From Arthrobacter sp. H35-D1 (GTDB taxonomy: Bacteria; Actinomycetota; Actinomycetes; Actinomycetales; Micrococcaceae), in the NCBI RefSeq assembly GCF_030063185.1, contig NZ_JASISP010000001.1:1-64000 (forward strand): a stretch of DNA of 64,000 nt, given 5' to 3'. The notes beneath the pieces were generated by a model that worked only from the letters and a program-made list of their open reading frames with translations, was not told the origin of the DNA and searched no databases. Within the stretch, counting starts at the first letter, position 1. Every line of letters begins with the position of its first letter. The position numbers and the translations under genes were made by a program. Shown piece after piece: positions 1 through 64,000 of the stretch.

Positions 1-393
1 AATAGCCACGACCAGCCGCCCGGCGAACCGTGTCACGTGATTCGCTCCGGTCACCGCTGGGCCCCTGACCAAAGTGAACAACTCGCGCAGTGGCCCGGCC
101 CCAACCCGGCGCATCGCTTCACTGAGCACTGACGCTGAGGGGCTCTTCACCGGCTCGGGCAATCCTGAGACCAGACGGGAGTAGACCTGTTTCCAGCCTT
201 GATCGGCGAACAAGACACCGGCCAGCAACACATAAATTACCACCCGTGAGGGCAGCCGCCGCACACGATGTTCTCTGCCGCCGGCCGCCTCTAGTGCGGC
301 ATCGACCACCTCAAATGGGATGACACGGGTCAACTCACCCAAATGGCCAGGGGCAAATACCCCCGAGGCATGATTGATGGCAGAATCGGACAT
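1..393 (-). CDS. IS4-like transposase, N-terminal part (cut by window edge)
   Basis: The minus-strand frame opens at ATG 391-393 and runs off the left edge, giving 131 residues. It begins MSDSAINHASGVFAPG and continues with ELTRVIPFEVVDAALEAAG and the segment RLPSRVVIYVLLAGVLFAD, which is the layout of the N-terminal domain of IS4-family transposases. The catalytic DDE core would lie outside the window. GGGAG sits six bases before the ATG as ribosome binding site. The right end of the IS should lie between about 450 and 500, but I cannot define its terminal repeat without the other end. Whether the copy is intact is unknown. Confidence 0.75.
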   Translation of the reverse strand, partial: MSDSAINHASGVFAPGHLGELTRVIPFEVVDAALEAAGGREHRVRRLPSRVVIYVLLAGVLFADQGWKQVYSRLVSGLPEPVKSPSASVLSEAMRRVGAGPLRELFTLVRGPAVTGANHVTRFAGRLVVAI

Positions 394-394
394 A

Positions 395-452
395 GTGGCT
401 CCCGTTGGAGTAGATCAGTCTTGGTGGACCGAACTACTCAAATAGGAGCCAC
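395..452 (-). promoter_or_regulatory. Hairpin covering the transposase ribosome binding site
   Basis: GTGGCTCC at 395-402 and GGAGCCAC at 445-452 are perfect 8-bp inverted repeats. Read on the minus strand, the 3' arm contains the GGGAG ribosome binding site of the transposase and ends two bases before its ATG. A transcript entering from outside would fold and hide the start. IS10 and IS50 use this kind of protection against read-through expression. The function here is inferred. Confidence 0.4.
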
Positions 453-513
453 ACCTCATTCCGCACTAGACACGCCGACTTGACATCAAACACCACGGCC
501 TAACCGAACGGCA

Positions 514-717
514 TTGGCACTAATGCTTGTACTGGCGATTGTCGGCACCATCGGCGACTTGAATGAAACGCCCGACGCCATCAGCGACCCGCTCAAGCCT
601 GCGCGGGCCCGGACCGCCTGGGCACCACGGCTCTTGGCAATTCTGCCGCACTGGCTCTTTCCCGTCTTCGGCTTGCTGATGCTTGGCCTCATCGCACTGC
701 TGGACGCCCTGGTCTGA
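514..717 (+). other. Short hydrophobic ORF, possible membrane-protein remnant
   Basis: A 67-codon frame (TTG start at 514, or ATG at 523) contains two hydrophobic stretches: MLVLAIVGTIG at the N-terminus and LFPVFGLLMLGLIALLDALV at the C-terminus. There is no clear ribosome binding site, and the frame opens only at a stop near 481, next to the presumed IS end. It may be the tail of a membrane-protein gene displaced by the insertion, or it may be non-coding. I do not recognise a family. Confidence 0.25.
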
Positions 718-786
718 GCAGCGCGCCGGGCCAGCGCGTAGGGCCCCTGCGCACGGTTCCGCTGGAGGGAAAGCACTGTGTTGTGT

Positions 787-815
787 CCACGGAATACTTG
801 TGGATTATTCCGTGG
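787..815. promoter_or_regulatory. Perfect 10-bp inverted repeat upstream of the FAH gene
   Basis: CCACGGAATA (787-796) and TATTCCGTGG (806-815) flank a 9-bp spacer. The repeat lies about 190 bp before the FAH-family start in a 290-bp gap. The GGAAT/ATTCC half-sites resemble operators of IclR-type regulators, but no such gene is in the window. No T-run follows, so a terminator is less likely. Confidence 0.4.
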
Positions 816-1005
816 GGAAGAGACATGGAATCATTGAAGAGTTGAATCAAGCTAACCATCCGGCGTTATACGGGTGGGTATAAACGTCATGCTGAGGCCA
901 CCGAAAGGTGTGGGTAAAGAGGCCCAAAGCTCAGGTGGCAAGGCCCCGCAAGGGTTGACAGCAACGAGGACCGCGCAGTTTGCGGTTGAAAAGGATACGA
1001 AATCA

Positions 1006-1890
1006 ATGAAGATTGCACGCCTTGGCGAGCTTGGCCGGGAAATTCCCGTGGTCATCGCCGCCGACTCATCCGGAACCGAGCAAAGCTACGACGCACGGGC
1101 GCTCACAGACACCATCGACGGGCCATTCCTGGCCGGTGGAGGCCTGGAAACCCTGCGCAAAGCCCTCGCAGACGGTATCCTTCCGGTGCTTGAAAACGCC
1201 AGCGAACTGCGCATCGGATCTCCCATTGCCCGCCCCAACAACGTGGTGTGCATCGGCATGAACTACGCTGCCCACGCTGCGGAGTCCGGCGCTCTTCCAC
1301 CCACCATTCCGGTAGTTTTCCTCAAGCCGAGCAACACCGTTGCGGGCCCCTTCGACGCGTCCCCGATCCCGCCGGAAGCGGCCAAATACGACTGGGAGGT
1401 GGAACTCGGCGTGGTCATTGGCCGCGAAGTCAGCTACCTCTCCAGCCTTGCAGAAGCAGCCGGTGCCGTTGCCGGCTACGTGGTGGCCAACGACCTTTCC
1501 GAGCGCGAATACCAGCTCCCCGGTGCCGCCGGACAGTGGACCAAGGGCAAATCACTGCCCAAGTCCACCCCGCTGGGTCCGTGGTTGGTCCCGGCTGGCG
1601 AAGTCGACGCCACCGCGTTGACCCTGAAGACTTGGGTCAACGGTGAAATCCGCCAGGATTCCAGCACTTCGGACCAGATCTTTGACGTTCCCACGATCAT
1701 CCACCACCTGAGCCAGTACATGGTGCTGGAACCGGGCGATGTGGTTCTGACAGGAACGCCGGCCGGCGTGGCCATGTCAGGACGCTTCCCCTACATCCAG
1801 GACGGCGACGTGGTCGAAGCCGAGATCCACGGGCTGGGCCGCCAGCGGCAGGAATTCTTCCGCGCCGGCACCAAACAGGGCGCTTCCTAA
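1006..1890 (+). CDS. Fumarylacetoacetate hydrolase family protein
   Basis: A 294-residue protein of the FAH fold, whose members hydrolyse or isomerise ring-cleavage and sugar-acid products. The usual C-terminal catalytic domain is present: RPNNVVCIGMNYAAHA near 80-95, VVFLKPSNTVAG near 105, a DWEVELGVVIG metal-binding segment, NDLSEREYQ, KGKSLP and VVLTGTPAGVAM. The acidic metal ligands of the family (E..E..D) can be placed in the E-V-E-L-G and N-D-L-S segments. The start at 1006 (MKIARLGELG) is preferred to ATG 874 because GGA at 993-995 gives a weak ribosome binding site and typical members begin this way. It overlaps the stop of the convergent HAD gene. The exact substrate (2,4-diketo sugar acid, fumarylpyruvate or a homoprotocatechuate product) cannot be told from the sequence. 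Confidence 0.88.
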   Translation: MKIARLGELGREIPVVIAADSSGTEQSYDARALTDTIDGPFLAGGGLETLRKALADGILPVLENASELRIGSPIARPNNVVCIGMNYAAHAAESGALPPTIPVVFLKPSNTVAGPFDASPIPPEAAKYDWEVELGVVIGREVSYLSSLAEAAGAVAGYVVANDLSEREYQLPGAAGQWTKGKSLPKSTPLGPWLVPAGEVDATALTLKTWVNGEIRQDSSTSDQIFDVPTIIHHLSQYMVLEPGDVVLTGTPAGVAMSGRFPYIQDGDVVEAEIHGLGRQRQEFFRAGTKQGAS

Positions 1891-2678
1891 CCCTCCAACA
1901 ACTCGGCAAGGTCGGTGAAGACAACGTCGGCACCGTGCGACCGCAGCTGGTCGGCATAGTCATGCCCGCCGGCACTGTCGTGGTTGTTGACGCCGACCAC
2001 CAATCCAAAATGGCCGGCCCGGCCTGATTCCACTCCTGCCAACGCGTCCTCGACGACGACGGTCCGGGCCGGGTCCACGCCCAGCAGGCGTGCCCCCTCG
2101 AGATAACTGTCCGGGGCGGGCTTGCCTGCCAGCTGGCTTTCCTTGACCACGTGGCCGTCGACGCGGGCATCGAAAAGGTCCGCTATCCCGGCGGCGTCAA
2201 GAGCAGCGGCGGTGTTCTCGCTGGCAGAGACCACGGCGGTGGGCGTTCCCTGCGCGCGCAGGGCCTTCACCAGTGCCACGGCGCCGGAGTAGGTGTCGAT
2301 TCCGTCGGACTTGAGGGCATCCAGGAGCAACTCGTTCTTGCGATTTCCCAACCCCACGACCGTGCGGGCGTCGGCATCGTCCCCGTCGCTTCCTTCCGGC
2401 AGGGTGATGCCCCTGGAAGCCAGGAAATTCCGCACCCCGTCGGCGCGTGGTTCCCCGTCCACGTAGCGCTGGTAGTCGGCGACCGGATCGAAGGGATCGA
2501 AGTCCTTGCCGATCCGGGCGCCCTCTTCATCGAGGAATCTGTCAAATGCCTGCTTCCACGCGGCGGTGTGGACCGAGGCGGTCTTCGTCAGCACCCCGTC
2601 GAGGTCGAAGAGCCAGGCGTCGTAGGCACCTATGTCCACGTGCATTCTTTCGCTCCCGGAGGGATGCGCGCTGCTCAT
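1887..2678 (-). CDS. pgmB: HAD-family beta-phosphoglucomutase-like phosphatase
   Basis: A 263-residue HAD hydrolase. WLFDLDGVLTKTASVH carries the DxDG nucleophile motif near residue 25 and the cap-domain region typical of beta-phosphoglucomutases follows. VVSASENT, then KPAPDSYLEGARLLGV and VVVEDALAGVESGRAG are the later HAD motifs. The gene starts with ATG 2676-2678, which overlaps the stop of the upstream GH65 gene (ATGA), so the two are translationally coupled. In such pairs the phosphorylase makes beta-glucose 1-phosphate, which the mutase turns into glucose 6-phosphate. A longer upstream frame exists but lies inside the GH65 gene. The stop overlaps that of the convergent FAH gene. Confidence 0.88.
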   Translation of the reverse strand: MSSAHPSGSERMHVDIGAYDAWLFDLDGVLTKTASVHTAAWKQAFDRFLDEEGARIGKDFDPFDPVADYQRYVDGEPRADGVRNFLASRGITLPEGSDGDDADARTVVGLGNRKNELLLDALKSDGIDTYSGAVALVKALRAQGTPTAVVSASENTAAALDAAGIADLFDARVDGHVVKESQLAGKPAPDSYLEGARLLGVDPARTVVVEDALAGVESGRAGHFGLVVGVNNHDSAGGHDYADQLRSHGADVVFTDLAELLEG

Positions 2679-5065
2679 GGCGTTTCCTTTCGTGCGGAGG
2701 TCCTGCGGCGACCGCTTCGGAGGGTTGGCTCGCGTCCCGCCGGCTGGGTGGGACGCTTGGATTCTCCCGGCAGCAGCCGGGGCGGCGGCGTCGGGCAAGA
2801 GGTCGCCGTTGTGGTCGCGGTGACGGGGTCGCCGAAGTGGAATATTTGCAGAGCGTCCCCTTCCAACAGGCTGTAGCTCGTGCTGGCTTCCGTGGTCTCC
2901 ACTTGCAGGCACCGTCCACGAAAGAGGACCCGGAAGCAGAGCCTGGTGACGCCCTCGGGCAGGCGCGGGGCGAAGCTTAGCGAGCCATCCAATTCGCGCA
3001 TGCCGCCCAAGCCTGCGACCAGGGCGATCCAGGTACCGGCCAGCGACGCGATGTGCACGCCGTCTCGCGTGTTGTGTTCAAGGTTCTCCAGATCCATCAG
3101 CGCTGCCTCGGCAAGGTAGTCATACGCCAAGCCCAGCTGGCCCACTTCGGCGGCCATGACAGCCTGAGTGCAGGCGGACAACGAAGAATCGCGCACTGTG
3201 AGGCGCTCGTAATAGCGGAAGTTGGCGGCCTTTTGTTCTGCACTGAAAGCCTCGCCTCGCAGGTGCATGGCCAGCACGAGGTCTGCCTGTTTCACCACTT
3301 GTTTGCGGTAGAGGTCAAAATACGGGAAGTGCAGAAGCAAGGGGTATTCCGCGGGGACTGTGCCCTCGAAATCCCACTCCCGGTGCGCGGTGAAGGCCTC
3401 CGCTTGCGGGTGAATGCCGAGCTCGTCGTCGTAGGGGATGCGCATGTCCCGCGCCGCATCGCACCAGGCCGCCATCTCTTCCCCGTCGATGCCCAGTTCA
3501 CGGGCCCTGTCCGGATTTCTTTTGGCGACGGCCGCGGCGGAGCGCAGATTGTGCTGGGCCATCAGGTTGGTGTAGACGTTGTTGTCCGCGACGGCACTGT
3601 ACTCGTCCGGGCCGGTGACTCCGTCGATGTTGAACCGGCCTTGGGCATCGTGGTGGCCCAGCGAGCGCCAGAACCGTGCCGTCTGAGCCAGCAGTTCCAA
3701 GCCAATCTTCTGTTCGAAGTCGGTGTCGCCGGTGGCATTCAGATAGCGGACCACGGCGTCGGCGATGTCAGCCCCCACGTGGAAGGCCGCGGTCCCCGCG
3801 GGCCAGTAGCTGGAGCATTCGGCTCCTGTGATGGTGCGCCAGGGAAAAGCTGCCCCCTTCATGCCCAGTTGGGCCGCCCTGTCCAGGGCCGGCTGCAGGG
3901 TGGAATGCCGCCAGTCCAGGGCATAGGCGGCGGCGGCGGGGACAGTGTAGGTCAGCACTGGAAGCACAAACGTCTCCGTGTCCCAAAAAGCGTGGCCGCC
4001 ATATCCCGTCCCGGTCAAACCCTTGGCAGGGATGGCCCGGCGCTCGGCCCGGGCCCCTGCCTGCAGGACGTGGAACAAGGCAAATCGCACGGCCTGTTGA
4101 ATTTCAGCGTCCCCTTCCACTTGAACGTCGGCGCGGGCCCAGAAGTCGTCCAGATAGCTGCGTTGTTCGGCCAGCAGACCTTCCCAACCGCCTTGAAGCG
4201 CCCCGGTGATGGCTGCGTCCACCTGGTCGCGCAACTCCTGGCGGCTTCGTACCGCCGACCAGCCATAGCTGACAAATTTTACAAAACGCAGCCGCTCCCC
4301 GGGTTCCAAGGCGACTGTCATGCTGACCCGGCCCAGGTCGTCGAAACTCTCAGCCAACACATGGGTGGAGTCCGGGCCGTCCACCACATGATCCATGGCC
4401 GCAGCCACCAAGAGCCCGCTCTGCTCGGTTCTGTGCACCAACTCTGCCCGCGCGCCGTCGTTGGCGTGCATCTCCGACCGCAAGGGAGATTCCAATACTG
4501 CGGCCGCCCGAGGGTCGTCGCTGCCCGGGGGCAGCGGCTCGTTGACCACCAGCTCCGACTGGATCACCAGGCGTACCGGGCCATCGACAGCCTCAACTTG
4601 ATACTCGACGGCAGCAATCGAGCGCTGGGCCAGCGACACCAGGCGGGTCGATGAGACGCGGACTGTGCGCCCGGCGGGTGAAGACCACAGCGCGCTGCGA
4701 CTCAGGACGCCTGCACGGAAGTCAAGGACGCGTTCGTGGCTGTGCAGCTGGCCGTAGCGGACGTCGAAGGGCTCGTCGTCGACCAACAGCCGAATCAGTT
4801 TGCCGTTGGCCACGCTGATCATCGTCTGGCCCGACTCGGGATAACCGTAACCGGCCTCCGCATAGGGCAGCGGGCGCAGCTCGTAAACGCCGTTGAGATA
4901 GGACCCCGGCAGCTCGTAGGGCGCCCCCTCGTCCAAATTGCCCCGCCAGCCAATATGGCCGTTGGAGAGTGCAAACAAGGATTCGCTCTGGGCCAGCACG
5001 TCCAGATCCAAGTCCGTTTCCCGCAGGCACCATCCCTCGCAGCTATAGGCCTCATGGGAAATCAC
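2675..5065 (-). CDS. Glycoside hydrolase family 65 disaccharide phosphorylase
   Basis: A 796-residue enzyme of the GH65 family (maltose, trehalose, kojibiose phosphorylases). The N-terminal beta-sandwich begins ISHEAYSCEGWCLRETDL and includes ALSNGHIGWRGNLDEG. The catalytic barrel shows HAFWDTETFVLPVLTY and VTGPDEYSAVADNNVYTN, where the Glu of GPDEY is the expected general acid. A C-terminal jelly-roll follows, with a basic, Pro-rich extension of about 45 residues. I place the start at GTG 5063-5065 because a GGTGAGG ribosome binding site precedes it and family proteins start at this point; an in-frame start at 5173 would add 36 unusual residues. It is coupled to the phosphoglucomutase-like gene downstream. 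The disaccharide used cannot be decided from sequence alone. Confidence 0.88.
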   Translation of the reverse strand: MISHEAYSCEGWCLRETDLDLDVLAQSESLFALSNGHIGWRGNLDEGAPYELPGSYLNGVYELRPLPYAEAGYGYPESGQTMISVANGKLIRLLVDDEPFDVRYGQLHSHERVLDFRAGVLSRSALWSSPAGRTVRVSSTRLVSLAQRSIAAVEYQVEAVDGPVRLVIQSELVVNEPLPPGSDDPRAAAVLESPLRSEMHANDGARAELVHRTEQSGLLVAAAMDHVVDGPDSTHVLAESFDDLGRVSMTVALEPGERLRFVKFVSYGWSAVRSRQELRDQVDAAITGALQGGWEGLLAEQRSYLDDFWARADVQVEGDAEIQQAVRFALFHVLQAGARAERRAIPAKGLTGTGYGGHAFWDTETFVLPVLTYTVPAAAAYALDWRHSTLQPALDRAAQLGMKGAAFPWRTITGAECSSYWPAGTAAFHVGADIADAVVRYLNATGDTDFEQKIGLELLAQTARFWRSLGHHDAQGRFNIDGVTGPDEYSAVADNNVYTNLMAQHNLRSAAAVAKRNPDRARELGIDGEEMAAWCDAARDMRIPYDDELGIHPQAEAFTAHREWDFEGTVPAEYPLLLHFPYFDLYRKQVVKQADLVLAMHLRGEAFSAEQKAANFRYYERLTVRDSSLSACTQAVMAAEVGQLGLAYDYLAEAALMDLENLEHNTRDGVHIASLAGTWIALVAGLGGMRELDGSLSFAPRLPEGVTRLCFRVLFRGRCLQVETTEASTSYSLLEGDALQIFHFGDPVTATTTATSCPTPPPRLLPGESKRPTQPAGREPTLRSGRRRTSARKETP

Positions 5066-5257
5066 AGAACACCTCACCGTCCCGGAACGCATCGGCCATT
5101 GCCAAGGCCCCTGTCTTCGGCACCATTGTTGCAGTTCCAAACACGGCTGGCTAGGTGCTCCGGTCTTCGTCAATCCCGCCCATGCGCGGGGAGGGTGTGT
5201 TGATGGTTGAATTCTAAGTTTCCGCGCCCTTTCGCCAACTTTTCAACCCCCTTTCCA

Positions 5258-5280
5258 AACATGTATAAAATATGCAACTT
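5258..5280. promoter_or_regulatory. Candidate NsrR operator upstream of qNOR
   Basis: The 23-bp stretch AACATGTATAA-A-ATATGCAACTT has the 11-1-11 layout of NsrR sites and matches about 16 of the 22 defined positions of the AAnATGCATTT-type consensus known from Escherichia coli. It lies about 210 bp before the qNOR start in AT-rich DNA. A second site of the same kind precedes hmp in this window, and an NsrR-like gene is present. By-eye match only. Confidence 0.4.
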
Positions 5281-5488
5281 TTATGGTTCAAACGCTTCCC
5301 CTTGTCTGGACGCAGGCGTAATGTGTCTGGAACTCGTACCAACAACTAAAAATTCAAGATCCCCGATTCTTGTGCCGGAGAGAATTTCGGCACCTTATTT
5401 GGTGAGCCACAGTGCCGGTAGTTGAGTTGCTTTGCATGCACGCACCTGCAGTGCCTTTCCCGGGCGGGGAACCAGAGGGGGCAGCGTT

Positions 5489-7912
5489 GTGGTTGAAATT
5501 GCGCGTAAAAACGGGCGTCAACGATCCGAGTTGATTGTTTCAAGAGTATGGATCCAAGCCGTTGCCATGGTGATGATCTTTGGGTTCCTGGTCATGGGGT
5601 TTTTGGCGGTCCGCACGTATACGGACTCGATGCCGATGCCGAAGCAGGTGGTTGACTCGCAAGGGGGAGTTGTCTTCACCGGGGCGGATATCACCGCCGG
5701 CCAACAGATATTCCTCCGACGGGGCTTGCAGGAATATGGCTCCATCGTTGGGCACGGCGGCTACCTTGGCCCCGACTACACGGCCGATTACCTGCGCCGG
5801 TCGGCCACCATGGTGCTGGCGGACCTCACCGCTACCGGCATTCAGGACCCACAGGGCGCACTCGTCACCATGATGCGCACCAACCGCTATGACCCGGGCA
5901 CCGGCACGCTGGTGTTTACGGATGAGCAGATCAAGGCCTTCAAGGCCATCCAGACGCACTACGCGGACTACTTTGGTTCGCCGACCACACAATACGGGCT
6001 GATTCCCAATGCCATTACAGGTCCCCAGGACATCCGCCAACTGACCTCTTTCTTCGCCTGGACGTCGTGGGCCGCGGCTGCCGAACGCCCCGGCCACAAC
6101 TACTCGTACACCAACAATTGGCCCGGCGAGCCGCTGGTGAACAACGGCCCGACGGCGGACATCATCGTCTGGAGCGGGTTGTCGCTGATTGCCCTCCTCG
6201 TGGGAATCGGGTTGCTGTTCGCGATGTATGGCCGGTGGAGCCGAAATGTCGGCTGGCACAGCGGGGAAACCCCCGCGTTGTCATTCCGGCAACCGGGCAA
6301 GGTCGCCATCACCCCGGGCCAGCGCGCCACGGCCTGGTTCTTCTTCATCGTGGCCATCCTGTTTCTTGGCCAGACGCTGCTTGGCGGCGCCATCGAACAT
6401 TATCGTGCCGACCTCTCAAGCTTCTTTGGCTTCGACATGGCCAAGCTGCTGCCGTTCAACCTAGCCAGGACCTGGCATGTGCAACTGTCCATTTTGTGGA
6501 CGGCAGCATCATTTCTGGCCGCGGGGATCTTCCTGGCCCCCTACATTTCCGGACGTGAACCAAAACGCCAAAGCTGGCTCATCTACGGCCTCCTCGGCGC
6601 CTTGGCCCTGGTCATCGCAGGATCGTTCGTCGGAGAGGCTATGAGCATTTTTGGGGTCGAGGCCGTGGCCGGGAATCCACTGTGGGACATGCAGTGGGAG
6701 TACTTGGACCTGCCAAGGGTCTGGCAGGGGGTGCTCGTCGTCGGACTGTTCCTGTGGATCATCATCATTTACCGCGGCATCCGGGCCCGGCTGCAAAAAG
6801 AGCACCGGTTCAACCTGCCCTGGCTTTTCTTCTACTCCGGGCTGGCAATCCCCGGCTTTTATGCCGTGGGCCTGCTGGCCAGCACCGAGACGGCGCTGCC
6901 CGTGGCCGACTACTGGCGCTTTTGGGTGGTGCACCTGTGGGTTGAGGACTTCCTGGAATTGTTCACCACCGTCATGGTTGCCTACATCTTCGTCATGCTC
7001 GGGGTGATCCGGCGAAAAATTGCCATGCAACTGATCCTGCTCGACGTCATCCTCTACTCCGTGGGCGGCGTGATCGGGACCATGCACCACCTGTACTTCT
7101 CCGGCACGCCGGTGGAGAACATGGCATTGGGTGCGTTCTTCTCGGCGTTGGAAGTCATTCCGCTCACGTTCCTCACCATCGAGGCCTGGAGCTTTTTGCA
7201 ACTCGGTTCACGCCAGGAATCACGAAGTTCGGCCCCGTTCCCGCACCGTTGGGCTGTCATGTTCCTGGTGGCAGTGGGCTTCTGGAATTTCCTCGGGGCG
7301 GGTGTTTTTGGCTTCCTGGTGAACCTGCCCATTGTCTCCTACTACGAGATAGGCACAGCACTGACAGCCAACCACGCGCACGCCTCCATGATGGGCGTGT
7401 ACGGGATGCTGGGCGTTGGACTGGCGCTGTTCGCGTTGCGCTACATCATCCCGGCGGAGCGTTGGTCGGACAAGGCTGCCCGTCTCTCCTTCTGGGGCCT
7501 GAACATAGGTTTGGCATGGATGTCTTTTGCTACACTGATTCCGCTCGGCGTTATCCAGCTCTGGCACTCCATCAATGACAGCTACTACGAGGCGCGGACG
7601 CTGAACTTCATTACGCAACCGGGCAACGCCGTCCTTGAATGGCTGCGCCTGCCAGGGGATTTGATGCTCATCGTCGTCGGCGTGCTGCCGTTCCTGTGGA
7701 TCACGTGGCTGGGCGTTCGCCACGGGATCAAGGCGACAACCTACGATGTCCCGGAAGAAGCCCTCTTCGTTGTGGAGCAGCCGGCCACAGTGGCGGCCGG
7801 GGCCCGAACGGGCAACGACGACGAACCCCGCCAACGCTACGGCTCCGACAACCGCGGGGCCCGGCACGCAGGCAACGGGCCCGGAGACGGTCCCGGGGAC
7901 GGGGAGCCGTGA
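5489..7912 (+). CDS. norZ: Quinol-dependent nitric oxide reductase (qNOR)
   Basis: A single-chain NO reductase of about 807 residues that reduces NO to N2O in the membrane with quinol. The N-terminal extension replacing the NorC subunit follows the first membrane helix and contains GLQEYGSIVGHGGYLGPDY. About thirteen further hydrophobic helices follow. Haem and FeB ligands can be seen in VHLWVEDFLELF, GTMHHLYFSGTP (His-His) and NHAHASMMGVYGM. The C-terminus (after ATTYDVPEE) is hydrophilic and Gly/Pro/Arg-rich. The start is GTG 5489, seven bases after GGGGG; ATG 5432 is an alternative without a good binding site. Its stop overlaps the next ATG. It probably detoxifies NO instead of serving a full denitrification chain, since no other denitrification genes are here. 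Confidence 0.93.
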   Translation: MVEIARKNGRQRSELIVSRVWIQAVAMVMIFGFLVMGFLAVRTYTDSMPMPKQVVDSQGGVVFTGADITAGQQIFLRRGLQEYGSIVGHGGYLGPDYTADYLRRSATMVLADLTATGIQDPQGALVTMMRTNRYDPGTGTLVFTDEQIKAFKAIQTHYADYFGSPTTQYGLIPNAITGPQDIRQLTSFFAWTSWAAAAERPGHNYSYTNNWPGEPLVNNGPTADIIVWSGLSLIALLVGIGLLFAMYGRWSRNVGWHSGETPALSFRQPGKVAITPGQRATAWFFFIVAILFLGQTLLGGAIEHYRADLSSFFGFDMAKLLPFNLARTWHVQLSILWTAASFLAAGIFLAPYISGREPKRQSWLIYGLLGALALVIAGSFVGEAMSIFGVEAVAGNPLWDMQWEYLDLPRVWQGVLVVGLFLWIIIIYRGIRARLQKEHRFNLPWLFFYSGLAIPGFYAVGLLASTETALPVADYWRFWVVHLWVEDFLELFTTVMVAYIFVMLGVIRRKIAMQLILLDVILYSVGGVIGTMHHLYFSGTPVENMALGAFFSALEVIPLTFLTIEAWSFLQLGSRQESRSSAPFPHRWAVMFLVAVGFWNFLGAGVFGFLVNLPIVSYYEIGTALTANHAHASMMGVYGMLGVGLALFALRYIIPAERWSDKAARLSFWGLNIGLAWMSFATLIPLGVIQLWHSINDSYYEARTLNFITQPGNAVLEWLRLPGDLMLIVVGVLPFLWITWLGVRHGIKATTYDVPEEALFVVEQPATVAAGARTGNDDEPRQRYGSDNRGARHAGNGPGDGPGDGEP

Positions 7913-8736
7913 TGGACACCATTGATCCGCTCGTGTGGTTTGCCATCGGCTACGGACTTGTCCTGCTGGCCGTTGCCCACTTCCTTGACATCCTTGCGCG
8001 GCGCACGGCACAGCGCACAGTGGAGTGGCGCTCCGGCGGGTTCCACTATCATGGTGACCACGACGCCTGGCTGTGTCCCCAGGACCAGTGGTTGTGGCCG
8101 GAATCCTTTGACCCGGACAATCGCGTCATGCGGTACCGGGCCAATCCGGCCGTGTGCAACGCCTGCCCCGTCAAGGACTCCTGCACCACGTCAAGCAGCG
8201 GCCGGGCAATGAGCCGCAACGTTGATCCGTGGCCCAGCTCCGAAGCTGAACGCTTCCACCGTGGCATTGCCTGCGCGGTCGTCGTGCTGGCTTTGGCGTG
8301 GCCCCTGGCCACCATGATCGGGGCCAGGAACGGAGCCGAGCTGCTGGTCCTGGCGGTGACGGTCCTGGCCATCGCCGCCGCAAGCTGGCCGCTGTGGTCC
8401 CACCTGCACCGGTCACCGGCGAGGTTCCCTGACCACGTCAAGGTGGAGGTGCTCGATGACACGGTGGCCCGCCATGCTTCAGGATCCGAACGCGAAGCCC
8501 GCAGGCACACCAGCTACGGAAGCGACCACCGGCCCGGCCCGGTTCCGGTCCAGCTCACACCGCCACCGCACCACGCAGGCACAGCAGTGAACGCCGGCGA
8601 GACGGTGAAAGCTGACACGGCCGGGGAACACGACAAGTTTGCGACCCGCTGGGGGTCGTTCGGGGAACCCGGCGGCGAGGCAACCGCACCGGGACGGAGC
8701 AGGAGGAAGAACACATGGCCTGGATCCAGATCCTGA
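7912..8736 (+). CDS. Cys-rich membrane protein of the qNOR operon
   Basis: A 274-residue protein not assigned to a named family. One N-terminal helix (VWFAIGYGLVLLAVAHFL) is followed by a soluble domain with HYHGDHDAWLCPQDQWLWPE and NPAVCNACPVKDSCTT, a C-x2-C-x5-C set that could bind zinc or an Fe-S cluster. Two adjacent helices follow (IACAVVVLALAWPLATM and LLVLAVTVLAIAAASWPLW), then a low-complexity His/Pro/Gly tail. The start ATG overlaps the qNOR stop (TGATG), and the end overlaps the slipin start, so the three are one operon. An accessory or electron-transfer role in NO reduction is an inference from position only. Confidence 0.75.
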   Translation: MDTIDPLVWFAIGYGLVLLAVAHFLDILARRTAQRTVEWRSGGFHYHGDHDAWLCPQDQWLWPESFDPDNRVMRYRANPAVCNACPVKDSCTTSSSGRAMSRNVDPWPSSEAERFHRGIACAVVVLALAWPLATMIGARNGAELLVLAVTVLAIAAASWPLWSHLHRSPARFPDHVKVEVLDDTVARHASGSEREARRHTSYGSDHRPGPVPVQLTPPPHHAGTAVNAGETVKADTAGEHDKFATRWGSFGEPGGEATAPGRSRRKNTWPGSRS

Positions 8737-9635
8737 TTGTTGTTGTGGTGGCGGTTGCACTGCTGTTCCTGCTTGCCTCGGTGAAGATTATCCGGGAATA
8801 CGAACGCGGCGTTGCGTTCCGGCTGGGGCGTCTCCGTCCCGTGCTCGATCCTGGCGTGCGCCTCATCCTGCCGGGGCTGGAGAAGATGGTGCGCGTGGAC
8901 CTGCGCATAGTCACGCTGACCATCCCCCCTCAGGAGGTCATCACCAAGGACAATGTGCCCGCTCGTGTCAACGCGGTCGTGCTCTTCAAGGTCGTGGACC
9001 CGACGCGGTCGGTCATGGCAGTGGAGAACCACGCGGTGGCCACCTCGCAGATGGCCCAAACCACACTGCGCTCAGTGGTGGGCCGGGCCGACCTCGATAC
9101 CCTGCTGGCACACCGGGCCGACCTCAACGAAGACCTTGCCCGCACCATCGATGCACAGACCGAACCCTGGGGCGTGCACGTGAAGGTGGTTGAGATCAAG
9201 GACGTGGAGATCCCCGAGGCCATGCAACGGGCCATGGCGAGGGAAGCCGAAGCCGAGAGGGAGCGGCGCGCCAAAATCATCAACGCCCGGGGGGAACTTC
9301 AGGCCTCGAAGGAGCTGCGCCAGGCTGCCGACGTCCTCAGCGGCAACCCCGCGTCGCTCCAGTTGCGCTATCTGCAGACGCTACTGGAACTGGGAGCAGA
9401 CCAGAACTCGACAGTCGTCTTCCCGCTGCCCATGGACATCATTGGACCGTTCCTTGACAGGATGCCGCGACGGGACGAAAAGGCTGCCGACACGGTGCCG
9501 ACGGGGACCAACCACAACGGCCCAAAAAAGCCGTCAACGCAGCAGGAGTCGGAGCAGCACGAAGCCGGGGCCGGCCCGGAACATGACCTGACTCCGTTCC
9601 CCGAAATCCAGCTGGAAAGGCCTGACAATGTCTGA
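8715..9635 (+). CDS. Slipin / SPFH (band 7) membrane protein
   Basis: A 306-residue stomatin-like protein. One N-terminal helix (IQILIVVVVAVALLFLLA) is followed by the SPFH domain with IIREYERGVAFRLGRL, LPGLEKMVRVDLR, PPQEVITKDNVPARV and TTLRSVVGRADLDTLL, then a coiled-coil region rich in EAEAERERRAKI. The C-terminal 60 residues are hydrophilic and probably disordered. The start has a strong AGGAGGAAG ribosome binding site inside the end of the upstream gene. SPFH proteins organise membrane protein assemblies; here it could scaffold the NO reductase, but that is inferred from the operon. Confidence 0.9.
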   Translation: MAWIQILIVVVVAVALLFLLASVKIIREYERGVAFRLGRLRPVLDPGVRLILPGLEKMVRVDLRIVTLTIPPQEVITKDNVPARVNAVVLFKVVDPTRSVMAVENHAVATSQMAQTTLRSVVGRADLDTLLAHRADLNEDLARTIDAQTEPWGVHVKVVEIKDVEIPEAMQRAMAREAEAERERRAKIINARGELQASKELRQAADVLSGNPASLQLRYLQTLLELGADQNSTVVFPLPMDIIGPFLDRMPRRDEKAADTVPTGTNHNGPKKPSTQQESEQHEAGAGPEHDLTPFPEIQLERPDNV

Positions 9636-9927
9636 GAACGACGCGCCCGCAGCGGCCGCTCCCATCCAAGCCCCGGAAACCCGTCCCGGCCTGAAAATGA
9701 TTGTCCTGGGGGCCATCATCTTGTTTCTTGCGCCATTGGCCGGATTCCTCGGCGGCACCATGATCGGCTCCCCGGACACCGAGACGCAACTTGACCCCAT
9801 GTTCCTCTGGCTGTTTGTCGGAATGGTGGCTGGCGGGATTGGCGGGGCCATCGCCCTGGTGGGCCTGTTGCGCTGGCTCCGGTCCCAACTCCGTGACAGT
9901 GCAGTCAGCACCGACACCAACGCCTAG
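9628..9927 (+). CDS. Small membrane protein, end of qNOR operon
   Basis: A 99-residue protein with two clear helices: KMIVLGAIILFLAPLAGFLG and LWLFVGMVAGGIGGAIALVG. Both termini are hydrophilic and the last 15 residues are charged. It starts inside the last codons of the slipin gene (8-bp overlap), so it belongs to the same transcript. No family recognised. Confidence 0.7.
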   Translation: MSENDAPAAAAPIQAPETRPGLKMIVLGAIILFLAPLAGFLGGTMIGSPDTETQLDPMFLWLFVGMVAGGIGGAIALVGLLRWLRSQLRDSAVSTDTNA

Positions 9928-9948
9928 GCGGTGACGGGCCGCCCCCTC

Positions 9949-12156
9949 CTATCCGGCCTGTGCCAGCACGAGTGGCAGGACCTGTTCGGCGCCGGCAAGC
10001 CGGAGTGCGCGCCCGGCGACGGTGAGACTCCAGCGGCTGTCCACCAAGTCGTCCAGCAGCAGGACGGGACCGTCGGAGCTGGCTGCGAGCGCTGCCTGCA
10101 GCTCTTCCCCCACCACGAAGCGCTCCCAGACCCCTGCCAGCCGGTAGGCGCTGTTGCCTCCGCGCGCACCTGTGGGCCCGCCAAAGTCCAGGGACAGCTC
10201 ACCCAGGTACGGCAGCTTCCCAATCTCACTGATGGCCTGGGCAAAGGAGTTCAGCAACTGTGGCTTGGTGCGCGAGGGCATGGCAACCACGGCCACGGGC
10301 CGCCCGGAACCCGCCCATCCGGTCTGTCCCCATTCGCGCAGCACGGCGACAACGGCCTGGGCCATCGCCGGGTCGATGGGAGCGTCGGGCGCTCCCGAGG
10401 CGAACATGGCCCGCAATGCATTGCCCCATCCCAAGTCGGTGAGCCTGGCCAGAACCCGTCCCGTGGATGCCAATTCCGCGGGCTTGAGCTTGCCCTTCAC
10501 CGGCACTCCCAGCCTGTCCATCCCGGTGGGCCACATGGCCCGCGGGTCAAGCGGCAGACCTGCATGGCGCAAGGACTCCCCCGCGGCTTCGGCTGCACCG
10601 GAGCCAACCTCGGTGTCAAACCACCGCCCGGCACAGTTGTCGCAACGGCCGCACGGAGCCGCGGTGTCGTCGTCGAGCGCTGCCGCCAGGTATTCCATGC
10701 GGCAACCGGACATGCGTTCGTACTCGACCATGGACTGCTGCTCATCCACCCGCGCCTGGGCAATGCGCCTGTACCGTTCCTCGTCATAGGCCCAGGGCTG
10801 GCCGGTGCCCTCCCAACCGCCGGAGACCCGCTGCACAGCACCGTCAACTGCCAGCACTTTCAACAGGAGCTCCAGCGGTGTGCGCCGGAGGTCGACCCGG
10901 GCTTCCAGGGCTGGTGTTGACATGGGTTTTGCGGAACCGCCCAACGTTTCTAAAACGGCCATGGCTTTCTCCCTGTCCGGCATGGATGCCGTGGCAAAGT
11001 ATCGCCAAATATCCGCGTCCTCGCTGCCGGGCAGGAGGAGCACATCGGCGTTGGCGGTGCCACGGCCGGCACGCCCCACCTGCTGGTAGTAGGCGACCGG
11101 CGAGGACGGCGCCCCCAGGTGGACCACGAATCCCAGATCCGGCTTGTCGAAGCCCATGCCCAGCGCGCTGGTGGCAACCAACGCCTTGACCTGGTTGTTC
11201 TTGAGGGCTTCTTCCAGGGCTTCCCTGTCCATGGTGTCGGTGCGCCCCGTGTACGCCTTGACCACATGCCCGGCGTCCGCCAGCAGGCGGGCCGTGTCCT
11301 CGGCCGCGGAGACCGTCAAGGAGTAGATGATGCCGCTGCCCGGCAGTTCGGCCAAGTGGGTGAGCAGCCAGCCCAGCCTGTCCCGGGAATCGGCCAGTCG
11401 CAGCACGCCCAGCCGCAGGGACTTGCGGGCCAGCGGGCCGCGGATGGTGAACACCCCCGCGCCGAGCTGCTCCTCAATGTCTGCCACCACGCGGGAGTTT
11501 GCCGTGGCCGTCGTGGCCAGGACGGGAACTGAGGCCGGCAGCTGGGCAATCAGGTCCGCAATGCGCCGGTAGTCAGGACGGAAGTCGTGCCCCCAATCGG
11601 AAATGCAGTGTGCTTCATCGACCACCAGCAGCCCGGTGCGCCGGATCAGGTCGGGGAGCTGGTTTTCCCGGAACGAGGGGTTTGTCAATCGTTCGGGAGA
11701 CACCAGCAGCACATCCACTTCGTCAGCTGCCAGCGCGGCGGAGACATCCGCCCATTCCGTGGCGTTGGCGGAGTTGATGGCCATGGCCCGCACACCGGCA
11801 CGTTCGGCGGCAGCCACTTGGTCGCGCATCAAGGCCAGCAGGGGCGAGACGATCAGGGTGGGTCCGGCACCCCTGGCGCGCAGCAGCAGCGAGGAAACGA
11901 AATACACGGCCGACTTGCCCCAACCGGTGCGCTGGACCACAAGGGCGCGGCGGTTGCCGTCCACCAACGCCGCGATGGCCTCGAATTGTCCGTCGTGAAA
12001 TTCCGCCTCCGGATGCCCCACCAAGGCGCGCAGCACCACCAGCGCTTGGGCCCTGGTTCCCGCCGGGTCCCCAACAGGGGCTCCGGCGGAAGCGGGGCTG
12101 CCGGGAGCTGTGGGTTGAACGGGGGTCATTGCAGCAGAGGTTGGTTGGTTACTCAT
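9949..12156 (-). CDS. RecQ-family ATP-dependent DNA helicase with PRTase-like C-terminus
   Basis: A 735-residue SF2 helicase that unwinds DNA in repair. Walker A QRTGWGKSAV lies near residues 75-84, the DEAH box in VDEAHCISDWGHDFRPDYRR, motif III in ATTATANSRV, and the second helicase domain has KALVATSALGMGFDKPD and QQVGRAGRG. A RecQ zinc site is visible as CRMEYLAAAL...CGRCDNC. After a winged-helix-like stretch the last 60 residues contain VLLLDDLVDSRWSLTVAGRA, which looks like the PRPP loop of a phosphoribosyltransferase. The start ATG at 12154-12156 (MSNQPTSAAM) is chosen over an upstream in-frame codon because the latter would extend into the divergent promoter. It is divergent from the phosphohexomutase gene. 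Confidence 0.88.
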   Translation of the reverse strand: MSNQPTSAAMTPVQPTAPGSPASAGAPVGDPAGTRAQALVVLRALVGHPEAEFHDGQFEAIAALVDGNRRALVVQRTGWGKSAVYFVSSLLLRARGAGPTLIVSPLLALMRDQVAAAERAGVRAMAINSANATEWADVSAALAADEVDVLLVSPERLTNPSFRENQLPDLIRRTGLLVVDEAHCISDWGHDFRPDYRRIADLIAQLPASVPVLATTATANSRVVADIEEQLGAGVFTIRGPLARKSLRLGVLRLADSRDRLGWLLTHLAELPGSGIIYSLTVSAAEDTARLLADAGHVVKAYTGRTDTMDREALEEALKNNQVKALVATSALGMGFDKPDLGFVVHLGAPSSPVAYYQQVGRAGRGTANADVLLLPGSEDADIWRYFATASMPDREKAMAVLETLGGSAKPMSTPALEARVDLRRTPLELLLKVLAVDGAVQRVSGGWEGTGQPWAYDEERYRRIAQARVDEQQSMVEYERMSGCRMEYLAAALDDDTAAPCGRCDNCAGRWFDTEVGSGAAEAAGESLRHAGLPLDPRAMWPTGMDRLGVPVKGKLKPAELASTGRVLARLTDLGWGNALRAMFASGAPDAPIDPAMAQAVVAVLREWGQTGWAGSGRPVAVVAMPSRTKPQLLNSFAQAISEIGKLPYLGELSLDFGGPTGARGGNSAYRLAGVWERFVVGEELQAALAASSDGPVLLLDDLVDSRWSLTVAGRALRLAGAEQVLPLVLAQAG

Positions 12157-12251
12157 GCCCCCAGTATCCCAGCGGGCGGGGACATCCGGCGTGCTGCCGG
12201 CAAGATCTGTGCACAACTTCCCGGTTTGTCCCCCCACGGTACGATTGAAAG

Positions 12252-13676
12252 GTGACTACTGAAGAGAACGCTCCGGTTGACTTGTCCGCTTCGTTCAAGG
12301 CCTACGACGTCCGCGGGATTGTCGGAGAGAGCATCACCGCCGACTCCGTCCGGGCCGTGGCGGCGGCTTTTGTCGACGTCCTGGAACTGGCAGGCGAGAG
12401 CGTGCTGGTCGGCGGAGATATGCGGCCCTCCTCCCCTGAGTTCTGCCAAGCCTTCGCCGAGGGGGCTGCCGGGCGCGGCGCCAACGTCACGCTGCTGGGC
12501 CTGATCTCCACCGACGAACTGTACTTTGCCTCGGGCATCCTGAACGCCGCAGGCGTGGTGTTCACCGCCAGCCACAACCCAGCCGAGTACAACGGCATGA
12601 AGATGACCCGTGCCGGGGCCGTGCCGCTCTCCTCCGAAACCGGCCTGGCCGAGATCCGCGACCTGGCGCAGTCCTACCTGAACGACGGCATCCCGGACGG
12701 CACACCCTCCGGAAGCGCCGGGGAAATCGGCGAAGACGACATCCTGAAGCAATACGCCCAATACCTGCGCAAACTCGTTGACCTCTCCGACTCCCGGCCG
12801 CTGAAAATCGTGGTCGACGCCGGCAACGGCATGGCCGGCATGACCACCCCGGCCGTCCTGGGCGACACGCTCCTGCCCTCCCTGCCCTTCGAGATCGTCC
12901 CGCTGTACTTTGAACTCGACGGCACCTTCCCCAACCACCCCGCCAACCCGCTGGAACCGGCCAACCTGCTCGACCTGCAGGCCGCCGTCGTGGCGCACGG
13001 GGCGGACATAGGCCTGGCCTTCGACGGCGACGCCGACCGCTGCTTCGTGATCGATGAAACCGGCGCCCCGCTCTCCCCCTCGGCCGTCACGGCACTGGTG
13101 GCGCGGCGCGAAATCGCCCGCGCCCAAGCCCTCGGCGAGGACCACCCCACCGTCATCCACAACCTCATCACCTCCCGCGCGGTGCCGGAACTGATCACCC
13201 ACGACGGCGGCCGCGCCGTCCGCACCCGCGTGGGCCACTCCTTCATCAAGGCCACCATGGCCGCCGAAGGAGCCGTCTTCGGCGGAGAACACTCCGCCCA
13301 CTACTACTTCCGCGACTTCTTCAACGCCGACACCGGCATGCTCGCCGCCATGCACGTCCTCGCCGCACTGGGCGAACAAGACGGCACCCTCTCGGACCTC
13401 GGCCGCGAATACGAACCGTACGTCTCCAGCGGGGAAATCAACTCCCAACTCGCCGACGTCCCGGCCGCCGTGGCCAGGGTCCGTGCCACCTACACGCGCG
13501 AGGGCATCACCGTCGACGAACTCGACGGCATCACCTTCACCGCCAACGACGGCACCTGGTGGTTCAACCTCCGCGCCTCCAACACCGAACCCTTCCTGCG
13601 CCTGAACGCCGAAGCCGTCGACGCCGTCACCATGGCCGACATCCGCGACGACGTCCTCGCCGTCGTCCGCAGGTAA
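12252..13676 (+). CDS. manB: Phosphomannomutase / phosphoglucomutase
   Basis: A 474-residue alpha-D-phosphohexomutase that interconverts hexose 1- and 6-phosphates. The four expected loops are present: TASHNPAEYNGMKM with the phosphoserine (near 100), DGDADR for Mg2+ (near 260), GEHSAHYYF for the sugar (near 340) and RASNTEPFLR for phosphate (near 440). It starts with GTG 12252 after GAAAGG. The product supplies GDP-mannose or UDP-glucose pathways for cell-envelope glycans. Which sugar dominates cannot be read from the sequence. Confidence 0.92.
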   Translation: MTTEENAPVDLSASFKAYDVRGIVGESITADSVRAVAAAFVDVLELAGESVLVGGDMRPSSPEFCQAFAEGAAGRGANVTLLGLISTDELYFASGILNAAGVVFTASHNPAEYNGMKMTRAGAVPLSSETGLAEIRDLAQSYLNDGIPDGTPSGSAGEIGEDDILKQYAQYLRKLVDLSDSRPLKIVVDAGNGMAGMTTPAVLGDTLLPSLPFEIVPLYFELDGTFPNHPANPLEPANLLDLQAAVVAHGADIGLAFDGDADRCFVIDETGAPLSPSAVTALVARREIARAQALGEDHPTVIHNLITSRAVPELITHDGGRAVRTRVGHSFIKATMAAEGAVFGGEHSAHYYFRDFFNADTGMLAAMHVLAALGEQDGTLSDLGREYEPYVSSGEINSQLADVPAAVARVRATYTREGITVDELDGITFTANDGTWWFNLRASNTEPFLRLNAEAVDAVTMADIRDDVLAVVRR

Positions 13677-13736
13677 CACCCCCTCCCGCCGGCGCATCCC
13701 GGCATCATCCACCCACCCCATTTTGTAGGAGTCACC

Positions 13737-14198
13737 ATGGAGCACACCACGCCCGAGCAATCCGAAACAGACGCACTGGTCCAGGACGACCTCAACAAGG
13801 TCATCGGCACCGCGCTGGGCGTGGCCGCCGAACAGCTGGAAACCCACGGCGCCTTCTTGCCGGTGGGCCTTGTCATGACGCTCGACGGCGAACTCAACTT
13901 GGTGGCCGTGTCACCCAACGAGGTGGCCGGCGAGGGTGAGGAAGAAACCGAGCTCGACGCCGACCAAATGGTCGCGGACCTGTTCGAGGCACTGACGCAG
14001 CAGCGCGAACAAAACCGGGCGGCCGCCGTCGTGTGTGACATCCACCTGCCCGACGATGCCACCGACGCCATCCACGTCATGGCCGAGCACAGCACGGGCC
14101 TGGGCGTCTCCGCCGTGCGCCCCTACCGCCAGGCACCCAGCGGCTGGGAGTTCGGCAATCCCTTCCTCGAGGCCGGCGAACTGGCAATTTGGGCATAA
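13737..14198 (+). CDS. Hypothetical acidic protein in nsrR operon
   Basis: A 153-residue, acidic, soluble protein with no signal or membrane segment. The central part (GEGEEETELDADQMVADLFE) is strongly acidic and the C-terminal part (SAVRPYRQAPSGWEFGNPFL) is conserved-looking. TAGGAG precedes ATG 13737. Only three bases separate its stop from the nsrR-like start, so the two are co-transcribed. It follows the phosphohexomutase by 60 bp and may belong to that transcript. I do not recognise the family. Confidence 0.65.
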   Translation: MEHTTPEQSETDALVQDDLNKVIGTALGVAAEQLETHGAFLPVGLVMTLDGELNLVAVSPNEVAGEGEEETELDADQMVADLFEALTQQREQNRAAAVVCDIHLPDDATDAIHVMAEHSTGLGVSAVRPYRQAPSGWEFGNPFLEAGELAIWA

Positions 14199-14201
14199 GC
14201 C

Positions 14202-14660
14202 ATGCGCATCAATAGCTTTTCCGATGTGAGCTTGCGCCTGTTGATGGTGCTCAGCTCCATGCCCGACGACGAACTTGCCACCTCGCGCGAGCTCGCTGAA
14301 CAGGTGGGCACCCCCTACAACCACGTCAGCAAGGCCGTGTTGAAGCTGCGGCAAATGGGGCTGTTGGAGGCCATCCGCGGCCGCAGCGGCGGCGTGCGCA
14401 TCACCTCCGCGGGCAAGGCAGCCACCGTGGGCAAGGTGCTGCGCGTGCTGGATGACCACAGCGACGTGGCCGAATGCGTCACCGACATGGGCTCCTGCCC
14501 GCTGGTGCACGACTGCGGGCTGCGCGGCGCCTTGAACCATGCGCGCGAAGCCTTCTACGTTTCACTGGACAATGTGACCATCTACAGCCTGGCCAGGAAG
14601 ACCTCCAACGGCCCGGTCCCTGTGACGTTGAGCACAGCACGCCCGAGCTGTTCCGCGTAA
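14202..14660 (+). CDS. nsrR: Rrf2-family regulator, NsrR-like
   Basis: A 152-residue winged-helix regulator. The N-terminus SFSDVSLRLLMVLSSMPD and the helix-turn-helix TSRELAEQVGTPYNHVSKAV are typical of Rrf2 proteins, followed by the wing GRSGGVRI. Three cysteines in ECVTDMGSCPLVHDC (about residues 92-106) have the spacing of the Fe-S ligands of NsrR. NsrR senses NO through its cluster and represses NO-detoxification genes. The gene lies directly upstream of hmp and 6 kb from qNOR; both have NsrR-like palindromes. The last 20 residues are variable. Confidence 0.87.
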   Translation: MRINSFSDVSLRLLMVLSSMPDDELATSRELAEQVGTPYNHVSKAVLKLRQMGLLEAIRGRSGGVRITSAGKAATVGKVLRVLDDHSDVAECVTDMGSCPLVHDCGLRGALNHAREAFYVSLDNVTIYSLARKTSNGPVPVTLSTARPSCSA

Positions 14661-14665
14661 TTCCA

Positions 14666-14694
14666 CAGTTTTTCTACGACACGTAGAAAAACTG
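14666..14694. promoter_or_regulatory. Perfect 13-bp inverted repeat between nsrR and hmp
   Basis: CAGTTTTTCTACG and CGTAGAAAAACTG are separated by ACA. The repeat begins six bases after the nsrR stop and ends seven bases before the NsrR-like site of hmp. The stem is AT-rich and no T-run follows on the plus strand, so it is a weak terminator candidate; an operator for a second regulator, or a terminator for nsrR, are both possible. Confidence 0.5.
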
Positions 14695-14700
14695 AATTTA

Positions 14701-14723
14701 AACTCGCATTTCAGATGCTACTT
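14701..14723. promoter_or_regulatory. Candidate NsrR operator of hmp
   Basis: AACTCGCATTT-C-AGATGCTACTT has the 11-1-11 symmetry of NsrR sites; 8 of 11 positions are symmetric. It lies 38 bp before the hmp start, where an operator would block the promoter. By-eye assignment, supported by the neighbouring nsrR-like gene and by the similar site before qNOR. Confidence 0.45.
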
Positions 14724-14760
14724 TGGAGTTGTCACTATGACTTTCACCCAAGGAGTAAAG

Positions 14761-15933
14761 ATGCTTTCGGAAAAATCGCGCCCATTGATTGTTGCCACGC
14801 TGCCTTTGGTTGGCTCTAGGCTGGGCGCCATCACCCCGAACTTCTACAACCGGATGTTCGCTGCACGCCCGGAGCTCATGGACGGATTGTTCAGCCGCGC
14901 CAACCAAAACAACGGTGAGCAGCAGAAGGCCCTGGCCGGCTCCATCGCAGGTTTCGCCACCGCCCTGGTGTCCAACCCGGACATGATTCCCGAGCAGATG
15001 CTCAGCCGCATCGCCCACAAGCACACGGGCCTGGGCATCACCGAAGACCAGTACGAAATTGTCTACAAGTACCTCTTCGAGGCCATCGCCGAAGAGCTTG
15101 CCGATGTCATCACCGCAGAGATCGCCGAAGCCTGGACCGAGGTCTACTGGCTCATGGCCAACGCCTTGGTCAAGATTGAAAAGGGCCTCTACGCGCTCCA
15201 GGCCAACGACAAGCTGTGGATGCCCTGGACCATCGTCGAAAAGAACCCCGCAGGCGCCGACTCCATGACCTTCGTGCTGGAACCGGCCGACGACACCCCC
15301 GTCACGGTGGCCCGCCCCGGCCAGTTCGTCACAGTCAAGGTTGCCCTGCCCGACGGCTTGCTCCAGTGCCGCCAGTACTCGCTCTCGTCCGACGTTGAAT
15401 CCACCACCCGCCGCGTGTTCACCACCAAGCGCGACGACGGTGGCGAGGTTTCACCGGTGCTGCACAACCATGTGAAGGTCGGGGACGTCGTGGAACTTTC
15501 CAACCCTTACGGCGATGTGACGCTCGACGGCGAAGGCCCGGTCGTGTTTGCCACGGCAGGCATCGGCTGCACCCCGTCCGCATCGGCCCTGCGCGCCCTG
15601 GCCAACGCCGGCGTCGACCGTGAGGTCCTGGTCCTCCATGCCGAGAAGAACCTCGAGGCCTGGGCGCTGCGCGAGCAGATGACCACGGACGTCGACACTA
15701 TCACCAGCGCCACCATGCAGCTCTGGCTGGAAGAGCCCACCGAAGGCTTCAACAAGGGCTTCATGACCCTTGACGGACTGGACATTCCCAGCGACGCCTC
15801 CATGTATGTATGCGGCCCGCTGCCGTTCATGAAGGCCATCCGCAACCAGGCCATGGACGCCGGCATCCCGTCCGCCAAGATCCACTACGAGGTCTTCGGC
15901 CCCGACCTGTGGCTGGCCGGCGCCGCCAACTAG
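14761..15933 (+). CDS. hmp: Flavohaemoglobin, NO dioxygenase
   Basis: A 390-residue protein that oxidises NO to nitrate with O2 and NAD(P)H. The globin domain covers about residues 1-135 (LPLVGSRLGAITPNFYNRMF; SRIAHKHTGLGI with the proximal His region). The ferredoxin-reductase part follows: CRQYSLSSD binds FAD, TAGIGCTPSASALRALA is the NAD-binding glycine loop, and YVCGPLPFMKAI plus IHYEVFGPD close the domain. ATG 14761 is chosen because AAGGAG lies five bases upstream; ATG 14737 would add eight residues without a binding site. A strong terminator follows. Regulation by the adjacent NsrR-like protein is likely. Confidence 0.95.
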   Translation: MLSEKSRPLIVATLPLVGSRLGAITPNFYNRMFAARPELMDGLFSRANQNNGEQQKALAGSIAGFATALVSNPDMIPEQMLSRIAHKHTGLGITEDQYEIVYKYLFEAIAEELADVITAEIAEAWTEVYWLMANALVKIEKGLYALQANDKLWMPWTIVEKNPAGADSMTFVLEPADDTPVTVARPGQFVTVKVALPDGLLQCRQYSLSSDVESTTRRVFTTKRDDGGEVSPVLHNHVKVGDVVELSNPYGDVTLDGEGPVVFATAGIGCTPSASALRALANAGVDREVLVLHAEKNLEAWALREQMTTDVDTITSATMQLWLEEPTEGFNKGFMTLDGLDIPSDASMYVCGPLPFMKAIRNQAMDAGIPSAKIHYEVFGPDLWLAGAAN

Positions 15934-15962
15934 TCTCGGCTCCTTTAGTCTCGGCTCCTTGA

Positions 15963-16013
15963 GGGCCCCGGCGAGCTCGACCACCTGTGGTTGAGCTCGG
16001 CGGGGCCCTTTTT
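15963..16013 (+). terminator. Rho-independent terminator of hmp
   Basis: A long GC-rich stem (GGGCCCCG... paired with ...CGGGGCCC, including GAGCTCGACCAC/TGGTTGAGCTC) with a three-base loop is followed by TTTTT. It starts 30 bp after the hmp stop. Confidence 0.9.
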
Positions 16014-16026
16014 GGCGTCCGGCCCC

Positions 16027-16488
16027 GGATCTTGCCGTCCCTTGGCCTGACAACGCGGGTCATCCCCCGCCCACCGAATCTGTTCAGCAGCTCCTGCGAG
16101 TCATCCCCCTCCCACCGAATCTGTTCAGCAGCACCTGCGAGTCATCCCCCTCCCACCGAATCTGTTCAGCAGCACCTGCGAGTCATCCCCCTCCCACCGA
16201 ATCTGTTCAGCAGCACCTGCGAGTCATCCCCCTCCCACCGAATCTGTTCAGCAGCACGTGCGAGTCATCCCCCTCCCACCGAATCTGTTCAGCAGCTCCT
16301 GCGAGTCATCGCGCCGAACACTCGCAGGAGCTGCTGAATAGGATGCCGGGGGCAGCCCGCACCCGCAGGAGCTGCAGAACAGAACGCAGTACGGACAAGA
16401 AGCGGCAGGCAGGAGACTGGAACTGGCTACGGCTGGTTGCGAAAAAGGCGCCTCGGCTTGCGGCACCTCAAACGTAGTGTCCTGCTCA
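16027..16488. repeat. Repeat module 1: 41-bp tandem array ending in a 19-bp hairpin
   Basis: A 41-bp unit (…CACCGAATCTGTTCAGCAGC… with TGCGAGTCATCCCCCTC) is repeated at 16081, 16122, 16163, 16204, 16245 and 16286, nearly without change, with a partial unit before. The last unit forms one arm of a perfect 19-bp hairpin: arm 16288-16306, 13-base loop, arm 16320-16338. A second copy of the inverted arm lies near 16360-16380. A tail of about 110 bp follows. Module 2 repeats the whole arrangement. There is no convincing gene: ORFs here are translations of the repeat. It lies between the convergent hmp and pckG genes. Confidence 0.85.
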
Positions 16489-16860
16489 GGATCTTGCTAC
16501 CTCTCGGCTGGACAACGACGGTCATCCCACGATCGCACCACCCATACAGCAGCACCTGCGAGTCATCCCCCACCCACCAACTCTATTCAGCAGCACCTGC
16601 GGGCCCCTCCCTGCTCACCCCGTCCATTCAGCAGCACCTGCGGGCCCCTCCCTGCTCACCCCGTCCATTCAGCAGCACCTGCGGGTCACCGCACCGAACA
16701 CCCGCAGGAGCTGCAGAATAGAATGCCGGAGCCAGCCCGCACCCGCAGGAGCTGCAGAACAGAACGCAGCACCGGCAAGAAGCTGCCGGCAGGAGACTGG
16801 GACTGGCCACGGCTGATTGCGGAAACGGCGCCGCGGCTTGCGGCACCTCAAATCAAAGGG
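16489..16860. repeat. Repeat module 2: diverged copy of module 1
   Basis: The head (GGATCTTGC…GACAACG…GGTCATCCC), the 41-bp array (units at 16545, 16586, 16627 and 16668), the hairpin (arms 16668-16686 and 16700-16718, 17 of 19 paired, 13-base loop), the second inverted arm and the tail (GCTTGCGGCACCTCAAA) occur in the same order as in module 1. The array unit carries TGCGGG where module 1 has TGCGAG, and the matching inverted arm carries CCCGCA in place of CTCGCA, so the stem pairing is kept. Confidence 0.85.
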
Positions 16861-16933
16861 CCCGATGGATACCGGCCGGTTGTGGTCGAGATCCATCGAG
16901 CCCCTTTTCAGTGGTCGCTCCAGACACCGTTGT

Positions 16934-18766
16934 CTATGCGGCGAACCGTTCCTTCAGGCCGCTGAGTTCGGCAGCCAATTCCTGGGGCAGGGAGTCACCA
17001 AAGCGGGCGTACCATTCCTCGATGCCGGCCAGCTCGGTCTCCCATTCTTCCGGGACCACCTTGAGTGCATCGGCCATGTCCGAGTCCGTGACCTGAATCC
17101 CGGCCAGGTCCAGTGAGCCGGGGGCCGGGATGAAACCGATGGGTGTTTCAACAGCCTCAGCGGTGCCCTCCAAACGCTCGACTACCCATTTGAGCACGCG
17201 GCTGTTCTCGCTGAACCCGGGCCAGGCGAAGCTGCCGTCGTCCGTGCGGCGGAACCAGTTCACCAGGAAAATCTTGGGCAACCGCTCGTGGTTGGCGTTG
17301 GCTGAAAGCTCAATCCAGTGCTTGAGGTAGTCCCCCGCGTTGTAACCGATGAACGGCAGCATGGCCATCGGATCCCGGCGCACCACTCCAACAGCACCGG
17401 TGGCGGCCGCCGTCGTTTCCGAAGAAAGCGTGGAGCCCATGAAGACGCCGTGGTTCCAGTCCCGTGACTGGGTGACCAGCGGGATGGTGGTCTTGCGGCG
17501 CCCGCCAAACAAAATGGCGTCGATTTCCACGCCCTTGGGGTCGTAGTAATCCTTGGAGAGCATGTCCAGCTGGTCAATGGGGGTGCAGAAACGGGAGTTG
17601 GGGTGCGCTGCCGGGCGTCCGGAACCTGGCACCCAGCTGTTGCCCTGCCAATCCGTCAGGTGAGCGGGCACTTCGGTGGTCATGCCCTCCCACCAGACAC
17701 CGCCGTCGTCCGTCAGGGCAACGTTGGTGAAGATGGAATTGCCCTTGGCAATGGCAGCCATGGCATTGGGGTTGGTGTGCCAGCCGGTACCTGGCGCAAC
17801 GCCAAACAGGCCCGCCTCCGGGTTCACCGCCCGCAGCTCGCCCTCCTTGCCGAAGCGCATCCAGTTGATGTCGTCGCCCAAGGTTTCAGCCTTCCACCCG
17901 GGGATGGTGGGCTCGAGCAGCGCCAGGTTGGTCTTGCCGCACGCGGACGGGAACGCGGCGGCCACGTGGTGGTCCTGGCCTTCCGGACTTGTCAGCTTCA
18001 GGATCAGCATATGTTCGGCCAGCCATCCTTCGTCGCGCGCCATGGCGGAGGCGATGCGCAGGGCGAAGCATTTCTTGCCCAGCAGTGCGTTGCCGCCGTA
18101 GCCGGAGCCGAAGGAGAAGATGGAGCGCTCTTCCGGAAAGTGCACGATCCACTTTTCCGGATTGCACGGCCAGGACACGTCCTTGTCCCCGAGCGCCAGC
18201 GGTGCTCCCACCGAGTGGAGGGCGGGGACGAAAAAGGCATTGCTGTCTTCGAGCTTGCGCAGGACGTCGCTGCCAATACGCGCCATGATCCGCATGGAGG
18301 CAACCACGTAGGCGGAGTCGGTGATCTCCACGCCAAACTTGGGGTCTTCGGCGTCGAGCGGGCCCATGACGAATGGAATGACGTACATGGTGCGCCCGCG
18401 CATACTGCCGGCAAACTTGCCGTCCAGAATTTCCTTCATGGACGCCGGAGCCATCCAGTTGTTGGTGAAGCCGGCATCGCGCTCTTTTTCGGAGCAGATG
18501 AACGTCCGGCCTTCAACGCGGGCCACATCCACCGGGTCCGAGAATGCTGCAAAGGAGTTGGGGAACAGTTCCTGATTGAGCCGGGTCAGCGTTCCCTTTT
18601 CAACCAACTGATCAGTCAACTGTGCATATTCCGCTGCAGATCCGTCCACCCAGCGGATGCTCTCCGGCAAAGTGAGCGAGGCAACTTCCGCGACCCAAGA
18701 GGCGAGCCTCTTATGGGTGGTCATTGCCTGCTCAACGGTTTCCTGCACTGCAACAGCGTGGCCCAT
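16934..18766 (-). CDS. pckG: Phosphoenolpyruvate carboxykinase (GTP)
   Basis: A 610-residue gluconeogenic enzyme converting oxaloacetate and GTP to PEP, GDP and CO2 in the cytosol. Family signatures are the P-loop-like [18 protein letters not shown] (kinase-1a), the metal site [42 protein letters not shown], and [11 protein letters not shown]. The length is typical for the GTP type. The start ATG 18766 follows GAAGGGAA. It converges on hmp across the repeat modules. The 290 bp upstream to tRNA-Arg would carry the promoter. Confidence 0.96.
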
Positions 18767-19021
18767 TGCGATTCCCTTCGATGAATGGGTGGGTGATGTC
18801 TAAATGCTATGGCTCGCCATTTGGACCCTCCGGGCATCGGATATGGGATGTACACGCTGGTGGCAGAGCAAATTCCCCGATTTTGTAAGGATCTTCCTTT
18901 CAGTTATCGCCATTAAACGTGTGCTAGATCACGTAGACCGGTCTAGTGCCGGGGAACACCACGGCTTCGATTTGTCTGCGGCGCCCATGTCGGGTTAGAG
19001 TTATTCACGGCCCGAGGGTCA

Positions 19022-19047
19022 ACAAAGAAACAAAGAAACAAAGAAAC
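19022..19047. repeat. Short A-rich octamer repeat before tRNA-Arg
   Basis: About three copies of ACAAAGAA lie directly upstream of the tRNA. This is a small direct repeat in an otherwise GC-rich area. It may be slippage in the tRNA promoter region; no function is evident. Confidence 0.5.
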
Positions 19048-19054
19048 AGAATAT

Positions 19055-19127
19055 GCGTGCGTAGCTCAATGGATAGAGCACCTGACTACGGATCAGGAGG
19101 TTGGGGGTTCGAGTCCCTTCGCGCGCA
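19055..19127 (+). tRNA. tRNA-Arg (ACG)
   Basis: A 73-base cloverleaf: acceptor GCGTGCG/CGCGCGC, D-arm GCTC/GAGC, anticodon stem CCTGA/TCAGG with loop CTACGGA (anticodon ACG), T-arm with TTCGAGT, discriminator A. CCA is not encoded. The A34 of the anticodon is the substrate of TadA, whose gene is at 45173 in this window. Confidence 0.95.
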
Positions 19128-19135
19128 CTATTGCA

Positions 19136-19175
19136 GAAAGGGTCCCAAACATTGAGTTTGGGACCCTTTCTTTTT
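19136..19175 (+). terminator. Terminator after tRNA-Arg
   Basis: AGAAAGGGTCCCAAAC pairs with GTTTGGGACCCTTTCT around a five-base loop and is followed by a T-run. It lies nine bases after the tRNA. Confidence 0.92.
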
Positions 19176-19267
19176 CGCATTTAACCGCGATCCAGTTGGC
19201 CCAGCGACTCCTGCCAGCAAAGGGCTGAAACCCGCGCTGACGCCACTCCCCCAATCGAAAGCGGAGC

Positions 19268-19300
19268 AGTCGGCAATGTTCTCGAAGAACATTGCCGACT
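19268..19300. repeat. Perfect 15-bp inverted repeat
   Basis: AGTCGGCAATGTTCT and AGAACATTGCCGACT flank CGA. No T-run follows. The region 19176-19654 has no supported gene; the palindrome is its only clear structure. It could be an operator, a transposon end or a bidirectional terminator. Confidence 0.5.
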
Positions 19301-19654
19301 AATGTACTTTCGGCGAGGCGGCGAGGGTACGGGCAGGATGATAGAGCCGCGAGGGTGGACGGCAGGGGGACGGGCGCGGCGGCGAGTGACGGGGCCGCGA
19401 ACAACGGTGCGGCGTGGCCATTTTTCGCTTCCCGCACGAGCGGCGACTACCGTATCTGGTGGCAGGTCCTTGCACCATTGGCTTTCGACGTTGTCACCGT
19501 TGTGGATGTTGTGGCCACCAAAAGGCGCCGGCACCGACCTCCAGTGGTCCTGATCCCGCCCGCTCCGGTGATATCCCGACACTGCAGCACGATCTGACCA
19601 GATCTTTCAGCAAGTCTCGACCCAATGGAACCAACATGCAGCAGGAGCCGACAA

Positions 19655-21109
19655 ATGACTGAACAAAAATCCCCGAATTTCATCGTTGTCATGACTGACG
19701 ACCAAGGCGCCTGGGCCCGCGGCCGCACCATGCCCGAGCTCATTACGCCCACGATTGATGACCTCGGGGCATCGGGGCATGAGCTCACTCGGTTCTTCTG
19801 CACCTCGCCGGTGTGCTCCCCCGCCAGGGCGTCCATGGCCACCGGTCGCATGCCGTCGGCCCACGGAGTCCATGACTGGCTGCGCAGCGAAAACAGCGGA
19901 GTCAGCACAGCCGGTGTCCACTACCTTGAGAACTTCGAAACCACAGCCGAGCTTCTGCACCGGTCCGGGTACACCTGCGCACACGCCGGCAAGTGGCACC
20001 TGGGCGATGCCCGCCAGGCGGCACCGGGCTTTCAGCATTGGTACAGCCACAGGGATGGCGGCGGCTCCTACTATGGGGCGCCCATGGTGGAAGACGGTAT
20101 GTTGCACGACGAGCCCGGCTACATCACCGATGCCATCTCGGAGCATGCAGCAGGGATGCTGCGCAAGCTGACGGACGCGGATGAACCGTTCTTCCTGCAA
20201 GTGCATTACACGGCACCGCACAGCCCATGGACCGAAGGCAACCACCCGGCGGAATACTTGGACCTTTACGACGGGTGCGAGTTCCCCAGCGTGCCGCGGC
20301 TTCCCGCCCATGACTGGTTCAACTGGGAGCACGGAGACCTTGCCGCTGCCATGCGGGACCCGAGGGAGAATTTGGCCGGCTTCTGTGCATCACTGACAGC
20401 TGTCGACAAGGGCGTTCGCCAGCTCCTGGATGTTCTGGAGGACGCCGGAGCCAGGGAGGACACCTATGTCATCTTTACCTCGGACAACGGCTTCAGCTGC
20501 GGCCACCACGGAATTTGGGGCAAGGGCAATGGGACGCTTCCGCTCAATGTCTGGGACGAGTCGATTCTTGTCCCGTTCATCATCAACCGGCCCGGCACCA
20601 TCGCGCCCCGCTTGGATGACGTCCTCACCACGGCAGCTTCCTTCCATGCGACAATTCTCGAACTGGCGGGGGCACCCAAACCCGTTGATCCGCTCATCGC
20701 CGGAGACTCCATTGCCCCGCGTTTTCTGGGAGCACCCGAGGAATGGGATGCCGCGGGAAAGGACTCGATCGTCATTTTCGACGAATACGGCGGCACACGC
20801 ATGATCCGCACCACCACGCACAAGTATGTCTCGCGCCACGGCGATGCCCCCGGTGAGCTTTACGACCTCACAACCGATCCCGGCGAGTTGTCCAACGAAT
20901 TCGAGAATCAGGCCTACGCGTCGGTTCGGACTCAACTGCACAGCCAGCTGGTGGAGTGGTTCCGGGACCATTCCGAACCCCAGTATGACGGCTTCGCCCG
21001 CCCGGTGACAGGCTTGGGCCAAACCTCCCCCGTGTGGACTTCCGACGACGATGCCCAGCGATATGTCAGCCCCGTGAAAGTGTCACGCCAGACCTCCCCC
21101 GGTGCTTGA
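19655..21109 (+). CDS. Sulfatase
   Basis: A 484-residue alkaline-phosphatase-superfamily sulfatase. The N-terminal metal site is NFIVVMTDDQGAWARG. The active-site signature CSPARASMATGR (C-x-P-x-R, about residue 57) has the Cys that must be turned into formylglycine. Further sites are HAGKWHLGD and VIFTSDNGFSCGHHGIWGKG. No signal peptide is seen, so it acts in the cytosol unless exported in another way. AGGAG lies seven bases before ATG 19655, so this start is chosen over ATG 19625. It precedes the convergent GntR gene of the amino-sugar cluster and could remove sulfate from imported sugars. The substrate is unknown. Confidence 0.9.
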   Translation: MTEQKSPNFIVVMTDDQGAWARGRTMPELITPTIDDLGASGHELTRFFCTSPVCSPARASMATGRMPSAHGVHDWLRSENSGVSTAGVHYLENFETTAELLHRSGYTCAHAGKWHLGDARQAAPGFQHWYSHRDGGGSYYGAPMVEDGMLHDEPGYITDAISEHAAGMLRKLTDADEPFFLQVHYTAPHSPWTEGNHPAEYLDLYDGCEFPSVPRLPAHDWFNWEHGDLAAAMRDPRENLAGFCASLTAVDKGVRQLLDVLEDAGAREDTYVIFTSDNGFSCGHHGIWGKGNGTLPLNVWDESILVPFIINRPGTIAPRLDDVLTTAASFHATILELAGAPKPVDPLIAGDSIAPRFLGAPEEWDAAGKDSIVIFDEYGGTRMIRTTTHKYVSRHGDAPGELYDLTTDPGELSNEFENQAYASVRTQLHSQLVEWFRDHSEPQYDGFARPVTGLGQTSPVWTSDDDAQRYVSPVKVSRQTSPGA

Positions 21110-21217
21110 ACTAGAAACTGTGCATAAACAAGAACGACGCACGGAAGTTCAGTCCCGTGCGTCGCTGGCGGTTCGCGTCGCTGGTGGTTTACGCCGCCTA
21201 TAGTTTTCCCGGTGGAA

Positions 21218-21952
21218 TCAGTCGCATTCCACGAAGGCCTTGATCTTGGCGCGGATCCCGTCGAAGTGGCAGTTGAGCAGCTGTGCCGCGGTTGCCGCAT
21301 CACGGGCGGCGACTGCCTCGTAAATCTTCCGGTGCGCAGCGGCAGTGTCCACCAGGTGCATGCCATCGGTACCGATCTCCACGTGGATCTTGCGGTAGAC
21401 CTTCCAAAAAACACTCATGAGGCTCATCAACAGGTCGTTGCCGAGAGGTTCAAAGAGCAGGCGGTGGAACTCTGCGTCCGCTTCGGCGAATTGTTCCCCG
21501 CGGGCTGCCAGCTGTTCCATCTTCACCACGGCTGCGTCAATGAGCAACAGGTGTTCCTTCGAGACAACGGGGATGCTGGAACTGACAAGGCCGGATTCAA
21601 GGGCTTGCCGGATATCGACCAGTTGCAACGCCTCGAGTCCTTCATGGCGCAGCGAGAGGCGGCCACGGAACGTCAGCCCGTCGGCAAGCGCGTCAAAGTT
21701 GCTGGGTGCCACAAACATGCCAAAACCGTGCCGGATCTCAATGACGCCCAAGGCTTGAAGGACCTTCAGCGACTCTCGCAGGGTGTTGCGGCCAACGCCC
21801 AGGACTTCGCACAGCTCACCTTCGGTGGGCATGGGGTCCCCGGCATCGAGATCCCGCTCCAAAATGAGCTCCATGATGTCCGCTTGGAGTGCGCGAAGCC
21901 GTGCTTGGGCGCTGAAGCGGGCCTTCGGGGTTACCGTCGAAATGGACAACAA
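21218..21952 (-). CDS. FadR-type GntR-family regulator of the amino-sugar cluster
   Basis: A 244-residue regulator. The N-terminal winged helix contains PMPTEGELCEVLGVGRNTLRE and GVIEIRHGFGMFVAP. The all-helical C-terminal FCD ligand-binding domain contains DAEFHRLLFEPLGNDLL and a late HRKIYEAVAARDA with metal-ligand His. It is divergent from the ABC transporter operon and two copies of the palindrome TCGGAnGTCCnA lie in the shared 370-bp region. By position it should control uptake and breakdown of the sugar, as NanR does for sialic acid, but the effector is inferred. Confidence 0.88.
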   Translation of the reverse strand: MLSISTVTPKARFSAQARLRALQADIMELILERDLDAGDPMPTEGELCEVLGVGRNTLRESLKVLQALGVIEIRHGFGMFVAPSNFDALADGLTFRGRLSLRHEGLEALQLVDIRQALESGLVSSSIPVVSKEHLLLIDAAVVKMEQLAARGEQFAEADAEFHRLLFEPLGNDLLMSLMSVFWKVYRKIHVEIGTDGMHLVDTAAAHRKIYEAVAARDAATAAQLLNCHFDGIRAKIKAFVECD

Positions 21953-22115
21953 AACTCCTCAAAAAATGTGCGTCGCATCCTGCGCCTTTTGTCACTTGCT
22001 TGGTCATATTGCAGGAGACGTTCCCGCGCGCATGATCAAGCATGATTTCCGGCGAAGGGCAACCTTCGTGCCGTGGTCGCCACCTGTGCGTCGACGTGAT
22101 TTCAATCATAGAATA

Positions 22116-22127
22116 TCGGATGTCCGA
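22116..22127. promoter_or_regulatory. Candidate GntR operator, proximal to the regulator
   Basis: TCGGATGTCCGA is a near-perfect palindrome in the divergent region between the regulator and the transporter. The same motif with one half less perfect occurs 154 bp away (22270). Paired copies suggest binding by the FadR-type protein to both promoters. Confidence 0.5.
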
Positions 22128-22269
22128 CAACTTGCCTAGGCAAAGCTGTTGGCCAGCGTTTGCGCCGAGTCGGCACAGCCGTGCGACGAAGCCTCGACCG
22201 AGTCCAAAACGAGATCAAAACTCCACTTGACCAACCGCTGTGATGGCTATTACAGTTTCACCATAAGCA

Positions 22270-22281
22270 TCGGACGTCCTA
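22270..22281. promoter_or_regulatory. Candidate GntR operator, proximal to the transporter
   Basis: TCGGACGTCCTA shares 10 of 12 bases with the site at 22116 and lies about 40 bp before the binding-protein start, where binding would affect the transport operon promoter or early transcript. Confidence 0.5.
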
Positions 22282-22319
22282 CCTCCGATAACTATTACAC
22301 GAAATGGTGAGTCAACCGA

Positions 22320-23942
22320 ATGAGCAATACTCTTCAGAACCTGCCTGTGACCCCCGCCTCGCGGCGGACATTCCTCAAGGCCGCCGGCGTCCTTGGTGCA
22401 GCAACCGCCTTCACCGCAACCCTGGCAGCATGCGGATCTTCATCCGACACCGGCACCGGCACCAAGAACACCGGCGAAGTCAACAAGGATCTCAGCATTG
22501 AAGCTGGCATCTCGTACTCACTGTCCACCGGTTTTGATCCCATGAGCTCCTCCGGCGCCACCCCGCTGGCGGCCAATCTGCACATCTTCGAGGGCTTGGT
22601 GGAACTCCACCCCGCAACGCGTGAACCCTACAACGCACTGGCTGCCGAAGACCCCAAAATGGTTGACGACAAGACCTACCAGGTCACCATCCGCGACGGC
22701 GCCACCTTCCACGACGGCACACCGGTCACCACCGAAGACGTCGCCTACTCCTTCGAGCGCGTGCTGGACCCGGCCAACCAGGCCCTGTTCGCACAGTTCA
22801 TCTTCTTCATCGACTCCGTCAAGGCACTCGATGACAAGACCGTCGAGTTCAAGCTGAACACCGCATTCAACGGCTTCGGCCCGCGCATCTCGGTCGTCAA
22901 GGTTGTCCCCAAGGCTTTGGCCTCGAAAGACCAGAAGGCCTTCGACGCCAACCCCGTCGGCACCGGCCCCTACAAGTTCGTTTCCGCAGCCAAGGACGAC
23001 AAGATCGTCTTCGCCCGCTTTGACGAGTACAACGGCTCCATGCCGGCGCTTGCCAAGGGTATGACCTGGTTCCTGCTCGCCGATGCCTCGGCCCGCGTCA
23101 CGGCCATGCAGTCCGGCCGCGTCCAGGCCATCGAAGACGTCCCCTACTTGGACGTTGACGCGCTCAAGAACAAGGTTGACGTTGAGTCCGTGCAGTCCTT
23201 CGGCCTGCTGTTCCTCATGTTCAACCTGTCCAAGGCTCCCTTCGACAAGAAGGAAGTCCGCCAGGCACTGCACTACGCCATGGACAAGGACGCCATCATC
23301 AAAACTGCCCTGCTGGGCAACGCGACGGCAGCCACCTCCTACTTCCAGGAGGGCAGCCCCAACTACCAGAAGGCTTCCACCGTCTACGGCTACGACGCCG
23401 ACAAGGCCAAGTCGCTGCTGGAATCGGCCGGGGTGAAGAACCTCAAGCTGACCCTCACCTCCACTGACACCGCATGGGTCAAGGACGTCATCCCGCTGAT
23501 CAAGAAGAACTGGGATGCCATTGGCGTTGACACCACACTGCAGCCCTTGGCTTCGGCTGCCGTCTACGCACCCGACAAGGTCGGCGGCCTGAACTACGAC
23601 GTCGTCGCCGCCCCCGGCGATCCGTCCGTCTTCGGCAACGATGCAGACATCCTGCTGAGCTGGTTCTTCCGCGGCGACACCTGGGCCAAGAACCGCTTCG
23701 CCTGGAGCGACACCGCCGAGTACAAGGAAGTCCAGGGCAAGCTCAACGAAGCACTGGCCGCGCCCGAGGAAGACGCCAAGAAGCTCTACAGCGAAATCAT
23801 CAACATCATCGCTGAAGAAGCCCCGCTGTACCCGATCTTCCACCGCAAGCTGCCCACGGCTTGGGACTCCAAGAAGCTCGTGGACTTCCAGCCGCTGCCC
23901 ACCACGGGCATTTCTTTCCTTGGAGTTGGCCGGACCTCCTAG
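22320..23942 (+). CDS. ABC transporter substrate-binding lipoprotein (family 5)
   Basis: A 540-residue periplasmic-type binding protein of the peptide/nickel family, anchored outside the membrane. The N-terminus has a twin-arginine motif ([10 protein letters not shown]) followed by a lipobox (TLAAC), so it is a Tat-exported lipoprotein. Family features include [29 protein letters not shown] and [18 protein letters not shown]. It heads the transport operon; a hairpin separates it from the permease genes. Together with the lyase, kinase and epimerase downstream, the likely ligand is a sialic acid or related amino sugar, although family 5 proteins mostly bind peptides. Confidence 0.92.
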
Positions 23943-23963
23943 GTTCGTTCGCTCTTACACAGA

Positions 23964-24000
23964 CCAAGGGGCTGTGGCCCACCGGGCCATGGCCCCTTGG
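23964..24000 (+). terminator. Intercistronic hairpin after the binding-protein gene
   Basis: CCAAGGGGC pairs with GCCCCTTGG, and inside it GGCCC pairs with GGGCC. It is not followed directly by a T-run. Such hairpins behind binding-protein genes protect the upstream mRNA and lower permease expression. Confidence 0.6.
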
Positions 24001-24075
24001 CCTGAAACCATTTTTCCTATGACGCAGCACACAGTCTCCCTCTGAAACGCTGCAAATAGAACCGGAGTAAGTACA

Positions 24076-25032
24076 TTGGCAAACTTTTTGCGACTGCTGG
24101 GACGTCGGCTCGCAGCACTGCCGTTGATGATCCTGGGTGTCACCCTGCTCGTCTTCGTGGTGCTGCAGTTCGCTCCCGGCGACCGAGCCATTGCAGCGTT
24201 GGGCGAAGGTGCCTCCAAGGAAGCCTTGGCGCAATACCGCGAGGCCAACGGATACAACGACCCCCTTTTCATTCAATACTTCACCTACTTGGGCAAGCTC
24301 CTGACTGGCAACTTCGGTGACACCCTTCCGCCGGCAAAACCCGTCACCGAGGTTATTGCCGCCGCGTTCCCCGTGACGTTGCAGCTGACGTTCCTGGGCG
24401 TCCTGATTGCCATCGTCATCGCGTTGGTCTTCGGCGTGCTCGCCGCACTGTACCGCGACAAATGGGCCGACCAGCTCATCCGCATCTTCTCGGTCGCAGC
24501 CATCGCCACCCCGTCCTTCTGGTTGGGCATCCTGCTCATCCAGTGGTTCGCACTGGGCGACAATTCCTGGTTCCCCTCCGGCGGCCTCGCCAGTCCCGAC
24601 GAAGGCTTCATGGGCTGGCTGAAGTCGATGAGCTTGCCGGCGCTGGCGCTTGCCATCCCGGTTTCCGCGTCGCTGATCCGCGTTGTCCGCACCTCCATGG
24701 TGGAGGAACTGGACCGCGATTACGTCCGCACCGCCATCGGCAACGGCGTCCCGTACACCACTGTTGTTTCGCGCAACGTGCTGCGCAACGCGCTTGTCAC
24801 CCCGGTGACCGTGCTGGGACTGCGCATCGGCTACCTGCTGGGCGGCGCCGTCGTGATTGAAATGATCTTCTCACTGCCCGGCATGGGCCAGCAGATCCTC
24901 AACGGCATCACCAACGTGGACACCAACCTGGTTCAGGGCGTGGTGCTCGTCATCGCCGTGACGTTTGTGCTCGTGAACATCCTGGTGGACCTTCTCTACT
25001 TGCTCATCAACCCCCGAATCAGGACGGTCTAA
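24076..25032 (+). CDS. ABC transporter permease, DppB-like
   Basis: A 318-residue inner-membrane permease. Six helices are visible, the first after LRLLGRRLAALPLMILGVTL. The cytoplasmic coupling loop is DYVRTAIGNGVPYTTVVSRN (EAA region). It uses a TTG start at 24076 with CCGGAG upstream. It is followed after three bases by the fused permease-ATPase gene. It forms the channel with the DppC-like half of the next protein. Confidence 0.92.
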   Translation: MANFLRLLGRRLAALPLMILGVTLLVFVVLQFAPGDRAIAALGEGASKEALAQYREANGYNDPLFIQYFTYLGKLLTGNFGDTLPPAKPVTEVIAAAFPVTLQLTFLGVLIAIVIALVFGVLAALYRDKWADQLIRIFSVAAIATPSFWLGILLIQWFALGDNSWFPSGGLASPDEGFMGWLKSMSLPALALAIPVSASLIRVVRTSMVEELDRDYVRTAIGNGVPYTTVVSRNVLRNALVTPVTVLGLRIGYLLGGAVVIEMIFSLPGMGQQILNGITNVDTNLVQGVVLVIAVTFVLVNILVDLLYLLINPRIRTV

Positions 25033-25035
25033 GTC

Positions 25036-27090
25036 ATGCGCAGCAAACTTGCCGAACGACTCAGCGCCCCGGGCCTGCGCTTCAAGGCCCTGTCGCTGGG
25101 TTCCAAACTGTCCCTGCTCTTCCTGCTCTTCATCGCCATTGTTGCCATTCTGGCTCCCTGGATCTCTCCGTACGATCCGCTCAACACCGGCGATCCGGCC
25201 CAGGCGCCCAGCTCCGAACACTGGTTCGGCACCGACCGCATTGGCCGCGATGTCCTGTCCCGCCTGATGTACGGGGCCCAGGCATCGCTGATGATCGGCC
25301 TCGGCTCGGTGGCCCTGGCCATCCTCCTCGGCGCCACCCTCGGCGCGCTGGCTGCGACGTCGTCCAAGGCCGTCAATGAGACCATCATGCGTGTCATGGA
25401 CGTCCTGATGGCCTTCCCCGGCATCGCCCTGGCCGCGGTGCTGCTGACGGCTTTCGGCAACTCGGTCCCCACGATCATCATCGCGATCGCCATCATTTAC
25501 ACCCCGCAGCTTGCCCGCGTGGTGCGTGCCAACGTCCTGTCCCAGTACGGTGAGGACTACGTCCGCGCCGAGCGTGTGATCGGCGCAGGCCGCGCCTACA
25601 TCATGATCAAGCACATTGTGCGCAACACCGCCGCCCCCGTGCTGGTGTTCGCCACGGTCATGGTGGCCGACGCCATCATCCTGGAAGCTTCCCTTTCCTT
25701 CCTCGGCGCCGGTATTCAGGATCCCGATCCCAGCTGGGGCAACGTCATCTCCTACGGGCGCAACCTGGTGCTGTCCGGCGGCTGGTGGGCAACCACCTTT
25801 GCCGGTCTCGTCATCCTGCTGACGGTGCTCGCACTGAACATCCTGGCTGAAGGCCTCACCGATGCCATGGTCAACCCGCGCATCAAGAAAGCTGCTCCAG
25901 TGAAGGACGACGACGGTTCGGCAGCTGCCGCTGTGGCGCTCGCCAAGGCTGATGCCGCTGCCCGCGCAGCCGTCGAAGACCCCTTCGCGGCCCTGGATGT
26001 GGAACTGCTCCGGCTCCAGGAAGTGGAGCTCTCACGCAGCGACCGGTTGCCCCAAGTAGGTGCGAACGCCCGTGTGATCCTCGAAGTCAAGGACCTCTCG
26101 ATCCGCTTCCCCGGACGGTACGACCAGACCGCCATCGTGGACCGTGTCTCCTTCACCGTCCGTGAGGGTGAAACCATGGGCTTGGTGGGCGAGTCCGGTT
26201 GCGGCAAGTCCATCACTTCACTGGCTGTCATGGGCCTGCTGCCCAAGACGGCGGAAGTCACCGGTTCCATCAAGTTCGACGGCAAGGAACTGCTGGATCC
26301 GGTCGCCAAGAACAGCTCCGAGAAGGCCTACCAAGGTCTGCGTGGCGAACAGATCGCCATGGTCTACCAGGATGCGTTGAGCTCGCTCAACCCGTCCATG
26401 CTGATCAAGGACCAGATGTTGCAGCTGACCCGCCGCAATGGACGCAAGACACCGGCGGAACTGCTTGAACTGGTGAAGCTGGATCCCGTGCGCACGCTCA
26501 AGAGCTACCCGCACGAGCTGTCCGGCGGCCAGCGCCAGCGCGTGCTGATCGCCATGGCGCTCTCGCGTTCACCGAAGATTGTGGTTGCCGACGAGCCCAC
26601 CACCGCCCTGGATGTGACAGTCCAGAAACAGGTTGTGGACCTGCTGAACGAACTGCGCGAGCAGCTTGGCTTTGCCATGGTCTTCGTCAGCCACGACCTC
26701 GCCTTGGTGGCCTCGCTGGCGCACAAGATCACCGTCATGTACGCCGGCCAGGTGGTGGAATCCGCACAGGCTTCGGCACTGCTGGCAAACCCCACCCACG
26801 AATACACTCGTGGCCTGCTGGGCGCCGTGCTCTCCATTGAGTCCGACGCCGCCCGGTTGCACCAGATCCCCGGAACGGTTCCTTCACCCCGTGAGTTTGC
26901 CTCCGGCGACAGGTTTGCCGGTCGCTCCCAGCGTCCCGACGCCGACCCGAACCAGAAATTGGCGTTTGTCCCCGTCTCGAGCGATGGCGTCTCGGGCGAT
27001 GGCGTCTCGGGCGAGCACTTCTGGGCCAGCCACAAGCTCGACGATGCCCAGCCGGTTTCCGCCGGGGCAGAAACGGAAGGTGCCTCATGA
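25036..27090 (+). CDS. Fused DppC-like permease and DppD-like ATPase
   Basis: A 684-residue fusion. Residues 1-285 are a DppC-type permease (WFGTDRIGRDVLSRLMYGA; EDYVRAERVIGAGRAYIM coupling loop; SLSFLGAGIQDPDPSWGN). A linker rich in Ala and Lys covers about 286-345. Residues 346-600 are an ABC ATPase with Walker A GESGCGKS, Q-loop VYQDALSSLNP, signature LSGGQRQRV and Walker B VVADEPTTALD. The C-terminus has the oligopeptide-type extension plus a short GVSGD duplication. In most transporters these are two separate proteins. The gene overlaps the next ATPase by ATGA. Confidence 0.93.
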   Translation: MRSKLAERLSAPGLRFKALSLGSKLSLLFLLFIAIVAILAPWISPYDPLNTGDPAQAPSSEHWFGTDRIGRDVLSRLMYGAQASLMIGLGSVALAILLGATLGALAATSSKAVNETIMRVMDVLMAFPGIALAAVLLTAFGNSVPTIIIAIAIIYTPQLARVVRANVLSQYGEDYVRAERVIGAGRAYIMIKHIVRNTAAPVLVFATVMVADAIILEASLSFLGAGIQDPDPSWGNVISYGRNLVLSGGWWATTFAGLVILLTVLALNILAEGLTDAMVNPRIKKAAPVKDDDGSAAAAVALAKADAAARAAVEDPFAALDVELLRLQEVELSRSDRLPQVGANARVILEVKDLSIRFPGRYDQTAIVDRVSFTVREGETMGLVGESGCGKSITSLAVMGLLPKTAEVTGSIKFDGKELLDPVAKNSSEKAYQGLRGEQIAMVYQDALSSLNPSMLIKDQMLQLTRRNGRKTPAELLELVKLDPVRTLKSYPHELSGGQRQRVLIAMALSRSPKIVVADEPTTALDVTVQKQVVDLLNELREQLGFAMVFVSHDLALVASLAHKITVMYAGQVVESAQASALLANPTHEYTRGLLGAVLSIESDAARLHQIPGTVPSPREFASGDRFAGRSQRPDADPNQKLAFVPVSSDGVSGDGVSGEHFWASHKLDDAQPVSAGAETEGAS

Positions 27091-27914
27091 GCAAGCTGAC
27101 GGTAGAAGCTGCCGGACACGGCGCAACCCCTGTTATTGAACTCAAGGACTTGCATGTCCACCACCGGACCCGTTCCGGCGGGCTGTTCCACCCCAGCTAT
27201 GTCAAGGCCGTCAACGGCGTGGACTTCTCCATCAGCCGCGGGGAAACCGTGGGCATTGTGGGTGAATCCGGCTGTGGCAAGTCCACGCTGGCCTCGGTGC
27301 TGGTTGGCCTGCAGACGCCCACATCCGGGGAAGTGTTGTTCCGTGGCAAGCCGGCCATCAAGCGCAACGCAGCGATGCGCAAGGATTTCGGCCGTTCCGT
27401 GGCAGTGGTCTTCCAAGACCCCTCCACGGCACTGAACCCGCGCATGACCATCCAAGACATTCTGGTTGATCCCCTGGCCATCCACGGCATTGGCAACAAG
27501 GCCTCGCGCCTGGCCAAGGTCGCGGAGCTGCTCTCCCTGGTTGGTTTGCCGCAGTCGGCAGCCGAGGTCACGCCGTCGCAAGTGTCCGGTGGTCAGCGCC
27601 AGCGCGTCGCCATTGCCCGCGCACTGGCCCTTGGCCCGGACATCATCGTGGCCGACGAACCGACCTCCGCACTGGATGTTTCGGTCCGTGCCCAGGTGCT
27701 GAACCTGCTCTCGGACCTGAAGAAGGAACTGAACCTGGGCATGGTCTTCATCAGCCACGACATCCAGACGGTGCGATACGTTTCAGACCGCATCGCCGTC
27801 ATGTACTTCGGCCAGATTGTTGAAGAGGGCCCCGCGGCCCAGATCTTCGAGAACCCGGCCAACGACTACACGAAGAAGCTCCTGGGCGCCGCGCCCTCCC
27901 TCCTTCACCACTAA
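27087..27914 (+). CDS. ABC transporter ATP-binding protein, DppF-like
   Basis: A 275-residue ATPase energising the transporter from the cytosol. Walker A is GESGCGKS, Q-loop FQDPSTALNP, signature VSGGQRQRVAI, Walker B IIVADEPTSALD and H-loop ISHDIQTVRYV. It starts within the stop of the fused gene (ATGA overlap), so translation is coupled. It pairs with the ATPase domain of that fusion. The lyase gene begins 47 bp downstream. Confidence 0.92.
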   Translation: MSKLTVEAAGHGATPVIELKDLHVHHRTRSGGLFHPSYVKAVNGVDFSISRGETVGIVGESGCGKSTLASVLVGLQTPTSGEVLFRGKPAIKRNAAMRKDFGRSVAVVFQDPSTALNPRMTIQDILVDPLAIHGIGNKASRLAKVAELLSLVGLPQSAAEVTPSQVSGGQRQRVAIARALALGPDIIVADEPTSALDVSVRAQVLNLLSDLKKELNLGMVFISHDIQTVRYVSDRIAVMYFGQIVEEGPAAQIFENPANDYTKKLLGAAPSLLHH

Positions 27915-27961
27915 AACCCCCTGTTTTCCCTATTTATCAACACAATTTTGGAGTAATTCAC

Positions 27962-28891
27962 GTGACTACCGTCGCTTCTCGTTTCCAGGGCGTCATCCCG
28001 CCCGTCTGCACCCCCCGCACCGCCGATGGCGCCATCGACGTCCCCTCCTTGGAGAACCTGACCCGCCACCTGATCGACGGCGGCGTCTCCGGCTTGTTCG
28101 TCAACGGTTCCTCCGGCGAAGTCACGCACCTGACCAACACCGAGCGCGACACCGTCATGACCACCATTGCCGGCGTCAACGCCGGACAGGTCCCGCTGCT
28201 CGTTGGTGCTGTTGAACAGACCACCAACCGCGTGCTGGAGGAAGCCGCTCGCATGGTCTCCCTCGGCGCCGACGCCATCGTGGCCACCAGCCAGTACTAC
28301 GCCATCAGCAACGCCGAGGAGAACGGCCGCCACTTCCGTGCTATCGCCGCCTCCGTGGACGTCCCGGTCTTCGCCTACGACGTTCCCGTGCGCACCCACT
28401 TCAAGATGCCCACGGACCTGCTCGTCGAGCTGGGCCGCGAAGGCGTCATTGCCGGTGTCAAGGACTCCTCGGGCGACGACGTTTCCTTCCGCCAACTGCT
28501 GATCGCCGCCCGCGACATCCCGAACTTTGACATCTTCACCGGCCACGAAGTGGTTGTTGACGGTGCCATGCTCGGTGGCGCCCAAGGCATTGTTCCTGGC
28601 CTTGGCAACGTTGACCCGGCAGCGTACCGCCGCCTGTACGACCTCACGGTCGCAGGCGACTGGGCCGGTGCTGCTGCAGAGCAGGACCGCATCGCCGACG
28701 TCTTCAACATCGTCTACACCCCCAAGGCCGGCCGGGTGTCCGGAAACGCCGCGGGCCTGGGCGCGTTCAAGACCGCACTGATGCTCATGGGCGTCATCAA
28801 GACCAACGTCATGAGCACCCCCATGCTCTCCCTCGACGAGGACGAGACGGCAGCCATCAAGGTTATCCTTGAGCGCACCGGCTTGATCTAG
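27962..28891 (+). CDS. NanA/DapA-family aldolase, probable N-acetylneuraminate lyase
   Basis: A 309-residue class I aldolase of the dihydrodipicolinate synthase family. The pyruvate-binding GSSGEV lies near residue 47, the catalytic Tyr in VFAYDVPVRTH, and the Schiff-base Lys in GVKDSSGD (near 162). The start is GTG 27962 after TTTTGGAG. The family also includes DapA and several keto-acid aldolases; assignment as sialic acid lyase rests on the ROK kinase and NanE-like epimerase that follow. It would split the imported sugar into pyruvate and N-acetylmannosamine. Confidence 0.82.
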   Translation: MTTVASRFQGVIPPVCTPRTADGAIDVPSLENLTRHLIDGGVSGLFVNGSSGEVTHLTNTERDTVMTTIAGVNAGQVPLLVGAVEQTTNRVLEEAARMVSLGADAIVATSQYYAISNAEENGRHFRAIAASVDVPVFAYDVPVRTHFKMPTDLLVELGREGVIAGVKDSSGDDVSFRQLLIAARDIPNFDIFTGHEVVVDGAMLGGAQGIVPGLGNVDPAAYRRLYDLTVAGDWAGAAAEQDRIADVFNIVYTPKAGRVSGNAAGLGAFKTALMLMGVIKTNVMSTPMLSLDEDETAAIKVILERTGLI

Positions 28892-29073
28892 TCCCCACAC
28901 CCTCCCCAACTGAATCCGCTGGCGCGAATTCGGTTGGGGCCCCTCGGGCGCGTGGGCCCACCCACCCGCTCCAAGCTGCTTTGCCGTTGTCTGGCCCATC
29001 ATCTGGTCCGGACAGCGGAATGGAAGCTTGGCTTTCTGCTTTATCTTCTCTCCACTGCTTTGAAGGAATGTGC

Positions 29074-30006
29074 ATGCGGTACGTAGTAGGTGTTGATCTT
29101 GGCGGAACGAAGACCGCTGCCGGTGTCGTGGCAGAGGACCGCTCGGTGCTGTTCACCGAACTGATTCCCACCCTCAACCGCGACGGCGGGGAAGCCATCC
29201 TTGACGCCACAGCCGCGCTGGTTCGCTCGCTCGTTGAACGTGCCGCCGCCATGGGTGCCGTCGTTGACGCTGTAGGCGTTGGCTCCGCCGGCGTCATCAA
29301 CGCCACCGAAGGCACCGTCATTTCCGCCACCGACGCCATCCTGGGTTGGACCGGAACTGCCATTGCCGCGGGACTGGGCGACAGGCTGGGACTTCGCTGC
29401 GCCGTCGTCAATGATGTCCATGCCCACGCTCTCGGTGAAGCCGCTCAGGGCGCCGGCGCAGGCAAGGACTCCGTACTGATGACAGCCTTTGGCACCGGTG
29501 TGGGCGGCAGTTTTGTGCTCAACGGGCAACCGCTGCTGGGCCATCACTTTGTGGGCGGGCACGTGGGCCACTTCGCCTCCCCCTACGCCGTGGATCGCGG
29601 CACTCCCCTGCCGTGCTCCTGCGGCCATGCCGGGCACGTCGAGGCCATCGCCTCCGGACCCGCCATCCACGCCGCCTACCTGCGTGGCGGCGGCAGCGCC
29701 GCTTTGGAAGACACAAAAGCCGTCTTTGCCTCGGCCAGGGCCGGCGATGAGCTGGCCCTGCACGTCATCTCCACGGCAGCCGCCGCCGCCGGGCAGGCAG
29801 TGGGCGGTCTCATCAACATCCTCGACCCTGCCGTCGTCGTGGTTTCCGGCGGCTTGGCGGATGCCGGCGAGCTATGGTGGGACACCATGGTGCCGGCCCT
29901 GCGCGCCGAATTGCTCGCCCCGCTGGCCTCGGTGTCGGTGGTCAGGGCAACGCTGGGCAACACGGCCGCAATTTTGGGCGCAGCCTCCCTGGTCCTTGCC
30001 CGCTAA
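29074..30006 (+). CDS. ROK-family sugar kinase, probable N-acetylmannosamine kinase
   Basis: A 310-residue ROK protein. The phosphate loop is VGVDLGGTKTAAGVV, the sugar site GWTGTAIAAGL and VNDVHAHALGEAAQGAG, and the ATP site TAFGTGVGGSFVLNG. The zinc motif reads CSCGHAGHVEA, in which the third Cys of CxCGxxGCxE is replaced by His. ATG 29074 is chosen because AAGGA lies six bases upstream; a start at 28981 would add 31 residues. It would phosphorylate N-acetylmannosamine made by the lyase. No HTH is present, so it is an enzyme, not a regulator. Confidence 0.86.
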   Translation: MRYVVGVDLGGTKTAAGVVAEDRSVLFTELIPTLNRDGGEAILDATAALVRSLVERAAAMGAVVDAVGVGSAGVINATEGTVISATDAILGWTGTAIAAGLGDRLGLRCAVVNDVHAHALGEAAQGAGAGKDSVLMTAFGTGVGGSFVLNGQPLLGHHFVGGHVGHFASPYAVDRGTPLPCSCGHAGHVEAIASGPAIHAAYLRGGGSAALEDTKAVFASARAGDELALHVISTAAAAAGQAVGGLINILDPAVVVVSGGLADAGELWWDTMVPALRAELLAPLASVSVVRATLGNTAAILGAASLVLAR

Positions 30007-30037
30007 AGTAGTTCCAATTCTTTCCCTAGGAGTCACC

Positions 30038-30724
30038 GTGACGCTGAAATTGACCAATCTTGACGAGCTTGCCGGCCAGCTTGTGGTGTCCGCCCAGGCG
30101 TACCCCGGCGAGCCGATGCGCGACCCGCGCACCATGGCCCAGGTGGCGGCGTCGGCCGTGACCGGCGGGGCCGCAGCCATCCGGGTGCAGGGCATCGCCG
30201 ACATCCAGTTTGCGCGCGCCGCCGTGGAGGTTCCCGTCATCGGGTTGTGGAAGGACGGGCACGACGGCGTCTTCATCACCCCCACGCTGCGCCACGCCTT
30301 GGCCTGTGCCAGCGCAGGTGCCCAGATTGTTGCCATTGACGGCACCCGGCGCCCACGCCCCGACGGACTGACTCTGGCCGAGACCATTGCCGGGGTCCAC
30401 GAAAACTCCAACTCCCTCGTCATGGCGGACTGCGGCTCGCTCGAGGACGCGGTGGCCGCCGTCGAGGCAGGTGCCGACCTCATTGGCACCACCTTGGCCG
30501 GTTACACGGGCGAACGCCCCAAGACCGACGGCCCGGACCTTGAACTCATTGCCGCCATCGCCGACGCCAAGCTCGGCAGGCCGCTGATCGCCGAGGGCCG
30601 CATCCACTCCCCCGCCCAGGCCCGCGCAGCCCTGGATGCCGGCGCCTTTGCCGTGGTGGTCGGCACGGCCATCACCCACCCGGCCACCATCACCGGATGG
30701 TTCAAGGCGGCACTCACCGACTAA
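30038..30724 (+). CDS. nanE: N-acetylmannosamine-6-phosphate 2-epimerase
   Basis: A 228-residue TIM-barrel epimerase that turns N-acetylmannosamine 6-phosphate into N-acetylglucosamine 6-phosphate. Signatures are GGAAAIRVQG, VPVIGLWKDG, IVAIDGTRRPRPDG, VMADCGSLED, GTTLAGYTGE and IAEGRIHSPAQARAALDAGA. It starts with GTG 30038 after TAGGAG, 31 bp behind the kinase. The nagA and nagB functions needed next are not in the window. Confidence 0.92.
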   Translation: MTLKLTNLDELAGQLVVSAQAYPGEPMRDPRTMAQVAASAVTGGAAAIRVQGIADIQFARAAVEVPVIGLWKDGHDGVFITPTLRHALACASAGAQIVAIDGTRRPRPDGLTLAETIAGVHENSNSLVMADCGSLEDAVAAVEAGADLIGTTLAGYTGERPKTDGPDLELIAAIADAKLGRPLIAEGRIHSPAQARAALDAGAFAVVVGTAITHPATITGWFKAALTD

Positions 30725-30839
30725 CGCGCCGGACGCGGTGATGCCGGGTTGTGGCCTTCGCCGCCAGCGGCAGGGAAACTGACCAGCGTATGATGTAGAA
30801 CACTATTTCATTCGCGCTATTCCCGAGGAGTTGGCGATT

Positions 30840-31091
30840 GTGAAGGAACTGAGGAACTTGCCCCTTTGGGCGATGATTCTTTCTTTGTGCGTGGCCGCAG
30901 CGGCAGCAGTCTTTGTGGTTATGGGGATGGTCAACGCGTTCACGGGTGCCGGTGCGGATCTAGTGCTCTTCGACGCTCTGATTGCCGCGGCGCTGGCGCT
31001 CGGTGCATGGTCCATCGCAGTCAAGGGAAACCCCGCGCTTTCGCGCCGACGCAGGTCCGCCCCCAACCGTCGGAGCCCCACCCGCTGGTGA
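30840..31091 (+). CDS. Small two-helix membrane protein
   Basis: An 83-residue protein with two hydrophobic helices (WAMILSLCVAAAAAVFVVMG and LVLFDALIAAALALGAWSIA) and a basic C-terminus (RRRRSAPNRRS). GTG 30840 lies nine bases after AGGAG and is preferred to TTG 30831. No family recognised. It appears to have its own transcript. Confidence 0.6.
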   Translation: MKELRNLPLWAMILSLCVAAAAAVFVVMGMVNAFTGAGADLVLFDALIAAALALGAWSIAVKGNPALSRRRRSAPNRRSPTRW

Positions 31092-31229
31092 CTTGGTAAG
31101 CCTTGGCAAACAAATGGATGTTGTTGCCGCTGCCGCAGGGTCTCGGAAGGCAACTTGCGGTGCGCTAGTCTTGCCCCATGGGGATGATCCCGGTACCCAG
31201 GACAACCCAGGGGTCTGTTTGCTTGGTGG

Positions 31230-31615
31230 GGCGGGCAGCACGCCACCCCACGGTGGTCACGGGTTTTCCAGGGCCGCCCGCACTCATCGTGTTCATACTA
31301 GGTCACGGCACCGGTGGGTGAGGTGATCGAGGTGATTTTCCCTGCCACGTCCCGGCCCAACAGTGTCAGTGAGCCTTCGCCGTCGAGGATTTCCACCGAG
31401 TTCCCGGCCGCGTCGTAGGTGATCAGTTCCGCGGAACCATCCACCGTGTCAACCCGGGTGGGACGGCCAGACTCATCAAAGGAAAGAGTCGCTGACCCGA
31501 GCGCGTCACATGGTAGTCGAAAATTTCGTAGGTCAAGATCTTACCGGCGGGTAGGTGTGGTGTTCCGATCAGCCATCCTTCGCCTGATCGTTTTTCCAAG
31601 TACGACGCCGAGGAC
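31230..31615 (-). pseudogene. RHS/YD-repeat protein remnant
   Basis: On the minus strand, fragments in two frames read as YD repeats: HLPAGKILTYEIFDYHV, then after a frameshift SFDESGRPTRVDTVDGSAEL, ITYDAAGNSVEILDGEGSL and GKITSITSPTGAVT. A TAG at 31298-31300 follows, and the frame continues past it as YEHDECGRPW. This is the core of a large RHS-type polymorphic toxin gene that has lost its ends. The remaining sequence 31092-31230 holds nothing I can name. Confidence 0.7.
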
Positions 31616-31666
31616 CTCACCTAGGCCGTCTGCCACGGTCGCTGCAGCGCGGATGAGTTGACCTTT

Positions 31667-31778
31667 GAGCTCTTGAGCTCTTGAGCTCTTGAGCTCTTGA
31701 GCTCTTGAGCTCTTGAGCTCTTGAGCTCTTGAGCTCTTGAGCTCTTGAGTTCTTGAGTTCTTGAGTTCTTGAGTTCTA
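31667..31778. repeat. Octamer tandem repeat (GAGCTCTT)10 (GAGTTCTT)3 plus one variant
   Basis: Ten exact copies of GAGCTCTT are followed by three of GAGTTCTT and one GAGTTCTA. The unit contains the palindrome AAGAGCTCTT. Read as coding on the minus strand it gives an 8-residue Lys/Ser/Arg/Gln/Glu repeat, in a frame with no other support. It directly borders the RHS remnant. Confidence 0.95.
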
Positions 31779-31890
31779 GTACAGATGTAGCGGGTTTTTC
31801 TGGTGGCCCTTCCTGGCCGACGTTCTAAGGCCTGTAGGGTCAATCCGCGCGGCTGGCCCCGCCATCACGCCCTACAAGCGCGACTATGGG

Positions 31891-33099
31891 CTAGGACTTC
31901 GCCCGGCGGCCAGCCCGTTTGGCAAAGGCATCGATGGCGTTCAGGATTTCGTCATTTCGCCAGAAAGGTCCAAGCCTGTGCTCTGCCTTTGACTGGAGAA
32001 TTCCGGCCTCGACCAGAGCCTTCAGCGGCGGGTATACGTTAGGTTGCGCCACCCCAAGCTCCAACGCCACTGTAGCGGAGTCAATCACGGGTCGTCGGGC
32101 AATGACATCAAGCATTCGCCAGGCATTGCTGTTCTTGCGCGCCATGAGCTGGTGGGTCCAAGACTCTTGGATAGTCTCAATGTCCTGGACCAACTGGCGG
32201 GTGTTAGTGACAGCCCTCAACGCCGCGTTGGCAAAGGCACGAACAATTGGGGCGACTTCGCCCTCTCGATATGCGGTGAGTGCGCGGTGGTACCCCTCAA
32301 TGTCGGCCAGTAAGCCTGCCGATACGGGGATGGCCACGTTTCTGGTGACGCCACGGAATCGCAGGATCGATTGCGCCAGTGCACGCCCTGTTCTGCCGTT
32401 GCCATCGGTGAACGGGTGGATGGTCTCAAATTGTGCGTGGCCCACGGCCACCGAGACCAACGCTGGAACATCGACTCGTGATGAAAAAATGACCAGATCA
32501 TTGATAAGTTCGGGCACTCTGGTGTGTTGGGGTGCCACGAAGTCCGCACCAACGCGTGTATCGCTCCGTGTTCCGATCCACACCGGCTCATCTCTCCATT
32601 GGCCTGCCTGATGAATGCTTTGGTTCTCCATCAGCGCGCCGTGCATCTGGAGGATTGAATTTGAGGAAATACTTCCTGCCAGTTTCAAAGCAGCCGTCAT
32701 GGCCCCGGTATTTGCGGCAATCAATTCTGCATTCCGGCTCTTCTTCAGTCCCAGTTCGGCGCTAAAGATGGCGCGTGCACTTGCCGTCAGGTTTTCTATC
32801 TGAGAGGAAGAAGCAGACTCTGATCTCAGTAGCACGGGTGCGAAAGTTGCCACTTTGTGCCCGAGTTCCGCGTCAAACCGCGTCAATTCGTAAACCGCTT
32901 CTTCGGCGAGGATCAGCGTTGCAGAGTCAGGAACAGGTGTTTCGTCGGCAATATTGCTAGGCAGGGCCGATTTGTAGCGTGAGTATGTGGCAGATTGCTG
33001 CATTCCGTAGCCAGCCGTAGCCGGAACCCAGTCTTGCTGTTCCCAATCGAGGCTGGGCCATCCGTGCTCACTCTGCGTTGAGGATGAGTTGGTACTCAT
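31891..33099 (-). CDS. Fic-family AMP transferase with winged-helix C-terminus
   Basis: A 402-residue class II Fic protein. The inhibitory helix motif (S/T)xxxE(G/N) is seen as SSQIEN near residue 98, before the catalytic domain. The active site is HPFTDGNGRTGRAL near 235. The C-terminal 80 residues form a winged helix (SATVALELGVAQPNVYPPLK, LVEAGILQSKAEHRLG), common in this Fic subgroup and likely to bind its own promoter. Fic enzymes transfer AMP to hydroxyl groups of target proteins and the built-in helix keeps them off. It appears intact although its surroundings have decayed. An inverted repeat lies just upstream of the start. Confidence 0.9.
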   Translation of the reverse strand: MSTNSSSTQSEHGWPSLDWEQQDWVPATAGYGMQQSATYSRYKSALPSNIADETPVPDSATLILAEEAVYELTRFDAELGHKVATFAPVLLRSESASSSQIENLTASARAIFSAELGLKKSRNAELIAANTGAMTAALKLAGSISSNSILQMHGALMENQSIHQAGQWRDEPVWIGTRSDTRVGADFVAPQHTRVPELINDLVIFSSRVDVPALVSVAVGHAQFETIHPFTDGNGRTGRALAQSILRFRGVTRNVAIPVSAGLLADIEGYHRALTAYREGEVAPIVRAFANAALRAVTNTRQLVQDIETIQESWTHQLMARKNSNAWRMLDVIARRPVIDSATVALELGVAQPNVYPPLKALVEAGILQSKAEHRLGPFWRNDEILNAIDAFAKRAGRRAKS

Positions 33100-33130
33100 A
33101 AAGCGGCCATCCTATTTTTATGACTTATCG

Positions 33131-33169
33131 AGTTACTCATAATAATAGTACATATTGTTACGAGTAACT
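33131..33169. promoter_or_regulatory. Inverted repeat in the Fic promoter region
   Basis: AGTTACTC (33131-33138) and GAGTAACT (33162-33169) flank 23 bp of AT-rich DNA with TAATAATAGT, a likely promoter core. It lies 32 bp before the Fic start and could be the operator of the Fic winged-helix domain or an end of the adjacent broken IS. Confidence 0.4.
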
Positions 33170-33250
33170 GCTAGCGGGAGTTTCCGAGTTTTCTGGTGAA
33201 ACGTGGCGTTGTGTTGTGTGATCACGCGGAAAATCATGTATTTCCTATAT

Positions 33251-33922
33251 ATGACTTCCGTCGTATCCAAGAAACAGGGAAACAAGACCTGCCCGTACGC
33301 CGTGGAATCGGCACGCATCGATGGAAAACCCCGCATCGTCTCCCAGACGTATCTGGGCTCCTCCGAGGAGGTTTTGGCCAAACTCGCCAGTGCCGAAGCG
33401 TCCGGCACCACGCTGCGCAGCGCCCACACACATTCGGTGACATCGCCGCCGTCTGGGGCATGCTCGGATCCCTGGACATCGCACAGATCATCGACGACGT
33501 CCTCGGCAGTACCGACCCGGTCAGGGGCATTAGCGTGGGCCAGTTCCTGGCCATCGCCGCACTGAACCGGGTCGTGGCCGCATGTTCCAGAGCGCGAATC
33601 GCCGATTGGTGGGCCACCACCGCCGGACCTCGCTTCACGAACATCAGTGCCGCGAAACTGGGCCACCGCCGCTTCTGGGACGCGATGAATCAACTCACCC
33701 CCACCCACCTGGAGGACGTCAGCGCCCGCATCACGGCCCGCATCGTGAAGGACCACGACCTGGACACCTCCACCCTGGCCCTAGATATGACCAACTTCGC
33801 GACGTGGGTCGATACCAACAACGACGCTGCTTCCTTGCCATCACAGGCACCCCGGAGCCCACCCGAGACGGCGAGGTGGCGCCCGGCTACGAGGGCATGA
33901 CCGTGGTCTTCTACACACCATG
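33251..33922 (+). pseudogene. IS1634-like transposase, frameshifted and truncated
   Basis: The N-terminus is in one frame (MTSVVSKKQGNKTCPYAVES, then RIVSQTYLGSSEEVLAKL). After about 33430 the homology moves to the next frame (FGDIAAVWGMLGSLDIAQII, ADWWATTAGPRFTNISAAKL, TLALDMTNFATWVDTNND). After about 33830 a further shift gives a short tail and a stop near 33920. The catalytic core downstream is missing. The DNA from 33923 to 34209 contains no supported gene and is probably further debris. Confidence 0.75.
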
Positions 33923-34209
33923 ATCCGCCCGGAAGCGTCATGGGTGAAGGTTGCTTCACCGAGTGAGGAGTTGTTGATAGCGGTGACCTCCCAACAGGTG
34001 AAGTTGGCACCAACCGTGCCCCCTGCCGGTCGGCAGTGGCTGCCGCGGCTGCCGTGGCAAGAGCTTGCACCCGACGGACCCGAAGCTGTCCAAGCAATCC
34101 TCGTAGCCGATTCTCCCCTCGCCGACGGGCCAAAATGGCACTAACGTAAAGATGGACGGCGCAAGAGCGACGGCGCAAGGCGAACCACACGACGGCAGGG
34201 AGATGCGCA

Positions 34210-34452
34210 ATGGACGATCAACAGATACACCACAAGATCGCGGAACTGGTCAAGACGGAACAAGACCTGCGGGATTCCACTGCGGACCAGACCAAGCTGC
34301 CGGAGCGTGCCGCCCAGCTGCAGAAAATCGAGGTCCAGCTGGACCAGTGCTGGGACCTGCTGCGCCAGCGGCAGGCAAAGATTCATGCAGGAGAAAGTCC
34401 CGACAACGCGCAGGTGCGCCCCGCCAGCGAAGTTGAAGGTTACAGGCAGTAG
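34210..34452 (+). CDS. DUF2630 family protein
   Basis: An 80-residue, highly charged helical protein of the DUF2630 family, known from actinobacteria and of unknown role. It begins MDDQQIHHKIAELVKTEQDL and has the typical centre VQLDQCWDLLRQRQAKIHAG. It is likely a coiled coil in the cytosol. GGGAG precedes the ATG. It stands 86 bp before the next gene. Confidence 0.85.
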   Translation: MDDQQIHHKIAELVKTEQDLRDSTADQTKLPERAAQLQKIEVQLDQCWDLLRQRQAKIHAGESPDNAQVRPASEVEGYRQ

Positions 34453-34538
34453 ACTCCATCGGCGCTCTGCTGCGAATGAACGCAGCAGCCAAACTTGAGG
34501 GGTTCCCGTGGACGGGGCCCACGTGAAAGGAAGCTCCC

Positions 34539-34907
34539 ATGACAGCTGGGAATGAAGATGCGAATGACACACGAAATGGCCTGGTTTTTCATGGCTTCGG
34601 CGTAACCGGCGAGCAGGTGGCCGGTGTTTTCCGCAGCGCCCTGAACGCTGCAGCGGCCCTGCCCGCGGCCTCCATTGAAATTGTCATTCAAGGGAAGGCA
34701 GTCACAGCCTTGGCTGTGGACGGCGGTCTCTCAATCCCGGTATTCGACGCACAGCAGGCTGGCATTGCGGTCTTCGCCTGTGAAAACAGCATGCGAGCGG
34801 CGGCGCTGGACAGGGAAAACCTGCTGCCCGGGGTCGGAACCGTCCCGTCCGCCGTCCTGCACCTCGCCCAACGCCAGTGGGAGAACTGGGCGTACATCCG
34901 GCTGTAG
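34539..34907 (+). CDS. DsrE-like small protein
   Basis: A 122-residue soluble protein. The order of segments, LVFHGFGVTGEQVAGVFRSA, ASIEIVIQGKAVTAL, GIAVFACENSMRAAALDREN and TVPSAVLHLAQRQWENWAYI, resembles DsrE/DsrF-type proteins, with a Cys after the central strand. The binding site AAAGGAAG precedes ATG 34539. Assignment is by general fold pattern; a role in sulfur handling is not proven. Confidence 0.6.
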   Translation: MTAGNEDANDTRNGLVFHGFGVTGEQVAGVFRSALNAAAALPAASIEIVIQGKAVTALAVDGGLSIPVFDAQQAGIAVFACENSMRAAALDRENLLPGVGTVPSAVLHLAQRQWENWAYIRL

Positions 34908-35075
34908 GCCCCCGGCGCCTGTCCCAACGCCGACAACCATGCACGCCCCGACCCGCAGATTCTGTGCGAGGGCACGGTTCCCCTGGATGGTTGAGCGGAA
35001 GCGCTCATTTCTTGCATGGCATGTCCCGCACTGATACTTTAAGGCTGCTCACCCCCTGCCGAAGGAACACCTCCC

Positions 35076-36032
35076 ATGCTCAGCACGAACCGGTTGCACA
35101 TCGACGGCAGGCGGCACACGCTGCTCCCTGCCACCACCTTGGAGGCGAACCGGGCCGAGGTCCTCCTGGTTCAGGCCGACGGGCAGGAGCGGCGCACTGC
35201 GCTGGCCCTCGCCTTGACGGGCCGCATGAAGCCTTCCACCGGGACAGTGGTGCTCGGCCACAATGATTCCATGGCCTCCCTCCGCCGGAGCAGCGCGATT
35301 ATTGATGCGCCCGATGTCAACGCTCCGGAATACCATTTAACCGTCAAGTCCCTAGCCTCGGAGGACCTGGCGCTGGTGCCGACCAAGTTCCGTGAACGGA
35401 CCCGCCCCACGGAGTGGCTTGTCACGCACGGTTTCCGGGACATCCTGGACAACTGGATCGACGAACTTGCACCGGCCCGGCTCCTGCACCTCCAACTTGA
35501 GCTGGCGCTGGCTGACCGGGACGTCGACCTGCTCGTGGTGGACTCCCCGGACCGCCACACGGCCGACGTCGACGCTTGGCTTCCGCTGTTGGAGCAGGCC
35601 GCTGCAGGGGAATTGGGGCTCGGCCCCCATATCGCTGCAGGCTCCCAGCCCCGGCAGCTGCTGGTGGTGGGCGTGGTGGGACGGCTCCCGGATCGTTGGG
35701 AGGGCCCGGCCATTGTTGCCGGCAACGCGAACAGCGCAGACAGCGTGGAAGACAGCGGTGGGGTGGTGTCATCTGTTGCTGCGTCAGGGAGACGGGAGGC
35801 CGCCAGCGGCCGATCGTCGGAAACCAGCGAAGGCGGCACCACCCCACCGACCGAACCGGCCGCCCCCACCGACGAAGCGCCCCCCGGCGATCTGCCCGGC
35901 CCCGCCCCATCCGACCCCGCCCCAACCAGTACCGATCCATCCAGCCCCGATGTGTCCAGCACCAACCCATCCAGCACCAACCCATCCAGCACGGCAACGC
36001 TCGCCGATGAGGCCGCGGAGGAAAGCAAATGA
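35076..36032 (+). CDS. Degenerate ABC-ATPase-like protein, partner of YhgE/Pip
   Basis: A 318-residue protein. The first 215 residues follow the order of an ABC ATPase: strand LLPATTLEANRAEVLLVQAD where Walker A should be, TGRMKPSTGTVVLG, a region like the signature (DELAPARLLHLQLELALADR) and DVDLLVVDSPDRH in the Walker B position. The GxxGxGKS loop is absent, so ATP hydrolysis is unlikely. The last 100 residues are Pro/Ser/Thr-rich and include tandem SSTNP. The stop overlaps the YhgE/Pip start by ATGA. Such pairs are common in actinobacteria; the role is unknown. Confidence 0.7.
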   Translation: MLSTNRLHIDGRRHTLLPATTLEANRAEVLLVQADGQERRTALALALTGRMKPSTGTVVLGHNDSMASLRRSSAIIDAPDVNAPEYHLTVKSLASEDLALVPTKFRERTRPTEWLVTHGFRDILDNWIDELAPARLLHLQLELALADRDVDLLVVDSPDRHTADVDAWLPLLEQAAAGELGLGPHIAAGSQPRQLLVVGVVGRLPDRWEGPAIVAGNANSADSVEDSGGVVSSVAASGRREAASGRSSETSEGGTTPPTEPAAPTDEAPPGDLPGPAPSDPAPTSTDPSSPDVSSTNPSSTNPSSTATLADEAAEESK

Positions 36033-38065
36033 CAGTCTTCCGGTTGGCGTTGTCCGAACTCAAGCGAATGACGGGCGGGATCCTGCCCAAGCTCACCATC
36101 GTGGCCATGGTGATGGTCCCGCTGCTCTACGGGGCCGTGTATCTCTACGCCAACTGGGATCCCTACGGAAACCTCGACCAGCTCAAGGCCGCCGTGGTGG
36201 TTCAGGACCAGGGCGCCGTCACCAAGAACGGCGAGAAGCTGCAGGTTGGCGACGACGTTGCCAAGAACCTCATTGACGGCCACAAGTTTGATTGGGAGCG
36301 GGTGGACACGCCGGAGGAAGCCAACGCCGGGGTCAAGGCCGGGGAATTTGCTTTCGCTTTGACCATTCCCAAGGACTTTTCGGCCAATCTGGCCTCCCCG
36401 GAGAACTTTGACGCGGCCACGCAAGCGATGATGAGCGTGACCACCAACGACGCCAACAACTACCTGCTGACCTCCATCGTGGACAAGGTTGCCACGCAGG
36501 TGCATGCTTCGGTGGCACAGCAGGTGGGCGAGCAAACAGCCAATTCGCTGCTGACCGGCTATGGCACCATCCACGCCCAGCTGGTGAAGGCGGCCGACGG
36601 CGCGCAACAGTTGGCGGACGGCGCCACCGCCCTTGACAAGGGGGTGGGGACGTTGCAGTCGGGAACCGACGAACTGGTCAAGGGGTCCGATTCCCTGGTC
36701 GCCGGACAGCAGCAGCTGGTGACGGGGGCCAAGGCGCTGCAGTCCGGCGCTGCCGCCCTGGACAAGGGCCTGGACCAGTTGGAGACTCAAACCGCCACCC
36801 TGCCGGCGGACACCAAGACACTCTCCGATGGTGCAGCCGCCGTGGCCGCAGGCAATGCTGCCTTGAACACCAAGGTCCAGGAAGCGATCGGCACGGCCGG
36901 GAAGTTGGACGATGCGGCCACAGGGGCCATTGACGGCCAGCTCGACGCGCTGGTTGCCGACAAGGTTCTCACTACCGAGCAGGCGGCGGAAATCCGTTCT
37001 GCACTGGAATCGGCCACCAGCAGTGCGGCCGTCACGGACGTGAAGGACCAGCTCGCCACCGATGCCGCCGACATTCAAAAATTGGCCGACGGTTCAGCGG
37101 CGGTCGCGGCCGGAGCCGCCAAGCTGGCAAGCGCGACGCCGGCCCTCACCGCGGCGATTTCGCAGGCCCACGCCGGGGCCGGGGAACTGTACGACGGGGC
37201 GGCAACGCTGGCCACAGGGCAGGAGAGCGCCTTGAACGGAGCCACGCAGCTGGCCGGCGGAGCCGCGAAGCTCAACACCGGCACCGGCGACCTGAAGGAC
37301 GGCTCAGGCAAGCTATCGGCAGGCTCCACCGAACTGTCCACCCAGTTGAGCAAGGGGGCAGGGCAGGTTCCGGATCCCAATGACAAGGAGAAGGAAAACG
37401 CGGCCGGGGTCATTGCCGACCCCATCCGGGTTGAGTCGATTTCGCAGGCCCAGGCAGCGAACTATGGTTCGGGCCTGGCCCCGTTCTTCCTGGTTCTTGC
37501 CCTGTGGATTGGCGCGTTCATGCTGGTCCAGGTCATGCGCCCGCTCACGGTCCGGGCGCTGGCCTCCAATGCCCCGGCGTGGAAGATTGCCATTGGCGGT
37601 TGGCTGCCCTTTGCCACCGTGGCCACCGTCCAGGCGTTGCTGCTGTACGCGGTAGTGAAGTTTGGGTTGGGCCTGGAGCCGAGCCATCCATGGCTGACAC
37701 TGGGGTTGCTGTTGTTGGCGTCCCTGGCGTTTACCGCGTTGATTCAGGGCATTGTCGCGTTGTTGGGCACCCCCGGAAAGTTTGTGGTGCTGATCCTGCT
37801 GGTGCTCCAGCTGGTCTCTTCAGGTGGAACGTTCCCCTGGCAGACCATTCCGGAACCGCTGCACATCATGCATCAGGTGCTGCCCATGGGCCACGTGGTG
37901 GAAGGCATGCGACACCTCATCTACGGAGCGGATCTGGCGCCGCTGGTGCCCATTGTGTTGGGTTTGCTGGGCTACATGGTGCTGGGCTTCCTGCTCGCCT
38001 GGGCTGCCGTGGCCACGAAGAAGACGTGGACGCTCAAGACGCTGATGCCCGAAATCGAAGCGTAG
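36029..38065 (+). CDS. YhgE/Pip domain membrane protein
   Basis: A 678-residue protein. One helix near the N-terminus (LTIVAMVMVPLLYGAVYLYA) precedes a large extracellular region (about 45-460) with the Pip signature NWDPYGNLDQLKAAVVVQDQ and many Ala/Gly-rich repeats such as ADGAQQLADGATALDKGVG, typical of coiled or beta-helical stalks. Five helices close the protein (from APFFLVLALWIGAFMLVQVM). Relatives include the phage infection protein and type VII secretion accessory proteins. It is translationally coupled to the degenerate ATPase-like protein upstream. Confidence 0.9.
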   Translation: MTVFRLALSELKRMTGGILPKLTIVAMVMVPLLYGAVYLYANWDPYGNLDQLKAAVVVQDQGAVTKNGEKLQVGDDVAKNLIDGHKFDWERVDTPEEANAGVKAGEFAFALTIPKDFSANLASPENFDAATQAMMSVTTNDANNYLLTSIVDKVATQVHASVAQQVGEQTANSLLTGYGTIHAQLVKAADGAQQLADGATALDKGVGTLQSGTDELVKGSDSLVAGQQQLVTGAKALQSGAAALDKGLDQLETQTATLPADTKTLSDGAAAVAAGNAALNTKVQEAIGTAGKLDDAATGAIDGQLDALVADKVLTTEQAAEIRSALESATSSAAVTDVKDQLATDAADIQKLADGSAAVAAGAAKLASATPALTAAISQAHAGAGELYDGAATLATGQESALNGATQLAGGAAKLNTGTGDLKDGSGKLSAGSTELSTQLSKGAGQVPDPNDKEKENAAGVIADPIRVESISQAQAANYGSGLAPFFLVLALWIGAFMLVQVMRPLTVRALASNAPAWKIAIGGWLPFATVATVQALLLYAVVKFGLGLEPSHPWLTLGLLLLASLAFTALIQGIVALLGTPGKFVVLILLVLQLVSSGGTFPWQTIPEPLHIMHQVLPMGHVVEGMRHLIYGADLAPLVPIVLGLLGYMVLGFLLAWAAVATKKTWTLKTLMPEIEA

Positions 38066-38077
38066 CCGCGTTGCAAA

Positions 38078-38605
38078 CTAGCGCGGCACCACAAAGTTCG
38101 TCAGCTGGGCGTCCTGTCCGTCAAGGGTTGCCCAGTCCCCGCTGTGTTCAAAGACGGCAAAGGCGCTGGTGGGGAAACCGGAGGCCAAGTCCATGTAGGC
38201 GTCCTGGTCCGAATCCCTGGCGGCCAGGTGCAACGCCAAGGACTGGACCCCGGGCATGTGGCTGATGACCATCAGCGTGTTGACGGTCTCGGGGACGTGG
38301 TTCACCACCGACAGCATCGAAGTGGCACCGGCTGCGTAAAGCGCGCTCTCCAGCTTCGGAGTGGGCGCCTTCTCGCCCAGCTGCTGGCACACCCAGGTGC
38401 AGGTCTGCCTGGTGCGCAGCGCCGAGGAGCACAGGATGAAATCAGGCACCGTGTTGTTTTCCACGAGCCATTTGCCGGCCAGCGGTGCTTCGTTGTGTCC
38501 GCGCTGGGCCAACGGCCTGTCATGGTCGTCCACGCCCAGCGGGAAGGCCGCCTTGGCATGGCGCATCAGAATCAGCCGCTTGATGTGGTGTTCGCTCATT
38601 CCCAC
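38078..38605 (-). CDS. Histidine phosphatase, SixA-like
   Basis: A 175-residue phosphatase of the phosphoglycerate-mutase fold. The catalytic LILMRHAKAAFPLGVDDHDR contains the RH signature near residue 15; CSSALRTRQTCTWV and VISHMPGVQSLALHL hold the later Arg and His. SixA removes phosphate from histidine phosphotransfer domains; other members act on small molecules. Start is GTG 38605 or ATG 38599; neither has a strong ribosome binding site. Confidence 0.85.
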   Translation of the reverse strand: MGMSEHHIKRLILMRHAKAAFPLGVDDHDRPLAQRGHNEAPLAGKWLVENNTVPDFILCSSALRTRQTCTWVCQQLGEKAPTPKLESALYAAGATSMLSVVNHVPETVNTLMVISHMPGVQSLALHLAARDSDQDAYMDLASGFPTSAFAVFEHSGDWATLDGQDAQLTNFVVPR

Positions 38606-38734
38606 AGTTTAGTTGAGCCGTGCTCGAGTTGAACCAGGCGTCAGTGGAACCACCGTTAAAGCAGTACGACGGCGGAGCACCCACCCGCCAGGTGAGCTGT
38701 CCGCCGTCGTGCTTGCCGAGCTGGGGCGTGGGGA

Positions 38735-39577
38735 TCAGATGGAGTATTCGGGTGCCGCCCAGACAACCACTTCGGGGTGCTCGTAGAAGCGGTAACCCTC
38801 GCCGCGGACGGTGCGCACGGTGTTGGCCAGGCGGCCCAGCTTCGAGCGCAGGCGGCGGATGTGGACGTCGATGGTGCGTTCGTTGGGGACCTCGTCGGCG
38901 TTGGACCACAGGCCTTCGAGGAGTTCGTCGCGGCCCACGGTGCGGGTGCCGTTTTCGACAAGGTAGTTCAACAGCTCGAATTCCTTGAACGTCAGGTTCA
39001 GCGTGTCCCCGTCGAGGTGGACTTCGCGGCGGGCCAGATCGATCAGCACGCCGGAGGGGCGTTGCTCGGCCACCGGAATCCGCACCGCTTCGTGACGCTG
39101 GCGCGCTGCCACGGTGGGGTCGCCGAACGTTGAGCGGACCACGTCCAGGGGTGTGCCAACAGCGTCCGACGGCGCAATCGCCACCGCGGCGTAGCTCTGG
39201 GCCTGCGGGACAAGGGTTTGGGCGTAGGCACGGATGTCCTGGGCCAGCTTGGCCAGCGAGGTGCCGGCTGCCGCTGCGGTGTCTTCGTCGACGCCAACAT
39301 AGAGGACAAAGCCGCGGGCGAGATTGTCGGGGCTGACGCCGCGCAGTTTCTCGGCACCGCCGGCAATCACTGGGGTGGGTGCTGTCATTGGATTGCTGTC
39401 GCTTCCCGGGTAGGCGCGCAGCCGGTCGGCGGCGCTGGATGATTCGGGGCGGAAGCTGGAATAGCCGGGCTGCTCGGTTGAAACGGGGCCTGCCAGCGAA
39501 CCGGTCCCTGTGCTGCGGGCGACGGCCTTGGCGGCGTTGCGTACGGAAATGTGGACGTATCCAGATGCTACTGACAT
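38735..39577 (-). CDS. Winged-helix regulator with PhoB-type C-terminal domain
   Basis: A 280-residue DNA-binding protein. The C-terminal domain (about 170-265) is of the OmpR/PhoB type: DLARREVHLDGDTLNLTFKE, VENGTRTVGRDELLEGLW, RTIDVHIRRLRSKLG and VRGEGYRF. The N-terminal part has no receiver-domain aspartate pattern; it contains SPDNLARGFVLYVGVDEDTA and may bind another signal. ATG 39577 follows AGGTAG. It is an orphan regulator without a neighbouring kinase. Confidence 0.85.
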   Translation of the reverse strand: MSVASGYVHISVRNAAKAVARSTGTGSLAGPVSTEQPGYSSFRPESSSAADRLRAYPGSDSNPMTAPTPVIAGGAEKLRGVSPDNLARGFVLYVGVDEDTAAAAGTSLAKLAQDIRAYAQTLVPQAQSYAAVAIAPSDAVGTPLDVVRSTFGDPTVAARQRHEAVRIPVAEQRPSGVLIDLARREVHLDGDTLNLTFKEFELLNYLVENGTRTVGRDELLEGLWSNADEVPNERTIDVHIRRLRSKLGRLANTVRTVRGEGYRFYEHPEVVVWAAPEYSI

Positions 39578-39590
39578 TGAACTACCTAGG

Positions 39591-40303
39591 TGTATGGCCG
39601 TACTCAACGGCGCGAATGCTTCCATTGGTTCTGCACTCCAGAACCTTTGCTGCCCTGTGCCAGGGCCGGCCCAGAGGCCAAAACTGGTGCGTGCCTGTCC
39701 CGCGTTGCGTGGGTGCTGGCGGTGCGTGGCTACCAGGGTTGTTAGTTAGGCCTGCATTCGACAACCACAAAGAAACCGTCCGGTCGCTCCGAGACGGAGC
39801 GGTGCTGCGGCTGCAGAGTTCACTGAGTGGTTGTTCACATGGGCTAGTTTGCTACGTAACAAAGCGAACTTGCAAGTAACAAAGGCCCAAAGCGTCCAGC
39901 ATGTGGGATTCTGCGCTAATTTGTGACCAACGTCGCGTTGTTGCATTGCTCTCGTTTTGCGGGCAAATGACGGCTTGTGTCAAATATAATCAATAATGAC
40001 ACGGCTATTACCGACATTAATTTGATCAAATACGCGTTTCGAGCAAAAATATTCATCTCGTGCCAATGCACGCTTGAGCTTCCTTGGGCAACTCATGGAG
40101 GGAACCCAGAGAATTGCCAGTTTTTCACGCTAGGTAAACAGGAGTTTACCAATCGTCGACTTCCCGGGGTGGCTGGCCGGGCTTGTCTGCTGCCGCAACC
40201 GAGCTGCCCATGGCTCGAGGCATCGAGCGGCCGAAGAGTCCAGGCGTCGAGAGAACTGAGAGTGGAGCGGCCGAGGGGCGTGGCGACTGCGGCGGGACTG
40301 CCC
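39591..40303. other. Intergenic region without recognised gene
   Basis: About 700 bp lie between the regulator and the MFS gene. No ORF has convincing coding character. The stretch 39950-40080 is AT-rich, with GTGTCA and TGACAC about 14 bp apart. The rest is GC-rich. It may hold the regulator promoter and horizontally acquired DNA; nothing more specific is seen. Confidence 0.5.
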
Positions 40304-41578
40304 TTAGGCTCCGGAGCGATGCGGGACCAACACCCGCCAGGACGGCCGCAGGCCCCTGAACTGGTCGCGCAGCCTGACGTTGTTGCGTCGGTTCATCAGC
40401 AGCAAGGCTGCCAGGCCGGCCAGGATGGCCACCACGGCTCCCATGCCCAGGGACCAGCGGGCGCCGAATTCAGTGGCGATCCATCCCACCAGCGGAGCGC
40501 CGATGGGAGTGCCGCCCTGCAAGACCACCATGTAAACAGCGAGCACCCGGCCACGCATCGCCGCATCGGTATTCAGTTGCACCGTGGTGTTGCATGCGTT
40601 CATGAACGTCAACGAGGCGACCCCCACGGGCACGAGGGCCAGTGCGTACAGGACATAGCTGGGCATGAAGGCTGCGATTGCCACTGTTACGCCGAACGCG
40701 AGCGCCCCGCCGACGATGTACAGCATGCGCATGTTCTTGCGCCGCGCAGCCATGAGGGCTGCGGCCAGTGTTCCAACGGCCATGACCGAGCCCAGCAGCC
40801 CGTACTCCCCCGGACCCAAATGGAACACGGTCGTGGCCATGAGTGCGTTGGTAATCTGGAAATTCATGCCGAAGGTGCCCACCAGGAATACAAGGACCAT
40901 GATCATCATCAGGTCCGGGCGCTGGCGGATGTACGCCAGCCCCTCGCGGATCTGCCCCTTGGCGCGCGGCACCCGAACGGCAGGGAACAGTTCCTTGGTG
41001 CGCATCCTCCACAGCGAGAAGATCACGGCCGCAAAGCTTGCAGCGTTGATCAGGAAAGCCGGGCCGGTCCCCACCATCGCAATGACGAGCCCCGCCACGC
41101 CCGGGCCGGCCAGGCGGGCCAGGTTGAAGGAGGCACTGTTGAGGGCGACGGCGTTGGGCACGTCTTCCTTCGAAACCACTTCAGAGACAAAGGCCTGCCG
41201 CGACGGCGCATCAAAGGCACTGGCAACACCGAGCAGGAGCGCCAACGCATACACGTGCCACAGTTGTACAGACCCCGTGACGACCAGGATTCCCAACAAA
41301 AGCGCACAAAACCCCATGGCGGTCTGCGTGATGAGCAACAGCTTGCGCTTGTTGACCCTGTCCCCGAGCAGTCCCGCGTAGGGGCCAAGGAACACGATGG
41401 GCAAAAATTGCAGGCCGGTGGTAATGCCGGCGGCGGTCCCCGAGTTGTGGGTCAGGACAGTAAGCACCAACCAGTCCTGGGCCACCCGCTGCATCCACGT
41501 GCCGATGTTGGAAACCAGCGCTCCTGTCACCCAGAGCCTGTAGTTGAATACCTTGAGGGCGCGAAACATTGAATTCAC
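40304..41578 (-). CDS. MFS exporter (EntS-like)
   Basis: A 424-residue transporter with about twelve helices. Motifs include NYRLWVTGALVSNIGTWMQR, FLGPYAGLLGDRVNKRK (motif A after helix 2) and DAPSRQAFVSEVV, typical of the MFS_3 group of exporters. It starts with GTG next to the MarR stop, with GGAGATGAG upstream, so both are one transcript. Such pairs usually export toxic compounds or antibiotics under MarR control. Confidence 0.88.
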   Translation of the reverse strand: MNSMFRALKVFNYRLWVTGALVSNIGTWMQRVAQDWLVLTVLTHNSGTAAGITTGLQFLPIVFLGPYAGLLGDRVNKRKLLLITQTAMGFCALLLGILVVTGSVQLWHVYALALLLGVASAFDAPSRQAFVSEVVSKEDVPNAVALNSASFNLARLAGPGVAGLVIAMVGTGPAFLINAASFAAVIFSLWRMRTKELFPAVRVPRAKGQIREGLAYIRQRPDLMMIMVLVFLVGTFGMNFQITNALMATTVFHLGPGEYGLLGSVMAVGTLAAALMAARRKNMRMLYIVGGALAFGVTVAIAAFMPSYVLYALALVPVGVASLTFMNACNTTVQLNTDAAMRGRVLAVYMVVLQGGTPIGAPLVGWIATEFGARWSLGMGAVVAILAGLAALLLMNRRNNVRLRDQFRGLRPSWRVLVPHRSGA

Positions 41579-42250
41579 TTAGGCGCTCATCTCCTGCAGG
41601 ATCAAGGCCGCCTCGTGGAGCGTGGCACGTTCTTGCGGCGTGAGTGCAGCCACCTGCCGGGCCAGCCACGCAGTCCGCTTGGACCGGGCGCGCAGGAGGG
41701 CGGTGGAGCCGGACTCCGTGATGCTCACCAGCACCTGTCGCTTGTCCTGCGGGTTCTCCCCGCGCCCCACCAGCCCTGAGGCAGCCAAGGCGTTGACGAT
41801 CCGCGTCATGGAAGGGGCCTGGATCTGTTCCCTGGCGGCCAATTGGCCCACTGTCCGGGGACCTTCCAAGATGGCCGCCAGCACTGAATACTGCCCTGGG
41901 CTGATGTCCGTGGACGCCGCTTCGGCCCGCAACCGGCGCGAGGTGCGCATCACTGCCACCCGCAGTTCGGCGGCCAGGGGTCCGGCGCCAATGGACCTGC
42001 CGGCCCTGCCCGCCCTGCCAAGCAGCCCGGCAGACTTCCCCACCTCTAGCGCAGGCTCTTCTGTTGCAGGCTCCACCGGCGCAGGCTCCACCGGCGCAGG
42101 CTCCACCGGCGCAGGCTCCACCGGCGCAGGCTCCACCGGCGCGGGCTCCACCGGCGCGGGCTCCACCGGCGCGGGCTCCACCGTTGCAGGGTCCACCAGC
42201 GTGGGCGACCCGGTGTCCGGCGTCGTGCGTTGCAGGGAAGTGTCAGTCAT
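41579..42250 (-). CDS. MarR-family regulator with VEPAP-repeat N-terminus
   Basis: A 223-residue protein. Residues 20-65 consist of about eight VEPAP repeats. Residues 75-220 form a MarR domain: SPGQYSVLAAILEGPRTVGQ, LAAREQIQAPSMTRIVNALA and VGRGENPQDKRQVLVSIT (wing). It probably represses its own operon with the MFS gene. The repeat region is encoded by near-identical 15-bp units and can change length by slippage. Confidence 0.88.
   Translation of the reverse strand: MTDTSLQRTTPDTGSPTLVDPATVEPAPVEPAPVEPAPVEPAPVEPAPVEPAPVEPAPVEPATEEPALEVGKSAGLLGRAGRAGRSIGAGPLAAELRVAVMRTSRRLRAEAASTDISPGQYSVLAAILEGPRTVGQLAAREQIQAPSMTRIVNALAASGLVGRGENPQDKRQVLVSITESGSTALLRARSKRTAWLARQVAALTPQERATLHEAALILQEMSA
42066..42190. 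repeat. 15-bp coding repeat in the MarR gene
   Basis: The unit GGCGCAGGCTCCACC, with a GGCGCGGGCTCCACC variant, occurs about eight times in frame and encodes VEPAP. Confidence 0.9.
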
Positions 42251-42439
42251 CGAGGGTCAGCTGCCTAGGAAGTATGTTTTGTGTGCACCGGGTTTTCACT
42301 TTATATCGTTAGCATTGCTAAGTAAATGTTGTTTTGCTCACCCTGCTACAAAGCTCGTTACCAAAATGTGACACAAGGTCTCGTTTCCGTTACGCTGGCA
42401 AACGTGCCTGCTGAGCCACCAACGGTTCATGGCACAGAT

Positions 42440-42635
42440 GGACGGTTCGCCGAGCTCTGCCGCCGCCCATTTCCCTCCATTCCCGTGGCAGAGACGGGGG
42501 AACCAATCTTTGCGGGCCTCCACTTGGAAGCCCTTGGGGTTAAGCCAACGCAGCACTTTAGGCCATTTTGCCTGCGCCGCGTAGCCGGATTCTCTAGTCC
42601 GTTCCCGACAGCTCACCTCGCAGGCGTAGAGAGGC
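42440..42635 (+). promoter_or_regulatory. ydaO/yuaA-type c-di-AMP riboswitch
   Basis: The 200-base leader has the conserved blocks of this class in order: GCTCTGCCGCC, GACGGGGGAACCAA, TTGGGGTTAAG, the short GCC hairpins, and CCCGACAGCTCACCTCGCAGG followed by CGTAGAGAGG. It ends eight bases before the transglycosylase-like start. In actinobacteria these riboswitches precede cell-wall hydrolase genes and turn them off when c-di-AMP is bound. Confidence 0.9.
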
Positions 42636-42642
42636 CACACCC

Positions 42643-43401
42643 ATGTCTGCATCACCCCAACGCGGCCGTCGCCGTGCCGAAAACGTCAGCCGCCCGTCAC
42701 TTTTTGCGCTCTCCGCAGCCGGCAAGGGGACAAGGGCAGCGGGCAGGTCAAGTGTCACCACCACCGCCAAATGCATGGCGGCCGTGGCCGTTGTCGGGGC
42801 GCTCGTGGCCGCCGGTGCAGTGACCCAATCAGAGGAAACCACCGCTTCGGCGCAGAATGGCGCCAACCTGCTGGCAGCTCCGGGACACGCTTCGGCACCT
42901 GCCGTTTCGGCTCCGCTTGATGCACCCATCACTTTCCCGGGCGCGGACGTCAGCTCGAAGCCGTCCGCCGCCCCCACCTCCGCAGCTGCAAAGGCCCAGG
43001 CTGCCAAGGTAGAGCCCATCGCCGCCCCCAGCGAAGCGCCCAGTGCAGCGCCCAGCAAGGCTCCCGCACCCGCTGCTGCCCCCGTCGTGGTGGACGACCC
43101 CGCCGCCGCCCAAGCCTTTGCCTCCGCGGAACTGGCCACCCGTGGCTGGGGTGCAGGCGAGATGAGCTGCCTGACCCAGCTGTGGAACCGCGAATCGGAA
43201 TGGCTCACCTCCGCCGAAAACCCCAACGGCGGCGCTTACGGCATTGCCCAGTCCCTGCCTGCAGAAAAAATGGCAAGCGTCGCCGGCGACTGGAAGACCA
43301 ACTACGAAACCCAGATCATCTGGGGACTGGGCTACATCGAGGAGCGCTACGGTTCCCCTTGCGCCGCCTGGGGCCACTCAAACGCCGTCAACTGGTACTA
43401 A
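42643..43401 (+). CDS. Secreted SLT-like transglycosylase domain protein
   Basis: A 252-residue protein. The N-terminus is basic with one hydrophobic helix (AAVAVVGALVAAGAV) that acts as signal or anchor. Residues 60-170 are Ala/Pro-rich. The C-terminal 85 residues (GWGAGEMSCLTQLWNRESEW, NPNGGAYGIAQSLPAEKM, GLGYIEERYGSPCAAWGHS) are a short lysozyme-like SLT domain with the catalytic-type Glu in NRESEW. It is under the c-di-AMP riboswitch and likely remodels peptidoglycan outside the cell. Confidence 0.87.
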   Translation: MSASPQRGRRRAENVSRPSLFALSAAGKGTRAAGRSSVTTTAKCMAAVAVVGALVAAGAVTQSEETTASAQNGANLLAAPGHASAPAVSAPLDAPITFPGADVSSKPSAAPTSAAAKAQAAKVEPIAAPSEAPSAAPSKAPAPAAAPVVVDDPAAAQAFASAELATRGWGAGEMSCLTQLWNRESEWLTSAENPNGGAYGIAQSLPAEKMASVAGDWKTNYETQIIWGLGYIEERYGSPCAAWGHSNAVNWY

Positions 43402-43436
43402 AGTTCCCGGCCGTGCAGCACGTGTCGAGGTGGCGC

Positions 43437-44288
43437 GTGTCGAACAATCCTGACCCCGTCTTGCTGCCTGGCGACCTTCCTTCGTTGAACGCCATTGCCG
43501 GCGGCACCATCGAGCTGCGCGACGCCCGCAGCGCTTCCACTCGCACCGTCGGATTGCTGCCTTTCGAGCTGGGCCGGACCGCAGTCACCTCCGCGCAATG
43601 GCTTGCCGTGCAGCGGCTGGCCACGGAGCGGCTGGCACTGGAGCACCAGACCCCGCAGCACGACGTCGAGCGTGGCAAAACCGTGCCGATCAACCCCGTC
43701 ACATGGTTCGAGGCTGTCCGCTGGTGCAACGCCGCTTCAACATTGGCCGGTGCAGCACCGGCGTATCAAATCAGCGGCCGCAACGTTGCATGGCATCCAG
43801 GCAGCGACGGCTTTCGGCTGCCCACCGAAGCAGAATGGGAGTGGGCTGCCCGTGCGGGAACCTCCACCCCCAGATACGGGGAGCTGGCGGACATCGCCTG
43901 GACGGCAGCCGATCACGTGGCAGGTCCGCAACCCGTGGGAGGAAAAGCGGCCAACAGCTTCGGTTTGTTCGACATGATCGGGAACGTGTGGGAATGGTGC
44001 TGGGATTATGCCGACACGGCCCGCTACGGGGACTACAGAAGCTTGCGCGGTGCCGGCTGGGACGATCCCTCGTGGAGCGCCCGGGCCTCAGTGCGCCGTG
44101 GCAGCGCCCCGGACGCGATCCTGGAAGACGTGGGATTCAGGGTGGCCCGCGGAGCCGTTGCTGCCCCGGGTTCCACCACCACACAGGGCTGGTCCGCCGA
44201 CGCCGACAGACAGCGGGCAGCCATCAAGGGGCCGTTGCCCATCGGGTGGACGCCGCTGCGATCCCTGCTTGAACGCTCCGGCGACTGA
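43437..44288 (+). CDS. SUMF1/FGE-fold protein
   Basis: A 283-residue protein of the formylglycine-generating-enzyme fold. Signatures are LGRTAVTSAQWLAVQRLA, PVTWFEAVRWCNAAS, RLPTEAEWEWAARAG, GLFDMIGNVWEWCWD and LRGAGWDDPSWSARASVRRG. The Cys pair that binds copper in true FGE, in the segment before the C-terminus, is missing (SVRRGSAPDAILEDVGFRVARG), so sulfatase activation is unlikely. The start GTG 43437 has GAGG six bases upstream. The function is unknown; the fold also serves in ergothioneine and other oxidases. Confidence 0.78.
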   Translation: MSNNPDPVLLPGDLPSLNAIAGGTIELRDARSASTRTVGLLPFELGRTAVTSAQWLAVQRLATERLALEHQTPQHDVERGKTVPINPVTWFEAVRWCNAASTLAGAAPAYQISGRNVAWHPGSDGFRLPTEAEWEWAARAGTSTPRYGELADIAWTAADHVAGPQPVGGKAANSFGLFDMIGNVWEWCWDYADTARYGDYRSLRGAGWDDPSWSARASVRRGSAPDAILEDVGFRVARGAVAAPGSTTTQGWSADADRQRAAIKGPLPIGWTPLRSLLERSGD

Positions 44289-44338
44289 CACCGGCCTTCC
44301 TTCGCGCGTCGACGGGCGCGCGACGACGGGGCCACCGT

Positions 44339-44368
44339 GCGCACGGGCCCACGCCTGAGCCCGTGCGC
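44339..44368. terminator. Hairpin after the SUMF1-fold gene
   Basis: GCGCACGGGC pairs with GCCCGTGCGC around a 10-base loop, 50 bp after the stop. No T-run follows, but it lies between two convergent genes. Confidence 0.5.
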
Positions 44369-44405
44369 GCCGAGAACGGGGTATCCAAACACCGTTTTCG
44401 CCGAA

Positions 44406-44465
44406 GACGGGGCTACCTCGCCAACTGGCCGAAAAGATACGCCGTCGCCGCCAGTTGGCCCCGTC
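44406..44465. terminator. Long nested hairpin before upp end
   Basis: GACGGGGC (44406-44413) and GCCAACTGGC (44420-44429) pair with GCCAGTTGGCCCCGTC (44450-44465). It lies about 47 bp past the upp stop on the minus strand and may end upp transcripts. Confidence 0.5.
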
Positions 44466-44511
44466 GTCAGCGTCGGCGCAACTACAAGCGACGTCAGCGC
44501 CCCGGAAAGGC

Positions 44512-45150
44512 TCAGTCGACCACTCCGTACAGGCGGTCGCCGGCATCGCCGAGTCCCGGCACAATGTACGCGTTCTCATCCAAGCCCTCGTCAATGGCGG
44601 CCAGCACCACGTGCACGTTGTCGCGTCCGCCGTGGGCTGCCTCCAGCTTCGCGAGGCCTTCCGGCGCTGCCAGCAGGCAGATGCAGGTGATGTCCGCTGC
44701 CCCGCGGTCAAACAGGAACTTGAAGGCCTCGATCAGCGTGCCTCCGGTGGCCAGCATGGGGTCGAGGACATAAACCTGCCGGCCGGTCAGGTCCTCGGGC
44801 AGGCGCTCGGCGTAGGTGATCGCCTCAAGCGTTTCCTCGTTGCGGGCCATGCCCAGAAAGCCCACTTCAGCCGTGGGCAGCAAGCGGGTCATGCCCTCGA
44901 GCATGCCCAGGCCGGCGCGCAGGATCGGCACCACCAGCGGTGTGGGCTTGACCAGTCCGGTGCCAACTGTGGAGGTCACGGGGGTTTCAATGTTGACGGG
45001 CTCCACCCGCACTTCCCGGGTCGCCTCGTACGCCAGCAGGGTCACCAATTCCTCGGTGAGCTGGCGAAACACCGGCGACGGGGTGTCTTTGTCCCGCAGG
45101 ACAGTCAATTTGTGGGCAATCAGCGGATGATCCGCAACCAGTACGCGCAT
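44512..45150 (-). CDS. upp: Uracil phosphoribosyltransferase
   Basis: A 212-residue salvage enzyme making UMP from uracil and PRPP. Signatures are [19 protein letters not shown]-like start ([20 protein letters not shown]), [17 protein letters not shown], the PRPP loop [20 protein letters not shown] and the uracil site [15 protein letters not shown]. Length is typical. It is divergent from tadA with 22 bp between the starts. Confidence 0.96.
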
Positions 45151-45172
45151 GAATAAAAGCTACCATTGAGCC

Positions 45173-45658
45173 GTGCCCACCACAGCTAGTCCCGCCGTCC
45201 CAATATCAGCCTCCCACCATGAGTGGATGGGCCTTGCCCTGGCTCAGGCGCGGCTTGCCCTGCGGACCGAGGACGTGCCCATTGGCGCCGTCGTCCTCGG
45301 GCCCGACGGCGCGATCCTGGGTGTGGGGCGCAACGAGCGTGAGGCGCATGGGGACCCCACGGCCCACGCGGAAGTGGTGGCGATCCGCGAAGCAGCGGCG
45401 AATTTGGGCTCCTGGCGCTTGGCGGATTGCACCTTGGTGGTCACGTTGGAGCCGTGCACCATGTGTGCCGGGGCGATTGTGCTGGCGAGGGTGCCGCGCG
45501 TCGTTTTTGGGGCGTGGGATGAGAAGGCAGGGGCGGCGGGATCAGTCTTTGACGTGCTGCGCGAACGTCGGCTAAATCACTGGGTCGAGGTGTTTCCGGG
45601 CGTCCGCGAGGACGAGTGCGCGGCATTGCTGCGGGACTTTTTTGGTGGCCACCGCTAA
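45173..45658 (+). CDS. tadA: tRNA adenosine(34) deaminase
   Basis: A 161-residue zinc deaminase turning A34 of tRNA-Arg(ACG) into inosine. The zinc and proton-shuttle sites are HAEVVAIREA and VVTLEPCTMCAGAIVLARV; the C-terminal GAAGSVFDVLRERRLNHWVEV is typical. It starts with GTG 45173. The likely substrate tRNA is encoded at 19055. Its stop overlaps the end of the convergent winged-helix gene. Confidence 0.94.
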   Translation: MPTTASPAVPISASHHEWMGLALAQARLALRTEDVPIGAVVLGPDGAILGVGRNEREAHGDPTAHAEVVAIREAAANLGSWRLADCTLVVTLEPCTMCAGAIVLARVPRVVFGAWDEKAGAAGSVFDVLRERRLNHWVEVFPGVREDECAALLRDFFGGHR

Positions 45659-46749
45659 CTGCCGGCCTGGTTGAGCGCGTCAATCCGCTTTTGCCCGCTC
45701 GAGGGCGAATCGAGGCTGAAGGAGCGGAAGTCGCCCAGGTCTTCGCCAATGAAAGCCTCGACCTCCCGGATACGCTGCTTCACCGCCTCCGTGGGGGCGC
45801 CAAAGAGCCAATGGGCAATGCGCTCCTGCCCGGGATCGTACTGCCACAGGCCGATGATCCGCCCGCGATCCACAATGGGATGGTCCGGCAGGTCGGCTTG
45901 GAGGACATATTTCGTGCTGAGCTGCAAGTTCTCGCGGTCCGCCTGTGCAAAGTGGTCGCTTGCGTTGCGCCGCAGCAAAAACAACGAGTCCGAACCGGCG
46001 AGGAGCTGGATTTGTTCTTCCTGCGGAGTCTCGAAATCGCCCGCCGCGTCCACATCCGCTGGCAGCATCCACAGCCCGGGGGCATCCTCGGCCTCGACTC
46101 CCGCAGTCCCGTCTTCCCCCGGCCCGATTCCCTCGATCCGGACTTCCACGGCGTGGACGGCTGCGAGCGCAGCCTTTGTCTGGGCCACGGTGAAGGAAGT
46201 GAACCACTGCGTTTGCTTGAGCGTGGTGCCGCCGGTCCAGCTCAAATGGTTTTCCATCAGCTGGGCCCGCGCCTGCTCCGGCGACTCCGTGGCAGCTGGC
46301 AGCCCCCAGGCGGTGTAGGCATACCGCTGCTGGTCGAACCTGCCGTTGACGGAGACTCTGCGGATTCGGCCGTCGGCCTGCAGCAGTCCCAGCACTGTGG
46401 GCAGCGTGGTTGAGGCGCCCTTCTCCTTGCCCTCCTCCCCCAGCCTGCACACTGCGGGGCCCAACTGGTCCTTGAGTTGCCGGGGGTCCCGGGTGCCATT
46501 GGCTCCGGCATCCTGGAGCAGCTGCAATGTTTGGGATTCAAGGGCGTGGATTTCTTCGCGGGACACCCCGAGCTTGTCGAGTATCTTGGCGGTTGATTCT
46601 GCAGCTCCCTGGCCAAGCGTGAGTGCCCAAGCGAAGTCCCTCGCTCCCAGCACGTAGGTGCAGCCGCGCGCCGTCGGAAGTTCGTGGATGTCCAAGGCTG
46701 CCACGGCGGCGTCGGCTTCGTGCCTGCGAATCCCGGCCCTGGCGAACAA
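45655..46749 (-). CDS. Winged-helix DNA-binding domain protein (HTH_42 / AlkZ-related)
   Basis: A 364-residue protein of the winged-helix family related to the AlkZ/YcaQ DNA glycosylases. It has two or three winged-helix segments (LLQADGRIRRVSVNGRFDQQ, EAVKQRIREVEAFIGEDLGD) and the C-terminal beta region DHPIVDRGRIIGLWQYDPG. The frame can be read further upstream as GGDNPYLT before TTG 46749, but the only in-frame starts upstream are non-standard. Either the protein starts at TTG 46749, or the original start was lost to mutation. DNA-damage function is inferred from the family. Confidence 0.75.
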   Translation of the reverse strand: MFARAGIRRHEADAAVAALDIHELPTARGCTYVLGARDFAWALTLGQGAAESTAKILDKLGVSREEIHALESQTLQLLQDAGANGTRDPRQLKDQLGPAVCRLGEEGKEKGASTTLPTVLGLLQADGRIRRVSVNGRFDQQRYAYTAWGLPAATESPEQARAQLMENHLSWTGGTTLKQTQWFTSFTVAQTKAALAAVHAVEVRIEGIGPGEDGTAGVEAEDAPGLWMLPADVDAAGDFETPQEEQIQLLAGSDSLFLLRRNASDHFAQADRENLQLSTKYVLQADLPDHPIVDRGRIIGLWQYDPGQERIAHWLFGAPTEAVKQRIREVEAFIGEDLGDFRSFSLDSPSSGQKRIDALNQAGS

Positions 46750-46967
46750 TGTCAGGTACGGATTGTCACCGCCAATGGAGCGCGCCCATCCGGCCTTTCC
46801 CAGTACTGTCGCGGATCACTGCCCGCCAATGAGCCGTCCAAGCCTTGTTTGTGCCAGCTCCATGCACGCTGCGTTGCACTGTCCATGTACCCATTGTGCA
46901 CCGAGTCCATGATCACCCACAGGCTCATTTTTGCTGTGGGGCCTTGAGCCGGTAAGGTTGACGCGTT

Positions 46968-47057
46968 GGTGACGTGTCCGAGCGGCCGAAGGTGCAACAC
47001 TCGAAATGTTGTTTAGGTGAGAGCCTAACGTGGGTTCAAATCCCACCGTCACCGCCA
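46968..47057 (+). tRNA. tRNA-Ser (CGA), integration target
   Basis: A 90-base class II tRNA: acceptor GGTGACG/CGTCACC, anticodon stem CAACA/TGTTG with loop CTCGAAA (anticodon CGA), long variable arm TAGGTGAGAGCCTA, T-arm GGGTTCAAATCCC, discriminator G, encoded CCA. The last 23 bases (47035-47057) are repeated at 55633, so the 3' end of the tRNA is now provided by the integrated element. Confidence 0.95.
47035..47057 (+). other. attL core (23 bp)
   Basis: The core runs from the T-loop TTCAAATCCC to the CCA end of the tRNA. It is identical to 55633-55655; the flanks differ on both sides. Confidence 0.92.
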
Positions 47058-47066
47058 GTTTACAAG

Positions 47067-47110
47067 ACCCCTGCTTCCCTTTGTTTACAAGGGAAGCAGG
47101 GGTTTTGTTT
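47067..47110 (+). terminator. Terminator after tRNA-Ser
   Basis: ACCCCTGCTTCCCTT pairs with AAGGGAAGCAGGGGT and is followed by TTTGTTTTG. It lies inside the element, whose own DNA thus ends the tRNA transcript and may also stop integrase mRNA. Confidence 0.88.
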
Positions 47111-47119
47111 TGTCATGAA

Positions 47120-48253
47120 TTAGACGTTTGGGCACCGTTTGGGCACATCTGATTGTGAGACTGCCTTATCCAGAGCTACCGCCACGGCGTCCAGGTCCCC
47201 GTCAAACAGGTCTGCATAGATGTCCAGAGTCATGGCCGCGCTGCTGTGCCCAAGCATTCTCTGCACGGCCTTGACGTTGGCCCCGGCACTGACAGCTAGG
47301 CTTGCCGCCGTGTGGCGGAGATCGTGAGGTGTGATCCTTGGGATACCTGAACGCTTCACCGCACCAGCGAACCAACTCTGATTGTCTTCATGGATTCTGG
47401 CACTGCGGAGGTATTGCCCATCCACGCCGGGGAACACAATATCGTCCCGGTGCTTACCCTCGCACGCCGCCGCCAGTGGCTCTGTCAGGAACGCAGGGAA
47501 CGGAACAGATCGCTTCTTGTGGCTCTTGGGAGTGCCCACCTCAATTTTGCTGCCGACCTCAACAGCGTTTACCTCAACATTGATCCGTCGTTTGAGCATG
47601 TTCAGGTGCTTCACCTGGAGGGCGACGGCTTCACCCCAGCGCAGACCGCAGTAGGCCAGTACCAAGATAAGCGTCTCGTATTTCGATTCTGCCGCGAGCA
47701 AATGCACCTGCTCGTGTGAGAGGTACACGTGAGGCTTCTTGACCTTTCTAGGCAGGTTCACGCCCCTCGCAGGGTTGATTAAGACACGCCTGTCATCCAC
47801 GGCACCGTCAAGGATGGACGCCAGCACCCCATAGGCCCGGACAACCGTTGTTGCACCCTTGGGCGGGCGCACTGGCTTCGCTTCAGCGTCCCCCACTGTC
47901 AGGCCTGAAACCCATTCTTGGATCTCAGTTTTCCGCACTTCAGACACAGCCGTGGAACCCCAAGCAGGCGCAACATGTACGCGCCAGGCAATCTCAAGGG
48001 GCCGATAAGACGACGGTTTCAAATGGGTCTGCCGTTTCAGCCAGGCAGGTCCCAATGATCCGATAGTGACCCTCGCCGCGCCGGGGTCAATGTATTCACC
48101 TTTAGCCTTGGATACCTCAACAGAAGCCAGGAACAGTTCAGCGTCCCGCTTTGTCCTGAACCCGCGCTTCTTGGTCTGCTTCCTGTCCGGCTTCCGATAG
48201 CGGACCTGATACCGCTTACCACCGGCAGTTTCGTAGGCTTCAACTGTCGCCAT
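47120..48253 (-). CDS. int: Tyrosine site-specific integrase
   Basis: A 377-residue tyrosine recombinase. The N-terminal arm-binding domain contains YQVRYRKPDRKQTKKRGFRT; the core-binding SAM-like domain follows; the catalytic Arg lies in YCGLRWGEAVAL, HxxR in ITPHDLRHTAASLAV, and the nucleophile Tyr in LGHSSAAMTLDIYADLFDGD. ATG 48253 is chosen; it overlaps the repressor stop by 14 bases. It integrates the element at tRNA-Ser, whose 3' end lies 60 bp from the gene end. The two TGGGCAC motifs in its last codons are likely its own arm sites. Confidence 0.95.
   Translation of the reverse strand: MATVEAYETAGGKRYQVRYRKPDRKQTKKRGFRTKRDAELFLASVEVSKAKGEYIDPGAARVTIGSLGPAWLKRQTHLKPSSYRPLEIAWRVHVAPAWGSTAVSEVRKTEIQEWVSGLTVGDAEAKPVRPPKGATTVVRAYGVLASILDGAVDDRRVLINPARGVNLPRKVKKPHVYLSHEQVHLLAAESKYETLILVLAYCGLRWGEAVALQVKHLNMLKRRINVEVNAVEVGSKIEVGTPKSHKKRSVPFPAFLTEPLAAACEGKHRDDIVFPGVDGQYLRSARIHEDNQSWFAGAVKRSGIPRITPHDLRHTAASLAVSAGANVKAVQRMLGHSSAAMTLDIYADLFDGDLDAVAVALDKAVSQSDVPKRCPNV
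47129..47146. promoter_or_regulatory. Left integrase arm-type sites
   Basis: Two copies of TGGGCAC at 47129 and 47140 are 11 bp apart, one helical turn. A pair with exactly the same 11-bp spacing lies near attR (55519, 55530), plus a single copy at 55617. They are within the last codons of int, 72-89 bp from the attL core. Confidence 0.55.
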
Positions 48254-48983
48254 TGCTCTTTCGCTTCGCCAGAACTTCCTTGATAAATGGTGCCGCAAGT
48301 CCAGAGTCGACAATCCCGGCCAGTTCAGTTTTTATTCGGTCATAGAACTTTGCCATGTCGCTCCACCCGCCCTCTGGATATGCGCGAACGCGAAAACTGC
48401 CCACGTCGGCCTTGCCTGTATGAACCCACAGCGAAACCCACTCCCCCGGGTCAAGGTCCGATACGGTTTTGCTTACACCGGCAATGAATTCTCTTGTTGT
48501 GTACACCTCCCCGCTAGGGCGTATGCGATCCAAGAATCCTTGCCCCTGCTCAGCTGCATACTTACGATACGCCTGCCGTCCGCGCTCCATGTCGGTGGCA
48601 TCCTCGTCAATTACCAAAGCATTAGACCGCTCATGGGGCAGCGCTTGCCACCCGTCGCCCCACGCCCATATATCTGCCGCCGTGGTCCCTTCCGGCATGG
48701 CCGTGACCTCATCGCTATAGTCTTCGTCGCCGATGTAGTGCGGCAGGAGCAGGGCGCTTGGGTTTACGCCCAAGGCAATAGCCAAAGCCATCAGGTCATC
48801 AACATCAATGCGCCGCCCCCCCTCTTCCATGCGCCGGATTGCTAAGGGTGAGATAGTCCTGCCGCGCTCAGTCACGCTGCGCGAGAGATCTGCATAGTTC
48901 AGCCCACGGTCAACTCTCACCCGTTTCATGTTCTCGGCGACGGTGCGCCCAGTCGGTCCTAGTTCCATCTTCTGTCCAGCCAT
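48240..48983 (-). CDS. XRE-family repressor
   Basis: A 247-residue protein. The N-terminal HTH_XRE domain is VAENMKRVRVDRGLNYADLS, ISPLAIRRMEEGGRRIDVDD and LMALAIALGVNPSALLLP. The C-terminal 150 residues (including VYTTREFIAGVSKTVSDLDP and WVSLWVHTGKADVGSFRVRA) are not recognised. It is the expected repressor of the element's early genes and is divergent from the excisionase-like gene. The start may be ATG 48983 or 48968. Its stop overlaps int, so repressor and integrase are co-expressed in the integrated state. Confidence 0.85.
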   Translation of the reverse strand: MAGQKMELGPTGRTVAENMKRVRVDRGLNYADLSRSVTERGRTISPLAIRRMEEGGRRIDVDDLMALAIALGVNPSALLLPHYIGDEDYSDEVTAMPEGTTAADIWAWGDGWQALPHERSNALVIDEDATDMERGRQAYRKYAAEQGQGFLDRIRPSGEVYTTREFIAGVSKTVSDLDPGEWVSLWVHTGKADVGSFRVRAYPEGGWSDMAKFYDRIKTELAGIVDSGLAAPFIKEVLAKRKSNGDS

Positions 48984-49109
48984 TGCACCAGTCTGACATA
49001 CAAAGGATGAAGGTGCACCTGCCATTGTTGACTACGACCCATTCATGTGATTATTATGAACCTAGACATTCAAAAGATGAAGGTCAAGTTACTAAAGATG
49101 GAGATCATG
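48984..49109. promoter_or_regulatory. Divergent control region with two 21-bp direct repeats
   Basis: GACATACAAAGGATGAAGGTG (48995-49015) recurs with 18 of 21 bases as 49065-49085. The copies are 70 bp apart and lie between the divergent repressor and excisionase-like genes. They are the best candidates for repressor operators. The region is AT-richer than the rest. Confidence 0.5.
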
Positions 49110-49316
49110 ATGGACGCGAACAAGGCTTTGAAGCCAGCAACAGTGGCGGAGTGGCTCGACACCACTGTTGGCGCATTAGCACAGATGCGATACATGGGGC
49201 AGGGTCCCAAGTTCGTCAAGATTGGCGGGCGCTCGGTCCGCTACATGGAGGCCGACGTGCTGTCGTGGATCGAAGCACAGACCCGTCAGCAGACCGGCGA
49301 ACAGGTGACCGCATGA
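49110..49316 (+). CDS. xis: Excisionase-like helix-turn-helix protein
   Basis: A 68-residue MerR-like winged helix: LKPATVAEWLDTTVGALAQM for the helix-turn-helix, then GPKFVKIGGRSVRYMEADVL for the wing and final helix. This is the usual form of AlpA/Xis proteins of phages and satellites. AGATGGAG precedes ATG 49110 (ATG 49107 is also possible). First gene of the rightward operon; its stop overlaps the next ATG by ATGA. Confidence 0.82.
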   Translation: MDANKALKPATVAEWLDTTVGALAQMRYMGQGPKFVKIGGRSVRYMEADVLSWIEAQTRQQTGEQVTA

Positions 49317-49699
49317 GCTTCAGACCCGCCACCAAAGAAAAAGGCCGTGACGCCTCGCCAAAGTCCGTCACGACCGAAGAAACAAACACCTACCAAGGAG
49401 TAGTTCCTATGCAACACCCTACCAAGCCCAGCGAGATCCTGCCCGGTAGCATCCCTCCCGGATTCGTGCCGTCAGACCAAGTGTGTGATCTCTACACGGG
49501 CAAGGGCATGAAAGGTGATAGGTGGATCATCGCGGCTGAATGGGTCCGCACCACCAACGAGTTCACTCTCACCTTCTGGACCACTGACGATGACCCCATG
49601 ACAGCCTCCGAGACTCGCAAGTACTCACACGCGCTGCTGGAAATGTCCTCCTACATCACCACCATGGAGAACGTCATGGCTAAGCGGACGGTGGTCTAA
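49313..49699 (+). CDS. Hypothetical element protein
   Basis: A 128-residue protein if it starts at ATG 49313 (ATGA overlap with xis), or 96 residues from ATG 49409, which has AAGGAG eight bases upstream. The part common to both has LPGSIPPGFVPSDQVCDLYT, GDRWIIAAEWVRTTNEFTLT and ALLEMSSYITTMENVMAKRT. Soluble, no motif recognised. It may be a small replication or regulatory accessory protein. Confidence 0.65.
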   Translation: MSFRPATKEKGRDASPKSVTTEETNTYQGVVPMQHPTKPSEILPGSIPPGFVPSDQVCDLYTGKGMKGDRWIIAAEWVRTTNEFTLTFWTTDDDPMTASETRKYSHALLEMSSYITTMENVMAKRTVV

Positions 49700-49702
49700 A
49701 CA

Positions 49703-49876
49703 GTGACTGCCGGCTGCATTGCGACTACCTGCGACTGCCACAACTCCACCGACTGGCTGTGCACCACGTGCCGCGCCGCCGCACGTCCTGCTCTGTGGGA
49801 AGAAATCCGAAAAGAACTAGTGACCACAATCAGTTTCCTCGACGTAATCAAGGCCAGAGAAAGGAGCGCACTATGA
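49703..49876 (+). CDS. Small Cys-rich protein (57 aa)
   Basis: A GTG-started frame four bases after the preceding stop encodes GCIATTCDCHNSTDWLCTTC and ends in VIKARERSAL. The Cys pairs (C-x4-C-x-C and C-x2-C) suggest a zinc ribbon. The stop overlaps the next ATG (CTATGA), a tight coupling that supports a real gene. Confidence 0.6.
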   Translation: MTAGCIATTCDCHNSTDWLCTTCRAAARPALWEEIRKELVTTISFLDVIKARERSAL

Positions 49877-51237
49877 CGGACGACTACGCCCAGCCACCAG
49901 AAGAGCACTGGAAAGCAAAGGAAGCAGAAGACGACAAGCACGGCAGAGCGATCCTCAAGCCGCGCAAGCTTTCCGACATCAAGGCACCGCCCCCCACTCA
50001 GTGGCTCGCCAAGGGCTGGATACCCTATTCGGAGATTACGGTGTTGGTTGGTGAGGAAGGTCTTGGAAAATCCCTTGCTTGGGTCCGGTGGGCTGCTGCG
50101 ATCACGTCAGGCCGTGCAGATGCTTCTGTAAGTCTGCCAGCCCGTAAGCCCCGCGATGTTGTTGTTATCGTCACGGAGGACAACCCCGGCGAAGTCAAGG
50201 CGCGGCTTACGCTGGCCGGTGCCGACCTGAACCATATCTACTTGTTTTCAAGCGAAGCTGACGGCACAGGAAACCCGGTGTTCGGTAACGCGATGAACGG
50301 CGATATGGCCACGCTGGACGCCTACCTTGAGGAAGGGGCCATAGACGCGGCACTGGTTGTTGTGGATGCCTGGGTAGACACCGTAGCGGGCTCCCTGACG
50401 CTCAAGGACTCCCAGCAGGCCCGCCAAGCCATGCACCCGTGGAAGATGTTGGCACAGCGCCACAGGCTCGCCGTCATCCTCATGACCCACACCAACAGAA
50501 TGTCCACGGCCAGCACGCGTGACCTTATGGGCTCAACAGCGGTCCTCAGGCAGAAGGCCCGCATGGTGTTGTTCGCTGCACGGTCACCTGACGATAAGGA
50601 ATCAGGAGGTGAGTTCGTATGGATCGGCCCGGACAAGTCCAACGTGACAGGCAAGGCCAATGCTGTGAAGTACCGACTCAAGATTGAGAATGTCCGCGAA
50701 GCCTCAGACGACGACCCGGGGACAACTGCCTGCCTTGCCAACTACACCAGGGCGCACACCAACATAAGCAACCTGATTGCCGAATGGAAAGAGCAGCAAG
50801 ACCAAGCCTTGCGGCCCAAGTCGAAGCAGGAGCAGGCACAAGAAGCCGTCACCGCCTACATGGAAGACCATCCAGACGGTTGTTCTGTGGACGATCTCAA
50901 GGATCATCTAGAGGCTGAGGGCTTCGGAAAGACAGCATCCGAGAAAGCCCGAAGCGCGCTCGGCACTTCAATCCGTGACGGCTTCGGCGGCGGCTTCACC
51001 TTCCGGCTCAACAACGGCTCCAACCTCCCTAGTCAAGATCCCATATATCAGGAGGTTAGGGACATTAGGACGGTTAGGGAGATTGAGCCTGAATGTGCCG
51101 TCAATGTTCCTAATCTCCCTAATCCTCCTACCTCCCTAACTAATGGAGACCCCTTAGGAACATTGGAGCTCTGCATCGCCTGCGGCGATCCCCTGCATGA
51201 GCATGAACACGATCGCCACCAGGGATGTGCAGCATGA
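49873..51237 (+). CDS. RepA-like AAA ATPase, probable replicative helicase/initiator
   Basis: A 454-residue RecA-fold protein of the RepA/helicase group. Walker A is VLVGEEGLGKSLAW near residue 55, Walker B ALVVVDAWVDT near 155, and a later motif AVILMTHTNRMSTASTRDLM. The C-terminal part contains a winged-helix-like stretch (DHPDGCSVDDLKDHLEAEGF) and a Cys/His tail (CIACGDPLHEHEHDRHQGC). AAGGAG lies six bases before the ATG. The 3' end of the gene carries the TTAGGGA-type repeats, so the protein may bind its own gene as origin, as in satellite and plasmid replicons. Confidence 0.85.
   Translation: MTDDYAQPPEEHWKAKEAEDDKHGRAILKPRKLSDIKAPPPTQWLAKGWIPYSEITVLVGEEGLGKSLAWVRWAAAITSGRADASVSLPARKPRDVVVIVTEDNPGEVKARLTLAGADLNHIYLFSSEADGTGNPVFGNAMNGDMATLDAYLEEGAIDAALVVVDAWVDTVAGSLTLKDSQQARQAMHPWKMLAQRHRLAVILMTHTNRMSTASTRDLMGSTAVLRQKARMVLFAARSPDDKESGGEFVWIGPDKSNVTGKANAVKYRLKIENVREASDDDPGTTACLANYTRAHTNISNLIAEWKEQQDQALRPKSKQEQAQEAVTAYMEDHPDGCSVDDLKDHLEAEGFGKTASEKARSALGTSIRDGFGGGFTFRLNNGSNLPSQDPIYQEVRDIRTVREIEPECAVNVPNLPNPPTSLTNGDPLGTLELCIACGDPLHEHEHDRHQGCAA
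51056..51160. repeat. Iteron-like TTAGG(G)A motifs, possible origin
   Basis: TTAGGGA/TTAGGA occurs directly at 51056, 51065 and 51074, inverted as TCCTAA/TCCCTAA at 51108, 51116 and 51133, and directly again at 51154. Spacing is 8-17 bp in each block, and the two blocks can pair with each other. They lie in the 3' end of the RepA-like gene. The coding meaning there is low-complexity (VPNLPNPPTSLTN). Confidence 0.55.
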
Positions 51238-51255
51238 AAGCCGCCCGAAATTATC

Positions 51256-51280
51256 ACCGCCCCCCAATGGCGGTTTTTTT
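51256..51280 (+). terminator. Terminator after the RepA-like gene
   Basis: ACCGCC pairs with GGCGGT around a six-base loop and is followed by seven Ts. It separates the replication part from the small-ORF/capsid part of the operon. Confidence 0.8.
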
Positions 51281-51307
51281 ATCCCCGAAAACAGAAGGAG
51301 CCTAACA

Positions 51308-51541
51308 ATGCGCCACCAAATGACCAACACAGCACCGGACGCCGTAGCCGTCAGAGCTTGGCCCAACCGGACCTATCCCGGCTTTTACGTAATCGAAGTC
51401 AAATGTCCACACTGCCCCAAGAACCACACCCACGGATGGGAAGGGCCAGGAGATCCCGGCGGGCACCGAGCATCACACTGTGACGCGATAGGCGGTTACA
51501 ACATCACCATTCCCGACGGATTCAAGGCGGACGCACCATGA
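51308..51541 (+). CDS. Small zinc-ribbon-like protein
   Basis: A 77-residue protein with CPHCPKNHTHGWEG and HRASHCDAIGG, likely a zinc site. AGAAGGAG lies seven bases before ATG 51308. Its stop overlaps the next start (CCATGACG). No family recognised; similar tiny zinc proteins are common in actinophage genomes. Confidence 0.7.
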   Translation: MRHQMTNTAPDAVAVRAWPNRTYPGFYVIEVKCPHCPKNHTHGWEGPGDPGGHRASHCDAIGGYNITIPDGFKADAP

Positions 51542-51768
51542 CGACCGAAGCACCGCGAACGTTCACAGCAGCCCCCGGACACTGGCACCACAACAAGCGC
51601 ACCGCCAAAGTCATCCCCGCTATCCTCAATACCCCTGACGGCGACCAAATCCCCGGCGTGCACATCTTCCATGCGGGTGCGTGGATCGTCACCACCGAAG
51701 CGAACGCCGTTCAAATAGCCGATGACATCTTGAATGTCATTGAATCAAGAGACAGGAATGCAGCATGA
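51538..51768 (+). CDS. Small hypothetical element protein
   Basis: A 76-residue soluble protein (TFTAAPGHWHHNKRTAKVIP, HIFHAGAWIVTTEANAVQIA). Overlaps both neighbours by four bases (ATGA), so it is part of the operon. No motif recognised. Confidence 0.65.
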   Translation: MTTEAPRTFTAAPGHWHHNKRTAKVIPAILNTPDGDQIPGVHIFHAGAWIVTTEANAVQIADDILNVIESRDRNAA

Positions 51769-52013
51769 GTAACACACCACTTGCAGCCGCCGGCATGGAC
51801 GCCCTGGTTATGGAGCGTGCCGCACGCAAGGCAGCCGAGCGGGCACGAGTGAAAGCACAGGCCGAAGCGAAGGCAGCCAACGAGCTGGCCGAGCTGTGGG
51901 AACTGCGCTGCAAAGACACCGGGCGTTCCCTGAAATGGTTCAAAGCCGAGTGGAAGCGGTACAAGGAAATTCACGAGCAAGCCCAGATCAACAACAACAT
52001 CTACGCAGACTAG
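51765..52013 (+). CDS. Small coiled-coil element protein
   Basis: An 82-residue, strongly helical, charged protein (ERAARKAAERARVKAQAEAK, then LKWFKAEWKRYKEIHEQAQI). ATGA overlap with the preceding gene. It lies directly before the scaffold-like gene and might be a structural helper, but nothing proves it. Confidence 0.65.
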   Translation: MSNTPLAAAGMDALVMERAARKAAERARVKAQAEAKAANELAELWELRCKDTGRSLKWFKAEWKRYKEIHEQAQINNNIYAD

Positions 52014-52017
52014 GAAA

Positions 52018-52524
52018 ATGAAAATGAACACCAAAGCCAATACCAGCACCGAGACCACCACCACCGCCCCCGAGGCACCCGATACGACCGTGACGCCGCC
52101 CGTGCCGACCCCGCCAGCCCCTGCCGAGGTAGTAGAGCCCGCAGAGGCTCCCGAGGCCCCAGAAGGCAAGGCAGGCAAGACAGCCAACGAAGCAGCCAGG
52201 TACCGCCGCCAGCTCCGCGACACCGAAGCCGAACGCGACACCCTCACCAGTTCCGTGGACACCCTGCGTAAGCAGATCGTCGCCGGGAACATGCCACCGG
52301 GCAGCAGCGCCGGGGCAGAGCTTCTATGGACTTCAGGGGCCAACCCCGCTGACTTCTTTGACGAAGCCGGTGCACTGGACCCTGACAAGCTCACCGTGGC
52401 AGTCAAGGAAGCACACCAGCGCCTCGGGCTGCACTTCGGACTTTCCCCGGTCCACGGCTCCGGCACAGGCCACTATGCGGGCACTGACGGCCCCACATGG
52501 AGTGACGCACTGAAACGCAAATAG
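52018..52524 (+). CDS. Phage scaffold-like protein
   Basis: A 168-residue protein with the layout of actinophage proteins encoded just before the major capsid gene: a Thr/Pro/Glu-rich disordered N-terminus (about 1-60), a coiled coil (ANEAARYRRQLRDTEAERDT), and a C-terminal part with GAELLWTSGANPADFFDEAG and DPDKLTVAVKEAHQRLGL. Such proteins act as internal scaffolds for procapsid assembly. AGGAAA precedes the start. It supports the view that the capsid gene downstream is functional. Confidence 0.7.
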   Translation: MKMNTKANTSTETTTTAPEAPDTTVTPPVPTPPAPAEVVEPAEAPEAPEGKAGKTANEAARYRRQLRDTEAERDTLTSSVDTLRKQIVAGNMPPGSSAGAELLWTSGANPADFFDEAGALDPDKLTVAVKEAHQRLGLHFGLSPVHGSGTGHYAGTDGPTWSDALKRK

Positions 52525-52702
52525 CGCACCAACTGGGCAGAATGCTCAACAAACGGCCCCTGGACTGGTAGAATTGCCCTAGTGGTAAGACTGCCGGCCA
52601 GGGGCCGCACTTATGACTAGACGCCCCAGGACGGGCACCCGGTAGAGGCTGGACCTCCCGAAAAAGCACACTCGCACTAAATACCCGTCCTTGGAGGACA
52701 CA
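52525..52702 (+). promoter_or_regulatory. Structured leader of the capsid gene
   Basis: The 178-bp gap before the capsid start holds CGGCCCCTGG (52554) and CCAGGGGCCG (52598), a perfect 10-bp stem around 34 bases. Further short GC stems follow (GACGGGCACCCGG). GGAGG at its end is the capsid ribosome binding site. It could be a regulatory RNA leader or mRNA-stability element. No known class recognised. Confidence 0.4.
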
Positions 52703-53521
52703 ATGACCTTTCTTGAAGCTGCCGCAACCGGCATCCTGCCCCCCGAATACTCCACCCTCATTACCGGCCCCGTCGCCGCCCTTGCACTCCCGTTTGATCC
52801 CTCCCTCGCTACCGTCGTCACGACCGGCAGCGCATCATTCAGCGTCCCCGTCCTCAAGAAGGACGCCGGTGCCGCTTGGGTCGCAGAAGGTGGAGAGATC
52901 ACCCCGGATGACCCGACGCTGGACGAGCTGACCATCACCCCGTCAAAGGTTGCAGGCCTGACCATCGTCTCCCGCGAACTCGCCGACGATTCCAGCCCCG
53001 ACGCACAGAAAATGGTTGGTGACGGCCTCGCCCGCTCCATCATTACCCAGATCAACACCGCATGGTTGGGTAACGCCGCCGCCCCGGCACAGAAGGGCCT
53101 CGGCTCCCTCGCTGCCACCACCACCGCCGTCACGGGAACACTCACCAACCTGGACGTGTTCGCAGAAGCAATCTCAGCAGCAGAAGTGGCCGGGTTCAAC
53201 CTCACCGGGTTTGTAGTCCACCCCTCCGACGCCCTGGCCATTGCCAAACTCAAGGACACCGGCACCTCAAACAAGGCCCTGCTGGACAACCCCCGCGAGA
53301 TCCTCGGACGCCCCGTGTTCGTCAGTGACAAGGCCACCGCCAAGACCATCTGGGGACTCGACGCAGTGCAGACCCTTACCATCCTGCGGGAAGACGTGCA
53401 GCTCGCCGTCAGTAACCAGAGCCACTTCACTTCTGACAGAATCGCCATTAGAGCATCCATGCGTGTTGGGTTCGGCTTCCCTCAGCCCAAGTCAACCGTC
53501 AAGATCACCATCACGGCATAG
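52703..53521 (+). CDS. HK97-family phage major capsid protein
   Basis: A 272-residue HK97-fold capsid protein. It starts MTFLEAAATGILPPEYSTLI after GGAGG. Typical segments are SASFSVPVLKKDAGAAWVAE and GGEITPDDPTLDELTITPSK (N-arm and E-loop), LTIVSRELADDSSPDAQKMV (spine helix), GFVVHPSDALAIAKLKDTGT (P-domain) and EDVQLAVSNQSHFTSDRIAI with FRVGF-like end MRVGFGFPQPKSTVKITI. There is no protease or delta-domain, in line with a separate scaffold protein. It is the only visible particle gene besides the scaffold. Confidence 0.9.
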   Translation: MTFLEAAATGILPPEYSTLITGPVAALALPFDPSLATVVTTGSASFSVPVLKKDAGAAWVAEGGEITPDDPTLDELTITPSKVAGLTIVSRELADDSSPDAQKMVGDGLARSIITQINTAWLGNAAAPAQKGLGSLAATTTAVTGTLTNLDVFAEAISAAEVAGFNLTGFVVHPSDALAIAKLKDTGTSNKALLDNPREILGRPVFVSDKATAKTIWGLDAVQTLTILREDVQLAVSNQSHFTSDRIAIRASMRVGFGFPQPKSTVKITITA

Positions 53522-53537
53522 CCAAGCAGCACACCAC

Positions 53538-53569
53538 AAGGCCCCGCATCTTCCAAGGTGCGGGGCCTT
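53538..53569 (+). terminator. Hairpin after the capsid gene
   Basis: AAGGCCCCGCA pairs with TGCGGGGCCTT around ten bases, 17 bp after the stop. A T-run is lacking; it may still end or stabilise the capsid mRNA. Confidence 0.65.
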
Positions 53570-53594
53570 ACCCATTACCAACGACAGGACAGCA

Positions 53595-53873
53595 GTGCCA
53601 CGCAAGCCAGACAGCCCATGGAACCGCGACAGAATCAAAGCAATCAGAGCAGCACAACAACATCAAACACACTGCAAAGACTGTTCAGTGCCGCTCAACT
53701 TCGACCGTGGAACGCTCCCCAACACAGCCACCACACGGCGCGACGGCGAACACTACACAGTGATCTGTCAACGCTGCCACGACAAGCAACCAACACAAGG
53801 CAACGCACCAACGACAGCAACGACAGCAACGACAGCAACGAGGCACGAAGCACCAACCAAGTTCACCGGATAA
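53595..53873 (+). CDS. Small HNH-like/zinc protein
   Basis: A 92-residue protein from GTG 53595 (AGGA upstream). It has CKDCSVPLNFDRG and ICQRCHDKQPT, the two Cys pairs of an HNH endonuclease, but the central His-Asn residues are not clear (TRRDGEHYTVI). The end is a Thr/Ala repeat encoded by ACGACAGCA units. HNH nucleases next to capsid genes assist packaging in many phages. Here it could also be degenerate. Confidence 0.55.
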   Translation: MPRKPDSPWNRDRIKAIRAAQQHQTHCKDCSVPLNFDRGTLPNTATTRRDGEHYTVICQRCHDKQPTQGNAPTTATTATTATRHEAPTKFTG

Positions 53874-54313
53874 CATCCAGGGGCCTTAACCCTTCCCCTC
53901 CCCGCTGCCCCGTACCCCATGCATAGCGAGGGTTTTCACTCTCGGGGCTCAAATTCCACAGGCTGCGGTTTTTTCCACACGTCCGCAATGGTTGGTGGCC
54001 CGTTCTAAGGGCTCGCAAGGGCTGTAAGTTCATAGATGACACCCAGGGGAGCAGCCCCCTCCCTGCGCCTACGTCAGGCACTCCACTAGCGACAGGGCTT
54101 GTCCCCCCCCGAGGTGCGGCAGTATTGGGCTTGGGGCTGTTTCAGGCGGCGTTAGGGGCCTGTTTGGCGCTGTTTGGGTGTTTCATGGAGCATATTTGAC
54201 CCCGGAAATGGTGGAGGGCAGCCTCAGTTTTGCCCTTGCCATGCATCCGTAAAGCGCGGTCAAGTTCCTTGTATTCATTGGTTTTATCGCGTACAAAACG
54301 GTAGAATGGGAGC
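53874..54313. other. Non-coding 440-bp region of the element
   Basis: No supported ORF. The stretch 54100-54185 has repeated CTGTTT motifs (GGGGCTGTTTCAGG, GGGGCCTGTTTGG, GGCGCTGTTTGGG) and a C8 run at 54104-54111. GGCTGTTTCAGG recurs inverted near attR (CCTGAAACAGCC). This is the largest gap in the element and a candidate for a packaging (cos/pac) site or promoter region. Confidence 0.4.
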
Positions 54314-54886
54314 ATGGAAACAAGGGCTTGCGGGTACTGCGGAGGGGCTATGAACCTGCCGCGACGTGGTGCAAAGTTCTGCACACCCAAATGTGGGACG
54401 TATTTCCGCCGCCAAGCGAACAAGCCGCCAGCACTTCCCGCCGCGATGATGGAGCTTAGGCGATGGGTTCGACGGGCACCGGACAAGCGGCCCCTGACTG
54501 TTACCGGGCGTGCTGCCAGCTCTACCAATCCGCGCACATGGTCAAGCTTCGATGAAGCCCAGGCATCCACCGCAGGGGCAGGGCTCGGCTTTGTTCTCCG
54601 TGGTGACGGCATAGGCGTCATTGATCTTGACCATGCGATTGTTGACGGAGTGATTCTGCCGTGGGCTGCCGAGGTTCTGGCCGCTAATCCTGGGACGTTC
54701 ACGGAGGTTTCACAGTCCGGTGAAGGGCTCCACGTCTGGGGCTTGCTGGCACCAACGAAGGGCCGAGTTATCCGCGACGGCCGGAACATTGAAATCTATT
54801 CAACAGGCCGGTACGTGGCGCTTGGAACAGCGCTGCCGGGGACGAGCATGGAACTGTTGCCGCTGAACATCGCCCAGTTGACATAA
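54314..54886 (+). CDS. Prim-pol-like protein with N-terminal zinc ribbon
   Basis: A 190-residue protein. An N-terminal zinc ribbon (CGYCGGAMNLPRRGAKFCTP with CGTY) is followed by a short primase-polymerase-type domain: AGLGFVLRGDGIGVIDLDHA (metal Asp residues), EVSQSGEGLHVWGLL and NIEIYSTGRYVALGTALPG. These are the motifs of bifunctional DNA primase/polymerase N-terminal domains in phages and satellites. It is shorter than usual, with no helicase part; the RepA-like ATPase could supply that. A palindrome separates it from the next gene. Confidence 0.78.
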   Translation: METRACGYCGGAMNLPRRGAKFCTPKCGTYFRRQANKPPALPAAMMELRRWVRRAPDKRPLTVTGRAASSTNPRTWSSFDEAQASTAGAGLGFVLRGDGIGVIDLDHAIVDGVILPWAAEVLAANPGTFTEVSQSGEGLHVWGLLAPTKGRVIRDGRNIEIYSTGRYVALGTALPGTSMELLPLNIAQLT

Positions 54887-54896
54887 ACGTACATCT

Positions 54897-54914
54897 AACC
54901 GTAACGTTACGGTT
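54897..54914. promoter_or_regulatory. 18-bp perfect palindrome at the zinc-protein start
   Basis: AACCGTAACGTTACGGTT ends directly before ATG 54915, leaving no room for a normal ribosome binding site. It is probably an operator for a dimeric regulator, and the gene would be expressed leaderless or by coupling. Confidence 0.55.
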
Positions 54915-55529
54915 ATGAGTACAGATGCTAAGTGTCCAATCTGCTTGGGGCCGATCACTGCCGAGAATCCCGGCGTCAAAATGCGCTTTGCCGAAAAGCG
55001 GACTACACCGAAGCATAAATTCAAGCACTATCGGGGCGAAGTACTTGCATGCAATGACTGCGCCACGACTGGCCGCGCCGGAATGGGCGGCAAAGACAAC
55101 TTGTTCATGGTCTCATCGCCAGAGTTCACAGAGGGCTGGGAGCCGCACGAGTGTGCACATTGTGGTGTTCCTCTGCTTGTGGCCGCAGATAAGCGGCGTA
55201 AGGCCCCTTACTGCTCGACCCGGTGTCGGGTTGCCGCCCTCCGCAAAGCGCAGAAAGCCGTACATGTAGCCGTAACGCATGAGTGCATGGGTTGCGGGTC
55301 CGCCATGGAAGGCAGGGCTGACCGCAAATTCTGTAGCCCAGCATGTAAACAGAAAGCGTACAGGAGCCGTAACGCTGCTATCCGTAGCTACTTCAGTTCA
55401 GATCAGGAGATGCACGACTCAATGGCCATGGCATTAGCCAGTGATAAAGAATTTGAAGCGGCGATCGACGCCGCCAAACTTGACGGGGATGTTTCGCGGG
55501 GGAATATCCTCCGCCATCTGGGCACATAA
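54915..55529 (+). CDS. Multi-zinc-ribbon protein
   Basis: A 204-residue protein with four Cys sets: CPICLGPITAENPG, CNDC, CAHCGVPLLVAADKRR with YCSTRC, and CMGCGSAMEGRADRKFCSPA with C. The middle resembles HNH/recombination-type proteins (TTPKHKFKHYRGEVLACNDC). A helical C-terminus follows. The last gene before attR, in the place of accessory or cargo genes in satellites. Function unknown. Confidence 0.7.
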   Translation: MSTDAKCPICLGPITAENPGVKMRFAEKRTTPKHKFKHYRGEVLACNDCATTGRAGMGGKDNLFMVSSPEFTEGWEPHECAHCGVPLLVAADKRRKAPYCSTRCRVAALRKAQKAVHVAVTHECMGCGSAMEGRADRKFCSPACKQKAYRSRNAAIRSYFSSDQEMHDSMAMALASDKEFEAAIDAAKLDGDVSRGNILRHLGT

Positions 55530-55623
55530 TGGGCACATTTGATCCTGAAACAGCCTGTTTTCAATGACTGTCAGTGATGAATATTTGCCTAGAATCCGGT
55601 AAATTGCCGCCACTGCTGGGCAC
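55519..55623. promoter_or_regulatory. Right integrase arm-type sites
   Basis: TGGGCAC occurs at 55519, 55530 and 55617. The first two are 11 bp apart, just like the pair at the left end. The third lies nine bases before the attR core. The same orientation at both ends fits arm sites of a lambda-type integrase. Confidence 0.55.
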
Positions 55624-55632
55624 ATAAAAGGC

Positions 55633-55655
55633 TTCAAATCCCACCGTCACCGCCA
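55633..55655 (+). other. attR core (23 bp)
   Basis: Exact copy of 47035-47057, the 3' end of tRNA-Ser with CCA, without the rest of the tRNA. Confidence 0.92.
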
Positions 55656-55660
55656 ATTGA

Positions 55661-55705
55661 AAACCCCCGGTTCCCTTTTATTGCAAGGGAACCGGGGGTT
55701 TCGTT
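55661..55705 (+). terminator. Original tRNA-Ser terminator, now right of attR
   Basis: AACCCCCGGTTCCCTT pairs with AAGGGAACCGGGGGTT and is followed by T-rich DNA. It probably ended the tRNA transcript before integration. From 55706 to 55943 no gene is seen. Confidence 0.88.
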
Positions 55706-55943
55706 TTGACCGGAATCGTACCAGTGCCCAGCGGTGAAAAAATTGCTCCCGCGCCTGGCAGCAAGGCGCGTGCAGCGTAAAAGATTCCAATAACACATCC
55801 CCTTGCGATCCCTCGGCAATTAGGCTGTGAAACACGCTCCCATTTATAACAATTGCATAACGACCCTATCGCAGTCGCCCTCTTTGCGGAACGCTCTACC
55901 GTGTGCAGTAATCCCCGCTTGGGGCTAGAGCGAAGGAGAAATC

Positions 55944-57479
55944 ATGCAAGGAAGAGCAATGCTGGCAGCCGGGGCGGTCGTCGCGGCCATGCTGGTTCCA
56001 GTATCGGCCGCGTCAGCCGTGGATGACGTCAACACCAACAAATTGCGCAAGGCCGTCACGGTGGGCAACATCCTGACCCACGAGCGCGTCCTGCAGCGAA
56101 TTGCAAACAACAACGACGGAACACGGGCCTCGGGAACGCCCGGATTCGAGGCCTCGGCCGACTACGTCAAGAAGAAGTTGAAGAAGGCGGGCTACAAGGT
56201 CTCCGAGCAGAAGTTCGAGTTCCCGTTTTACCAGGAAGTCAGCCCGGCGACGCTTGCACAAGTCTCGCCCACACCCACTCCCTACGAGGTGGCCACCTTG
56301 GATTACTCGGGCAGCGGAGACGTGACAGGCGCACTGGTTCCCACCACCAACCTGGTCATTCCGGCCACCGAAACTCCCAGTTCCGCTTCGGGCTGCGCAG
56401 TTGCGGACTTCGTCCCGGCCTCGGCAACTGAACCAGAGGTTGCGCTAATTCAGCGTGGCACGTGCGCCTTTGCCGACAAAGTTGCCAACGCTGTTGCGGC
56501 CGGGTATGACGCCGCGGTGATTTTCAATGAGGGCAACCCCGGTCGCACCGAGCTTCTCACCGGCGTCACGCTTGGAGATCCGGCAGCCATCCCCGTCGTC
56601 GGCATCAGCTACGACGATGGAGTCGCACTGTACCAGGCCACCCAGTCCGGTCCTGTGAGCGTCGCTGTCAGCACTGACACCATTACTGAAATGCGCACCA
56701 CCAAAAACATCATCGCTGACTCCCCCAAAGGCAATCGCAACAAGACAGTGGTGGTGGGGGCACACCTTGATTCCGTGCTTGCCGGCGCAGGGATCAACGA
56801 CAACGGCAGCGGAACGAGCGTGATCCTTGAGACCGCCATTCAGATGCAGAAGTTGAAGATCAAGCCGCGCCAGCAGGTGCGGTTCGCGTTCTGGGGAGCT
56901 GAAGAGTCGGGGCTGTTGGGATCCACGCACTATGTGGACAGTCTCAGCAATCCCAAGCTGTCCAAGATCTACGCGAACTTGAACTTCGACATGGTCGGTT
57001 CCCCCAACTACGTCCGATTCGTCTACGACGGAGACGGCTCGGATGACCCGAATGGCTTGGCAGGTCCTCCCGGGTCCGCCCAGATCGAATCGATCTTCGA
57101 AAACTACTTCGCAGGTCAAGGGCTCGCCAGCTCGCCAACGTCCTTCGACGGTCGCTCCGACTATGGTCCGTTCATCGCTGCAGGCATTCCCGCAGGCGGG
57201 CTGTTCAGCGGAGCAGAGGGAATCAAGACCGAAGCGGAGGCAGCCGTCTATGGCGGAACCGCGGGTGCTCCGTATGACTCGTGCTATCACCAGGCCTGTG
57301 ACGATATGAACAATCTAAGCACCGCGGCATTGTTCGAGCTCGGCGACGCAACGGCTCACGCCGTAATGACGCTGGCGATGACCAAGTCCGGGTTCTTCGA
57401 AGACGGCAGCAGGATGGCTCCACGTCCGCAGATTTCCGTGGACGACTTCCCCTACTCGGGCAGCAGCCTCGTTCGATAG
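55944..57479 (+). CDS. Secreted M28-family aminopeptidase with PA domain
   Basis: A 511-residue exported zinc peptidase. A signal peptide (MLAAGAVVAAMLVPVSAASA) precedes the mature part. The PA insert includes EVALIQRGTCAFADKVANAV. The catalytic M28 domain shows the zinc ligands in VVVGAHLDSVLAGAGINDNG, FAFWGAEESGLLGSTHYV and NLNFDMVGSPN, and the late His in SCYHQACDD. It removes N-terminal residues from external peptides. Start ATG 55944 follows GAAGGAGAA. Confidence 0.93.
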   Translation: MQGRAMLAAGAVVAAMLVPVSAASAVDDVNTNKLRKAVTVGNILTHERVLQRIANNNDGTRASGTPGFEASADYVKKKLKKAGYKVSEQKFEFPFYQEVSPATLAQVSPTPTPYEVATLDYSGSGDVTGALVPTTNLVIPATETPSSASGCAVADFVPASATEPEVALIQRGTCAFADKVANAVAAGYDAAVIFNEGNPGRTELLTGVTLGDPAAIPVVGISYDDGVALYQATQSGPVSVAVSTDTITEMRTTKNIIADSPKGNRNKTVVVGAHLDSVLAGAGINDNGSGTSVILETAIQMQKLKIKPRQQVRFAFWGAEESGLLGSTHYVDSLSNPKLSKIYANLNFDMVGSPNYVRFVYDGDGSDDPNGLAGPPGSAQIESIFENYFAGQGLASSPTSFDGRSDYGPFIAAGIPAGGLFSGAEGIKTEAEAAVYGGTAGAPYDSCYHQACDDMNNLSTAALFELGDATAHAVMTLAMTKSGFFEDGSRMAPRPQISVDDFPYSGSSLVR

Positions 57480-57578
57480 GTTATTGGTTCGGATCCGGCC
57501 CGCTGCACTTGTAGCGGGCCGGAACTTTTTTGCGTCTTTCCTCGGCTTGCAGTGCCGACAAACCCAAGCTCGTACGTC

Positions 57579-58364
57579 TTACTCGCAGGCGTCGCCGTCC
57601 TTGTCACGGTCCAGACCGCCTCGGTATCCGGGCTGGTCCACATACAGCGGTGACTCACCGGCGGCTCTTGCCGCAGCACAGTTGGGCTAATGGGCAGCAG
57701 CCGGAGCCGGGACAACGGGGGCCGGCTCGGGCACCGGCTGCTGTGTGGCCTGTTCAGCGGCCACGCGGGCGGCGTCCTCAGCGGCTGCCTTCTCCGCAGC
57801 TTTCTCTGCGGCCGCCTTCGCCGTGGCTGCTTTTCCCGCTGCAACCTTTTCAGCGGCAGCCTTCTCGGCTTCGGCCCGGACCTTCTCGGCGTACTCGGCG
57901 GAGGCCTTTTCGTCGGCAAGCCGCTTCACCGCTGCCCGCTTCGCAAGCAATGCCTTGGCCTTCTTCGCAAGCATCCACACCAGCACGCCTTCATGGTCCA
58001 CAACGCACACGAGTGTCTCGTCTTGTTCAAGCATGGATTCGCCATCCTCGGCACATTCCGTTAGCAAAACGCTCACCGGCGTGGGCGTTGGGCTGGGCGA
58101 TGGGCTCGGTGTCGGAGTTGGGCTCCGGGCCGCCAATGCAGCCGCGCCTTCAAGCGCTGCCGCCTCGGCAGGAACAGTATCTGCAGGCGGCAAAACCAAT
58201 GCCCCAAGCCAGGACCGGCGGCCGAAATGAATGAGTAAACGGTGGAGAGAATCAGAAAGAGCGCAAACAACACCAGCCACGCACCAAATCGTCGCCGTAA
58301 TCCCCCATGATTTCGTTGGGCGCCAAGTGGCTTTGCTGGTCCCGACAGACGAGTTGTATGACAT
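57579..58364 (-). pseudogene. Excalibur-domain protein with in-frame amber stop
   Basis: The minus-strand frame from ATG 58364 (GAGGAA upstream) runs to TAG 57687-57689 and contains PTPTPSPSPSPTPTPVSV, a Lys/Ala/Glu coiled coil and a Pro-rich tail ending PAPAAAH. Directly after the TAG the same frame continues as PNCAAARAAGESPLYVDQPG and RGGLDRDKDGDACE, a complete excalibur Ca-binding domain, then TAA 57579-57581. In relatives a Tyr stands at the TAG position. Upstream of about 58200 the coding signal seems to change frame (a good membrane helix FGAWLVLFALFLILSTVYSF lies in another frame), so a frameshift is also possible. Confidence 0.7.
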
Positions 58365-58469
58365 GTTTTTCCTCAACACGCGGATTTTGAACGGAAGGCC
58401 GCAGAACGGTGTCCGTTTTTTGTAAATCACAGACTACATACAGGGGCCACCCAGCCTGCTATATGACGA

Positions 58470-59219
58470 ATGTCAGATAATGGGGTCATGGCATCTCCCG
58501 CTTCAGCACTCCCCAAGCTCACCCGGGCCGACGGCGGGCCCATCCGCGCCTTGGTGGTCGACGACGAACCGGAGCTGGCCGACCTCATGCGCAGGGGCCT
58601 GGAAATCAGTGGCTGGGATGTGGCGGTGGCCCATGACGGCGTTGCCGCGCTGAGGCTTGCCCGCGAATTCACCCCCGATGTGCTGGTCCTGGACATCATG
58701 ATGCCTGGCATGGACGGGGTGGAGCTGCTGGGACGCATCCGCACCATCCACCCGGACGTGCCGGCCCTGTTCCTGACTGCCAAGGACGCCGTCGCCGACA
58801 AGGTCGTCGGTTTGCAGGCCGGGGGCGACGACTACGTCAGCAAGCCCTTCAGCATGAAGGAAGTGCTGCTGCGCCTGCACCGGATCGTGCAACGCTCCGG
58901 CGTCACCGCCCCGCAGTTCGCCTTGCTCACCGTCGGGGACCTTGCCCTTGACAAGGACACCAAGTCAGTTCAGCGCAACGGCGTGGACATCCCGCTGACT
59001 TCCACCGAATTTGAGCTGTTGAAATTCCTCATGGAAAACCCCCGCCATGTCCTGAGCAAGGCGCGCATCCTTGAGCGGGTGTGGGATTACGATTTTGGCG
59101 GCCAAAGCAACATTGTGGAGCTGTACATTTCCTACCTCCGCAAGAAAATCGATGCCGACCGGGAACCCATGATTCACACTGTCAGGGGCTCCGGCTACGT
59201 GATCAAGCCATGCCCCTGA
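58470..59219 (+). CDS. OmpR-family response regulator
   Basis: A 249-residue two-component regulator. The receiver domain has VVDDEPELADLM, the phosphorylated Asp in VLVLDIMMPGMDGVELLG (near 77) and FLTAKDAVADKV with KPF. The DNA-binding winged helix has LTSTEFELLKFLMENPRHVL and NIVELYISYLRKKIDADREP. The start may be 58470 or 58488. It overlaps the kinase gene by 10 bases. Confidence 0.94.
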   Translation: MSDNGVMASPASALPKLTRADGGPIRALVVDDEPELADLMRRGLEISGWDVAVAHDGVAALRLAREFTPDVLVLDIMMPGMDGVELLGRIRTIHPDVPALFLTAKDAVADKVVGLQAGGDDYVSKPFSMKEVLLRLHRIVQRSGVTAPQFALLTVGDLALDKDTKSVQRNGVDIPLTSTEFELLKFLMENPRHVLSKARILERVWDYDFGGQSNIVELYISYLRKKIDADREPMIHTVRGSGYVIKPCP

Positions 59220-60835
59220 ACCCCGCCGTCGACGGGACAGGGCCCGCAGGGAAAAAATTTGCCGGGCCAAGAAAGAGCTTGCACCCGCGCAGCTGGCAAC
59301 TGAGCACCCGCCTGGTCGCCGTCATGCTTGCTCTGCTGACAGTGATCTGCGCCCTGGTGGGCTTCGTCAGCTACACCACCTTGAGCCTGACAATCAACAC
59401 CCAACTGGACACTTCGCTGCAGCAGGCCACGGTGCGCACCATCGCGTTTTACACCAGCCCCACCCCGAACGGCTCGCAGCCGGACCCCCTCGATGCCCGC
59501 GCCACCAGCGCCGGCCAGCTCAGCGCGGTCTTGAGCAACGGCGTCGTGCACTATGCCGGCATCCTTTCCAGCACCGGCACGCGCCAGCAGCTCACCACGT
59601 CCGACGCCGATGCCCTCGCCTCCCTGCCTGCCAACGGCGCGCTCAGCAGCGCAAGCCTCTCCCTCGGCAAATACCGGCTCCAGGCCGAGTCGGCCCCCAA
59701 CGGCGACACCCTCATCACCGGCCTGCCGATGACCTCCACCCAGCAAACCCTGTCCGCCCTGGTGCTCGCGATCGTGCTGGTCTCGCTCGCCGGGCTCATG
59801 GCGCTCGGATGGGCCGGCACCACCATCATCCGGCGCAACTTGCGGCCCCTGGAGCAACTCTCGGACACGGCCACGAAGGTCGCCGTGTTGAGGCTCGACG
59901 CCGGTGAGGTCGCCTTGAGCGCGCGCGTCCCGGACGCGGTGTCCCACCCGGGCACCGAAGTGGGCAATGTGGGCAACGCGTTCAACGCCATGTTGGAGAA
60001 CGTGTCGAATGCCTTGGAAGCCCGCCAGCTCAGCGAAACCAAGCTGCGGCGCTTCGTTGCCGACGCCAGCCACGAGCTGCGCACGCCACTGACGGCGATT
60101 CGCGGCTACGCCGAACTCCTCTCGATGACCGAGCCGCTGAGTGCCGACGGCCAAACAGCCCTGGGACGAGTGCAGGACCAATCGGTGCGCATGAGCCGCC
60201 TTGTCGAGGACCTGCTGACGCTGGCCCGGCTGGACGAGGCGCAACAGACCGGCCATCCCGCCGCCAACGGTGGCGTCTCCGCAAACGGGACTGTGAAGGC
60301 TGTGCCGAACCCCGTCAACATGAGCCCGTTGGTCATGGAGGCCGTCCGCGACATCCAGGTGGCCACGCCGGACCACCGTTGGAGCTTCACGGTGCCCGAC
60401 GAACCTGTCGAAGCCCTCTGCGACGAAACCGCCCTGCGCCAGATAATCGTGAACCTGCTGGGGAACGCCGCCAAGCACACCCCGGCCGGAACTGCCGTCC
60501 ATGCGGCACTGTCCCAGGCGCCCGACGGCGGGTGCCTCATGGAGGTCAACGACACCGGCCCCGGCATCGACCCCGCCTTCCAAGAGATCATCTTTGACAG
60601 GTTTTCGCGGGCAGACCAGGCCCGCACCTGCACCGCGGGCAGCACGGGGCTGGGCCTGAGCATTGTGCAGGCGATCGTGCGGTCCCATGGCGGAAGCGTG
60701 GCCGTTGCCAGCACGCCGGGACACACGGTTTTTTCCGTGTACCTGCCGGGCACAGCCGCTGGCGCATGCCCGGGCGCGGAACTTGGTGCGGACTCGAGCG
60801 CAACCCCTGCCACGCAACCCGGCGCAGCAGATTGA
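59210..60835 (+). CDS. Sensor histidine kinase
   Basis: A 541-residue membrane kinase. Two helices (LVAVMLALLTVICALVGFVS and LVLAIVLVSLAGLMALGWAG) bracket an external sensor domain (about 60-180). HAMP follows, then the phospho-accepting His in RFVADASHELRTPLTAIRGY, N-box VNLLGNAAKHTP, G1 EVNDTGPGIDPAFQEIIFDR and G2 STGLGLSIVQAIVRSHGG. It phosphorylates the adjacent regulator. The signal is unknown. Confidence 0.94.
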   Translation: MPLNPAVDGTGPAGKKFAGPRKSLHPRSWQLSTRLVAVMLALLTVICALVGFVSYTTLSLTINTQLDTSLQQATVRTIAFYTSPTPNGSQPDPLDARATSAGQLSAVLSNGVVHYAGILSSTGTRQQLTTSDADALASLPANGALSSASLSLGKYRLQAESAPNGDTLITGLPMTSTQQTLSALVLAIVLVSLAGLMALGWAGTTIIRRNLRPLEQLSDTATKVAVLRLDAGEVALSARVPDAVSHPGTEVGNVGNAFNAMLENVSNALEARQLSETKLRRFVADASHELRTPLTAIRGYAELLSMTEPLSADGQTALGRVQDQSVRMSRLVEDLLTLARLDEAQQTGHPAANGGVSANGTVKAVPNPVNMSPLVMEAVRDIQVATPDHRWSFTVPDEPVEALCDETALRQIIVNLLGNAAKHTPAGTAVHAALSQAPDGGCLMEVNDTGPGIDPAFQEIIFDRFSRADQARTCTAGSTGLGLSIVQAIVRSHGGSVAVASTPGHTVFSVYLPGTAAGACPGAELGADSSATPATQPGAAD

Positions 60836-60906
60836 CGCAACAAAAGATGCAAAACGCGGCCCTTCCCGGATAAACTGGCGAGGTTGGTCAAATCGAAGGG
60901 AGCAGT

Positions 60907-61554
60907 GTGCCGCACTCTCCTTTCAGGCTGCTTCGAACCACCTTGGTGGGGGCCACAGTCCTCGGCCTGGCTGCCGGCGCGCACCTTGTGGGCGGCGGAA
61001 CCCTGCCGGCTCCGGCCATCATGGCCGCCATCTTGGCGCTGCACATCCTGTGCTCAAGCATTGCCACCAATTTCCGGCTGACACCGGCCGCCATGGTCGC
61101 GTTGCTGGCCAGCAGTCAGCTTGTCCTGCACCAGGGCTTTGAAATGCTCTCCCACGGCAGCGCGGCAAACCCCGCTCCCGGCGTGGCGGCAATGGACCAT
61201 CAAGCAATGTCTCCCGAGGCGCATGCTTCGGCCATGATGGCCTCAACCACCGCAGTCGGTGCCCAGGGCATGGAAAGCATCGGCCAAGCAGCACACATGT
61301 CGGTCTGGATGGGCCTGGCACACGTCGCCGCCACCCTGACCGCCGCCGGCTTGCTGGCCTACGGCGAAAACGCCCTCTGGTCCCTCGCCGGCTGGCTGCG
61401 ACCGCTGTACAAGCGCGCCGCCGTCGTCCGAGTGCTGCCGGCGCGGCCAACGCTCCCCAGCATCATCATGCGCCCGCTGCCCTGCGTGCCGTGGCGCAAT
61501 CAACCGCCCGACACCCGGCGCGGTCCGCCTCTTTCGGCAGTCGTTCCCGCATAG
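60907..61554 (+). CDS. Membrane protein next to YcnI
   Basis: A 215-residue protein with about four or five helices (TTLVGATVLGLAAGAHLVGG, PAPAIMAAILALHILCSSIA, LTPAAMVALLASSQLVLHQG, MSVWMGLAHVAATLTAAGLL). A loop rich in His and Met (MDHQAMSPEAHASAMMAS) could bind copper. GTG 60907 follows GGGAG. It precedes the ycnI-like gene by 72 bp; the pair probably acts in copper handling, but I cannot name the family. Confidence 0.75.
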   Translation: MPHSPFRLLRTTLVGATVLGLAAGAHLVGGGTLPAPAIMAAILALHILCSSIATNFRLTPAAMVALLASSQLVLHQGFEMLSHGSAANPAPGVAAMDHQAMSPEAHASAMMASTTAVGAQGMESIGQAAHMSVWMGLAHVAATLTAAGLLAYGENALWSLAGWLRPLYKRAAVVRVLPARPTLPSIIMRPLPCVPWRNQPPDTRRGPPLSAVVPA

Positions 61555-61626
61555 CACCCTTCGAACTCGTCGCGGGGTGCCCCTCCCTGTCTTCATGCGC
61601 TTGCGCGCTTTCGAAAGGTTTCACCC

Positions 61627-62334
61627 ATGCGTTTTTCCCGTACCCTCAAGTCCACCGCCGCCATCGGCACCACCGCCGGCCTCATGATGCTGGGCCTCGG
61701 TGCCGCGTCGGCCCATGTCAGCGTCACCCCCAATGACACGGCCGCCGGCGCCTACTCCTTGGCCACCTTCTCGACGAGCCACGGCTGCGACGGCTCACCC
61801 ACCACGGCCATGACCATCACACTGCCCCAAGGGCTCGACGACGCCACGCCCACTGTCAACCCGAACTGGACCATCAGCAAGAAGATGCAGAAGCTTGACA
61901 CCCCGCGCACGCTGGAAAATGGCAGCAAGGTCAGCGACCGCACGGAGTCCATCACCTACACTGCCAAAACCCCGCTGGTGGACCACGAGCGAGACACCTT
62001 CACGCTGTCCGTGAAGCTGCCCGACGCCGCCGGCACCACCTTGAATTTCCCCACCCTGCAAAAGTGCGAATCGGGCCAGACCGACTGGAAGGAAATCCCC
62101 GCCGAGGGTGCCGACCACGACTCTGTTGAGGCCCCCGCCCCTGCCTTCGCCGTCACGGAGGCTGTGGCCGACGACGGGCACGGAGGCCACGACGCCGCCG
62201 CTTCCACCGAAACCGCTGCATCTCTCACGAACGACGCCGGCACCTCCTGGGCTGTCTGGGTGGGTCTGGGTGCAGGGCTGGCCGGGCTGATCCTCGGTGG
62301 CTTGGCGTTCCTGCGCACCGGCCGCAAGGCGTAA
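61627..62334 (+). CDS. ycnI: YcnI-family (DUF1775) copper-binding protein
   Basis: A 235-residue membrane-anchored protein. The signal peptide (TTAGLMMLGLGAASA) is cut before HVSVTPND, so the mature protein begins with the His that binds copper in YcnI. Family segments are FSTSHGCDGSPTTAMTITLP, PNWTISKKM and FPTLQKCESG. A C-terminal helix (WAVWVGLGAGLAGLILGGLA) anchors it outside the cell. AAGG precedes ATG 61627. Confidence 0.92.
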   Translation: MRFSRTLKSTAAIGTTAGLMMLGLGAASAHVSVTPNDTAAGAYSLATFSTSHGCDGSPTTAMTITLPQGLDDATPTVNPNWTISKKMQKLDTPRTLENGSKVSDRTESITYTAKTPLVDHERDTFTLSVKLPDAAGTTLNFPTLQKCESGQTDWKEIPAEGADHDSVEAPAPAFAVTEAVADDGHGGHDAAASTETAASLTNDAGTSWAVWVGLGAGLAGLILGGLAFLRTGRKA

Positions 62335-62499
62335 CCTGCCTGAGCGCCGATAGCCTTCCCTCGCACGGGTCAGCCGCCCTGCGCACGGTGTGACTTCGCT
62401 GCGGGCGCCACCCGCAGCGAAGTCACATTTTGACCATCGTTCTTCGCCTTGGCGGCGGGGCCGGTTGACTCTGAAATCCATGCGCGAAAAAGTGGTGGC

Positions 62500-63234
62500 A
62501 TGATTACTGCACCGCGGGACCTTGCCAAGCGAAGCCATTCCACCAAACTGCATGGAACGAAGTTGCTCGCCCTGGCCGCTGTGCTGGCGTTGGGCGGCTC
62601 CTTGGCCGCTTGCACTCCGAAAAGCCCCGAGGAAACGGCGACCACCTCGGCGGGCGGCCCCAGTTCATCCGCCAGCGCCAGCCCCACCGCCGGCGCAACC
62701 CCCGACGCTTCCCCCAGTTCGACTGCCGGCGCGACTGCCGGCGCAACGGGTGCAGCGACGTCGGCCCCGGCAAGCCCGCCGCCGCCTCCCAGCAGTGCGC
62801 CGGCAAGCCAGGCGACGGAATTGTGCACGGCAGCCGAGTTGACAGGCTCCTTGGACGACACCGGGGGCGGTGCAGCGGGGCATATTTACATGAAACTGAT
62901 TCTCGCCAACTCCTCGGGCACCGACTGCATCTTGGACGGCTACCCCGGGGTGTCCATGGTCAGGGCGGGCACCATCGACCCCATCGGCGCACCGGCCGTG
63001 CGCGACCCCCAAGCGCCCTCCAACGGCCCCATCCCCTTGGCGCCCGGACAGAGCGCGTCCGCCGTCCTGAGCTACTCGCAGGCAGGGAATTACCAGGGGT
63101 GCCAGCAGGTTCAGGCGGGCTCAGTCCTTGTCTATCCGCCCAGTGCCTTTGACAGCTTGGAAATCCCCCACCCGCTGACGGCCTGCAGCAACGCGAACAT
63201 CGAACTGCTGACCATTGGTGCTTTCCAGCCCTAG
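62500..63234 (+). CDS. DUF4232-like lipoprotein
   Basis: A 244-residue protein with a lipobox (LALGGSLAAC), then an Ala/Ser/Pro linker of about 85 residues, then a DUF4232-type domain (LCTAAELTGSLDDTGGGAAG, KLILANSSGTDCILDGYPGV, LAPGQSASAVLSY, LTACSNANIELLTIGAF). Such proteins sit on the outer face of the membrane; the role is unknown. ATG 62500 is chosen because longer starts would put charged residues before the signal. Confidence 0.87.
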   Translation: MITAPRDLAKRSHSTKLHGTKLLALAAVLALGGSLAACTPKSPEETATTSAGGPSSSASASPTAGATPDASPSSTAGATAGATGAATSAPASPPPPPSSAPASQATELCTAAELTGSLDDTGGGAAGHIYMKLILANSSGTDCILDGYPGVSMVRAGTIDPIGAPAVRDPQAPSNGPIPLAPGQSASAVLSYSQAGNYQGCQQVQAGSVLVYPPSAFDSLEIPHPLTACSNANIELLTIGAFQP

Positions 63235-63236
63235 CG

Positions 63237-63258
63237 CTAGACCCGGGCCCGGGTCTAG
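63237..63258. terminator. 22-bp perfect palindrome between convergent genes
   Basis: CTAGACCCGGG followed directly by CCCGGGTCTAG. It covers the stop of the minus-strand gene and follows the lipoprotein stop by two bases. No T-run; it may act as a bidirectional stop. Confidence 0.5.
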
Positions 63259-63824
63259 GGTCGAAGCGCTTCTTCGGGATCGAACTCTTCAAAGACGCCA
63301 ATGAAGTCCGGTTCGCTGTCCTGGGCTTCGCGACGTTTGCCGTGGCGCAGCACGTAGAGTTTGTTCGCTGCAAAGGCCAACACTGCCGTGGTCGCCAGGT
63401 GCATGGCCCCTCCCCACACATCGGCGTGGATAAGCATGGTCAGGACAGCGGTGAAGGCCACGGCGCCGCCGACGGTCATGAGCAGTCGCAGCCGTTCAAA
63501 ATAGCCATACACGCCAATCCCGGCGCCCAGAACCAGCCAGGGGCCGGCTCCGTGCAGGAACGGTATGAGGGCGCTCAACACGATGCCCAGCAACGTGCCG
63601 CCCAGAAGGTACAAATAGTGGTTGCGCGGCTCGATAAACCATGAGGGATTTCGCCACAGCCAGACGGCGCTCACGGCGCCAACCAGCAGCGAACCCACCA
63701 CGAAGAACCGCGCATCGGCGCCGTTGCCGCGTTCAGCGACCATGCTGATGGCGCCGGCAACCAAAAAGAGCAGCGACAATCCAAGCAAGGGAACCCAGTT
63801 GTTTCCAATGTGCCGTGTCTTCAC
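63255..63824 (-). CDS. Membrane protein, five or six helices
   Basis: A 189-residue protein from GTG 63824 (AAGGA upstream); an upstream in-frame start at 63944 would add 40 unlikely residues. Helices: WVPLLGLSLLFLVAGAISMV, FFVVGSLLVGAVSAVWLW, YLYLLGGTLLGIVLSALIPF, GPWLVLGAGIGVYGYF, LLMTVGGAVAFTAVLTMLI and LATTAVLAFAANKLYVL. The C-terminal tail is acidic (EPDFIGVFEEFDPEEAL). No family recognised. The last 175 bp of the window hold no supported gene. Confidence 0.75.
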   Translation of the reverse strand: MKTRHIGNNWVPLLGLSLLFLVAGAISMVAERGNGADARFFVVGSLLVGAVSAVWLWRNPSWFIEPRNHYLYLLGGTLLGIVLSALIPFLHGAGPWLVLGAGIGVYGYFERLRLLMTVGGAVAFTAVLTMLIHADVWGGAMHLATTAVLAFAANKLYVLRHGKRREAQDSEPDFIGVFEEFDPEEALRP

Positions 63825-64000
63825 TGCGTTTGCCGTCCTTGCCGTTCCCTGTGTTGGAGGCGCTACCGGGCATGCACAAGGCATCGGACCGGCAACGGCA
63901 TCCCTTGCCACTCCTACAGCTAGATTACCGCCCGCCACCGCCACTCGTTGACTGCACTCGCCCGATCACGCTCCGATTCATCCTTTCATGCAACGAAACG

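Follow-up and report, generated by a model that had tools for sequence, protein, structure and literature searches.

Can an integrated element that encodes its own capsid and scaffold, and in which no other particle gene is recognised, be a functional mobile element, and how would its DNA be packaged? Classical PICI/SaPI elements and P4 have no major capsid gene of their own and resize the capsid of a helper. The locus that raises the question is found in Arthrobacter sp. H35-D1 (Micrococcaceae), in a window of 64,000 nucleotides (positions 1–64,000 of contig NZ_JASISP010000001.1, assembly GCF_030063185.1). We consider it likely that this locus is an integrative cos-type satellite of about 8.6 kb, which would build its own, probably small, shell and borrow terminase, portal and tail from a helper.

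The element is a unit of 8,598 bp, bounded by the 23-bp direct repeat TTCAAATCCCACCGTCACCGCCA (copies at 47035–47057 and 55633–55655; the match, extended to 39 bp, is 85%). The attL core is the 3' end of tRNA-Ser(CGA) at 46968–47057; in an Rfam scan, the tRNA alone was above threshold, with two sub-threshold matches. The element codes for an integrase, an XRE repressor, Xis, an AAA helicase, a scaffold, an HK97-fold capsid protein and a prim-pol. A sequence-only reading had proposed a repeat-bounded element of about 8.6 kb at tRNA-Ser, with which the coordinates and the tRNA 3' end agree. Its identities for the integrase, XRE, Xis-like protein, RepA-like ATPase, capsid and prim-pol are borne out by Pfam/PHROGs matches, and that of the scaffold by homology. 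Its gene list stands; the likely packaging signals were missed, as were the capsid leader and the HNH-like and zinc-ribbon ORFs. The features are:

46968–47057, plus strand: tRNA-Ser(CGA), 3' end forming attL (ARAGORN; Rfam tRNA 5.5e-9)
47035–47057, plus strand: attL core, 23 bp (direct repeat)
47120–48313, minus strand: tyrosine integrase (PF00589 1.1e-23; Arm-DNA-bind_4 1.8e-7); true start possibly internal, at 48253
48240–48983, minus strand: XRE-family repressor (HTH_3, PF01381, 7.5e-5; phrog_11503 9.5e-20), scanned as the longer ORF 48240–49025
49047–49316, plus strand: Xis/AlpA-like excisionase (phrog_66 1.9e-7)
49873–51237, plus strand: AAA_25 helicase (RepA-like), replication (AAA_25 1.9e-22), scanned as ORF 49759–51237
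51308–51541, 51538–51768 and 51765–52013, plus strand: three small ORFs with ATGA-type overlaps (ORF list), no significant family in Pfam/PHROGs scans
52018–52524, plus strand: capsid scaffolding protein (alignment with 11 relatives)
52525–52702, plus strand: noncoding, structured leader of the capsid gene (hairpins; -10-like TAGAAT at 52569–52574; cognate pairing test)
52703–53521, plus strand: major capsid protein, HK97 fold, 272 aa (Phage_capsid 8.6e-31; phrog_10 9e-37)
53595–53873, plus strand: HNH-like zinc ORF, 92 aa (weak; the usual D-H motif is not apparent)
53880–53925, plus strand: cos candidate 1, GGGG-N6-CCC at 53880, then CAT/AGCGAG with a cut-like site at 53924/53925 (iterated profile)
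54046–54091, plus strand: cos candidate 2, GGGGAGCAGCCCCC at 54046 and AGCGA at 54088 (motif 268 nt before the prim-pol)
54314–54886, plus strand: stand-alone prim-pol, gene-1 type (Prim-Pol 3.4e-5; phrog_8643 6e-52)
54915–55529, plus strand: zinc-ribbon/HNH-like protein (phrog_1271 2.9e-11), with a relative in locus L052 (5e-22)
55633–55655, plus strand: attR core, 23 bp (direct repeat)

TerL, portal, protease and tail genes were not found among the ORFs of the element with Pfam and/or PHROGs, and neither was any family match for a head maturation protease or connectors. These scans took in all element ORFs except the 57-aa ORF at 49703; local terminase and portal profiles, run on all called products, found none either. 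This HMM search of the element proteins confirms the earlier observation that portal, terminase, protease and tail genes are absent. Four Pfam models found neither TerL nor portal in the window's own genome, so no resident helper was identified. Several small ORFs have no family, and it might be argued that they hide the portal and terminase of a complete tiny phage. We find this hardly credible: the ORFs without a convincing function code for 57–128 aa (plus the 204-aa zinc ORF), compared with 420–569 aa for TerL and portal proteins of reference phages (the 420-aa protein being a cut product).

Related elements were mapped in nine named actinobacterial genera and one Acidimicrobiia MAG. The 23 mapped elements have a common plan (integrase, replication gene, scaffold, capsid) and carry differing integrases and att sites. 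None has a portal match, and TerL was found in two, in both cases split. We had assumed that no relative has TerL; this was rejected upon detection of the split genes in L040/L068 and L070, which phmmer with phage references had overlooked. In L047, the capsid start is mis-called (gap 503 nt) and a 459-aa product was scanned with local profiles only, not with the libraries; in L040 and L054, the length of the gap between scaffold and capsid is uncertain. The relatives differ in their packaging genes (TerS, split TerL, HNH, tape measure), and therefore a single mechanism may not fit all.

The 20 copies of known length span 7,828–9,587 bp (mean 8,815, SD 505), statistics that count L052 by its tandem period and omit L042 (repeat interpreted as integrase arm-type repeats), L047 and L065 (15-bp repeats), L066–L068 (duplicates of L038–L040) and those loci at which no bounding repeat was convincing. 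L052 consists of two exact copies in tandem, with a period of 8,057 bp. Such a pair would suit packaging as concatemers, in large capsids to which the satellite capsid protein contributes all or some of the shell, instead of as monomers in small shells, and PICMIs are described to package as a concatemer without capsid remodelling (PMC10803314). We regard this as quite improbable, because the narrow sizes across differing integrases and att sites suggest a length limit of one genome, and because similar Mycolicibacterium aichiense records were deposited as 11-kb units.

These records are twelve M. aichiense phages of 10.87–11.08 kb (OR387110–OR387121) that are matched by the capsid. The three of twelve records that were examined resemble the window element in the capsid (31% identical), in an ORF at the scaffold position and in the small genome; they differ in having a serine integrase and additional genes for a small terminase, an adaptor, a stopper and a tape measure. 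In these three, the "terminase" has 96–134 aa, and neither a portal nor a large terminase is annotated. A literature search found no paper on these 10.9–11.1-kb "phages". In mycobacteria, candidate PICIs have been defined as phage-like regions with an integrase and a major capsid gene; they include phiRv1/phiRv2, some are at tRNA genes, and some have helicase, scaffold or terminase genes (PMC10654092). The window element has the defining pair, under a definition made for Mycobacterium genomes. Because of the similar content of the M. aichiense "phages" and the published mycobacterial candidates, this kind of element is already partly known. The singular design that the sequence-only reading had seen thus does not hold, as the plan recurs across Actinomycetota and has partly been described for mycobacteria. 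In the accessible account of the candidate PICIs (PMC10654092), we found no mention of the 7.8–9.6-kb length, the portal-free minimal set, phage-type cos ends or a spread beyond Mycobacterium; likewise, judged from listings of the searchable literature, we found no description of the group outside that genus. One mapped relative is mycobacterial (L078, M. aurum). The element seems to be one of a widespread class of very small phage satellites, which extends over several actinobacterial genera.

The AlphaFold model of the window capsid (pLDDT 81) has listed PDB matches to tailed-phage-type (HK97-fold) capsids. The window scaffold itself has no convincing family match in Pfam/PHROGs. Its assignment is based on homology to a family in which three of 12 aligned members (the window member not among them) match phrog_4708, "head scaffolding protein", at best with 1.5e-7; the alignment of the window protein with 11 relatives has a coiled-coil-like core and a C-terminal Trp motif. 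Capsid and scaffold might also be tools of interference that co-assemble with or poison helper capsids, with packaging in hybrid or helper-made shells. SaPI and P4 are described to remodel helper shells (PMC10690885), and a capsid protein without a portal could seed mixed shells. However, a full-length HK97 capsid with a co-conserved scaffold exceeds the needs of a size-redirecting factor, and a close capsid gene was found in only one of 23 genomes of the genus, the window's own (E 1e-10). We thus consider interference unlikely. When searched alone against genome_contigs and viral_contigs, the window capsid had no match, and neither had the L064 and L078 capsids against viral_contigs.

In the leader, positions 52626–52635 may form a long-range pairing with 52684–52694, beside the Shine-Dalgarno sequence (52693–52697). 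In a cognate pairing test with 32 leaders, four swapped partners outpair the window's own. We dropped the idea that the leader is satellite-specific, since prophages that possess TerL and portal (L051, L053, L055, L057) show a similar layout ahead of their capsid genes. Among these, only L057 scores well (five better swapped partners); 13, 12 and 22 swapped partners pair better in L051, L053 and L055, respectively.

Is the element what remains of a prophage after the loss of all other genes for head and tail? Its small size would fit, as would the portal and TerL genes and the resident helper that were not found. Against this, plan and size are constant in the 23 mapped elements despite differing integrases and att sites, and cognate pairing is seen in the leader. 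Purifying selection acts on the capsid family (dN/dS 0.071 at dS 1.1 in the closest pair, L044/L045), a value that covers this pair only, the nearest mapped relatives of the window capsid being at most 48% identical with synonymous sites near saturation. The proposed check on selection thus came out positive at the level of the family. At the same tRNA, sister species carry a prophage of about 40 kb (G001) and an island of 12.4 kb that encodes a restriction-modification-like protein (G003). Neither is parent-like: the G001 integrase is 25% identical to that of the window, and the window capsid has no match in either element. Neither broken genes nor a larger parental prophage at this site, the two marks of prophage decay, were thus found. 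Because L052 is an exact tandem pair and the capsid dN/dS is 0.07 in the closest pair, decay is very improbable, and the earlier argument against simple decay is upheld by the recurrent plan, the tandem copies and the selection on the capsid family. The evidence supports a mobile, satellite-like element rather than a decayed prophage; it is att-bounded, with integrase, regulator, excisionase and replication gene and without a full virion gene set, as is typical of integrative satellites. As a separate observation, a third copy resembling att lies at a distance of 73 kb in G002.

How might helper terminase recognise the DNA? The prim-pol is of the gene-1 type, which usually adjoins the cos end of actinophages: in 32 of 39 full-coverage phage records (19 distinct phage names; counted by eye), the match begins 189–231 nt from the left end. 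For the window copy, two putative cos sites are proposed from the sequence, at most one of which need be the site. Candidate 1 has a weak iterated-profile match (E 0.42) and a joint chance of 0.0007, for a pattern defined after the match had been seen; it lies 389 nt from the prim-pol, not about 200. The candidate 2 motif is spaced 268 nt from the prim-pol, compared with 239–262 nt in phages and 267 nt in the same-genus prophage G001. Its chance is 0.019 within -200 to -300 and 0.16 anywhere across 792 nt; no CAT precedes the AGCGA. The G/C motif is present at the end of six of seven phages (absent in Krakatau). It is absent from one of three same-genus prim-pol neighbourhoods (L182), none of which has noncoding DNA that can be aligned with that of the window. 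The HNH-like ORF (53595–53873) matches, with 28% over 74 aa, the right-end HNH gene of Propionibacterium phage G4 (single comparison, E 5e-6), with no match to the Poushou HNH and no convincing family in Pfam/PHROGs.

Several relatives have phage-like cos ends shortly 3' of the capsid gene. Phage-only cos-end profiles match L076 (E 4.5e-4, capsid+87) and L075 (2e-4, capsid+93), with a best E of 1.4 in the reversed-sequence control; run on the window, they gave no match. The L076 end sequence, GTCAT/AGCGAAAT..CTCCCCG, resembles that of phage E6. A distant DNA search with the putative cos region yielded one match (E 2), and for the mycobacterial relatives L078 and L077 a shared tRNA-Tyr attachment region and weak matches only. 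Comparing the whole element with phages at the nucleotide level yielded no match. When phage ends were aligned directly with the window, Bauer (forward) scored 31, its shuffle maximum being 30, and the other seven comparisons stayed below their maxima; since the letters aligned for Bauer immediately precede the start of the prim-pol, this was discarded as cos evidence.

For the cos-type satellite that we favour, the following course is proposed. Integrase and Xis would shift it into and out of tRNA-Ser, XRE would hold it repressed, and the AAA helicase would replicate it while a helper siphophage is active. Scaffold and capsid would form its own procapsid, probably smaller than the helper's, upon the helper portal. 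Helper terminase would read a helper-type cos between capsid and prim-pol and fill the shell, and helper neck, tail and lysis proteins would complete the particle. If so, the satellite swaps the container only and retains the helper's engine and delivery, and capsid plus scaffold are exchangeable onto a foreign portal and terminase.

Known satellites share parts of this plan. Classical PICI/SaPI elements and P4 also have Int, repressor, excisionase, a replication module and cos- or TerS-based packaging, but encode no major capsid protein, the helper's capsid being resized (PMC10690885). cf-PICIs are described to combine a satellite-made capsid with helper tails; they carry protease, portal, connectors, TerS, TerL and HNH (PMC10690885), and of their defining genes the major capsid gene is present in the window element, whereas portal, large terminase, protease and connectors were not found. 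The Streptomyces phage satellites MulchRoom/MiniFlayer are likewise actinobacterial, with their own capsid (about 43 nm) and scaffold. They are described to have TerS, TerL, portal and adapter but no primase (PMC10690885), whereas the window element has a replication module and those packaging genes were not found. Many actinobacterial prophage-like elements below 15 kb are supposed to be satellites (PMC10023795).

Gut metagenome contigs of 7.3–8.5 kb, known as contigs only and likened to the present element by description, represent very small genomes with a major capsid protein and predicted shells below T=3 (PMC7762592). In the same source, T=3 is predicted to hold about 11.8 kb (95% range 8.1–17.1), T~2.33 about 8.1 kb and T~2.49 about 8.9 kb. 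We put forward tentatively, with doubt slightly prevailing, that minimal satellites (integrase, replication, scaffold, capsid, cos) occur phylum-wide and build, on portals and motors taken from a helper, the smallest shells of the HK97-fold tailed-phage type (T=3 or below), and that these would be the "missing" small capsids predicted there. The length of 7.8–9.6 kb offers a concrete, culturable test for HK97-fold tailed particles below T=4, a question posed in PMC7762592.

The window element is a real, conserved satellite that encodes its own capsid and scaffold, and it is very probably mobile. The 23-bp direct repeat that had been read as its boundary is real, delimits a unit of 8,598 bp and corresponds to the 3' end of tRNA-Ser(CGA). 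The integrase, XRE, Xis, RepA-like, prim-pol, scaffold and capsid genes named in the sequence-only reading were all found, and all are open. The window features discussed here are:

47035-47057: left copy of the bounding repeat
52525-52702: promoter-like box and structured leader 5' of the capsid gene
53880-53925: cos candidate 1
54046-54091: cos candidate 2
55633-55655: right copy of the bounding repeat

The tRNA-Ser locus was found in all 22 further genomes of the genus. In five of these, a short match to the attR flank of the window directly follows the tRNA gene, which fits an unoccupied site; a right-flank match was not found in the other 17, so that occupancy is not readable by the flank there. 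It had been considered that the element might be what deletion left of a full prophage at this site. Two sister species have the site in use, by a ~40-kb prophage in G001 (L110-L112, G001:C1:2891000-2934000) and by a 12.4-kb island with a restriction-modification-like protein in G003 (L113, G003:C1:132200-146500), and neither looks parental to the window element. In G002, an att-like copy lies at a distance of 73 kb.

The capsid protein (272 aa) matches Phage_capsid (8.6e-31) and phrog_10 (9e-37), and a profile of 12 capsid relatives matches solved HK97-type capsids. Its AlphaFold model, built from 15 aligned sequences (pLDDT 81, pTM 0.79), has the capsids of phiXacJX1, HK97 and D3 as best PDB matches. 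L044 and L045, whose capsids form the closest pair (91% identity), give a dN/dS of 0.071 at a dS of 1.1, and the remaining nine of the ten closest pairs range from 0.14 to 0.52. For pairs involving the window, dN/dS is 0.31-0.94 where defined, with dS at or near saturation. The protein encoded directly upstream is kept in relatives, both in a core centred on EAAKYRxxLRExExERD and in a Trp motif near the C terminus, of which Trp161 is unchanged in all 12 aligned sequences. Of these 12, three (the window member not among them) match the head scaffolding family phrog_4708.

Scaffold and capsid genes are separated by 127-243 nt in 22 of 23 elements (two gaps are unsure); 212 further gaps between same-strand genes have a median of 16 nt, and 24% of them reach at least 120 nt. 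Many capsid leaders contain a -10-like box and hairpins; the window leader has no Rfam match. Across 32 leaders, pairing between the upstream leader and the ribosome-binding region averages -26.8 kcal/mol for cognate and -22.3 kcal/mol for swapped partners, and none of 20,000 permutations reached the observed sum, relatedness being uncorrected and composition only partly corrected. Swapped partners did better in the poor scorers WillG (31), L055 (22), L047 (20) and L052 (20). This pairing suggests that the capsid gene is controlled at the level of translation. A similar layout occurs in the prophages L051, L053, L055 and L057, in which TerL and portal genes adjoin the capsid gene, so that not every capsid match is a satellite.

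Of 395 genomes sampled across the family, 24 gave a capsid match, that of the window included; at E 1e-10, no relative of the window capsid was found in the 22 other genomes of the genus. A five-sequence capsid alignment retrieved 21 loci from genome_contigs, from Actinokineospora, Pseudonocardia, Mycobacterium, Actinomyces, Scrofimicrobium, Nesterenkonia, Arthrobacter, Nocardia, Brevibacterium, Streptomyces, Ruicaihuangia and Microbacterium and from one MAG each of Acidimicrobiia and, as a weak match, Paceibacterota. Matches without set boundaries include L041, L048-L050, L056, L060, L061 and L072. The mapped set comprises 23 elements, the window included; the named ones represent nine genera (Nesterenkonia, Arthrobacter, Actinomyces, Scrofimicrobium, Nocardia, Brevibacterium, Ruicaihuangia, Mycobacterium and Microbacterium), plus the Acidimicrobiia MAG. 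All 23 encode an integrase (L076 via Pfam), and 17 a replication-type product (18 if a DUF3631 protein is counted). By phmmer, 20 have a scaffold-like ORF; L045, L047 and L054 lack the label, and in L044 it is not on the immediate neighbour of the capsid gene. Pfam or PHROGs assigned the large remaining products to replication proteins and one tape measure protein, with no family for a 571-aa product of L062 and a 277-aa product of L043. The tape measure protein (729 aa, PF20155 6e-19) is encoded 3' of the capsid gene in L075 from Ruicaihuangia caeni (L075:11538-13724), as in the three opened records of ~11-kb Mycolicibacterium aichiense "phages". Twelve such records (10.87-11.08 kb) match the window capsid; a paper on them was not found in the open-licence PMC literature.

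In line with the sequence-only reading, no portal or terminase gene was found in the window element. A local profile from seven phage or prophage portals found no portal in the 23 elements, and terminase profiles match only the split TerL of L040 and L070 (PHROG matches at 6e-55 and 2e-55, respectively). TerL is apparently divided between two genes in L068 from Arthrobacter castelli (L068:7867-8601 and 8703-9278; L066-L068 duplicate L038-L040) and in L070 from Brevibacterium antiquum (L070:7804-8550 and 8575-9237), an ATPase half (phrog_7579) being accompanied by a weakly terminase-like product in elements without a portal match. Small terminases occur in L081 (4.8e-16) and, outside the 23, in L061. 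Small local profiles may miss divergent proteins, as phmmer did with the split TerL. The window's own genome has no match to Phage_portal, SPP1_portal, TerL_ATPase or TerL_nuclease; the helper is external, lost or of a type missed by these four models.

PMC10654092 defines candidate Mycobacterium PICIs by integrase and capsid genes, mentions helicase, scaffold and terminase genes and includes phiRv1 and phiRv2. PMC10690885 describes satellites of Streptomyces that carry head and packaging genes and have capsids of about 43 nm, and it summarises cf-PICIs; PMC10023795 supposes that many small actinobacterial elements are satellites. Outside Mycobacterium, no account of capsid-encoding satellites without a portal was found in the open-licence PMC literature.

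Packaging sites are well supported in two relatives and likely in some others. Profiles of phage ends only match L076 (capsid+87, E 4.5e-4), L075 (capsid+93, 2e-4) and L072 (5.5e-3), with weaker matches to L065 (0.11), L041 (0.18), L071 (2.3) and L078 (2.2); they also match implausible places in L069 (0.24) and L052 (1.7). Reversed-sequence controls gave no match for one profile and 1.5 and 1.4 at best for the others. L076 reads GTCAT/AGCGAAATATCTCCCCG, compared with GTCAT/AGCGAAATCTCCCCG in phage E6, and L078 TTTGTACGGGTCTGGG, compared with TCTGTACGGGTCTGGGG in Samy; CAT/AGCG followed by CTCCCC occurs in L039, L041 and L062. On L038, an iterated profile reaches 0.3 at capsid+102 and also 0.054 at an implausible place. 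A cos is thus well supported in L075 and L076.

For the window itself, a cos site is only suggestive. Many actinophages have a gene 1 that belongs to the family of its stand-alone prim-pol. Among 39 phage records with at least 80% coverage, the match starts 189-231 nt from the left end in 32 (19 distinct names, e.g. Bauer, Samy, Juicebox, Propionibacterium G4/E6/B22/Doucette, Corynebacterium Poushou and Mycobacterium Krakatau); the seven exceptions are SF3 and VWB (two records each), xhp1, Bbif-1 and BigBern1. HNH genes lie near the right end of Bauer, Juicebox, Samy, G4, E6 and Poushou, and a small terminase gene at that of Krakatau. In six of seven phages, GGGG-N2-7-CCCC precedes the physical right end by 43-47 nt and prim-pol by 239-262 nt (with a hand-set start for Samy). 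The window has this motif 268 nt before prim-pol, in candidate 2, with AGCGA 42 nt beyond it; the chance of occurrence is 0.019 at -200 to -300 and 0.16 anywhere in 792 nt. Among three same-genus prim-pol genes, that of G001, upstream of a portal gene, has the motif at -267, and that of G013 at -249 in a looser pattern (CCC); that of G016 has none before it, and its frame contains a stop. A window-type prim-pol occurs in just one further mapped element, L065, which has the motif at -241. In candidate 1, CAT/AGCGAG follows GGGG-N6-CCC by 45 nt and an HNH-like ORF by 51 nt (joint chance 0.0007, for a pattern fixed after the site was seen). The iterated profile, which includes five elements, places its window match here (E 0.42), with a control reaching 0.89.

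Element lengths range from 7,828 to 9,587 bp (mean 8,815, SD 505, n=20), taken from the spacing of bounding repeats of at least 18 bp in 19 elements and from the tandem period of L052. The sized elements have different integrases, att sites and cargo downstream, and the capsid-to-attR distance is only about 300-340 nt in L040, L070, L071 and L076. Such a pattern would be expected from a packaging limit and not from independent decay. PMC7762592 predicts genome lengths for small HK97-fold shells, points out that tailed phages of T=1 and T=3 are missing and lists gut contigs of 7.3-8.5 kb with capsid genes. The point of most interest is whether the window satellite forms a shell below T=4.

In L052 (G241:C5:1-20000), an 8,057-bp unit is repeated exactly in head-to-tail order, and comparison of the first 8,068 positions showed no mismatch; this tandem may be an assembly artefact. 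Among IMG/VR contigs, L125 has two adjoining related elements, which share 78% identity over 2.4 kb and whose capsid genes are separated by 9.1 kb, and L128:7712-16448 has repeated HNH/small-terminase segments 3' of the capsid gene, which may be an assembly artefact. The ~9-10-kb contigs L138, L143 and L148 have a capsid match and terminal repeats of 123-127 nt, L138 also a terminase-like gene, and are possibly circular small capsid elements of another kind.
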